This document shows, in pieces, positions 1-34,772 of a stretch of DNA of 34,772 nucleotides (the first letter of the stretch is position 1; each line of letters begins with the position of its first letter). Position numbers and translations under genes: made by a program. The stretch covers positions 1-34,772 of IMG/VR virus record IMGVR_UViG_3300025093_000007; one strand, written 5' to 3'. The notes beneath the pieces were generated by a model. The model saw nothing but the letters and a program-made list of their open reading frames with translations. It was not told the origin of the DNA and searched no databases. Source of the stretch: a virus.

Positions 1-127
1 GTCCGGAATTAAGTCTTTCTTGTTGTATTTGCGTCGTTTAAATAGCTTCATTTCGATTTTTTTCAAAGATAGGGAAAATTGATCAACGGAATTTGACGAA
101 ATCGTGATTGAAGGTCCAAAGGAAATA
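1..127. repeat. Terminal direct repeat, left copy (circular assembly overlap)
   Basis: These 127 bases are identical to 34646-34772. They contain the last codons and stop of the large terminase gene, the short gap after it, and the first codons of the next gene (ATG at position 51 on the minus strand). An exact 127-nt overlap is what a short-read assembler leaves at the ends of a circular contig when the largest k-mer is 127, so I read it as an assembly signature of a circular or circularly permuted genome and not as a biological terminal repeat. Confidence 0.9.
64..71 (-). promoter_or_regulatory. TAnnTTTG-like -7 box ahead of the virion genes
   Basis: The minus strand reads TATCTTTG here, matching the TAnnTTTG -7 consensus of Bacteroidota promoters. 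It lies between the terminase stop (83) and the ATG at 51, 12 nt before the start codon. A TTG is found 12 nt upstream of the box, closer than the usual spacing for a -33 element, so only half of the promoter consensus is present. It is the natural place to start transcription of the tail and head genes. The same box is repeated at 34709-34716. Confidence 0.4.
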
Positions 128-1360
128 TCGAAAACAATCAAGAAGGTGACTTTTTCGCGCGTCTTTTGTCTTGTTGATTTCGCCGGTTTCCGTTGCTTCA
201 ACGGTTTCCAGGTCTTCAATTAGATACATACAACCGGCGTCAACCTGGAAATCGTTGTGATTCGAAAGAATTGAATTGCACAAAACGCGTGAATTCTTGA
301 TCGACGGATTGACGGAAGGAACGCGGAATTGATTCTTTGAAAGGTCCAATTCGTCACGAATGATCGTGTAATAGTTTAAAGCGCCTTTTGTGATCGCATT
401 TCGGGCCGATCCGGACGCGTCACCGGTCACAAGGAAGTAAACGTCACCGAATTCGACGCGGATCGCTTCACAAAGCCGGTAAATGTCACTATTACGAAGG
501 CGGAATTCCTTGAAGATCCGGATCCGGTCGTCGTATGATTGCCCTGCAATACATGTGATCGGATCAACGTTGAAGTCAAACGACAAGATAATCGGTTCCG
601 AATGATCAATTTGAACGCCTTTTGTGACGGTTTTCCGCTTGTCGAACGCGTAAAGGAACGGCCGGTCAATGTCAAGAACGTTCCAATCGCCGCGAACGAA
701 GACGGCCTTTGTCACTTCGTCAAGATTTTCCAGGCCTTCAAGATATTCTTCCGGAAGTGAAGGATTGTCGTTCATTGTGGCCCGAAGATAGAAGTAATCG
801 TCACGAAGCGTCTTGTCGATATACGGTTCGTGAAATTCGTGTTTGGTCCAATTGTTCGACGGATTGCAAGTCGTAAGGATTAACGGTTTCGGTTGAAGAT
901 CCAGGTCCGGAATAATATGTCGGCCGGCCCGAAGTTTACATTTTTCGAAGGTCTTCTTTTGTATTTCTTGACCTTCTTCGATCAAGAATCCGTTTGCTTC
1001 GATTCCGTCAAACCTGGTCAAGTTCTTGTCTTGATTGTAGTTTTCCGGAAAGAACGTCAATTGACTTCCGTTTCGGAAGGTGACGATTTGATCGGTTTGA
1101 TTGTACGATTTGATAAAATGTCGCGGACATAACTTCAAGAACGACGGAATTGTCGTCCGTTTAAGCGTCGGAAGTGATTCACGGACCACAAACCAACGTG
1201 AACCAGGAAAGATCTTCGCTAATAGTACAAATATCGCCAAGCAAACGTATGTTTTGCCGCCGCCGGCCGCGCCGCCGTACATTAAACAACGGTATTTGAA
1301 GGAAAGAACGGCTTGAATGAATTCTTCTTGCTTCTTGTGTGGTTCGAAAATAACGTTCAA
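83..1360 (-). CDS. terL: Terminase large subunit (packaging ATPase-nuclease)
   Basis: This is the DNA-packaging motor: it translocates phage DNA through the portal and cuts concatemers. The N-terminal ATPase domain shows a Walker A motif (GGAAGGGKT, about residues 29-37) and a Walker B motif (FLIEE, about 125-129). The C-terminal RNase H-like nuclease shows the expected acidic residues in SFDFNVDP (about 267-274), GDASG (about 315) and LLDCFRYF (Asp near 408). The reading frame is open back to 1435, but that would overlap the small subunit by about 80 nt. I prefer the TTG at 1360, which overlaps the TGA stop of the small subunit (TTGA) and gives 425 aa, a normal length for the family. The amidase gene here uses the same TTGA arrangement. 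The terminase closes the replication block, and the tail genes follow directly across the circle junction. Confidence 0.95.
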   Translation of the reverse strand: MNVIFEPHKKQEEFIQAVLSFKYRCLMYGGAAGGGKTYVCLAIFVLLAKIFPGSRWFVVRESLPTLKRTTIPSFLKLCPRHFIKSYNQTDQIVTFRNGSQLTFFPENYNQDKNLTRFDGIEANGFLIEEGQEIQKKTFEKCKLRAGRHIIPDLDLQPKPLILTTCNPSNNWTKHEFHEPYIDKTLRDDYFYLRATMNDNPSLPEEYLEGLENLDEVTKAVFVRGDWNVLDIDRPFLYAFDKRKTVTKGVQIDHSEPIILSFDFNVDPITCIAGQSYDDRIRIFKEFRLRNSDIYRLCEAIRVEFGDVYFLVTGDASGSARNAITKGALNYYTIIRDELDLSKNQFRVPSVNPSIKNSRVLCNSILSNHNDFQVDAGCMYLIEDLETVEATETGEINKTKDARKSHLLDCFRYFLWTFNHDFVKFR

Positions 1361-1908
1361 AACTTGATTGTTTGATTGCCTATCCGGAAGACTTGCGGTT
1401 CGGTTTGGGTGTCGGTGAATTTGTCGTCGTTCCAATTGGCCGGATCAACGTTCTTCAATGCAAATATTATCGCGGCGGTTGCCGGCGGAATGTACCTTGA
1501 TTTTTTCCGCGTCCTGGTCGATACAAGGCGGCCTTTGTTGTCGGTCAACCGTTCGATTTCTTCTTCGTCAACGAAATAACCGGTAATTAAGCGCTTTAAA
1601 CCATGCAAAGCGACGTCGCGGACGCCTTCACGGTTTGCGCGGCCGTTGTTGTCCTTTGCTTCTTTTTTTAATACTGAAATTTCCGAATATTTTCGCGCCC
1701 AATTTTCAAGCGTTCGCGCGGTGATTCCTTCTTCTGCGCAACATGATTCGAGTGTATAATTGCCGGTTGAATATAGTTCACAAATCTTTTCGGCCTTCTT
1801 GACCTTTTCGGCCTTCGATCGAAGGTTCGCGGACGTTTTCTTCTTCTTCTTGTCTTCCGGTTTGATCTTCGGATCCTGGTCAAACGTCTTTTTTTGTCCG
1901 CGCTTCAT
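1357..1908 (-). CDS. terS: Terminase small subunit (DNA recognition)
   Basis: The 183-aa product lies immediately upstream of the large terminase and overlaps it by 4 nt, the classic position of the small subunit that recognises phage DNA and regulates the motor. A lysine-rich N-terminal 35 residues is followed by a helix-turn-helix-like segment at about 48-75 (AEEGITARTLENWARKY). The C-terminal part contains PPATAAIIFALKNVDPANW, typical of small terminases of this type (tolerance of alanine, isoleucine and 'LKN-DP-NW'). The ATG at 1908 lies inside the end of the previous gene (29-nt overlap). The assignment rests on context plus these motifs. Confidence 0.85.
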   Translation of the reverse strand: MKRGQKKTFDQDPKIKPEDKKKKKTSANLRSKAEKVKKAEKICELYSTGNYTLESCCAEEGITARTLENWARKYSEISVLKKEAKDNNGRANREGVRDVALHGLKRLITGYFVDEEEIERLTDNKGRLVSTRTRKKSRYIPPATAAIIFALKNVDPANWNDDKFTDTQTEPQVFRIGNQTIKF

Positions 1909-2059
1909 GTGGCAAATTTACGGATTTTTGAAAAAAAGGTTCTTCGACAATCACTTGACCGATCTTTCCGTCTTCAAATCGCTTGATCGTGACTTTGTGT
2001 TTGTTGTTGTGTTCCTGGAAATCAATGAAAAGGATCCGTCCGATCGGTTTTTCATTCAT
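1880..2059 (-). CDS. Small hypothetical protein, 59 aa
   Basis: I do not recognise this protein. It reads as a compact, mostly beta/alpha soluble polypeptide with a stretch RILFIDFQEHNNKHKVTIK. The frame extends upstream to a TTG at 2098, but that would lie well inside the preceding 51-aa gene, so I prefer the ATG at 2059 (start MNEKPIG). Its end overlaps the small terminase start by 29 nt, which implies translational coupling. No membrane segment or signal is seen. Confidence 0.6.
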   Translation of the reverse strand: MNEKPIGRILFIDFQEHNNKHKVTIKRFEDGKIGQVIVEEPFFQKSVNLPHEARTKKDV

Positions 2060-2081
2060 TTGAACGACGTTTTTCCGGTGA

Positions 2082-2237
2082 TCAATCGACAAGTCCAAAG
2101 ATCAATTTCAAGTATTGACGCCTTATTTCGATTGCTCGGACCTTCAATTCGAATTCTTGAAGCGAAATCGAATCGTTTTCGGCCAATTCTCGGATCATGT
2201 CGTCGAACATTTCGTCAAATATTTCGAATCCGTTCAT
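2082..2237 (-). CDS. Small hypothetical protein, 51 aa
   Basis: This short gene is easy to miss. An ATG at 2237 opens a 51-codon frame ending with TGA at 2082-2084, starting MNGFEIFDEMFDDMIREL and continuing as charged amphipathic helix with LQEFELKVRAIEIRRQYLK. It fills what would otherwise be an unexplained gap of about 180 nt in a genome that is nearly gapless, starts 3 nt after the previous stop, and keeps the codon style of its neighbours. The predicted product is a small helical, acidic protein. The function is unknown. Confidence 0.6.
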   Translation of the reverse strand: MNGFEIFDEMFDDMIRELAENDSISLQEFELKVRAIEIRRQYLKLIFGLVD

Positions 2238-2240
2238 TTT

Positions 2241-2492
2241 TCAAAGGTTGTCTTCACAAAAAATTGGCGTCAATTCGCCAACGTAGGCGCCTAAAACGTT
2301 GAAATTGAAGAATTCAACGGATTCTTCGTGATTCATTTGTTGACATAAAATTTCGATACAACGTGAAGACGAATATATCAATCGCATTGTGTTTATTTCA
2401 ATTCCAATGATCGCCGCGTCAAAGCCGTCAACCTTCAAAATTTCATCTTCCGGAAATCTTTCAAGTATTTTTTCAATCTTTGAACAATTCAT
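2241..2492 (-). CDS. Conserved-looking phage protein, 83 aa
   Basis: The product begins MNCSKIEKILERFPEDEILKV and contains FDAAIIGIE, a segment I associate with small proteins widespread in phage early regions. Their function is unknown. It has a mixed alpha/beta appearance and no membrane segment. The ATG overlaps the stop of the upstream gene by 4 nt (ATGA), so it belongs to the tightly coupled replication/early operon. Confidence 0.7.
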   Translation of the reverse strand: MNCSKIEKILERFPEDEILKVDGFDAAIIGIEINTMRLIYSSSRCIEILCQQMNHEESVEFFNFNVLGAYVGELTPIFCEDNL

Positions 2493-2746
2493 TTCTTCGC
2501 GTTTCTTTTCATTTCACGAATGATCCTTCGCGTTTCTTTGCCGGTTCGGAAGGATCCGTCCGGGTTCAAATATACCATTTCCCAAAGTCGTTCAATTTTC
2601 TTGATTTCCTTCCGTGAATTGACGTCGAATTGTAATTGAAATTTGTCCCTTGCGAACATGGAAAGGTTGACCAAGTGTTGAATTTTTCGTTCGCGTCGTT
2701 TCTTCACCTGGAAGAATTCGACGATTTTTTTCAATATTTTTTTCAT
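2489..2746 (-). CDS. Small basic hypothetical protein, 85 aa
   Basis: This is a strongly basic helical protein: MKKILKKIVEFF, then KKRRERKIQHLVNLS, and a C-terminal region rich in Arg and Lys (RRIIREMKRNAKK). The charge would suit nucleic-acid binding, but no named domain is visible. It overlaps the neighbouring genes by 4 nt on each side (ATGA junctions), so it is translated as part of the early operon. The function is unknown. Confidence 0.65.
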   Translation of the reverse strand: MKKILKKIVEFFQVKKRRERKIQHLVNLSMFARDKFQLQFDVNSRKEIKKIERLWEMVYLNPDGSFRTGKETRRIIREMKRNAKK

Positions 2747-3147
2747 GAAGCGTTTTTTGTAAGACCGTATTTTTCAAAAAATGTCATTCCGAAGGTTGCG
2801 CGAAGATCCTTTTCGCCGGCTTTTCTGATTGCCCGAATTGCTTCTTCGCGTTCTTTCAATGAATCAAGCCAATTCATGAAGTCTTCGGCGTTGTCCGCGA
2901 CGTAATAACCGGAAGACGACGCGACAAGGCCCGGAATCAAACGACGGATCCGAATGTAATTGATCACCTTCCGGATCCGGGCGCCGGAAAGATTCATTGA
3001 ATATTTCGTTTTTAAGGCCTTTTGAACGCGTTTGTTTGTGATTATGTGGTTTTTTCCTTTGCGGTCCTTAAAATAGGCGACAAACATGTCAACGACCTTC
3101 ATTTCGTCCGCGTTTAGCGGCTTTGTGATTTCTTCAAAGTTTTTCAT
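2743..3147 (-). CDS. Putative winged-helix DNA-binding protein, 134 aa
   Basis: The central region (about residues 35-90) reads as a winged helix-turn-helix: an INTKRVQKAL-like helix, SGARIRKVINYIRIRRLIPG as recognition helix, and SSSGYYVADNAEDFMNWLDS as wing plus following helix. The pattern 'GYYVA...W..SLK.R...I' is familiar from small phage proteins in replication regions. It may regulate early genes or assist initiation at an origin; neither is shown. The ATG overlaps the previous gene by 14 nt. The initiation motif of this gene is encoded by the KIEK codons of the upstream gene. Confidence 0.6.
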   Translation of the reverse strand: MKNFEEITKPLNADEMKVVDMFVAYFKDRKGKNHIITNKRVQKALKTKYSMNLSGARIRKVINYIRIRRLIPGLVASSSGYYVADNAEDFMNWLDSLKEREEAIRAIRKAGEKDLRATFGMTFFEKYGLTKNAS

Positions 3148-3316
3148 TTCTTAATTTTTCGATTTTTTCAACTAATGATCGACGCCGTTGTCTATATTTC
3201 GCAATTTGATTTTGCAATTGAACGACGAATTTTTCCGTTTGGTTAATCTGCGCGTCAATGTGTTCAATCGCTTTATTGTAGCGCTGAATCAAATTTTGTT
3301 TATCCTTTTTGAACAT
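3134..3316 (-). CDS. Small coiled-coil protein, 60 aa
   Basis: The whole product is a predicted amphipathic coiled coil (MFKKDKQNLIQRYNKAIEH, then heptad-like spacing through VVQLQNQIAKYRQRRR to VEKIEKLRNEKL). It has no Cys and no membrane segment. It overlaps the upstream membrane protein gene by 17 nt and the downstream winged-helix gene by 14 nt. A small oligomerising accessory protein is plausible, but the function is unknown. Confidence 0.6.
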   Translation of the reverse strand: MFKKDKQNLIQRYNKAIEHIDAQINQTEKFVVQLQNQIAKYRQRRRSLVEKIEKLRNEKL

Positions 3317-3551
3317 GCTTCTTCCGTTTGCGTAAATTTGACTTCATTTTCATTTTCAAACGGTTTTCACGGACCAGGCCTTGAAAATACTTGATTTGCC
3401 ATTGACAAGCGTCAAGAAGACCGGTGATCCTAAAAACAAAGGCGACGATCCACAAGACGAAGCCGGTTGCAATCGTCAAGACCAACAAAGGAAGCGTCAA
3501 CGAAAGTGACGGAACAAGCGCGATTTTGCCGCGAATTGATAGTTTTTCCAT
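3300..3551 (-). CDS. Small membrane protein, 83 aa
   Basis: One long hydrophobic region (about residues 12-42, rich in L, V, I and F) can form one or two membrane helices; the remaining C-terminal half is strongly basic (RLKMKMKSNLRKRKKHVQKG). The frame can start at a TTG at 3557, but the ATG at 3551, two bases after the upstream stop, is the better start. A small basic-tailed inner-membrane protein in the early block could be an early membrane effector or a superinfection-exclusion protein. This is only a suggestion. Confidence 0.55.
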   Translation of the reverse strand: MEKLSIRGKIALVPSLSLTLPLLVLTIATGFVLWIVAFVFRITGLLDACQWQIKYFQGLVRENRLKMKMKSNLRKRKKHVQKG

Positions 3552-3553
3552 GA

Positions 3554-3754
3554 TCAAAAAGGTTGTTTTTGTGGTTCGTTTATTTGTTCGATTTTTCTTC
3601 GGATCTGTTTGATCGTTGCGTCAATGTCTTTGACGTTTTCGACGGCGTGATCCGAAACAATCGTCTTCGCTTCTTCCTGGATCTTCATTTTTTCAAGGCC
3701 GATCAAAGTCAATTGCAGCGCGTTCATGTTTACGGTGATACAAATTTCATTCAT
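3554..3754 (-). CDS. Small helical hypothetical protein, 66 aa
   Basis: I do not recognise the product. It starts MNEICITVNMNALQLTLIGLE and ends in a charged helix (DATIKQIRRKIEQINEPQKQ). Its ATG overlaps the upstream stop (ATGA), and the A-rich initiation motif AAAAATCGAAA just before it is encoded by the C-terminal codons of the upstream gene (LKIEIK). It belongs to the coupled early operon. Confidence 0.6.
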   Translation of the reverse strand: MNEICITVNMNALQLTLIGLEKMKIQEEAKTIVSDHAVENVKDIDATIKQIRRKIEQINEPQKQPF

Positions 3755-4218
3755 TTTATTTCGATTTTTAAAGGGTTTGATTCAATATATTTTTTCAATT
3801 TCATTCGGTCAATCCAGGTCAAAAAGGATCGGTCTTCACTTTTAAGAAATCGCATGATTTCCGGGAAGTGTCCGGCGTCTTCGATCAAGTTTACAATTTG
3901 CGCGATTGTCGCGGATCCGAATTTCGATATTTCGTCGGTTTCCGTGTCTTCAATCTTAAAAATAGACGGTTCGACCGGTTGTTCTTTGAAGACTTCGATC
4001 CTGGCCAAAGTCAAGCGCGTGTCGGTTATTCCGACGATCTTGATTCCAGGCGAAACGCGTTGTAATTCTTCGACGTAATCGTCCAATTGATCGTCCGTTC
4101 CAATGAATCGAATCGTTCCGGATCCGAATGAAAAATCACTAAAATTTTGACCGGTTGACAAGTCGCGACGTATTGCCGCGACGTTGCCTTTGTAGTGTAT
4201 TTCAAACGTTGTTTTCAT
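3751..4218 (-). CDS. Hypothetical protein, 155 aa
   Basis: The frame is open upstream to about 4350, but the ATG at 4218 (MKTTFEIHYKGN) is preferred because it overlaps the TGA of the 36-aa gene upstream (ATGA) and leaves that gene intact. The first ~75 residues look like a small beta-rich domain (TIRFIGTDDQLDDYVEEL, then GIKIVGITDTRLTLARIEVF); the rest is helical and charged. No catalytic motif is recognised. It follows the SSB gene in the operon, after a 76-nt non-coding gap and the 36-aa gene. Confidence 0.6.
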   Translation of the reverse strand: MKTTFEIHYKGNVAAIRRDLSTGQNFSDFSFGSGTIRFIGTDDQLDDYVEELQRVSPGIKIVGITDTRLTLARIEVFKEQPVEPSIFKIEDTETDEISKFGSATIAQIVNLIEDAGHFPEIMRFLKSEDRSFLTWIDRMKLKKYIESNPLKIEIK

Positions 4219-4325
4219 GTTCCAAAAAAGAAATACAATCCGACAATGATTGAAATAATTCCGACGATCACGGTCACAATTGCGCCGAAGCCGTCTTCCT
4301 GGTTGTTTTGATTTTCTGAATTCAT
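4215..4325 (-). CDS. Hidden 36-aa single-pass membrane microprotein
   Basis: An ATG at 4325 opens a 36-codon frame ending in a TGA (4215-4217) that overlaps the next ATG. The product has a polar N-terminus (MNSENQNNQEDGFG) and one clean membrane helix (AIVTVIVGIISIIVGLYFFF). The start is preceded by the AAAAATCGAAA motif seen before many starts here, and the ATGA junction is the same as at neighbouring genes, so I think it is real. A membrane helix with a short acidic head resembles small phage membrane effectors, but there is no specific evidence for a role. Confidence 0.65.
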   Translation of the reverse strand: MNSENQNNQEDGFGAIVTVIVGIISIIVGLYFFFGT

Positions 4326-4401
4326 TCTTTCGATTTTTAAGTTTTTGCAATATATATTTTTTTTCAATTCCGTCAAGGTTCCGAAAATTTACTTTTCAAA
4401 A

Positions 4402-4824
4402 TCAAAACGGAAGATCGTCTTGTTCTTCCTGGATCAATCGTTGTTGATTGTCATTGTACCCGGTCGCCGGTTCTGATTCGGTGAATTTTGGTTCCGTTTG
4501 GTTTTTCGGTGACAAAAATTCGATTTCGTCGGCGATTGTTTCGACAAAAAGACGGTTGTTTCCTTCCTGGTCGGTGAATTGCTTCTTCTTCAAGCGTCCA
4601 ACGATCAACAATTTTGATCCTTTTTTCACGTATGATCCGACCAATTCGGCCAATTTTCCGAAGGCGACAACGTTGAACCAGGTCGTTTCTTCTTGCTTTT
4701 CGCCGTTTTGATCTTTGCGATATTCGTTCACGGCGATCGTGAATTTTGCGATTGTCAATCCGGTTTCGGTTGACGTGACTTCCGGATCCGCGCCGGTATT
4801 GCCACAAATTAGATGTTTGTTCAT
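4402..4824 (-). CDS. ssb: Single-stranded DNA-binding protein
   Basis: This is a 140-aa OB-fold SSB that coats single-stranded DNA during replication and recombination. The N-terminal ~105 residues carry the family pattern: LICGNTGADPEV, FTIAVNEY, TTWFNVVAFGKLAELV, YVKKGSKLLIVGRL and FVETIADEIEFL. The C-terminal tail is disordered and ends in the acidic tip DDLPF, the standard docking peptide for partner proteins. Length is normal for a phage or bacterial SSB. The ATG overlaps the upstream gene by 4 nt, and the A-rich initiation motif lies inside that gene's last codons. After the stop there is a 76-nt non-coding gap (4326-4401). Confidence 0.95.
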   Translation of the reverse strand: MNKHLICGNTGADPEVTSTETGLTIAKFTIAVNEYRKDQNGEKQEETTWFNVVAFGKLAELVGSYVKKGSKLLIVGRLKKKQFTDQEGNNRLFVETIADEIEFLSPKNQTEPKFTESEPATGYNDNQQRLIQEEQDDLPF

Positions 4825-5042
4825 TTTATTTGATTTTTAGGTTTGATAATTTGATTGTTTGGAACGATCAATTTCGATTCGTCCGCGATTGCGCCGACGT
4901 TGGTCAACCATTCATTGAATTCCGGCGCGCTTATTTTGTCGCCTTCTTCGCGTTCCTGGTTTATCTGTTCGATCGTTAGAAGTGTTCGTTTGTATTCGCA
5001 TTTCAGCAAATGCAACAAAGCGTTGTTTGCGTTCAATTTCAT
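4821..5042 (-). CDS. Hypothetical protein, 73 aa
   Basis: The small helical product starts MKLNANNALLHLLKCEYKRTL and ends LIVPNNQIIKPKNQIK. The last codons (KNQIK) double as the A-rich initiation region of the SSB gene, and the stop overlaps the SSB ATG. Sitting between the replication protein and SSB, it is probably a replication accessory protein, but I see no diagnostic motif. Confidence 0.6.
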   Translation of the reverse strand: MKLNANNALLHLLKCEYKRTLLTIEQINQEREEGDKISAPEFNEWLTNVGAIADESKLIVPNNQIIKPKNQIK

Positions 5043-5893
5043 TGTTCAAAGTTTTTTTTGTCCGTTTTCCAGGCGTCAAAATTTGAATAGTCTTGTTTCA
5101 CCTTGTTGAAAAAATCTTCAATCGTCAATTCGAAGCAAAATCGCCGGAAGACTTCTTCTTTTTTTTCCGGACCTTTTGCCGGATCTTGAAGCAATTTTCG
5201 AAGCGTGTGTTGTTCAAGTGACGACGAATATTTCGAAGTATTCACCGAAAACCAATTTTCGGCGCGTTTAAGCGCTTCTTTTTTTATTTCGGCCTTCTTC
5301 CCTTCCGAAACATTTTGAAGGCCGTATCGACGACGTAAAACGCCAAAAACGACGTTTGCCGGTGTGATTTCGAAATTCAATTTTCCAATTTTGCAAAAAT
5401 TGTCGAAAAGCGGCTTCAAGACGTTTTCGTCAAACAACCGGTCCGTTTCTTTTTGGAATTCCGGATCCTTCGATCGTTGTTCAAGGTTGTTTTTTTGTGA
5501 TTCAATTGTCTTCCTGGAAAGATCCGCCGCGATTTTGGATCGGTATTTTTGATAGGCGGCGAAAACGGTCGTCAAGTAAAGCGCCGAAAACCGGCCGAAA
5601 TGATTCAATTCAACTTCAAATTTTCCATTCAAAGCCAATTCGAAGGCGATCTTGATTTCTTCCGGCGCGTAATTCTTCAAATTTCCGCGAATGAAATTGA
5701 TCAAGACGGTCTTTTCGATTTCCGTCGGTATCTGATCGGACCGAAGACCGATCAACGTGAAGACGTATCGAAGCGCTTGTTTGATCGGTTCGTCGTTTTC
5801 AATGTCGCGGATCCTGGTCGGCGATTGTATCGCGGCGACAATTTCAGAATTCGCGAAGCCGTTGTTCGAAGTCTTTGTTGATATTTCCTTCAT
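5039..5893 (-). CDS. Probable replication-associated protein, 284 aa
   Basis: The protein is helical and basic. The segment EIKIAFELALNGKFEVELNH followed by FGRFSALYLTTVFAAYQKYR (about residues 78-120) resembles a protein common in Bacteroidota prophages and phages next to replication genes; no enzymatic motif (no Walker A) is visible, so it is not a DnaC/DnaB-type ATPase. The middle is charged coiled coil. It overlaps the upstream YdaU-like gene by 50 nt and the downstream gene by 4 nt. A replication-initiation or helicase-loading accessory role is an inference from position. Confidence 0.6.
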   Translation of the reverse strand: MKEISTKTSNNGFANSEIVAAIQSPTRIRDIENDEPIKQALRYVFTLIGLRSDQIPTEIEKTVLINFIRGNLKNYAPEEIKIAFELALNGKFEVELNHFGRFSALYLTTVFAAYQKYRSKIAADLSRKTIESQKNNLEQRSKDPEFQKETDRLFDENVLKPLFDNFCKIGKLNFEITPANVVFGVLRRRYGLQNVSEGKKAEIKKEALKRAENWFSVNTSKYSSSLEQHTLRKLLQDPAKGPEKKEEVFRRFCFELTIEDFFNKVKQDYSNFDAWKTDKKNFEQ

Positions 5894-6587
5894 TGTTTTC
5901 TTTTTTTAACCAATTCCGCGCCGTCAAATACGCGCTTTTGTATTTCTTTAAATTTCGAAAATTTTCCATTCGGTTGAAAATGTCGATTGTTTTTTCGTTT
6001 CCGAAATCGGCTTCCAGGCGTTCGCAATCACGGAAGGTCAATTGACTTTTTAATTTCAATATTTCCGGGCAATTGTCACGAACGTATTTTTGCAAAAGGT
6101 GTTCTTCACTTTCTTTTTTATATTCTTTTTTCTTTATTGAAATAGAAGAAGAAGAAGAAGGGGTTGTCTTTTGCTTCCCGGTTTGGTTGTCGTTTGCTTG
6201 CGTTTTGCTTGCGTTTTGCTTAACCAAATTAGGATTTCCGCCTTTTCGACCGGATTCGGCCCGGACCTTAGACAATCGGGCGTCTTCGACCATTCTTTTA
6301 CAAAAATATCGGCCTTTTTCGTCCATTTTTAGGACGCCGAAACGCGTCAATTCATCGAAGACTTTTTTGAATCTTTTTTGACTAATTCCGGACAACTTTT
6401 GGATTCCTTTTGGATCCAAAAAGTGACCATTTATCGCCAAATAACCAGGCGACGACGACAAAAAAGAGTGACAAAGAAGGTCGATCCATACGCCGCGCGC
6501 TTCGGCCGAAACCATGCGAAGCGAAGAATCCGTCAACCAATCCGCCGCGTAAAATTGAAACGCCGGCGCTTTTTTTCGTGAATTCAT
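5844..6587 (-). CDS. DUF1376/YdaU-like phage replication protein
   Basis: The N-terminal domain (residues 8-105) carries the YdaU/DUF1376 signature: AFQFYAADWLTD, RMVSAEARGVWIDLLCHSF, then a winged-helix-like QKLSGISQKRFKKVFDEL and LKMDEKGRYFCKRM. Proteins of this type act in phage replication initiation, probably at the origin and primosome. A low-complexity Ser/Thr/Gln/Asn linker (about 115-155, including a run of five Ser) joins it to a C-terminal helical domain (CPEILKLKSQLTFRDCERLE to YLTARNWLKKE), a layout typical of replisome organisers. The linker is encoded by short tandem repeats. The ATG overlaps the upstream stop by 4 nt. Confidence 0.75.
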   Translation of the reverse strand: MNSRKKAPAFQFYAADWLTDSSLRMVSAEARGVWIDLLCHSFLSSSPGYLAINGHFLDPKGIQKLSGISQKRFKKVFDELTRFGVLKMDEKGRYFCKRMVEDARLSKVRAESGRKGGNPNLVKQNASKTQANDNQTGKQKTTPSSSSSISIKKKEYKKESEEHLLQKYVRDNCPEILKLKSQLTFRDCERLEADFGNEKTIDIFNRMENFRNLKKYKSAYLTARNWLKKENNEGNINKDFEQRLREF

Positions 6588-6985
6588 TTCAACAACCTTT
6601 CCGTCTTTTTTTCCGCCTGGATCAAGACTTTGACAAGTGATCGGACCTTCGGCGTCAAAAAGACTTTGTTTCCCTTAACAATTGCCGACAAAAACGGCTT
6701 TGAAAATTCTTCATGCTGCCGGTTGAATTCCGCGAACGATCCGAATTCAATCAAGATCGTCCGCCGAATATATTCGCGCATTTTTACCGGAATTCGTGAT
6801 TCCGGCGACAAGAAGACGTTCAATTCGCGGATCTTGTCAAGCAATTCTTCGCGGTCCTTTTGCCGCGTTCCGTTCAACGTTCGATAAATGATCCAGGCGT
6901 CAAGCGGTTGTTTGCTATGATTCGCAAACGCCGCGACGGATCCAAATTTCGAAACGATTTGTTCGGTCAATTTATTCGCCTTCAT
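6584..6985 (-). CDS. Duplicated helix-turn-helix-like protein, 133 aa
   Basis: The protein seems to be built of two similar units. Unit one (about 6-55) has IVSKFGSVAAFANHSKQPLD followed by a helix and TLNGTRQ; unit two (about 70-120) has ILIEFGSFAEFNRQHEEF followed by SAIVKGNKVFLTPKVR. Both share the 'FGS-A-F' turn with flanking helices, as in lambda-repressor-like or Cro-like DNA-binding folds. It may be a DNA-binding regulator or a replication factor. The ATG at 6985 lies 14 nt inside the end of the bet-like gene. Confidence 0.55.
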   Translation of the reverse strand: MKANKLTEQIVSKFGSVAAFANHSKQPLDAWIIYRTLNGTRQKDREELLDKIRELNVFLSPESRIPVKMREYIRRTILIEFGSFAEFNRQHEEFSKPFLSAIVKGNKVFLTPKVRSLVKVLIQAEKKTERLLK

Positions 6986-8000
6986 TATTTTTGAAAATTA
7001 CGGTTTGCGGAACAGAATCAACGGTGATTTCGTTCAACCTGGAATCAATTATTTCAATTGCGCCTTTTCGCGTTTCACCTTCGGCGAATTCTTGAAGCGC
7101 TTCCGGATCCTTGAAATTGGAAACGAATTCTTTCAAATCTTTGATTGTAACGTCCGAAGACTTCATTTCCGGTTGTTCGTCCGTGTTTTCGGTTTGATCG
7201 CCGGAAATCGCTTCTTTTTGGCCTTCCTGGTCGTTTTTCAATTCGTCCGCCTTTGCTTTGACCAATTTCAAGAAGTCGCCTTCGCTTTGTTTCAATTTAT
7301 TCGCCTTCCAAATCGACGCCAATTCGTCGCGATCCTTCGCCGTTTTGACTTGTTCTTCCGGCGTCACAAAGGATTCCTTCAAAGATTCGATCGCCTGGTT
7401 CATTTTCTTATTGTCCGTTTTGACCGGTTCTTTGACTTCCTGGAAGGAATCGAAGCGTTCTTCTTGTCCGATTTCTTCTTTCGTGTACGGTAGGCCGCCG
7501 AGTTCGTCCGAGAAGCACAACCGGAAACCTTGTGAAATCGCAACCTTCTTGATCATTGTGATCGGCTTTTCCGACCAAAACTTTGTCAATCTTCCGTCGC
7601 GCGTTCGTTGGCAATACTCGGAAAAATAGACTTCATGTTCAAAAGGGTGAAGGAAGTCGGACCGGTGAATCGTGACGATCGCTTTTAGCGTCGCGGATCC
7701 TGGATTCTTCTTGTCGAAGGTTCCTTCCGTTGTGACCTTCCAACCGGAAAGACGGCCGGATCGTTCCGCTCTCTTGATATAGGTTTCGTAACCGACAACG
7801 ATCGAAAAATTGTTTCCGTATTTCGACGCGTAAATTTCGCGCTTGAACGGATTCAATCCGAACGCGGTTGATATAGATATAAATTGATCAATTTCGATTT
7901 CAGTCAAGTGACCGACCAAATTCGCGGCCCGAAGATATTTTTTCAACGTTTCCGCTTCGACGATTTGAACGCCGTTTGATTGTTCGATTTTTTTATTCAT
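6972..8000 (-). CDS. bet: Bet/RecT-family single-strand annealing protein
   Basis: This protein anneals complementary single strands in phage recombination. The N-terminal ~190 residues match the lambda Bet family: LTEIEIDQFISISTAFGLNPF, KREIYASKYGNN, VGYETYIKRAERSGRLSGW, then FWSEKPITMIKKVAISQGFR and LGGLPYTKEE. The remaining ~150 residues are an acidic, low-complexity tail with no recognised domain. No partner 5'-3' exonuclease gene is visible nearby, which is unusual for a Bet system. The ATG at 8000 is preceded by AAAAATCGAAA and by a TAnnTTTG box at 8018-8025, so it may have its own promoter. Confidence 0.85.
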   Translation of the reverse strand: MNKKIEQSNGVQIVEAETLKKYLRAANLVGHLTEIEIDQFISISTAFGLNPFKREIYASKYGNNFSIVVGYETYIKRAERSGRLSGWKVTTEGTFDKKNPGSATLKAIVTIHRSDFLHPFEHEVYFSEYCQRTRDGRLTKFWSEKPITMIKKVAISQGFRLCFSDELGGLPYTKEEIGQEERFDSFQEVKEPVKTDNKKMNQAIESLKESFVTPEEQVKTAKDRDELASIWKANKLKQSEGDFLKLVKAKADELKNDQEGQKEAISGDQTENTDEQPEMKSSDVTIKDLKEFVSNFKDPEALQEFAEGETRKGAIEIIDSRLNEITVDSVPQTVIFKNNEGE

Positions 8001-8017
8001 TGTTTTCGATTTTTTTA

Positions 8018-8025
8018 CAAATATA
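8018..8025 (-). promoter_or_regulatory. TAnnTTTG-like -7 box ahead of the annealing protein gene
   Basis: The minus strand reads TATATTTG, a full match to the Bacteroidota -7 consensus, in the 26-nt gap between the upstream stop (8027) and the ATG at 8000. I see no clear TTG/TTTG at the proper distance upstream. An internal promoter for the recombination/replication genes is plausible. Confidence 0.4.
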
Positions 8026-8026
8026 A

Positions 8027-8491
8027 TTATTTAGGGAAGGTGAATTCGACGGTTGTTGAAGAAGTTTTGATCGGTTGAACCAGGTCAACGATTTCACCGT
8101 CCGGAATCAATATTTGTTCGGTTCCTTTGACGGTCTTCAATCGCGCTTCAAGATCTTTCCGGTCTTGTTGCACCTTCTTGAATTCTTCATTCAATTCGTT
8201 CCAAATTTCGCAATTCGAATAATCGTATTTGACGCCGGCTTCCTTTGTTCGGATCTTGACGCCGTTGATTGTCGCGCCTTCTTTGCCGTATTTGTCAAGT
8301 TCGTCGATTGCTTCTTCAAGAAGCGCTTTTTTTGCCGCTTCAAGCGCCTTTTTTAGAAATTCGATCCGGACGATCACGTTCGTCGGATCTTCGATTCCGG
8401 CGCGAACGCCAGCGGTGATATTGTCGGACAATTTTGAAATTTCTTCTTTTGACAAGATCACGTCGTTGATTGTTTCAATTGGATTGTTCAT
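8027..8491 (-). CDS. Hypothetical protein, 154 aa, upstream of the annealing protein
   Basis: This soluble, acidic, helical protein starts MNNPIETINDVILSKEEI, with a central coiled coil (LKKALEAAKKALLEEAIDEL) and a small beta part at the end (ILIPDGEIVDLVQPIKTSST). I do not recognise a family. Its first codons and leader are nearly identical to those of the next gene upstream (32 nt with one mismatch), pointing to a duplicated initiation region. Being directly before bet, it could be a recombination accessory factor, but it has no nuclease motif. Confidence 0.65.
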   Translation of the reverse strand: MNNPIETINDVILSKEEISKLSDNITAGVRAGIEDPTNVIVRIEFLKKALEAAKKALLEEAIDELDKYGKEGATINGVKIRTKEAGVKYDYSNCEIWNELNEEFKKVQQDRKDLEARLKTVKGTEQILIPDGEIVDLVQPIKTSSTTVEFTFPK

Positions 8492-8729
8492 GATTTCGAT
8501 TTTTTAATTGTTCTATTTCTTGTGATTGTTGTTCAATTATATAAACTTGTTTTGCAATTTTTTTCTTTTGTTGTGTTATTATGATTTCTTTTGCCTTCTT
8601 TTCCATTATGCAATTGTGCAACCTTTTTGCACAACCTTGACCGTATGTTTCATGTCTTTGCACCTGGAATTCTAATGATTCAATTTTTTCCTTAAGACGT
8701 TGTAATTCTTTTTCAATAGGATTGTTCAT
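8475..8729 (-). CDS. Coiled-coil hypothetical protein, 84 aa
   Basis: The product is almost entirely coiled coil (ELQRLKEKIESLEFQVQRHE, then QQKKKIAKQVYIIEQQSQEI) with a short Cys-containing middle (GQGCAKRLHNCIMEKKAKE). The frame is open to 8822, but the ATG at 8729 is favoured because it overlaps the upstream stop (ATGA) and carries the AAAAATCGAAA motif. Its last codons (KNRNHEQSN) run through the initiation region of the next gene (17-nt overlap). The base composition is more AT-rich than most of the genome. The function is unknown. Confidence 0.6.
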   Translation of the reverse strand: MNNPIEKELQRLKEKIESLEFQVQRHETYGQGCAKRLHNCIMEKKAKEIIITQQKKKIAKQVYIIEQQSQEIEQLKNRNHEQSN

Positions 8730-9031
8730 GATTTCGATTTTTCGATTTTGGTTTGTAATATGGAAAGAAGCGTCGATCGCAATTTTGACGATTGTTCGTT
8801 TTTTTGCGTTTGTTCGATCCAAAAAGTTAATTGTGATAGTTTTATTCGTTTCATGTCGCGGACGTTCGGAATCGCGTTCATTTTGATCGTGACGAAGTGT
8901 TTCAAGAAGTCGCGTTCCTGGTCAATAAGATCCGGCCAAATGTCGGCAACCTTTGCGCCTTTGTTCGTTTTGTTGATCCTGGTCCGTTTTCCGTCCACAA
9001 GTGAAAATTGATTATTTTTGTACGTGTTCAT
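8726..9031 (-). CDS. First gene of the early operon, 101 aa, unknown
   Basis: The ATG at 9031 (MNTYKNNQFSLVDGKRT) follows the AAAAATCGAAA motif and is chosen over the longer open frame to 9103, which would run back through the terminator hairpin. The protein is basic and helical (ADIWPDLIDQERDFLKHFVT, MNAIPNVRDMKRIKLSQL). It is the first gene after the terminator at 9062-9090, so it is probably among the first expressed from this block. I do not recognise the family. Confidence 0.6.
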   Translation of the reverse strand: MNTYKNNQFSLVDGKRTRINKTNKGAKVADIWPDLIDQERDFLKHFVTIKMNAIPNVRDMKRIKLSQLTFWIEQTQKNEQSSKLRSTLLSILQTKIEKSKS

Positions 9032-9061
9032 TCTTTTTCGATTTTTAGAGTGAATAATAGC

Positions 9062-9090
9062 AAAGGCCGACGATCTGCGCGTCGGCCTTT
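9062..9090 (-). terminator. Intrinsic terminator between the 645-aa gene and the early block
   Basis: The arms AAAGGCCGAC (9062-9071) and GTCGGCCTTT (9081-9090) pair perfectly over 10 bp, with one more G-C pair closing a short loop. It lies 10 nt after the stop of the 645-aa gene (9100). The flanking T-tract is short on either strand, so it could work in both directions, but all genes run on the minus strand. Confidence 0.75.
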
Positions 9091-9099
9091 TGTTATGAA

Positions 9100-11037
9100 T
9101 CAAGAAGCGTTTAAAACGCCGGAAAAATGTTCGCGGACCTTCTTGTTCAATTCAGAAAAGATCTTATTTTGAATCGAATCTAATTCCGCGAATTCGCAAT
9201 ATTTTTCAACGTGTTCTTCAACGTGTTTGTCGATGATAATATCAATCGGCGTTCTTGAAGTCGAATGATAATGCGGACAATGATCAAGAATGTCAAAGGC
9301 CAATTCGCCGTCTTTCATAGGTGAAAACAAGAAATTCGACAATTGTGACTTGACTTGATTGACAACCGGTTCGAAGCAATAGTCGAAACACAATCTTTGT
9401 TCTTGTTCGGCGTTCATACGGTCAAGCAATTCTTTGATTTCTTCGCGTGTCGCTTGTCTTCGGGTTAAAACGTGTGCATTGTCTGATTTTCTTCTAACGG
9501 TGAACGAACGCGTCGCGTCTGAAAACGTAATACAATGATCGTTTACCAGGTCAAATAAATATTCTTCGCCGTTGTGATATGCGTTTGATTCTGCGATATA
9601 CGTTTTCGCGTCGGCGATAAAGTGATCACCTTTTTGAATTTTATAAATAGAAATTTGTTGCGATTCGATCATAAATTTTCCGTAAATGATTTTGTGAACC
9701 ATAGGCGGCGAAACCTTTTCTTCTTCGGTTGTTGCTTGTTCGTTTGGATTGGATTCAAGCGCTTTTTCTTGTTTTTCCTTTAGATCTTTTTCAATCGGCG
9801 CGATTTCGTCCTTTGTCACGTATGCGGCCGGATATTTTTTCCGACATGTAGATCCGACGCAAAACGCGCCTTGTGATTCTTCACCAATTGAAAGAAGATC
9901 AAGTTCCGAGAATCCAGGAAGAATAACTTCCGGGCCTTGAATCGTTTCGATCCAATATTTCGGTTTGTCGGAAAGACCTTTTCCGCAACATGCACAAAAT
10001 TCCGTGTGACCTTTTGCCGCCGCTAATTGTTCATTATGTTCAATTTTTTCTTGATCGTTCGCCTTCCAATCAATCGGCTTCAAGTCTTCAAGCGTCAAAG
10101 TGATTTCGCCTTCGGTTTTTACAATCAAACAACCGGAATAAAAGGTTGAATGAAGTTTTTCTTCCTGGTTAGTGTAAGAAGCGAAGAATTTCTTTGCGTC
10201 TTCAACTTCGTAATGTTCGCCGCCGATATTGGCCCAATAAACGCGATCGCCGTAATCGTTTTGTTCGTTTAATAATCCGACCAATTCGGAAACCGTTTTC
10301 CATTCCTTGACGAATTCTTCCGTCGGTTCTGTTGGCGTGTCTTCGATTTCTTGTTTTTCGATTGTCGTTTCTTCCGGACGACGTGTTCCGGAAGAAGTAA
10401 ACTTATCTGAATACTGATCAATCATGTCCGCCGAATTTTTAAGGCCTTCACGATCCATTTTGTGATATGTTGACCAATCTTCGCCTTTGTACGAAATCGT
10501 GTAATAGATTTTTGAATAGTGCGTTTCTTCGGTAACTTCAATTTTTTCTTGAACGATTCCAATTTGAACCGAACGGCCGCCGGGCGTCGTTGAATCAATT
10601 GTTTTCGTCGTTGTTGTTGTTCCGCTAATTTTTTCGATTGTCGTTGTTAAATTTTTCATTTTTTCGATTTTTTCTTCTTGTTCGATTTTTTCTTCTTGTT
10701 GTTTAACTATGTAATTTTCACCAAAAGATTCACGTCTTCCGTTTGGGCCTATTGAAAAATAATTTGTTGTTTGAAATTTTTCCGAATCTTGTTTGATATC
10801 TACGAATAGCGTTCTATTGATTTTTTCAATTTCCATTGTGACCGTTTCTTCCGATTTCACGTTGATCCAAACGTTCAAAATTGAACATATTTTTGACCAT
10901 TGTGACGGCGTAATTTTGACATATTTTGAAAGATCGTCGTTCAATTTCCATGATTTACGATAACCAAAGTAACCTAATTTGTCGATTTCGCCTTCGTAAC
11001 TTACTGTAAATGAGTGCTTTAGACTTGAATTTTCCAT
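9100..11037 (-). CDS. Large early-type protein of unknown function, 645 aa, possibly two fused genes
   Basis: This gene stands alone between two terminators. The N-terminal ~125 residues hold a small beta-rich unit (HSFTVSYEGEIDKLGYFGY). After an EEKIEQEEKIEK linker, a second Met (ATG at 10659, codon 127 of this frame) is preceded by the same AAAAATCGAAA-type signal used at true starts. A second similar unit follows (YYTISYKGEDWSTYHKM), then an acidic linker. Next comes a Cys cluster (FCACCGKGL, paired with FCVGSTCRKKYP about 40 residues on) that looks like a zinc-binding domain seen in proteins of Bacteroidota mobile elements. The C-terminal ~250 residues are unassigned. The frame also starts at an ATG at 11064, but 11037 has the better signal. 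It may be a host-takeover or anti-defence factor; nothing proves this. Confidence 0.65.
   Translation of the reverse strand: MENSSLKHSFTVSYEGEIDKLGYFGYRKSWKLNDDLSKYVKITPSQWSKICSILNVWINVKSEETVTMEIEKINRTLFVDIKQDSEKFQTTNYFSIGPNGRRESFGENYIVKQQEEKIEQEEKIEKMKNLTTTIEKISGTTTTTKTIDSTTPGGRSVQIGIVQEKIEVTEETHYSKIYYTISYKGEDWSTYHKMDREGLKNSADMIDQYSDKFTSSGTRRPEETTIEKQEIEDTPTEPTEEFVKEWKTVSELVGLLNEQNDYGDRVYWANIGGEHYEVEDAKKFFASYTNQEEKLHSTFYSGCLIVKTEGEITLTLEDLKPIDWKANDQEKIEHNEQLAAAKGHTEFCACCGKGLSDKPKYWIETIQGPEVILPGFSELDLLSIGEESQGAFCVGSTCRKKYPAAYVTKDEIAPIEKDLKEKQEKALESNPNEQATTEEEKVSPPMVHKIIYGKFMIESQQISIYKIQKGDHFIADAKTYIAESNAYHNGEEYLFDLVNDHCITFSDATRSFTVRRKSDNAHVLTRRQATREEIKELLDRMNAEQEQRLCFDYCFEPVVNQVKSQLSNFLFSPMKDGELAFDILDHCPHYHSTSRTPIDIIIDKHVEEHVEKYCEFAELDSIQNKIFSELNKKVREHFSGVLNAS
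10659..10675 (-). promoter_or_regulatory. Internal translation-initiation signal in the 645-aa gene
   Basis: The minus strand reads AAAAAATCGAAAAAATG, the same signal that precedes the real starts at 11037 and elsewhere. It is in frame, so a second product of 519 aa (9100-10659) could be made, or two ancestral genes have merged by loss of a stop codon. A second copy of AAAAAATCGAAC lies just upstream. Confidence 0.45.
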
Positions 11038-11141
11038 TTTTTCGATTTTTTGTTCTTGTTTCATGTTGTAATGTTACGGCTTTTTTCAATACGCGTTACA
11101 AAAATTGAAACTTTTTTTTCGTTTTTGTGGAAATTAAGCAC

Positions 11142-11164
11142 AAAAAAAGCGTTCCGAAGAACGC
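11142..11164 (-). terminator. Strong intrinsic terminator with UUCG loop
   Basis: On the minus strand the sequence is GCGTTC-TTCG-GAACGC followed directly by seven T. The 6-bp GC-rich stem, the very stable UUCG tetraloop and the T-tract are textbook for a Rho-independent terminator. It lies 33 nt after the stop of the membrane-protein gene (11197) and ends the lysis/connector block. The rest of the gap to 11064 (about 77 nt) contains T- and A-rich sequence and no clear promoter. Confidence 0.85.
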
Positions 11165-11196
11165 AATTTTTGTCAAAAGAAGAAGTTTATTTCAGT

Positions 11197-11613
11197 TTAT
11201 TGCTCAATATCGAAGTGCTTCAAAATGAAATAAAGTAGTACATGAGCAATCAAGGCCGAAGGAATCAACCAAAAGAAGGAAAGATTCCAAAAATACCAAT
11301 ACACAACAAAGACCAGGTTCGCGACATAAACGTTCATGCAAATCGTACAAGCGCCAAGCGGTTTATACAGAAACCGAAACGGATTCTTCTTGTTCTTGTA
11401 AAAATATTTGTTCAAAAACCGGATCCAAAAGGCGAAGATATTTCCTTCGCGAAACGTGTAATCCAGGAAGAACGAAGCAAGCGCCGAAACCAATCCGACA
11501 AGACCGGCTTCAAAAACCGGCCGGAACCAATTGAAATCTTTGACGAAAAACGTCGCCGTCAAACCGGCCAAAATTCCAAGAAGGAAGAAGGCCCAAATTT
11601 TAAAATTTTTCAT
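11197..11613 (-). CDS. Polytopic membrane protein, 138 aa
   Basis: About four hydrophobic helices are visible: residues 5-25, 32-52, and two in the C-terminal third (VANLVFVVYWYFWNLSFFWL and IPSALIAHVLLYFIL). A CTIC pair (PLGACTICMN) sits just before the third helix. The frame extends upstream to 11709, but the ATG at 11613, right after the upstream stop and an A11 run, is the better start. It is the last gene before a strong terminator. It could be a second holin-like or other membrane-active protein; the CxxC pair is unlike classic holins. No firm family. Confidence 0.6.
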   Translation of the reverse strand: MKNFKIWAFFLLGILAGLTATFFVKDFNWFRPVFEAGLVGLVSALASFFLDYTFREGNIFAFWIRFLNKYFYKNKKNPFRFLYKPLGACTICMNVYVANLVFVVYWYFWNLSFFWLIPSALIAHVLLYFILKHFDIEQ

Positions 11614-11621
11614 TTTTTTTT

Positions 11622-11936
11622 TTAACAATTTCCAACTTCCGACCGGACCAAGAAAACGCAAGCGCCGCCGGGTGAAGTGATATAATTGAATCCTGGTTGC
11701 GGCGTACAAGGCGCGATTTGTGGAACCTTAATTTTGATTTTGATTTCGCCGGATTCGGTGAAGTTATTTGTCAATACAATGTCGGCGCCGCCGGCAAACG
11801 TCACCGTTTCACGGACCGTCAATCCGCGCGAAGTTATTTCGAATATATAGTCGCCGTCACAATACGCGACGACGCCGAAATCAATCACGTCGCCAGGTAG
11901 AAAACAACCTAAATCTTCATTACAATTACAATTCAT
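11622..11936 (-). CDS. Small Cys-rich hypothetical protein, 104 aa
   Basis: The product starts MNCNCNEDLGCFLPGDVIDF and is otherwise beta-rich (DYIFEITSRGLTVRETVTF, GEIKIKIKVPQI), ending in VRSEVGNC. Seven cysteines, clustered at the ends, and the all-beta look suggest a small secreted or virion-associated beta-sandwich. The frame extends to 12098 upstream, but the ATG at 11936 (10 nt after the upstream stop, A-rich leader) is more likely. The function is unknown; position after the adhesin-like gene suggests a virion decoration or fibre accessory. Confidence 0.55.
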   Translation of the reverse strand: MNCNCNEDLGCFLPGDVIDFGVVAYCDGDYIFEITSRGLTVRETVTFAGGADIVLTNNFTESGEIKIKIKVPQIAPCTPQPGFNYITSPGGACVFLVRSEVGNC

Positions 11937-11946
11937 TTTTTTCGTT

Positions 11947-12216
11947 TTAAGTGATTTTTGTTGACGCGCTAAATTCGGATAATTGAAGAATTTGACCTTC
12001 AATGAAGGCGACGTCCGGAAAGTCGTTCGCCTGGAAGACAACGTCAAGCAAACGCGTAATATTTGAATTTTCGTCCGTCCAATGAATGATAACTTCAAAC
12101 GTGTGATTTGAAGCGTAAAAAAAGAATTGATCGACGGTCCAATCCGGATTGATCAACGCGATTCCGTCGGCGGTCGTATAATTGGCGTTTAGCTTGTATT
12201 TGTTGAAGTGCGACAT
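11947..12216 (-). CDS. Hypothetical beta-rich protein, 89 aa
   Basis: The short product starts MSHFNKYKLNANYTTADGIA and is dominated by aromatic-rich strands (WTVDQFFFYASNHTFEVIIH, LLDVVFQANDFPDVAF). No signal peptide or catalytic motif. It lies between two other small proteins downstream of the probable adhesin, and a TAnnTTTG box sits at 12222-12229 just before it. It may be a fibre- or tail-associated small protein. Confidence 0.55.
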   Translation of the reverse strand: MSHFNKYKLNANYTTADGIALINPDWTVDQFFFYASNHTFEVIIHWTDENSNITRLLDVVFQANDFPDVAFIEGQILQLSEFSASTKIT

Positions 12217-12221
12217 GTTTA

Positions 12222-12229
12222 CAAATTTA
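12222..12229 (-). promoter_or_regulatory. TAnnTTTG-like box before the 89-aa gene
   Basis: The minus strand reads TAAATTTG; its TAA is also the stop codon of the upstream gene. No correctly spaced -33 element is obvious. The box could be a chance result of the AT-rich junction. Confidence 0.25.
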
Positions 12230-12532
12230 CAAATTTTGCGGAATAGGATCTTTCAAATCAATCACGTCGCCGGCCGTCGTTTCAATTTCTGACATGGAAA
12301 ACAAGGTCGTCTTCATTTCTTCGATTGAATCCATAAGCGGCGCAAAATCGGCGATCCTGGAAGCCGGCGGAATTTTGACTTCGATCGCGTCTTCTTTTGT
12401 CAAATAAAAATCAATTTGAACGGCGGATTCATTTTCGATCAAATTTTGTCCGATCAACGGTATTACGAAGAAGTCCAAATTGTGACCTTGTGGATTTTTG
12501 ATTCCGGTATTTTCTTTGAAATATGCTTCCAT
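12227..12532 (-). CDS. Hypothetical protein, 101 aa
   Basis: The product starts MEAYFKENTGIKNPQGHNLD and has FFVIPLIGQNLIENESAVQI and an acidic C-terminal half (DSIEEMKTTLFSMSEIETTA). No named motif is seen. It follows the adhesin-like gene by 10 nt and probably belongs to the same virion module; a fibre-assembly or capping role is only a guess. Confidence 0.55.
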   Translation of the reverse strand: MEAYFKENTGIKNPQGHNLDFFVIPLIGQNLIENESAVQIDFYLTKEDAIEVKIPPASRIADFAPLMDSIEEMKTTLFSMSEIETTAGDVIDLKDPIPQNL

Positions 12533-12542
12533 TTTTTTGAAT

Positions 12543-13886
12543 TTACATTGTTCTTAAAATTATTGCGGATCTTGTTGAAGTGCTTGTAATTTGCGCATTA
12601 CCAAAAACAAATAAAGTCGTTGCCGACCTTTCAAAATACCTTGTATTTGTACGCATTGTGCAAGAACTTAAAGTGGTTGAAATAGATGCATGTTTCAAAT
12701 AAGCACTATTAAAATAAGTAGTTTGGCTATTGGCAGGAATCGAATTTATTTCGTGAATTGCGGCGATACGATAATCAGAATAACCGTATATATTCAAGGA
12801 ATTAGCCATTCCTAAGTTTTGGTTATAAGTGCCATTCGTGATTGTACTATTTGTGGCAACAGATATATTTTGATTTATCCATTCAAGGCCGGTCAAATGA
12901 TCTTGCGTCAACCAACGACGATCATTCAAGTCGCCGACAACGGCGTTCGCCCAATCTTGTCCGCCGTTTCCGTCGGTGAATCTGTTTTTGTTTCCGTGAA
13001 TATTGTTATACAAAAGCGTTTCCGAATTCAAATCCGTTTCGTCAAGCGCTTGCATTGTTCCCGGACCTTGTGAATACCCGGTTGTGTATGTTCCGGCCTG
13101 GTATTGCCAACCGTCGTCAAAGGTTCGATAACTTGTAGATAATCCGAAACGCGGCGTCGGTCTTGCGTAAATTGTCGCGCCGCTTCCAGGCGTGCAAATA
13201 ACGTCCGTGTTCGCCGGTTGTGTGAACGTGGATCCGTCGCAATCGGTGATTTGAATATCCGGCGCAACAAATGTCGATCCACAATCTATTGATTGACTGA
13301 AAGATCCGTCCGAATTTTGATAGTTCGCCGAAGCGCCGCCGGAAATCGCCGTCGGCCTGGTATCGCAAACAACCGACATGTCAATCGACAAATCAAAGTC
13401 GATCGCGACAAACGTCAAATTCTTGTCGAATTTTTTCGGCTTCGGTGATTCTTCCTTCAATACTAAAAAGGAATCAATCAAGGATTGACGAACAATGATC
13501 CGGCCCGATTTGATTCCGGATCCGCGTTGAATTCGATATTTCAACAAAGCGGTTCGGATCTTTGCTTCTATATTGTACGGATCACAAGGTCGATCCAGGA
13601 CGGCAACAATTCGAATCGGCGAACGTTGTTCAAGAAAGTTTTCACAAGATCCGGTTCGTCGATCTTCGCCGGCGTCTTCGTAAAAAATATAATCGTCGCG
13701 CCAACGCATATAAAAAAAGCAACCGTTTGAATCACTTATTCCGCCGAAGGCGCGTTCGTTTCCGTTGATTTCGATCGGTATTGTGACGCGTCCTTCTTCG
13801 TCCTTCCGGGCGTCCAAAATAAAGCGATCAAAGTCGTCAACTTCGTGAAGAATCAAATCGGCGATTTCCTTGAAAATTGGATCCAT
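12543..13886 (-). CDS. Chimeric virion protein: connector-like N-terminus plus DUF1566/Lcl-like adhesin domain
   Basis: The 447-aa protein has two parts. Residues 1-170 (LILHEVDDFDRFILDAR, then RSPIRIVAVLDRPCDPYN) look like a head-tail or tail-terminator component. From about 215 there is a Gly/Ser/Thr-rich region and then a DUF1566/Lcl-type domain: RFTDGNGGQDWANAV, LTGLEWINQN, and YGYSDYRIAAIHEINSI, close to the family's G-SDWRLPT-EL motif. That fold is C-type-lectin-like and used in surface binding. The last ~110 codons (12543-12870) are visibly more AT-rich and use different codons from the rest, as expected for a swapped receptor-binding tip. I chose the ATG at 13886 over a TTG at 13892. 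Confidence 0.65.
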   Translation of the reverse strand: MDPIFKEIADLILHEVDDFDRFILDARKDEEGRVTIPIEINGNERAFGGISDSNGCFFYMRWRDDYIFYEDAGEDRRTGSCENFLEQRSPIRIVAVLDRPCDPYNIEAKIRTALLKYRIQRGSGIKSGRIIVRQSLIDSFLVLKEESPKPKKFDKNLTFVAIDFDLSIDMSVVCDTRPTAISGGASANYQNSDGSFSQSIDCGSTFVAPDIQITDCDGSTFTQPANTDVICTPGSGATIYARPTPRFGLSTSYRTFDDGWQYQAGTYTTGYSQGPGTMQALDETDLNSETLLYNNIHGNKNRFTDGNGGQDWANAVVGDLNDRRWLTQDHLTGLEWINQNISVATNSTITNGTYNQNLGMANSLNIYGYSDYRIAAIHEINSIPANSQTTYFNSAYLKHASISTTLSSCTMRTNTRYFERSATTLFVFGNAQITSTSTRSAIILRTM

Positions 13887-13888
13887 TG

Positions 13889-14341
13889 TCAAATATTTTT
13901 AAATGCCGAAATTACGACGTCCGTGACCAGGTCGTCAAAGTATTGTTCAATCTGAATCAATTCGCCGGCCGTTGGTTCAAAGATAGTCTTTTTCCGCCGT
14001 TCTTCATTTCCGCGCGCCTTGACATAATCGGTATTGTTTACAATCGCAAGAACGGCTTCGTTTCCGTCTTGAACCGTTTTAAAAGACCGGATCAAATCGC
14101 CTTTGAATTGTAAATCAACATAGCTTGTTTGATTTCCGCGTTTTTGTCGGACCTTTGACCAGGCCTTCGAATAGGATCCGATTTTCGATCCTTGTTGATC
14201 AAGACCTTTATTAAAGATCCGCGCCTTCATTAATCCTTCAAGGCGTTTTCCGGTCAATAACAATAAGACCGATTTTTGGCCATTTACGGCCGCCGTGACG
14301 GTTTGAATTCGGTTCTTCAATGTATTTAGATCCGTTGCCAT
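13889..14341 (-). CDS. Head-tail joining / tail completion protein (gp10/virion-morphogenesis-like)
   Basis: The protein resembles the small head-tail or tail-completion proteins of siphoviruses (HK97 gp10 and the virion-morphogenesis family): KARIFNKGLDQQGSKIGSYS, then VDLQFKGDLIRSFKTVQDG, VNNTDYVKARGNE and a C-terminal helix after KKTIFEPTAGE, matching the family's 'GDL..S' and 'R..f' pattern loosely. The ATG at 14341 begins MATDLNTLK, two bases after the spanin stop; the open frame to 14419 is ignored. It overlaps the next frame slightly and is the first of the connector genes after lysis. Confidence 0.6.
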   Translation of the reverse strand: MATDLNTLKNRIQTVTAAVNGQKSVLLLLTGKRLEGLMKARIFNKGLDQQGSKIGSYSKAWSKVRQKRGNQTSYVDLQFKGDLIRSFKTVQDGNEAVLAIVNNTDYVKARGNEERRKKTIFEPTAGELIQIEQYFDDLVTDVVISAFKNI

Positions 14342-14343
14342 TT

Positions 14344-14790
14344 TTAGCGCTTTATTTGCTTGATAAAATATCCAATCGTCAAGGCCAACAAACAAACGCC
14401 GACGACAATCACGATCCAAATTCCGGGACCGTCCATGAATCCGGTGATCCTGGTTTCAATGTTATTCGTGACTATTTCTTTTGTCACCGTCACCGTGTCC
14501 GGCGGACATTCGGCCGTTAAATAGATTGAATCGCCGGGCAATTGCAAATATTTGATTTTGATTTGTGTTTCCAGGTCATGAAAAAACATTGTATCGCGCG
14601 TGATTTCCTTTGTCAATTGAACGATCGTGTCGAATTTCGTTGTTTCCGTGTAAACGGTTGTATCACGAATGATCGTTTCTTTTTGGATCACCGGCGGAAA
14701 TCTTTGATTGCATTTTTTCGCCGTTATACAACCGGACAAAATCCAGGAAGCAAAGAATAAAACGACGATATTTTCAATCCTTCTTTTCAA
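14344..14790 (-). CDS. Probable unimolecular spanin (lipoprotein with C-terminal membrane helix)
   Basis: The 148-aa product has an N-terminal lipoprotein signal peptide (MKRRIENIVVLFFASWILSG, lipobox Cys at residue 21), a periplasmic region rich in Thr, Asp and Lys with beta character, and a single C-terminal membrane helix (about 123-143) with a short basic tail. One protein anchored in the outer membrane by lipid and in the inner membrane by a helix is the defining design of a u-spanin, which fuses the two membranes at the end of lysis. The TTG at 14790, inside the end of the holin gene (17-nt overlap), gives the best signal peptide; the frame is open to 14838. Its place next to the holin agrees. 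Confidence 0.75.
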   Translation of the reverse strand: MKRRIENIVVLFFASWILSGCITAKKCNQRFPPVIQKETIIRDTTVYTETTKFDTIVQLTKEITRDTMFFHDLETQIKIKYLQLPGDSIYLTAECPPDTVTVTKEIVTNNIETRITGFMDGPGIWIVIVVGVCLLALTIGYFIKQIKR

Positions 14791-15280
14791 TCTTTTGGTT
14801 CTTGTACGCGTCAATTTTTTTATAAAAGAATTCCGCAAATCCGGCCTTGATATAACCGAGCAAAGACAAATTTTTGATCAACGATAAAAGGTTCACCAAT
14901 ACAAGCGGTACAAAAACGCCTTCGTTCAACCAAAAAAGGGCCGCACTTGCTTTGCTCAATTGCATTGAAAAGTACAAAAGCGCCGTGTGTGAAATCAAGG
15001 TCCAAAATACGCGGATCGCTTTTCGCGTTTCAAATTTGTTGTTCTTGAAGGCGATCACGATTCCGGTTGCGTAATCGGCCAATATTAATACAATAAGCGC
15101 ATAATAAGACGCCGCCGGATATACGATCCAATTTTCAACGCATGCCGAAAGACTTCCAATTGAAAACGCGGACAACCAAATAATCAAAGGTTGTTTTAGA
15201 TGAAGCGAACAAACACTTTGAACCGTGTCGGCGATTTCTTGAATTTGTTCATTTTCCGCAAGCGAAGATTTGATTTTCAT
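14774..15280 (-). CDS. Phage holin (Phage_holin_4 type)
   Basis: The 168-aa membrane protein has four hydrophobic segments (about 30-50, 55-78, 90-110, 118-142) and the family pattern of toxin-secretion/lysis holins: LILADYATGIVIAFKNNKFE, RKAIRVFWTLISH, then FVPLVLVNLLSLIKNLSLLG. Holins of this family form the inner-membrane lesion that releases the endolysin; the amidase gene upstream has no signal peptide and needs such a route. The ATG overlaps the upstream stop (ATGA). The spanin gene starts inside its 3' end. Confidence 0.8.
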   Translation of the reverse strand: MKIKSSLAENEQIQEIADTVQSVCSLHLKQPLIIWLSAFSIGSLSACVENWIVYPAASYYALIVLILADYATGIVIAFKNNKFETRKAIRVFWTLISHTALLYFSMQLSKASAALFWLNEGVFVPLVLVNLLSLIKNLSLLGYIKAGFAEFFYKKIDAYKNQKIEKKD

Positions 15281-15387
15281 TTCCTGGTTGTTTTCGGCCG
15301 CGTGAAAACCGTTCTTGATTGTTTAGTCGAACGCGGTTTCGCCGTCGGTCGCGGTTTTGAATTTTTTCCACATTTAGAACATGCCAT
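15277..15387 (-). CDS. Hidden 36-aa basic CxxC microprotein
   Basis: An ATG at 15387 opens a 36-codon frame whose TGA overlaps the ATG of the holin gene (ATGA). It begins MACSKCGKNSKPRP, with a CxxC knuckle, and continues as a very basic, Pro/Thr/Arg/Lys-rich tail with no acidic residue. It otherwise leaves a 120-nt hole in a tightly packed block, so I consider it real. Possible roles include RNA binding, DNA binding or minor virion component; none is shown. Confidence 0.65.
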   Translation of the reverse strand: MACSKCGKNSKPRPTAKPRSTKQSRTVFTRPKTTRK

Positions 15388-15400
15388 TTTTCACGATTTT

Positions 15401-16336
15401 TTAAGGTGTTGATTCAAAGTATTTCGATTGATTGCAAACGACGCAAACTTCGTCGATCCTGGATAACAAAGACGGAATCGTCGCGATCGTTGTTTTCAAT
15501 GCTCGTTTATATTGTCTTTCAAATTCGTCAAGAAGAAATTCTTCCGTTCCGTCGTCGATCATTGTGACCGAATTCAACCGGTCCGACGCGATCCATTCTT
15601 TGACGATTTCAATTCCGGTTTTGTATAGTAAAGGAAGCGCCAAAGAAGACGAAATCAAGCAAACAAGTTCTTCATTATCGCATTGTGCCAATGCGTTGAC
15701 CGAAAGACCGAAAGAAGACGTTGACTTTGATCCGCCGGACCAACCGTGACCGATCATGAATTCGGTTGTCCTGGAATAACAATGGCAACCGTTTTTAATT
15801 TGTCCGTCGCGCGGTGTGACCGTTGCGTCTTCCATTACAACAAAGACTTCATTTGTTTCCGATACGTAATCCGGGCGCAATTCCGCGCGGCCGGAAGCGT
15901 CGGTCGTGTAATCAATCAACGTCGTCAAGGATCCGTCAAGGATCTTGACTTGTCCGGCGTGAAGCGTTTCTTGTATATCAACGGTGATCGAATCAATCCG
16001 GATCTTCAAAAGTCTTGAAGATCTTGATTTGATTTTGACGCCGCGTTCGGTTGCGCTTTGTGACAAATACGTCGTTTTGAAGTGACCGACCTTGATTTCG
16101 TCGATCAATGAATTCATTCTAAAAAAAGGAAGAAGCGCGCCTTGAATGTCGTTGAAAATAGTCTTTGCGGCGAAATCGCGTTTTGCCTGGATCAATTGAA
16201 TTCCGGAAATATATCGGTTGTCCGCAATTCCGGAAGCCATTTTCAAGTTAATTCCTTCCAGGTCTTCGACATAAAAACCGGAAGTCGAAGTCGTTCCGGT
16301 GCATTTTATTCCGACCAAATTTTCAAGACAATTCAT
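15401..16336 (-). CDS. Conserved phage protein, probable virion component, 311 aa
   Basis: The N-terminus MNCLENLVGIKC, then TSGFYVEDLEGINLKMASGI, matches a protein type I associate with Bacteroidota phages, where it lies among structural genes. It has a mainly beta central part (KILDGSLTTLIDYTTDASGR) and a helical C-terminus. The function is not known; a structural or adaptor role is likely. The ATG overlaps the amidase stop (ATGA), and the gene separates amidase from holin. Confidence 0.6.
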   Translation of the reverse strand: MNCLENLVGIKCTGTTSTSGFYVEDLEGINLKMASGIADNRYISGIQLIQAKRDFAAKTIFNDIQGALLPFFRMNSLIDEIKVGHFKTTYLSQSATERGVKIKSRSSRLLKIRIDSITVDIQETLHAGQVKILDGSLTTLIDYTTDASGRAELRPDYVSETNEVFVVMEDATVTPRDGQIKNGCHCYSRTTEFMIGHGWSGGSKSTSSFGLSVNALAQCDNEELVCLISSSLALPLLYKTGIEIVKEWIASDRLNSVTMIDDGTEEFLLDEFERQYKRALKTTIATIPSLLSRIDEVCVVCNQSKYFESTP

Positions 16337-16971
16337 GTCGCCATTATTTTAAACGTTTCATTAATGTATTTGATCGCTTCAAAGTGACCTTTTGCGATTG
16401 TTTGCGATCCTTCTTCCGCCATGCAAAAGGTGGCGTCTTTAAGATTTGTCATGAATCCATTTTCCGTAAGTACGGCCGGACAAGAAGTTTTCCGCAAGAC
16501 GTAAAAATCCGAATCCTTCGCGCCGCGTTTTCGAAGATCGGTTGAAGCAACGATTTCTTCGTTGAAGACCTTCGCCAATTTTGCGCCGATTGTTGACGTT
16601 GGGTAATAGTGCGCGGACGTTCCGTTCGCCGAATTCCAATCGCCGCCGTACGCGTCATGATGAATAGATAAATAAATACATTGATTGCCTTCCTTCTTTT
16701 CGATTGCCGCAATCCGATTCGCTAAAACGACGCGATCTTTCAACGGCGTATCGTGCCAAGTCGGAACCAAATTCGTGAACATGATTCCGGCGTCGGTCAA
16801 CAACAAAGACAAATAATTGACGACGGCGCGATTTCGAACGCCTTCAATCAAGACTTGACCTTCGAATTCGTTTCCGATCGGAAATTCCGGTGAACGTTTT
16901 CCAGGCGTCACCGGTTCACAATTGAACGGATCAATTGCGCCGTGTCCATTATCCAATAACCAATGAATCAA
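16333..16971 (-). CDS. N-acetylmuramoyl-L-alanine amidase (endolysin, Amidase_3)
   Basis: This zinc amidase cleaves the bond between the glycan strand and the stem peptide. The Amidase_3 motifs are all present: DNGHG with zinc ligand His10, Glu43 in VLIEGVRNR, the IHHDA motif (His104/105), and the catalytic Glu170 in VLTENGF. At 212 aa it is a catalytic domain with no cell-wall-binding module and no signal peptide, a normal Gram-negative phage endolysin layout. The start is a TTG at 16971 that overlaps the upstream TGA (TTGA); no ATG is available nearby. Confidence 0.92.
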   Translation of the reverse strand: MIHWLLDNGHGAIDPFNCEPVTPGKRSPEFPIGNEFEGQVLIEGVRNRAVVNYLSLLLTDAGIMFTNLVPTWHDTPLKDRVVLANRIAAIEKKEGNQCIYLSIHHDAYGGDWNSANGTSAHYYPTSTIGAKLAKVFNEEIVASTDLRKRGAKDSDFYVLRKTSCPAVLTENGFMTNLKDATFCMAEEGSQTIAKGHFEAIKYINETFKIMAT

Positions 16972-17489
16972 TTTTCTTCCGTTTGTGGTTCTTCTTTTGG
17001 TTCTTCTTCGGTCTTTTTAGCCGCTTTTCCGGCCTTTTTAGACGTTTTCTTCTTCGTTGTGGCGTCTTCACTATAAATGAACAAATAATCGCCCTTAACG
17101 CCTTGTAATTTATCGACCTTTATGAATTCGAATCTTTCAACCGTTGCTTCGATCGAAGATTCGATCACCTGGTTGACCTTCATTCTTCGCCAACCGTTCA
17201 AGAAAACAACGACGACGCCTTCGTTCGATCTGATCAATTCCTTCCAATCGTCGGCGACAATCTTTTCGTTTTGATTGATTCCGATTTCGTGAAGACCGGC
17301 TTTGCTTCTTTCCTTGTTCACGTCTGCCAATTTTCCGCCTTGAATCAAATTTGCTTCAAGTTTATCTTCCAATGAAGCGGCGGCCAAAATTTGAAGATCG
17401 AACATTGATCCGACCGAATAATCAAGATAATTGACGGCCGTTTTTAGTTTCAAATTGCTTGCTTGAAGCAAAGGTTCATTTCGAATCAT
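16968..17489 (-). CDS. Hypothetical protein with charged tail, 173 aa
   Basis: The first ~125 residues look like a folded domain (LKTAVNYLDYSVGSMFDLQI, VVVVFLNGWRRMKVNQVIE), followed by a Lys/Glu/Ala/Thr-rich disordered tail (TKKKTSKKAGKAAKKTEEEP). No known motif is seen. Starting at the ATG that overlaps the upstream stop, it precedes the amidase by 4 nt overlap. It is probably a virion protein; the basic/acidic tail is reminiscent of head-associated proteins. Confidence 0.55.
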   Translation of the reverse strand: MIRNEPLLQASNLKLKTAVNYLDYSVGSMFDLQILAAASLEDKLEANLIQGGKLADVNKERSKAGLHEIGINQNEKIVADDWKELIRSNEGVVVVFLNGWRRMKVNQVIESSIEATVERFEFIKVDKLQGVKGDYLFIYSEDATTKKKTSKKAGKAAKKTEEEPKEEPQTEEN

Positions 17490-17818
17490 TTTATTTCGTC
17501 TTTAAGTGATGAAAAACCGGAAGTTTTGCCGGATCCTTTTGGTCCAAGATTAATCTTCGGCGTTTTTACTGTGATTGTTCCGTTTGAATTCCTGGTTTGA
17601 TTTTGCCGTCTTTTTGCAACCGGTGAAGAAGAAGTCGTTCGAATTGTTTTTTTGTCTTGCAATTGTTTTGATTGAACGGATTCTTTTTTGATCGCGGCTT
17701 CCTTTTCGGATTCGGCTTGATCATTTTTCACGATCGGTCCTTCGGCCTTGTTGTTCGGATCGTCAACAACGTTTTGTTCTTTTCTTTTCGGTTCTTCGTT
17801 TGTTTTCTTTTTTGCCAT
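17486..17818 (-). CDS. Disordered charged protein, 110 aa
   Basis: The sequence is low-complexity and almost entirely Lys, Glu, Asp, Asn, Gln, Ser and Thr (MAKKKTNEEPKRKEQNVVDD), with no hydrophobic core except the last ~30 residues (ITVKTPKINLGPKGSGKTSG). The GSGKTSG segment is not a Walker A in context. It is the first gene after the terminator at 17833-17870. The ATG follows a TAnnTTTG-like box within a few bases. The function is unknown. Confidence 0.5.
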   Translation of the reverse strand: MAKKKTNEEPKRKEQNVVDDPNNKAEGPIVKNDQAESEKEAAIKKESVQSKQLQDKKTIRTTSSSPVAKRRQNQTRNSNGTITVKTPKINLGPKGSGKTSGFSSLKDEIK

Positions 17819-17822
17819 AGTT

Positions 17823-17830
17823 CAAAAATA
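17823..17830 (-). promoter_or_regulatory. TAnnTTTG-like box just after the terminator
   Basis: The minus strand reads TATTTTTG, immediately downstream of the terminator hairpin and 4 nt before the ATG at 17818. If used, the transcript would be nearly leaderless. It may also be a by-product of the T-tract of the terminator. Confidence 0.3.
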
Positions 17831-17832
17831 AG

Positions 17833-17870
17833 AAAAAAAGCCGGCGTTTGAATTTCTTCAAAGCCGGCCT
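17833..17870 (-). terminator. Strong intrinsic terminator after the head genes
   Basis: The arms GCCGGCGTTTGAA (17840-17852) and TTCAAAGCCGGC (17857-17868) pair over 12 bp with a single bulged base, around a 4-nt loop. On the minus strand the stem is followed by seven T (17839-17833); on the plus strand by a short T run. It lies 22 nt after the stop of the 184-aa structural gene (17892) and separates the capsid transcript from the lysis block. Confidence 0.85.
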
Positions 17871-17891
17871 TTTTAGATGAACATGTATAAA

Positions 17892-18446
17892 TTAAAGTAT
17901 TCCGTCAAGATCAACCGAAGCCGGGACATTCATAAGAATATCATTCCAAGTGATCGTTCCGTCGAAAAACGTGTTTCCGGTGTCGTTGTCTTCGATTACT
18001 TCGTCGATTTCAATTTGAAAATCCGTCACCGGGCCGTAAACGTATTGATCGCATGTGTAATAAGCGAACAAAAAGTTTTGCGGTTGTGTCAAAATTGAAT
18101 TCCAAAAATCATACGCCAACGATCCGCCGGGCGTCACCGTGTCTGTATTGTAATCCTGGAAAGTGATTGACTTTTCCGCGCCGACAACGGCTTCCGGTTC
18201 ACAAGACGCGATTCGCTTCTTTGTGAATGATCCTTTCGGTTTTTGTGCTAAGACAAGACCGGATCCGACAATGTCGCCGGCGGTGATTGCCGTCGTCCAT
18301 TCTGCCGTGTCGGTGATGTCGGTAAATGTATAGTCACACTTAATGAAGGCGAATTTTTTTATTCCGCCTGGTCTGCTGATGATTCCGCACCCGCCGGAAT
18401 AACTATCCGGTAACGTGGGCGCGCATGCGCTGGGACAAATTGCCAT
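17892..18446 (-). CDS. Virion structural protein following the capsid gene, 184 aa
   Basis: The Cys-rich start (MAICPSACAPTLPDSYSGGC) is followed by a beta-rich body (FAFIKCDYTFTDITDTAEWT, VVGAEKSITFQDYN, VTDFQIEIDEVIED). The gene directly follows the major capsid protein and closes the transcript before a strong terminator, as expected for an abundant structural protein. A head-decoration or tail-tube role fits, and I cannot decide between them. No tail-tube candidate is otherwise obvious in the window, which slightly favours that reading. Confidence 0.6.
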   Translation of the reverse strand: MAICPSACAPTLPDSYSGGCGIISRPGGIKKFAFIKCDYTFTDITDTAEWTTAITAGDIVGSGLVLAQKPKGSFTKKRIASCEPEAVVGAEKSITFQDYNTDTVTPGGSLAYDFWNSILTQPQNFLFAYYTCDQYVYGPVTDFQIEIDEVIEDNDTGNTFFDGTITWNDILMNVPASVDLDGIL

Positions 18447-18474
18447 AATTGCTAAATTTTAAAAGGTTAATAAA

Positions 18475-19494
18475 TTACGGACAAGCAACAATCGTCGAAC
18501 AATCGGACCAATTGAAGGTATAATTTACACCGTTCAAATCGTCGCCGGCTGCAAACGCGTTCGCCGGAATAAATTCAAGCGAAAAATGTACGTAAAACTT
18601 GATTGACCAAGCGTCCGCGCAATCGTCGTAATGAATTTTTAAATCATACGTCAAACCGGTGAACGGATCCGTGATCGTTCCGTGTTCAAATACGTCGTTT
18701 GATTTCGCGTAATCACCAAGATATTCGTTCCAAGTAACCAATTGAACGGCGCCGGGCGCTAATACGATAAATTCGTTCGCACCGATCGCACCTTCAACAA
18801 AGCGGTCGTAATAATATTGATAATCCGTCCAACGTGCCATGTCAACGCCGACATCGTTACAACAAGCAATTTGATTCACCTTTGCGAACAAATCCAGGTT
18901 TCCGCCGCCGACCATAATAGGCGCGCCGCTTGCGGACGCCTTGTCGTATTCGTGGCGAATTTGCGCCGTCGCGATTCCGCGTGAAGCGTTCGTCGTATCT
19001 TCAAACAATTTAACTGTTTTCAAGGCGGTTCCGTCTGCAAAATTTCCGAAATTCGTCGCTTGTAATCCGAGCAAATGTTGATTCAAAGTAACGTTGACGG
19101 CGTTCATTTGTCCCATGAGAACATTTGAAACCCAAACGTCGTCCGCTTCACAAAGTTTTCGCATTTCTTGTTCATTGAACAACAAACCGGCGCTTTGTAC
19201 GGTGTCGGTTATATCAACGATCTTTTCAAGCGGCGCCGGTTCTTCGGTTGTCGCACAATCGCGAATATCACCGTTGATCGTCGCGTTTGTTCCGCGCTGA
19301 TAATAGTCAATTTGAACCATTCGTTTTTTTCCGTTCGTTGGAACCGGAATCATTTCGACGCCGGAAAGATTTGCTTCGGAAAGAAGCGCTTCCATGTAAC
19401 CGACGCGGTCACGTTTTAACGCCGGCGCGTTTTGCCCGGCGGTTCTGTTTAGTGTCGTTTGTAATTTTTGACACAATCCTTCTGTGTAGGCCAT
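18475..19494 (-). CDS. Major capsid protein
   Basis: The 339-aa protein has the size and layout of an HK97-like capsid subunit: an N-terminal arm (MAYTEGLCQKLQTTLNRT), a central mixed domain (VQSAGLLFNEQEMRKLCEAD) and a loop NEFIVLAPGAVQLVTWNEYLG. It sits downstream of portal, MuF and scaffold and shortly upstream of a strong terminator, the expected place for the highest-expressed late gene. A 113-nt untranslated leader, the longest gap inside the virion block, precedes its ATG (TTAATTAACATTTAAAAAAATG), consistent with independent control. The family match is inferred from context and general resemblance to Bacteroidota phage capsids. Confidence 0.8.
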   Translation of the reverse strand: MAYTEGLCQKLQTTLNRTAGQNAPALKRDRVGYMEALLSEANLSGVEMIPVPTNGKKRMVQIDYYQRGTNATINGDIRDCATTEEPAPLEKIVDITDTVQSAGLLFNEQEMRKLCEADDVWVSNVLMGQMNAVNVTLNQHLLGLQATNFGNFADGTALKTVKLFEDTTNASRGIATAQIRHEYDKASASGAPIMVGGGNLDLFAKVNQIACCNDVGVDMARWTDYQYYYDRFVEGAIGANEFIVLAPGAVQLVTWNEYLGDYAKSNDVFEHGTITDPFTGLTYDLKIHYDDCADAWSIKFYVHFSLEFIPANAFAAGDDLNGVNYTFNWSDCSTIVACP

Positions 19495-19607
19495 TTTTTT
19501 AAATGTTAATTAAAATAATAATGAATTGAATTTTCGCCTTTTGCGAAGCGAATCGCCGGATTGCGTTTTTGATCAAACGATCGACGCCGCCGCGCCCGAA
19601 TTTTTTT
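19495..19607. other. Non-coding leader before the capsid gene
   Basis: No plausible gene is seen in this 113-nt gap. It contains a GC-rich half (GCGCGGCGGCGTCGATCG on the minus strand), a short hairpin (TTCGC-AAAAG-GCGAA) and an AT-rich half next to the ATG. This may hold a promoter or RNA-stability element for the capsid message, but no TAnnTTTG box is present. Confidence 0.4.
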
Positions 19608-20444
19608 TCAACGTGGCAAACCGTGTCGCCGCATTTCCGCCAAATTTTTAGCGTTTTGGTTCGCCTTTTCCATTCCGCGAAGATTGAATTTCACTTCGGC
19701 GCCTGGATCCGGCGTTCCGGTTGTTGTCTTTGCTTCCGTCGTTCCGGTTTGGGCCGGATCGCCGTTTGATTGCTTGACAACGTTCATCGAAGACAATTGT
19801 CCGTCGATAATTTCTTCAAAAGTCAACGCCTTTGTTCCGTCACTATTTAACGGCTTCAAACCGTCTTTTGTTTTGATCGTCAATTGATCGGATTCGTCCA
19901 ATTCGACGACAAAGTCGTTCAAGTGCTTGTTTAAGGCCGGAAGAATCACTTCGGATCCGACAATCAAGTTTTTCTTCGATAGGACGTCACGAAGCGCCAA
20001 ATCGCGCCGAAATCGTTTGATTTCCTGGTTCGCTTTGTTTCGTTCGGCCGGAAGAATTTCTTCTTCGTAATTCTTGATTGATTTGTTCAATTCAAGAATC
20101 TTTTGTTGCAATTCTTCCGACGTGGATCCGGCTTCTTTTCGGATCTTGTCGGAAGCAACGTCAAGAATTTCTTCGAATTTTTTTTCGCGCATGTCTTCGG
20201 CGGACAATGCAAAGGCCTTCTTGATCTTGTGTTCCATTTTGGAAAGTTCGGTTCCGCGTACTTCGTCGCGAATTTTCTTGATCAATTCCGGATCATTTGC
20301 GGAAAGTGACTTTTGATTTGTGACGAATCCTTTGACCAGGTCGTCAACGTTTAGATCTTCGGCCGGTTCGTCGGTTGATATTGCGGAAATCGTGTCGTTT
20401 GATACGCCGATTTTCGTCAAAAAGTCTTTTGTCAATTCGTTCAT
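19608..20444 (-). CDS. Capsid scaffolding protein
   Basis: The 278-aa product lies directly before the capsid gene and has typical scaffold features: acidic N-terminus (MNELTKDFLTKIGVSNDT), a long coiled coil in the middle (EELQQKILELNKSIKNYEEE, NKANQEIKRFRRDLALRDVL), and a Gly/Thr-rich then basic C-terminus (KNLAEMRRHGLPR) of the kind that binds the coat protein. The ATG is preceded by AAAAATCGAAA, and it overlaps the upstream stop by 4 nt. Confidence 0.8.
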   Translation of the reverse strand: MNELTKDFLTKIGVSNDTISAISTDEPAEDLNVDDLVKGFVTNQKSLSANDPELIKKIRDEVRGTELSKMEHKIKKAFALSAEDMREKKFEEILDVASDKIRKEAGSTSEELQQKILELNKSIKNYEEEILPAERNKANQEIKRFRRDLALRDVLSKKNLIVGSEVILPALNKHLNDFVVELDESDQLTIKTKDGLKPLNSDGTKALTFEEIIDGQLSSMNVVKQSNGDPAQTGTTEAKTTTGTPDPGAEVKFNLRGMEKANQNAKNLAEMRRHGLPR

Positions 20445-20794
20445 TTCGATTTTTTTGTTGTCAATTCTGATTTTCTTTTTTGTGCTGCCTTCAAGACCGT
20501 TTTTCGCGATTCGCCGTCGATTAATACGTCAATCGCTTTTTTCGTTGTTGCCTGGTCGATTGCTTCGATCATTTCGGCGGCGGATCGTTTGCCGTCTTTG
20601 TTTTTGTCAACTACCGGAATTTCTGATTTTTCTTCTTTTTTGACTTGTAAGTCTTTTTTGACTTTTGGTTTTTGGATTTCTTCGAGTAGTTCATAATCCT
20701 TTCTTTTTCCGGCCGCGACAAGACCTTCATAAGTTCTTAAAGGAATTGAAGAAATTCGTCCGGTCTTTATGTTCAAAACTTTGACTTTCTGCAT
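20441..20794 (-). CDS. Hypothetical charged protein, 117 aa
   Basis: The first ~45 residues form a compact unit (MQKVKVLNIKTGRISSIPL, TYEGLVAAGKRKDYELLEE) similar in feel to the short 'adaptor' N-termini of phage head proteins. The remainder is Lys/Glu-rich (KPKVKKDLQVKKEEKSEIPV) and helical, including DKNKDGKRSAAEMIEAIDQA. The frame extends to 20899, but the ATG at 20794 has the A-rich signal and a TAnnTTTG box upstream. A small head-associated protein is likely. Confidence 0.55.
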   Translation of the reverse strand: MQKVKVLNIKTGRISSIPLRTYEGLVAAGKRKDYELLEEIQKPKVKKDLQVKKEEKSEIPVVDKNKDGKRSAAEMIEAIDQATTKKAIDVLIDGESRKTVLKAAQKRKSELTTKKSK

Positions 20795-20808
20795 TTTTCG
20801 AATTTTCA

Positions 20809-20816
20809 CAAAGTTA
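20809..20816 (-). promoter_or_regulatory. TAnnTTTG-like box ahead of the scaffold/capsid cluster
   Basis: The minus strand reads TAACTTTG, a full -7 match, with TTTG 16 nt upstream of it, so both halves of a Bacteroidota-type promoter are nearly in place. It lies in the 37-nt gap before the 117-aa gene and would give extra transcription of scaffold and capsid genes. Confidence 0.45.
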
Positions 20817-20831
20817 CAAAAATTTTCTTGT

Positions 20832-21098
20832 TCAAATGTCTTCGGCTTTTTGCGTTCCTTTTGGCGGTTCGTAACCTTCGACCGGTTCGCCGTCCACAAA
20901 AGGAAGCGTCAAATCCGGAATCAAATTTCCGTCTTCGTCGGCCATGTCTGCGAATTCGATTTGTTGGAAATCAACTTGAACGATCAAATTCATGATTTGT
21001 TCGTCGGTATATAGGCCGCGAACATTGAACGGATTTTCCGCGCCTGGATTCGCCTTCATATATTTTGTGATTGTTTCTTCAAATTCTGCTTGAATCAT
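20832..21098 (-). CDS. Hypothetical protein, 88 aa
   Basis: A small acidic protein begins MIQAEFEETITKYMKANPGA, then LYTDEQIMNLIVQVDFQQIE and an acidic, Pro-rich tail (VDGEPVEGYEPPKGTQKAED). Its ATG overlaps the stop of the MuF-type gene by 4 nt. It sits between the MuF protein and the scaffold. A head accessory role is likely; I do not recognise a family. Confidence 0.6.
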   Translation of the reverse strand: MIQAEFEETITKYMKANPGAENPFNVRGLYTDEQIMNLIVQVDFQQIEFADMADEDGNLIPDLTLPFVDGEPVEGYEPPKGTQKAEDI

Positions 21099-22858
21099 TT
21101 CAAATATTTTTTTAATCGTTTGTTTTTCTTGATCACTTCTTCGGAAAAATAATCTTGCATTTGTTCGAACAATTCCGGGAATTCACTTTCGAAGACAATG
21201 TTTCCTTGAAAGTAATTTTCGGCGGCGTGTGCATACCATTCCATCGGTGTCATAGCGCCGCGCGCATAGGACCAATATTTTTTTGCATGTCCCCAACCGA
21301 CGCGGCCGCGTGTCAACGCCGCGATCGTGTCCGCATAACTTCCGACCATTTCGCCGATTTCGTCGCGTGTATAAATGTCTTTGTATTTTTCGAAATACTT
21401 GTTTTCCAATGTATTGAACAAAAAGTCTTTCGGATCCAAACCTTTGAACGACGGATCTTCCGCAATTTTTTTCTTCAATTCTGCGATTTCTTCAACGTTC
21501 ATCGCCGGTATTTTTGATGTTTCAACGCGAAATTTTTTGTTTTTTGCAAGCGCTTTTTTCACTTTTTTTTGTGATTCTTTGAACGCCTTGATTGTCGGTG
21601 AATCTTGACTTTCCGTGATTGAATAATAGTTTATTTGATCGTTTTCAAAGTGTGAACGGTGCGCGAATTCGTGAATGATCACTTTGTTTTGTGATAAAAT
21701 TGAATTTTTGTATCGGTCCGATTTCAAAACGACGGTGACTTGTTTGTTTACCGGTGAATAAAAAGATCCGCCTTTTGCATTTGCCGACGGAACATTTGCC
21801 CGGCCATTGTCGGACAAAATGAAAACTTGATCCGGAACCTTGTTTCCGATCAAATTTTTCGGCGTCAAAGGTGAATTTCCATAGGTCAAATTCAATTCTT
21901 TTTGCGCGCGTGTTTCCGAAGTAAGCAATTGTTCACGTGTTGGCGTTTCCGCCTGGTCCGCTTCTTCGGCCGTTTCTTGTTGGTCTTTTTTCAACCGTTC
22001 TTTTTCGCGCTTTGTCATTTTGAACGGTATCGCCTGGTGACGGCAATTGTAGCCGCCGCGATAAATTGCGAAATTGTCCGCGTTCGTTCCTGGAATCATG
22101 CCTTGACCGTTTGAAAAGGCCGACGAAATCAACGTCGGAAGATCTTCTTTCAACAATACTTCCATTGAAACCCATTTTCGACATTGTGAACGCGAATCGT
22201 CGATCAAGGATCCAACGTATTGAAACGCGTCAAGGCCGAATTCGTCGGCAATCCGGGCGTTCACGGTTCCGTCGTATTGATTCAGCGCGTCGCGTGTGAC
22301 TTGTCCGACGTATCGTTCCAGGCCGCCAAGACGCGCGGCGTCGCCTTCAATCATGCTTCGAAGCGCTTGTTCAACTTCGGTCGAATTTGCACCGGCGACA
22401 ATGTTTTTGAACAATTCTTGACGGACCGGTTCAATAAATTCGGTGTCCATTCCGGCGCCGGTCAAACCGTTTAGCGTGTCTTGTGTGAATTGTTGCTTTG
22501 CCGGATCGACAAGATTCTTCAATTCTTCCGGATCAATGTCGTTCAATTTTGAATGAATTTGCGAATTCAATTCCGTGACCGTGTCGAAGTTTTGAAGGTA
22601 TTTTGAAACCTGGTCCGGATAGGTTGATCCTTGAAGCGTGTCGATCATTATTTGATCAATTTCATTGACTAAATTGACGTTTGTTTCGTCAAAGTCAAAT
22701 TTGCCGCCGGTCTTGTTCATTTTCGACAATTGATCCTTGACGGCCTTGAAGATCTGTTTTTCGTAACCTGGAAGACCTTTTAAAATCGCTTCTTCGGCCT
22801 TTGTGATCGTCGAAGCGTTCTTCTTCAATAGACGAATAATCGAAGGATCTAAGGCCAT
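21095..22858 (-). CDS. MuF-type minor head protein fused to a putative zinc metallopeptidase
   Basis: The N-terminal ~175 residues are helical. Residues 180-275 carry the MuF (phage head morphogenesis) core: LERYVGQVTRDALNQYDGTV, YVGSLIDDSRSQCRKW and GGYNCRHQ. After an acidic linker, about residues 340-560 form an extra domain with an HExxH zinc site (IIHEFAHRSHF, His396-Glu397-His400) and a later Glu547 in WYAHAAENYF that could be the third ligand. MuF proteins bind portal and go into the head; such C-terminal additions are known as carried effector (polymorphic-toxin-like) or processing domains. No separate prohead protease is present, so a maturation role is also possible. Confidence 0.8.
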   Translation of the reverse strand: MALDPSIIRLLKKNASTITKAEEAILKGLPGYEKQIFKAVKDQLSKMNKTGGKFDFDETNVNLVNEIDQIMIDTLQGSTYPDQVSKYLQNFDTVTELNSQIHSKLNDIDPEELKNLVDPAKQQFTQDTLNGLTGAGMDTEFIEPVRQELFKNIVAGANSTEVEQALRSMIEGDAARLGGLERYVGQVTRDALNQYDGTVNARIADEFGLDAFQYVGSLIDDSRSQCRKWVSMEVLLKEDLPTLISSAFSNGQGMIPGTNADNFAIYRGGYNCRHQAIPFKMTKREKERLKKDQQETAEEADQAETPTREQLLTSETRAQKELNLTYGNSPLTPKNLIGNKVPDQVFILSDNGRANVPSANAKGGSFYSPVNKQVTVVLKSDRYKNSILSQNKVIIHEFAHRSHFENDQINYYSITESQDSPTIKAFKESQKKVKKALAKNKKFRVETSKIPAMNVEEIAELKKKIAEDPSFKGLDPKDFLFNTLENKYFEKYKDIYTRDEIGEMVGSYADTIAALTRGRVGWGHAKKYWSYARGAMTPMEWYAHAAENYFQGNIVFESEFPELFEQMQDYFSEEVIKKNKRLKKYLK

Positions 22859-22861
22859 TTA

Positions 22862-24736
22862 TTAAAGTGTTTCTTGTGGTCCGGTTCCGGATTCAACCAT
22901 TTTCGCCGCCGTTGCGAAATCAATTCCGTAAATGGATTGAAGAATCGTTTCGCCGGATTCTTCGGTCATTGATCCTTCGGAAACGGCCTTGTTGATTTCG
23001 ATAATTCCTTGAACGCCGCCGACGGATCCGCGAATCCTGGATTGTGCTTCAAGTTTTCGTTCGTCTTCAATGCTGATCGAAGGCGCTTGATCATAAAATT
23101 GAACAAGACCTTGTTCCATTCTTGCAAAGATCACGTTCAACGAATTTTCAAGAAATTCGGTTCCTTCCGAAGAAATAATTTCGTTCAATACCTTATATGC
23201 AAATAATGATTTGACAATATCTTGCTTTTTAATCGTTCCATTCGCAAGTAAAATCGCTTTGTCGGCCGTTTTAACGTGATAAATTGGATCGAAGGCAACC
23301 AAGACTTCAACCATTCGAGTTATTGCCTTATTTCCGCTAAATCGTTTTTTTGCAAGATCCTTCGCCGCTTCAACCTGGAAGGCAACCGGCGCGTTCTTGT
23401 CGGACAATTGATTTATTTCTTCGATCAATCCTTCTTCGGTCTTTGTTCTAAAAGAAATCGGCTTGATCACAACCGGATCGACCGGATTGTTTATTTCCCG
23501 GTATTTTTCCAGGTACAACAAAGACTTGAAAATTATTTCGTCGAAGACATTGTTAGAAATCTTCGTGATCATCGCGTCCGATTCTTCGCGGTCGATTTCC
23601 TTCGCTTTGCCGGATTGACTTTCGTCGGTGAAAACCAGGTGAAGCGCGTCTTCGGCTTTTCGAAGAAGTGTTTCCCATGCTTCGCCGGAATATTTGATAA
23701 TATCAACCGGCGGCGATACGAAGCGAACAAGCGGTCCAGGATCGCCGTTGTTGTTTTCAAATACGTTTGATCCTTTTGATCGAACAAAAACGCCGTAAGG
23801 GCCGCGCGCGAAGACTTGTCCGGTTCCTTTGCAAACGTCGCAATTTTTGTGACTTTCGGTTTCACGGTCGAAAACGATTCCGTCGCGACAACCTTTTGCG
23901 CTACATGTTTCGGCTACTTCTTCACGATACGGAAACGCGGACATTGTCATAACGCCTTGCCAGTCGGAATATTGTCGAATCGCTTCGTTGCCGAACGGTA
24001 CAAAGGGCGAAAAGTAACTTTCAAAGTAATCTTCCGGCGTCGGATCGCCGCCGTAAACGATCGCCGGAACGGTTCCGATATTGTGTTGATAAACTTCAAT
24101 CAAATCGAAAGTTTTATCGCCGGAATTGCCGCGTTGAACATGTTCGTAAAAACCGAAGCGCGTCAAGGTCTTGTAAATGTCACCGGACCAAGATTCAACG
24201 CCGCCGACGCGGATCTTTGATTTCCTTTTGTCGTCTTTCCAGGTGATCACGTCTTTCGATATATAGTGAATTTGATCGGAAGAAACCAATTCGCCGCGAA
24301 CGTCTATTTTGACCGAAGGATTGACCAATCCTTCACCGGTCGGAATCCAGGCGACGACGCCGTTCGGATCTTCGATCATGGATCGCAAGACGTATTTTTG
24401 AATAAAGCCGATAAAGTGTTCACCTTTGAACGTCGCGCCGGAAAGATATTCGTCCAATTGATCGGAAACCTTGATTGAATAATTCGCGCTTTGAAACATG
24501 CGGAATAATTTGTCGATTGCTTTGTTCATAGCGCCTTTTGTGATAGGTTCATAGGCGTTCAACCTATATTCAAAGACTTCTTCGGCTTCATTTGGTCGCC
24601 TTGTGTTCAATAACTTTTCCGGAATCGCGCCGCGTGTGTGGACAAACATTTCATCTTTGACCTGGTTCCATTTTCTTTTGATTTCCATTTCCGGAAAACC
24701 TAAGAATTCGGCGTGATATTTTTCAATTTCGATCAT
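22862..24736 (-). CDS. Portal protein
   Basis: The 624-aa product has the size of a siphovirus portal, the dodecameric ring through which DNA passes. It starts with helical segments (EAEEVFEYRLNAYEPITKGA), has the beta-rich central part (FDLIEVYQHNIGTVPAIVYG), and a helical C-terminal half (EEGLIEEINQLSDKNAPV). It is immediately followed by the MuF-type gene, as expected. An unusual insertion at about 278-306 has four cysteines in a zinc-knuckle arrangement (Cys278, Cys283, Cys299, Cys302) ending in CKGTGQ. The ATG sits 3 nt after a 6-nt A/T stretch; the stop precedes the next gene by 3 nt. Confidence 0.85.
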   Translation of the reverse strand: MIEIEKYHAEFLGFPEMEIKRKWNQVKDEMFVHTRGAIPEKLLNTRRPNEAEEVFEYRLNAYEPITKGAMNKAIDKLFRMFQSANYSIKVSDQLDEYLSGATFKGEHFIGFIQKYVLRSMIEDPNGVVAWIPTGEGLVNPSVKIDVRGELVSSDQIHYISKDVITWKDDKRKSKIRVGGVESWSGDIYKTLTRFGFYEHVQRGNSGDKTFDLIEVYQHNIGTVPAIVYGGDPTPEDYFESYFSPFVPFGNEAIRQYSDWQGVMTMSAFPYREEVAETCSAKGCRDGIVFDRETESHKNCDVCKGTGQVFARGPYGVFVRSKGSNVFENNNGDPGPLVRFVSPPVDIIKYSGEAWETLLRKAEDALHLVFTDESQSGKAKEIDREESDAMITKISNNVFDEIIFKSLLYLEKYREINNPVDPVVIKPISFRTKTEEGLIEEINQLSDKNAPVAFQVEAAKDLAKKRFSGNKAITRMVEVLVAFDPIYHVKTADKAILLANGTIKKQDIVKSLFAYKVLNEIISSEGTEFLENSLNVIFARMEQGLVQFYDQAPSISIEDERKLEAQSRIRGSVGGVQGIIEINKAVSEGSMTEESGETILQSIYGIDFATAAKMVESGTGPQETL

Positions 24737-24747
24737 TTTTTTCTTTT

Positions 24748-25770
24748 TTATTCACAACTAAAATCCGGGAAGCAATCACAACGTTTCAATTCGGTTTCCA
24801 AATACCATTGATTGCCGGTTTCATTATTTTTTTCGACGGATCCTTCCAATTGATATAATTTATTATTTGCGTAAAGATCGCGCGCCGCTAAAATGTTCGC
24901 GATCAATTTGACAATTCTTTCCGGTAATCCGTAAGTAGCAAACGAATAAACTTCACAAGTCGAAGACTTCGTCGCTTGAAGATAACGCGTGACAACGGTC
25001 TTTTCAATTTCAACGGATTGCAATTCAAGCGCACCCCGAACGCGGTATCGGTTGCGATAGGTGAACGGCGTTCCAACGGACCAAACCGTATCACCGTAAA
25101 AATACCCGAAACAATCCAACGTCGAAGCCGGATAAACGCCTTCAAGTAATACGGAAGAATTCAAACAATGATTCAATTGAAACGGTTCGGAACAATATTC
25201 TTCCGTTTCGACGCCGAGTTCGTCGGTTGCAAAGGTAAACTTGAAATAAAAACAATGATTTTCGTCAAAATTTCCGAATCCTTGTGTTATGATTGCGCCA
25301 ACGTCAAAACAAATTTGTTGAATTGATCTATATGTCGAATTTCCTTTGTAATCCGTTAATTCAAAAAGGCCGACGAATTCGCCGCATGTTAAACCTTCGC
25401 CGAAAATCGGCGTGTCGTCGCAACAACGTAAAATTTGATAATTCGCAAACGCGGAATTCCAACCAAAGGAACCAGGCGCCGCCGGATCTGTTCCGTTCAT
25501 GTTGTCCGGTTGCTGAAATTGGACGTGAATTTGATCGTCGGAATTTACGACGTTGAAAAACGGAAGGTCGTTTCCGCACAAATTACAATTCCAGGAATCG
25601 CCGCAATCGCACAAGGTCAAACCGTTATTGACAACCAACGTCGGACATATATCGTCGCCGCAATCAAGCAATTCAAGCGTTCGACAACGTGTGAAGGATT
25701 CATTGTCGGCGCAATCCGTGTAATCGACGGTTGCTTCACAAAATGCTTTATTTCCGAGAATGTAATTCAT
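24748..25770 (-). CDS. Cysteine-rich virion protein, 340 aa
   Basis: I count 21 cysteines in 340 residues, mostly in the first third (FCEATVDYTDC, LCDCGDSWNCNLC) and at the end (RCDCFPDFSCE). The rest is beta-rich with aromatic residues, plus a helical stretch (IVKLIANILAARDLYANNKL). It lies between the Ig-like tail protein and the portal, so it should be a virion part, perhaps at the neck or tail surface. No family is recognised. The Cys could bind metal or form disulfides in an extracellular particle. Confidence 0.65.
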   Translation of the reverse strand: MNYILGNKAFCEATVDYTDCADNESFTRCRTLELLDCGDDICPTLVVNNGLTLCDCGDSWNCNLCGNDLPFFNVVNSDDQIHVQFQQPDNMNGTDPAAPGSFGWNSAFANYQILRCCDDTPIFGEGLTCGEFVGLFELTDYKGNSTYRSIQQICFDVGAIITQGFGNFDENHCFYFKFTFATDELGVETEEYCSEPFQLNHCLNSSVLLEGVYPASTLDCFGYFYGDTVWSVGTPFTYRNRYRVRGALELQSVEIEKTVVTRYLQATKSSTCEVYSFATYGLPERIVKLIANILAARDLYANNKLYQLEGSVEKNNETGNQWYLETELKRCDCFPDFSCE

Positions 25771-25774
25771 TTTT

Positions 25775-28633
25775 TTATTGTTTTATCACTTTTCCGATTC
25801 CGCAAATTTCAAACGTTCCCGGTCCTAATTCGGTCAAATCTACCTTGAAGAACGCGAATCCGGTGACGTTGTCAAAGGTTGAATCAACGTCGAACATTGT
25901 GTCCGAAGACAATTGTGTCAACGGTACAAGCGCCGTCGAAGCATAACTTTCTTCTTCTTCCAGGTTGCCGACGCCGAACGGCGTGAAATCAACCGTTGCA
26001 ATCAAATTCATATTTTCCGGAATTGATTTGTGAACGCGAACGAAAATAAATGTCGTTTTTGTGTAGCAAAACGGACCGGTGATTTCGTCGCCTGGAATCG
26101 CCGGATTTGCTTCGTCCGGATAAAAGAATTTGACTTCGTCCAATCCGCGCGGCGTTTCGCCTTCAAAGTCAAAAGGAACGATCTTCGATCGGAAGACTTG
26201 AACGGCCTTGAATCCGGAAGATACAAGCGAAGACAAATCAAGCGTCAATTGATATTCGAAGAAAATATCTTGACCGGCCCAATCATACGAAGCGCCAACC
26301 GTTGAAATATACGTCGCCGCAAGCGGTCCGGCGTTTGTTCTTGTGTATTTTGTCGTATTGTCCGCGATCAAAACCGAAGCCGGAATCAAATCTTGTTCGT
26401 ATCGGACGCGCGTTTCAAATGCCGTCACGATCTTCGGTTCGGGCAATTCACCGGATCCGCCGTCGCCAACGATAAAAGGCGGATTCAAATTGTTCCAATT
26501 TCCAGGAAAACCGGGCGTTCGTTCGGATCTGTAAGATCCAAAGACAAACGTCGTCGTTTCGCCGGCCGAAGGGAAGTCAATTTCTTCACGATATACCAAC
26601 AAATCAAGCGATTCAACAAGATCAATCCATTCGCCGCCGGGCCTGGTCCAACCAAGCAAAGGAAGACAAACGTCGCGAAACGCGTCGCCTTTTATGTTCA
26701 ATTGTGTTTCAATTCTTTCCTTCATTGTCGGCGTGAAGCAATCGTTCTCAAACGTTTGGTTGTAACCTTGAAAGAAATTCTTGAAGTCTAATTCGCAACA
26801 AATTTCACCCAATGTCGGTTGATCCGTCACTTCGTAAGGGCCGAAAATGAATGAATTCACCAATCGGCCGCCTTCAACATTTGCGTATGGAATCGCGATC
26901 AAATACATTTCTTGTCCAACCGTCAAAGTATTGTTGACGTGCGCGGTCGTTCGATAGGTTAGGCCGCCGATATTTGTCGGCGATATTGAAGGCGATTTCA
27001 AGTGATTGTCGATAATTGTGACGCCTGGATCCGTCAAGATAGATCCGCGCGAAGAATCGTAATTGTCAAGAAAATCAACCGAATTGTCGAATCCGGTCGC
27101 GTCAATCAACCAAAAGACGCAATTCGACAAAGCGAAAAGCGAATCAACTTCGAATTCGATCTTTGTTTCCGACAAGGTTGAAAAGGTTGTCACCGGTGAA
27201 CCGGTTCTTTCCAGGTTCAAAACCGGATTGATCATTTCCGAAGGTCCGTTATATAGACCTTTGTTATAAAAACGCGCGGCCGTTTTTACGGATAAAACTT
27301 CGTGACATGTAAAAGGAACCGAAGCGCCGGTAACTGGATCCGTGACAAGGATTGAAGGATCCAGGCAATAAAACAAGTGACATGTTTTTTTAAACGGCGC
27401 CGTGTTATAGACCGAAGGCGTCGTGTTTGTCAAATTTGTCGTCGCGTTGAAGCTATTTTTCAACAATCGCGCGTTATTTGGAAGCGTCGTCGCGGTCAAC
27501 CAATTGTCAACGTCGGCGGTCAAGTAGAATTCGAATTCAATTGAAAATTCGTTCACCGTCGCGCCTTCGATAAACGTCGCCGAATAATTCCTTTGACTAT
27601 TGCTTGAAGCGCCGGCGCCGGTCAATACCATTGAAGCCGATCCGATTCCGGCGAAATATTCAATATAAAATGAAACCGGCGGAATCGAATCAATGATTCC
27701 GGAAGGATATTTCGCGGCAAAATCACAAAAGTCGGCGAACATTTCCGGATTGAACCAAATTTCAAAACCGTTCGGCATGCCTAAAACATAGAAGAATTCG
27801 AACGTGATCTTCTTCTTTTCACCGATTGCCGCTAAATTGTAACATGATCCGCCAGGATAATCCGAACAAAGACCGGATTCCGGATCAAGAAAATTGTTTT
27901 CCGTGTAATACGTGATATTAGTACAATTAATACAATCATCATAAACAACGGATTCACCGGCCAAACGCGCATTTTGCGCCGTTCCGCAAATGTCAAACGT
28001 CAACAAACAATCTATATTTCCGGCGGTTGTTGGCGCGTAATCAAGATTAAAATTCAAATTTGTTCCGGCCGGTACGGTAAACGGTGAAACCTGGTTCAAT
28101 GAAACGTCGGTACAACCAAGACCGGAAACCGGAAAAAAGGAAAAAAAGATTTCCGTGTCACAAATCGTCGGATTGTTGAAATTGTAAACTTGTTGCGCGC
28201 TTGATCCGACCGGTATTGTTCCAAAATTCACCGTTCCGATTGTCGGCGTGAAATACAAATTTTGATTCAACGTTGTCAAATCGTGGTCGATCACTTGTGT
28301 TCCGCCGCCTGCGTTCGTCCAAGTAATCGAAAGGGAAATCGTGTCCGTTGATCCTATTCCGGAAGGCGCGCAAACGTTGAAAACGATCGCGATTGATCCG
28401 CCGGATCCAAGTGACAAGGGAAGCGGCGGTCCGGTCGGCGTTGTGTACGGCGTTCCGTCAATTGAAACAATGGAAGAAGTATTTCCGCCGGTTGTTGTCA
28501 ATGCAATTGTTGAAATTTGTCGCGTTGATTCGGCCGGTGACAATATCAAATTACAAGAGATTTCACAACAACAACCGTCAAAAAGATTGTTGACGGCCGG
28601 TTGTGGTTGAAGATTGCACCCGGTTAACTGCAT
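25775..28633 (-). CDS. Large beta-rich tail or baseplate protein with Ig-like domains, 952 aa
   Basis: After a Cys-rich start (GCCCEISCN), residues about 30-230 hold two Ig-like domains of the 'choice-of-anchor D' type (VNFGTIPVGSSAQQVYNF is typical), used for surface or tail display. The remaining ~700 residues are a long beta-rich region with several Cys, including ICCELDFKNFFQGYNQTFEN near the middle and EITGPFCYTKTTFIFVRV near the end. Placed after the tail hub-like gene, it is probably a tail-tip or baseplate/fibre protein. No enzymatic motif is seen. Starts at ATG 28633. Confidence 0.7.
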   Translation of the reverse strand: MQLTGCNLQPQPAVNNLFDGCCCEISCNLILSPAESTRQISTIALTTTGGNTSSIVSIDGTPYTTPTGPPLPLSLGSGGSIAIVFNVCAPSGIGSTDTISLSITWTNAGGGTQVIDHDLTTLNQNLYFTPTIGTVNFGTIPVGSSAQQVYNFNNPTICDTEIFFSFFPVSGLGCTDVSLNQVSPFTVPAGTNLNFNLDYAPTTAGNIDCLLTFDICGTAQNARLAGESVVYDDCINCTNITYYTENNFLDPESGLCSDYPGGSCYNLAAIGEKKKITFEFFYVLGMPNGFEIWFNPEMFADFCDFAAKYPSGIIDSIPPVSFYIEYFAGIGSASMVLTGAGASSNSQRNYSATFIEGATVNEFSIEFEFYLTADVDNWLTATTLPNNARLLKNSFNATTNLTNTTPSVYNTAPFKKTCHLFYCLDPSILVTDPVTGASVPFTCHEVLSVKTAARFYNKGLYNGPSEMINPVLNLERTGSPVTTFSTLSETKIEFEVDSLFALSNCVFWLIDATGFDNSVDFLDNYDSSRGSILTDPGVTIIDNHLKSPSISPTNIGGLTYRTTAHVNNTLTVGQEMYLIAIPYANVEGGRLVNSFIFGPYEVTDQPTLGEICCELDFKNFFQGYNQTFENDCFTPTMKERIETQLNIKGDAFRDVCLPLLGWTRPGGEWIDLVESLDLLVYREEIDFPSAGETTTFVFGSYRSERTPGFPGNWNNLNPPFIVGDGGSGELPEPKIVTAFETRVRYEQDLIPASVLIADNTTKYTRTNAGPLAATYISTVGASYDWAGQDIFFEYQLTLDLSSLVSSGFKAVQVFRSKIVPFDFEGETPRGLDEVKFFYPDEANPAIPGDEITGPFCYTKTTFIFVRVHKSIPENMNLIATVDFTPFGVGNLEEEESYASTALVPLTQLSSDTMFDVDSTFDNVTGFAFFKVDLTELGPGTFEICGIGKVIKQ

Positions 28634-28648
28634 GGATTCATATTTTTA

Positions 28649-28656
28649 CAAATTTA
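28649..28656 (-). promoter_or_regulatory. TAnnTTTG-like box before the 952-aa gene
   Basis: The minus strand reads TAAATTTG, again overlapping the upstream stop codon (28654-28656). No well-placed -33 element is seen. Confidence 0.25.
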
Positions 28657-30405
28657 GACAATTCCTTTGACCTTTATTGTTCGGTTTGAAAAGTCAACAA
28701 CTAATTCTTTCGGAACGCCGTTGACAACCGTTCCGGATTTGATCATTTCAATCGTTTTGTTGAAATCAAAATCGCGATATTGTGAGCAATTGAAGACAAA
28801 TTCAAAGTCAAATTCAAAATTCGTCGTTCCTGGAAGACGCGGATTGTCAATGTAATGAAACGACGCGTACAAATTATTTAAACCATTGTCAAACCAAAGC
28901 GGATAATTGAATCGGGCGTCCGCGTCAATGTACTTTCCGTCGATCCAAACCGGGCCGCCGGTGAACGCGTTTCCGTAATTGCGGCGCGTTAAATTGTCGC
29001 CGGTTGCAATACTATCTTTCAAAATCAATAGCTTGTATTGAAAAGCCGTGTGCTGATTCATTAAAAGATAATATTTTGATTCAGAAAATGCACCCCCCCA
29101 AGTCGCATCAAAGGCGCCGTCAAACAAATCGGCAAAAAAGGAATAAATATCAACTTCGACGTCGTCGTCACGAAATCGCGCCGGCGCAAACGGAAGCGAT
29201 ATTTGACGGAATCCGCTTTGAATAGGATTCGGCGGCGAATTCCATTCTTGCAAATAATTGTATCGCGGCGCCGCTTCATAACCGACGTATTCTTGGGCGT
29301 CTTGTGTGTATTCAAACCGGCCGAAAGACGGTCTTTCCTGGTCCAACCATGTGAAGCAAACTTCACCGTTGATCAAATTTCCGTCCGCGTCAAGATCCGA
29401 AGTATTAATCCAGGTCGCCAAATTCAAAAAATAATCTTTGCGCTCAAACAACAATTCCGTTCCAATTATTCGCCAATCCGCATTGAAAACAAGGTTCAAA
29501 TGATCGGTCAATAACTGTTCAAGCGTCAAGATCGGCTCGTTTCCAACGATCAAAGAATAATTTGTCGAAGATTGTTTTCTTCCTTTTTCAACCGGCGCCG
29601 AAAATAAAGCGGTGTTATAGTAAACGGAAGACGCGTCGTTCAATATAGAAGACGAAAAGGTCAATCCGCATTTGTCACAGACGTTTTCAACATAGTCGCG
29701 TACATACGGCGAAGGGTGAAACCGGCCGCATTGAATCATTATTTCTTGAAATTCGTCAACCAAATCAAATAAAAGGTCAAGTGTTGCGCCTGGATTGACA
29801 AAGGCGCCGGAACAATCCGGCGGCGTGACGCCTGGAAGAAGCGTCGCAATCACGGCGATTGCAATACAAATCGCGTAAACAATACCAAAAATCACCGAAA
29901 TCGCAATCGTTACCGGAACCAAGACGCCCAAAATCACCAAATTGAAACCCCAAGCCGCGAAGATTCCGGCAACCTGGATAAACGCCGGACGCGTTTCGAT
30001 ACAATATCGAACGGCCGGTTGATTTCGTGACATGAATCCGGCGTGATCGTCGTAAATTAAGGTTGATTTAACGCAATTCAACGCGGCGTCTTCTTCTATT
30101 ATTTGACATGTGGCCGAACATATCGGTTCGCACCAATCAACGGCGTCGCCACGAATAACGCCTTCAAAAACGGCTTCTTCGCAACATTCGTCGTAAACTT
30201 TTACGTCAATTTTGTTGACAAATCCGTTCGGATCGTCAATCAAGACCGATTTGATCACGTCAAATCCGTCGTCGTAAAACGTCAATTCAGACGAAAACTT
30301 CTTCCGGACCTTGTTGTCTTCGTCGCCGCGTGTGATCGTGACTTCGAATTTTTCGGTTCCTTCGATCCGTCCGGTCAATAATACGCCGTTGAATTCAATC
30401 TTCAT
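28654..30405 (-). CDS. Tail hub/distal-tail-like protein with a hydrophobic hairpin, 583 aa
   Basis: This gene follows the tape measure by 4-nt overlap, the usual site for distal tail and hub genes. The N-terminal ~140 residues are beta-rich with many Cys (DECCEEAVF, WCEPICSATC). Residues about 141-191 form two consecutive strongly hydrophobic segments (AFIQVAGIFAAWGFNLVILG, then a long V/I/A-rich stretch), unusual for a virion protein and suited to membrane insertion during DNA entry. The C-terminal ~390 residues are aromatic and beta-rich (YLLMNQHTAFQYKLLILKDS). The hub role is from position; the hairpin is read directly. Confidence 0.65.
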   Translation of the reverse strand: MKIEFNGVLLTGRIEGTEKFEVTITRGDEDNKVRKKFSSELTFYDDGFDVIKSVLIDDPNGFVNKIDVKVYDECCEEAVFEGVIRGDAVDWCEPICSATCQIIEEDAALNCVKSTLIYDDHAGFMSRNQPAVRYCIETRPAFIQVAGIFAAWGFNLVILGVLVPVTIAISVIFGIVYAICIAIAVIATLLPGVTPPDCSGAFVNPGATLDLLFDLVDEFQEIMIQCGRFHPSPYVRDYVENVCDKCGLTFSSSILNDASSVYYNTALFSAPVEKGRKQSSTNYSLIVGNEPILTLEQLLTDHLNLVFNADWRIIGTELLFERKDYFLNLATWINTSDLDADGNLINGEVCFTWLDQERPSFGRFEYTQDAQEYVGYEAAPRYNYLQEWNSPPNPIQSGFRQISLPFAPARFRDDDVEVDIYSFFADLFDGAFDATWGGAFSESKYYLLMNQHTAFQYKLLILKDSIATGDNLTRRNYGNAFTGGPVWIDGKYIDADARFNYPLWFDNGLNNLYASFHYIDNPRLPGTTNFEFDFEFVFNCSQYRDFDFNKTIEMIKSGTVVNGVPKELVVDFSNRTIKVKGIV

Positions 30406-33400
30406 CGTGTTGCTTTGTTTCGAATTCGTTGATCTTTATATTTCATCGTCGATACGATTCCGGAAATTCCGCGTTCGTCAATGCTTAATTGAAGCCGGTC
30501 TTGTTTCTTAATCGCTTTTTCGATCCGGTCTAATTTCGCATCAAATCCGCTATTTTGAACGACGATCATTTGTTCGTTCAAACCTTGTGTCAAAAACGGA
30601 TTCCGGCCTTTGTGTATTTCTTCAAATAAAGGTCGGAATTTCCTTGTTTTTTCCTGGTTGAAAACGAATTCGCCTTTGTGAACGGTTCCGGCCGATTCGT
30701 ATTTTCCGCCGTCGCCGGTATAACCACCTTCGGCAAATCCGCCGGCCGCCGCTTGTGCTTGTGCCTTCGCTGCAACCAATCCGGCCGCAAGTGCGATCAA
30801 TGTCGCCGCAACCGTGAACGGCGCCGCCGCGCCGCCTTGTGCCGCCGCCTTCGATACGGCAATAACTGAATTTATCACCAATTCAACGGCCGCAAGCGCT
30901 TGTTGCGCCCGGACGAATTTTTCGCGCTTCTTTTGTAGTTCGGACAATCGTTTTTCTTCGGCTTCCAACAATGCGACGTTCCCTTTTTCCGCTAATTCGG
31001 TCGCGCGTTCAACGCGTTTTTCTTGTGCTTCGATCGCCGTGTCCGTTTGTTTTATTTGAAGGTCAATGATTTCATTGATCAATTTTTCGGTTTCCGCGAC
31101 GACGTCTTTGATTCCGTCGATAATTGCGTCCCTTCGTTCTTCTTCGGTTTCTTTCGTGTCTTCAACAATTTCTTTGTTGAAATCTTTGATCTTGTCGTTG
31201 AAGGATTGTCGCGCCTTCAAGATTTCAAGATCCGATTGTTTGTTGATCAATTCGCGTTCTTCTTGTGTCAATCCTTCTTGTTGCAATTCAAAATCGCGCT
31301 TCTTGTTGATTGCTTTGACCGTCAAATCGAATTCTTCGTCAAGATTTGCTTTGATTAATCCTTCGTTGAATCCTAATTCTTGAACAAGAATGTCGCGTTC
31401 CGCCTTTGACGTGGCCCGGATCAAAGATTTCTTCAATTCTTTCCGGTCTTCAAGAAGGCGTTCTTCTTCGTTGTTTAAGACTTCGATTTGCTTTTCAAGT
31501 TCAACTTGTTCGATTTCTGAAATCGTCTTCGCGCGATCCTTTGCGGCGGCTTCACGAAGGTCGGAAATATCTTCTTGCGTCTTAGCGTCGATTTGCTTGA
31601 TCTTTTCGTCCTGGATCAATTTGAAAAGTGCCGCTTCCTTTGCGCCTAATTGACCGGCTTCGCGCGCTTTGTCAACGCGGTCTTTGATCGTATTTCGAAC
31701 GATCACTTTGTCCGCTTCGGCCGCTTGCTTCAATTTGTCGATTTCTTCGTCTAAATTCTTCGGATCAATGAACGTGACGGCTTGTTTTTGCGTTTCAAGA
31801 CGCGCTTTTCGAAGTTCTTTTTGAAGATCTAAAAGAATTGACTTGATCTTTCCAGGTTGAATATCTTTTCCGGAAAACGCGCCGGCGAAATCAAAGTCTT
31901 CGAAATCACCTTCAAGCGCCAACAAAGCGTCTTGAATTCCGAGCAAAGAATTGATTCCTTCTTGTTCAAATTGTTGAAGAAGAAAACCTTCACCAACCGG
32001 ACCGGAAAAAATTCGTTGTTGTTGTTCCCTTGTTAATTGTGCGTTGTTAACTAATACGTTACGAACGCGGTTCGCGGCCTGGTCCGCCGTCAAAAATGAT
32101 TCTTCGAATTGCTTTTTTTGTTCTTCGTTGAATTGCTTGAAGATATTCAAAAATCCTTCCGTGACGCCGCGTTGTTGGATTGTTGGATCCGCCGCCAATA
32201 CGTCACGAAGTTCGGCCGTTGATAGGTCCGCAAGTTTTGTGATTTCGGCGAATGTAGCTTCGGCGGCTTCCTTCGTTTGATCCGGAAGTTTTTGAAACAA
32301 TCCAAGCGCCGCGACGCGTCCGATTGATTCTTCCAGTTTTTCATTTAAGGCGATTTCTTCGGTCAATAACTTCGTGATTTCTTCTTGTTTGACTTGAAGG
32401 AAGATCCGTTCGCGAAGTGACTTGATAAAACCTTGATAGGCCAAATCCAATTGATTGACGAATTTCTTTTCATCGTCAAGGTTCTTCAAGGTCAATCCGT
32501 ATTTGTTATTGATTTCGGTCATTAGATCGGACCGTTGCTTTGAATTGGCGTTTGTGTTCTTCAATTGCGTGATCAAGACCTTCAATTCGGCGCCTTCTTC
32601 GGAAACGCGCTTGATTGATTCTTCGCGGACCGTGTTCAATGCTTGTTCTTTCCTGGATAGATTGTTCACTTCTTCACCAAGTTCGCCGGTTGCAAGTGCT
32701 GCTTCGTCCGCCGAATCGGTGAAATCAAGGAAAAAAGAAGCCGCGATTGACAATCCGGTCAACAAAATTCCGATCGGATTTGACCGAAGGGCCGCATTGA
32801 ACGCGCGTGTCGCAATTGTTCCGGCAATTGTGGCCGCCGTCGCCGCCTTTTGAACGACGTTTTGTGTTCGCATTGTCCGGATATTGAACAACCTTTGCGC
32901 CGCCTGGAATCTTTGAGCAATCGCCGCGCGCCTGGTTGCAAGTGTTCCGATCACCGTTTGAATCCTATTCGCGATTTGTATTTGCGTTTGCCGCGTCAAC
33001 GCGCCGATCAACAACGAAACGGCCGAAGTGAACAAGGCGATTGACTTCCGGTTGTTGTTGAAGAACAATCCGAAGTTTTGAAACGCGTTGACAACCTTGA
33101 ACGCCACTTCAAGAAGCGATTCAAAGACCGGAAGAAGGCCTTGACCGATTTCACGAAGCAACAATCCGAAATTTCCTTGAAGCGTCGATATACGGCCGGC
33201 GGTTGTTTTTGATAGCGCGTCGGTCAATCCGAAGAATTTGCCGCCTTCACCGGTCAACGAAGCGAACGCGGCTTCCAGGTTTGCAAAGGTGATTTGACCT
33301 TCGGATCCTAATTTCTTGACTTGACCTTCGGAAACGCCTAATTGTTTCGCGAATTCCTGGATCACCGGAACGCCGGCTTCGGTCAATTGATTGATGTCTT

Positions 33401-33911
33401 CGGCGAAAAGTGTTCCTTGTACCTTTGCTTTTCCGAAGATCACGGCCAATTCGTTGAAGTCTTTTCCGGTTGCGGAAGATACGTCACCGATTTGACGAAG
33501 TGACGTTTGCAATTTATCGGTTTCAATACCAAACGCAAGAAGCGCTTTTCCGGCTTGTTGTACTTGTTCGGGCGTGAACGGCGTTGAAACGGACAATTCT
33601 TCAAGATCCTTCAAAACCTTTTCGGCTTCCTTTGTGGATCCTAAAAAGGTCGAAAAACTGACTTCCAACTTTTCGAAATCGGCCGCCGCCGTGATTGCTG
33701 ATTTTCCAAAGTTAAACAAGGCGCGTCCGACGGCGATCGCGCCAATTGCCGCGCCGACCTTCTTGATCGAAGCCGTCAATCCGTTGAATTGCTTTTCGGC
33801 TTGTTCGGTATTGTCGCCAATTCCGGCGACGGATCTTTTGACTTCGTCTAATTCCTTGCGAAGTCTTCCGGTTTCGGCTTGTAATCTGAATACAACGTTT
33901 TTAACTGCCAT
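30402..33911 (-). CDS. Tail tape measure protein, 1169 aa
   Basis: This sets tail length and is ejected on infection. The N-terminal domain (about 35-270) matches the TP901-type tape measure core: KKVGAAIGAIAVGRALFNFG, then FSTFLGSTKEAEKVL and the ALLAFGIETDKLQTSLRQIG and FKVVNAFQNFGLFFNNN helices. Two hydrophobic patches follow, then a long charged coiled coil with many Glu/Lys repeats, then a hydrophobic Ala-rich part and a C-terminal GGFAEGGYTGDGGKYESAG segment. At about 1.5 Angstrom per residue it suggests a tail of about 175 nm. It directly follows the chaperone genes, as expected. Confidence 0.93.
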   Translation of the reverse strand: MAVKNVVFRLQAETGRLRKELDEVKRSVAGIGDNTEQAEKQFNGLTASIKKVGAAIGAIAVGRALFNFGKSAITAAADFEKLEVSFSTFLGSTKEAEKVLKDLEELSVSTPFTPEQVQQAGKALLAFGIETDKLQTSLRQIGDVSSATGKDFNELAVIFGKAKVQGTLFAEDINQLTEAGVPVIQEFAKQLGVSEGQVKKLGSEGQITFANLEAAFASLTGEGGKFFGLTDALSKTTAGRISTLQGNFGLLLREIGQGLLPVFESLLEVAFKVVNAFQNFGLFFNNNRKSIALFTSAVSLLIGALTRQTQIQIANRIQTVIGTLATRRAAIAQRFQAAQRLFNIRTMRTQNVVQKAATAATIAGTIATRAFNAALRSNPIGILLTGLSIAASFFLDFTDSADEAALATGELGEEVNNLSRKEQALNTVREESIKRVSEEGAELKVLITQLKNTNANSKQRSDLMTEINNKYGLTLKNLDDEKKFVNQLDLAYQGFIKSLRERIFLQVKQEEITKLLTEEIALNEKLEESIGRVAALGLFQKLPDQTKEAAEATFAEITKLADLSTAELRDVLAADPTIQQRGVTEGFLNIFKQFNEEQKKQFEESFLTADQAANRVRNVLVNNAQLTREQQQRIFSGPVGEGFLLQQFEQEGINSLLGIQDALLALEGDFEDFDFAGAFSGKDIQPGKIKSILLDLQKELRKARLETQKQAVTFIDPKNLDEEIDKLKQAAEADKVIVRNTIKDRVDKAREAGQLGAKEAALFKLIQDEKIKQIDAKTQEDISDLREAAAKDRAKTISEIEQVELEKQIEVLNNEEERLLEDRKELKKSLIRATSKAERDILVQELGFNEGLIKANLDEEFDLTVKAINKKRDFELQQEGLTQEERELINKQSDLEILKARQSFNDKIKDFNKEIVEDTKETEEERRDAIIDGIKDVVAETEKLINEIIDLQIKQTDTAIEAQEKRVERATELAEKGNVALLEAEEKRLSELQKKREKFVRAQQALAAVELVINSVIAVSKAAAQGGAAAPFTVAATLIALAAGLVAAKAQAQAAAGGFAEGGYTGDGGKYESAGTVHKGEFVFNQEKTRKFRPLFEEIHKGRNPFLTQGLNEQMIVVQNSGFDAKLDRIEKAIKKQDRLQLSIDERGISGIVSTMKYKDQRIRNKATR

Positions 33912-33914
33912 GTT

Positions 33915-34265
33915 TTAAGTGTTTGAAGAAGTTCTTTTCGCCGACATTGAAGACTTGACGTTCCGATCGCCTGGATCCGTTGATTCGGCCGCCGCGCTTC
34001 GTTCTTCCATGATCCGAAGCCAAGTCGAAACGGTTGAATAATAACCTTCAATTGACATGTTTTCAAGGTGTGCAATTTCGGAAGGTCTTGATTCACAGAT
34101 CATTTGATTCAATAAATTTATGTCTTCAATATATCGGCCGACATGTTCGCCGACAAATAGCGATTTATTCGGTCGGCGGCCGCCTTGTTTTGTTTCAAAT
34201 ACTTTTGGAAATCGGCTTCTGATAGTTCGGAAAATTTCGTTGTGATAAGGTAAACTCTTGACAAA
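33915..34265 (-). CDS. Tail assembly chaperone, frameshift extension (T-like)
   Basis: This frame is open from about 34297 to the stop at 33915, -1 relative to the upstream chaperone gene, and shows no good start codon in its first part. It reads as real protein (FVKSLPYHNEIFRTIRSRF, then VGRYIEDINLLNQMICESRP and IEGYYSTVSTWLRIMEERS, ending in a Ser/Thr-rich tail). The overlap with the upstream gene includes a U9 run at 34263-34271 suited to -1 slippage, giving a fusion of about 260 aa. This is the G/GT arrangement of many siphoviruses, next to the tape measure. An ATG at 34103 could alternatively give a 62-aa independent product. The first bases listed belong to the frame after the slip. Confidence 0.65.
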   Translation of the reverse strand, partial: FVKSLPYHNEIFRTIRSRFPKVFETKQGGRRPNKSLFVGEHVGRYIEDINLLNQMICESRPSEIAHLENMSIEGYYSTVSTWLRIMEERSAAAESTDPGDRNVKSSMSAKRTSSNT

Positions 34266-34696
34266 AAAAAACTTTTCGCGTCCGAATCACCGTCAAGAAG
34301 ATCTTTTTTCTTTTGCTTCCAGGTTTCCGACGGTTCGGAAGGATCTTCGCCGGCCATTATAAAGTAAATTGACGCCAATTCAAGAAGCGTTTGTTCTTCA
34401 CCAATGAAATCAAGACGGAATTCGATTTCGGCCAATATATTAAACAGACCGACAACGTTTCCGGAATTCGCGTGTTCCTTCATCTTGTCGATCAATTCCT
34501 TCAAGATCGGCTTTGTCAAATTCATATCAGCAAACCTGGTCGCTACTTCGGCCGCGATTGCGCGCTTTGCCGGTATTGACATAATGTTTGAGAATTCAAA
34601 CCAATCGTTGCCTTTGTTGTCCGTGTATATCTTCGTCAAATCGTGGTCCGGAATTAAGTCTTTCTTGTTGTATTTGCGTCGTTTAAATAGCTTCAT
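34118..34696 (-). CDS. Tail assembly chaperone (G-like)
   Basis: The 192-aa product lies where the tail assembly chaperone is found, one gene upstream of the tape measure. It has a basic start (MKLFKRRKYNKKDL), a helical core (LTKPILKELIDKMKEHANSG, LFNILAEIEFRLDFIGEEQT), and a helical C-terminus. The frame is open to a TTG at 34711, but the ATG at 34696 follows the AAAAATCGAAA motif and is the better start. The gene crosses the circle junction: its start copy is also at 51. It carries the slippery U9 run at codons 142-145. The chaperone identity is inferred from position and the frameshift; sequence similarity is not obvious by eye. Confidence 0.65.
   Translation of the reverse strand: MKLFKRRKYNKKDLIPDHDLTKIYTDNKGNDWFEFSNIMSIPAKRAIAAEVATRFADMNLTKPILKELIDKMKEHANSGNVVGLFNILAEIEFRLDFIGEEQTLLELASIYFIMAGEDPSEPSETWKQKKKDLLDGDSDAKSFFLSRVYLITTKFSELSEADFQKYLKQNKAAADRINRYLSANMSADILKT
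34263..34273 (-). promoter_or_regulatory. Probable -1 programmed frameshift site (U9 run)
   Basis: In the chaperone gene the codons read AGT TTT TTT TTG. The nine T at 34271-34263 offer the classic slippery heptamers U UUU UUU and U UUU UUG in frame. The -1 frame is open from here to 33915, whereas it has a stop just upstream, near 34297. Slippage would join the G-like and T-like parts. Confidence 0.65.
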
Positions 34697-34772
34697 TTCG
34701 ATTTTTTTCAAAGATAGGGAAAATTGATCAACGGAATTTGACGAAATCGTGATTGAAGGTCCAAAGGAAATA
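34646..34772. repeat. Terminal direct repeat, right copy (circular assembly overlap)
   Basis: Identical to positions 1-127. It carries the start of the tail assembly chaperone gene with its initiation motif and promoter-like box, plus the last codons of the large terminase gene. The window's two ends should be joined with one copy removed. Confidence 0.9.

Follow-up and report, generated by a model that had tools for sequence, protein, structure and literature searches.

A conserved U-run and an overlapping −1 frame point to a frameshifted G/GT-type tail chaperone pair in a family of uncultured phages

In the window analysed here, a 34,772-nt stretch of phage DNA (IMG/VR record IMGVR_UViG_3300025093_000007), the gene directly preceding the tape measure gene contains a nine-T slippery run and an overlapping open −1 frame. 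We consider it fairly likely that a ribosomal −1 frameshift at this run makes a tail-assembly chaperone pair, G and a G-T fusion, a reading in which we infer both that the slip is ribosomal and how efficient it is. A single start codon would thereby serve the whole pair: most ribosomes would read G to its own stop and yield the shorter protein, and a minority, with Phe-tRNAs on UUU UUU, would slip back one base on U_UUU_UUU and continue in the −1 frame to a G-T fusion sharing its first 144 residues with G. By analogy with lambda, the role of G would then be to coat the tape measure protein, and that of the T part to bring in the tail tube protein.

The G-like gene lies on the minus strand at 34118..34696, with its ATG at 34696 and its stop codon at 34118–34120, and encodes 192 aa; its open frame is conserved across viral contigs. 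The T9 run occupies 34263–34271 on the same strand, in the codons AGT TTT TTT TTG, exactly as an earlier sequence-only reading had described; no other T-run on the record's coding strand reaches eight, the next longest being seven T7 runs. It contains the in-phase slippery heptamer U_UUU_UUU at 34265..34271, and a second possible heptamer, U_UUU_UUG, is formed at 34262–34268 by the U9 run and the next base. From stop to stop the −1 reading frame covers 33915..34286 (minus strand); its lower limit agreed with the earlier reading, and the upper limit given there, about 34297, had to be corrected to 34286. After a slip on the first heptamer the translated portion of this frame would comprise 116 codons (34265–33918) ending at the stop 33915–33917, and the predicted fusion would be 144+116 = 260 aa, so that both product sizes stand as originally proposed. 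Downstream of the slippery site about 145 nt (34118..34264, minus strand) are coding in both frames, and the T-only part, corresponding to the C-terminus of the fusion, takes up 33915..34117 on that strand. The phage's own sequence has no ATG, GTG or TTG in the −1 frame within the overlap, which bears out the claim that this stretch offers no usable start; the first candidates, TTG at 34112 and ATG at 34103, lie beyond the G stop.

Relatives were collected from IMG/VR with G and a profile of it as queries and, in an independent search, with a T-frame profile, which by itself retrieves the family; no relatives by G were found in GTDB prokaryote genomes or among named or cultured phages. The resulting set holds 77 distinct usable loci, including the phage itself, from many metagenomes and with run lengths from U7 to U9, and 51 of these are non-redundant at less than 95% identity. 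The site was recovered both by the G searches and independently by the T frame, and T_TTT_TTT is in phase in every one of the 77 loci. Across 55 aligned loci the seven T are invariant and the wobble positions on either side vary freely; the Phe codons of the slippery site are always TTT, and two other conserved Phe codons are TTC in 54–61% of loci. The −1 frame is open in 51/51 non-redundant loci and the +1 frame in 0/51, and the −1 frame passes the G stop in every locus, continuing 101–236 nt beyond it where the contig is long enough. At the site the open G frame is only 80 codons long in contig 3300016263_000646 (L057 = L124), where G appears to be interrupted upstream.

Such a run and open −1 frame could in principle have arisen by chance or misassembly in a gene with a single frame: homopolymers are error-prone, and contig 3300009136_000394 (L006 = L111 = L191, near L005), which stands outside the 77, has T8 and a broken G frame, most simply explained as an assembly indel or a mutation. 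The comparative data refute this reading, to which we assign a vanishingly small probability, since the same architecture recurs in 77 distinct loci from many metagenomes and over the full range from U7 to U9, and a recoding null, in which the G protein is kept and its codons are redrawn, leaves the −1 frame open in just 3% of draws for the phage and in a median of 2% over the 51 loci.

The distribution of variation within the 55 aligned loci indicates that both frames are constrained. Averaged by frame-0 codon position, diversity is 0.35/0.23/0.60 in the G-only region, flattens to 0.30/0.40/0.42 in the overlap, and becomes 0.28/0.57/0.34 in the T-only region, where the −1 frame's third codon position varies fastest (0.57). 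In the overlap the −1 peptide shows an identity of 0.48 across 19 loci, against 0.43 for frame 0, 0.37 for the +1 frame and 0.22 for the recoded null; the last of these ignores ancestry, and the +1 frame, which measures shared ancestry, is the fairer control. Residues H8, F12, R16, R18 and F23 of the −1 peptide are invariant, and its conservation extends back to the residue immediately following the site, ahead of any start codon. As judged from these alignments, the diversity phases and the identity relative to the nulls show that the overlap is under purifying selection in each frame, the pattern that had been set out in advance as a check on the frameshift, and that an independent start for the conserved T part is absent. 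The homologue comparison of both frames therefore supports the −1 slip to a G/GT-type pair that had been suggested, and the pattern that would have spoken against it, loci without the site in which the second frame has its own conserved start, was not seen among the relatives.

The same observations bear on the reading in which G and T are two separate genes, T beginning beyond the G stop, at ATG 34103 or TTG 34112, with the overlap incidental. The phage and its nearest relatives do have an ATG in the −1 frame 17 nt beyond the first base of the G stop, but this codon is Leu in many relatives, and some loci (L088, L090) have no start codon whatever in the stretch where a separate T would begin. 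With the conserved peptide starting earlier than any start codon, and with the overlap constrained in both frames, we regard a separate T gene with its own start as largely refuted and rejected it as highly improbable.

The slippery site occurs in two designs. The run is U7 in 23/51 and U9 in 28/51 of the non-redundant loci, with a Val or Ile codon following the U7 run and G or A following the U9 run; in the U7 loci the in-phase heptamer is exactly what is left of the run, one of them (L036) carrying one more T 5′ of the run. An approximately 8-bp stem, pairing +14..21 with +81..88 from the heptamer start, is present in all 23 U7 loci and in 4/28 U9 loci, and was not found in the same register in the other 24 U9 loci, the phage included. 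The spacer between the heptamer and this stem is 7 nt, within the 5–8 nt usual for a −1 frameshift stimulator (PMC4066793). Folding of the 85 nt downstream gave a mean z of −4.06 (se 0.33) relative to dinucleotide shuffles for the U7 loci, and −0.43 for the U9 loci that do not have the stem; for the phage the value was +2.1, with no stimulatory structure detected by this 85-nt folding downstream of its own U9. On the 27 stem-bearing loci (23 U7 and 4 U9) RNAalifold picks exactly this stem, and 95.4% of cells are paired in it, a share that does not exceed 49.5% in slid controls, and two pairs show two-sided changes (six cells), figures that refer to dual-coding sequence in loci chosen for pairing in this register, part of the conservation being protein-driven. 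Because of this, the folding score and the spacing are the stronger evidence for the stem. The two inner stems of the long hairpin (stems 2 and 3), in which 83–89% of cells pair with no two-sided changes, are not claimed here, and we also rejected a stem universal to the family, since it is absent in the phage's clade, where individual helices are no better than those of shuffles. We conclude that the conserved stem of the U7 relatives probably stimulates the slip, and that in the phage and most U9 relatives the longer U-run, with its two overlapping heptamers, may do the work alone.

Both features have changed repeatedly. On a protein tree from which the stem-bearing overlap had been excluded, run length changed five times and the stem four times, and wherever both differed between independent pairs they did so in opposite directions. 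We rejected the association of U7 with the stem as proof of a trade-off, there being four to five changes on the tree and a median p of 0.5 in the sign test.

The existence of two designs also bears on the level at which the frame is changed. RNA polymerase might add one base (or drop two) at T9, after which ordinary translation would give the same 260-aa fusion; the U7-plus-stem relatives would then be ribosomal and the U9 relatives polymerase-driven, as for dnaX of E. coli and Thermus. Runs of 9 A or 9 T allow efficient slippage of this kind in vivo, and it is a 9-T run that serves Thermus dnaX (PMC5009743); the run in the phage attains that length. The stem is missing from 24/28 U9 loci and present in 23/23 U7 loci, as this explanation would have it, and the single T8 contig indicates a run prone to indels, whether in the DNA or in its assembly. 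Further points against the ribosomal reading are that no stimulatory structure was detected in the phage and that, in E. coli, U_UUU_UUU shifts far less readily than A_AAA_AAG (PMC5009743). On the other hand, in the U7 relatives the slip would fall at the same position on a shorter run, accompanied by a canonical ribosomal stimulator; the stem is present also in four U9 loci; and polymerase slippage would not need an in-phase heptamer, yet each of the loci retains one. For the phage we therefore hold polymerase slippage, alone or mixed, to be unlikely, if a serious contender; that the family has switched more than once between a ribosomal U7 with stem and polymerase slippage on U9, with the phage being of the slippage type, we hold to be rather unlikely. 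Ribosomal −1 frameshifting is the best-supported reading across the family on comparative grounds: the common mechanism would be ribosomal because U7 is shorter than nine, the heptamer is in phase and the stimulator is at the expected distance. The family offers a natural experiment in which the same product would be made with a short run and a stem or with a long run and no stem, so that run length and stimulator can be compared directly. Should the long-run forms depend on polymerase slippage, homologous genes recoded at different levels would be known from a second case besides dnaX.

The earlier assignment of the gene following G as the tape measure gene was confirmed: it lies at 30402..33911 (minus strand, 1169 aa) and matches Pfam TMP_3 (E=2e-26) and PHROG tape measure families. 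A tape measure gene follows G where the contig is long enough and was located in 73 of the 77 loci. Directly upstream of G, across the terminal repeat, is the gene for the terminase large subunit (83..1435, minus strand; PHROG E=3e-29), which is likewise upstream in 75/77 contigs, the other two ending before that point. The repeat is a perfect direct repeat of 127 bases (1–127 = 34646–34772, position 1 corresponding to 34646), and the record is probably a complete phage genome. The gene order is unusual, running through 1–1908 and 22862–34772 as TerS, TerL, G/GT, tape measure, more large genes and then a portal-like gene (22862–24736), and its TerL–G/GT–tape measure portion is kept in relatives. 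Tape measure and terminase matches to named phages were too weak to name a host, and a Bacteroidota host is only suggested. Elsewhere in the genome the coding strand carries 11 consecutive A (11613–11623, minus strand) near the 3′ end of an ORF at 11622–12098, a possible slippage site.

In pairs of the G/GT type the fusion amounts to a few percent of G, the binding partners are the tape measure protein for G and the tube protein for T, and neither product is found in the virion. The pair described here has the architecture of this type. It is directly upstream of the tape measure gene, with three bases between the T stop (33915–33917) and the tape measure start at 33911; its second ORF overlaps in a shifted frame with no conserved start of its own; a canonical X_XXY_YYZ site is in phase at the overlap in all loci; and purifying selection acts on both frames. 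It departs from the usual, though not strict, order of major tail protein, G/GT and tape measure, the terminase large subunit gene being upstream of it here and in the relatives. Known tail chaperone pairs often have no sequence similarity to one another, and searches of Pfam, PHROGs and PDB sequences gave no significant match to our proteins, known tail chaperones included. The AlphaFold model of G is weak (pLDDT 59) and none of its fold matches reaches significance; a tail assembly chaperone ranks second among them (E 0.31). The model of T (pLDDT 62, pTM 0.28) is too poor to use. We infer the tail-assembly chaperone role of G and G-T from position and architecture, by analogy with the known pairs. 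This would add a putative tail chaperone family that has no recognisable relatives and is so far found only in uncultured phages, whose T part would escape ordinary annotation. Candidate pairs were also noted in two named phages. In Cellulophaga phage phi39:1 (L105, KC821626.1, 2247–2973) gp19 and gp20, annotated as two hypothetical proteins, precede the tape measure and resemble a G/GT pair that was missed in annotation, with an A8 run (CCTATAAAAAAAAGAAGG) as the junction, and in Bacteroides phage BKO1-TP4 (L106, PQ571270.1) CCCTTTT at about 2461, near the end of gp37, with a second frame open into the next stretch, marks a possible unannotated G/GT-type frameshift.

Lambda G/GT resembles the pair in its place directly before the tape measure gene, in drawing two products from a single start through a −1 slip, and in its long G with a shorter T extension that has no start of its own. 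The lambda slippery sequence is GGGAAAG and differs from that of the phage. No sequence homology to the lambda pair was detected, and the phage G follows a terminase gene rather than that of the major tail protein. The lambda site is near the 3′ end of G, whereas the phage has about 145 nt of dual coding after its site (role and ratio of lambda G/GT are reviewed in PMC5009743, as is the site). Phage P2 E/E+E′ makes a −1 slip on T6G, with T7G or T7C in P2-like relatives and no structure found downstream (PMC3091744, PMC3931495), so that the suggestion of the sequence-only reading that a plain U-run belongs to no described family was not right: as in the phage, the slip in P2 takes place on a plain U-run with no downstream structure. 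P2 is, however, a myovirus with a short overlap (37 nt) and no sequence homology to the phage pair was found, and the phage's relatives, unlike P2, combine a U7 run with a conserved stem. The contrast between designs is the one known from dnaX, in which E. coli uses a short site with a stimulator for a ribosomal −1 shift and Thermus uses slippage on T9 (PMC5009743); dnaX is a cellular polymerase gene, whereas the two designs seen here belong to a single phage gene family, the U9 route being putative.
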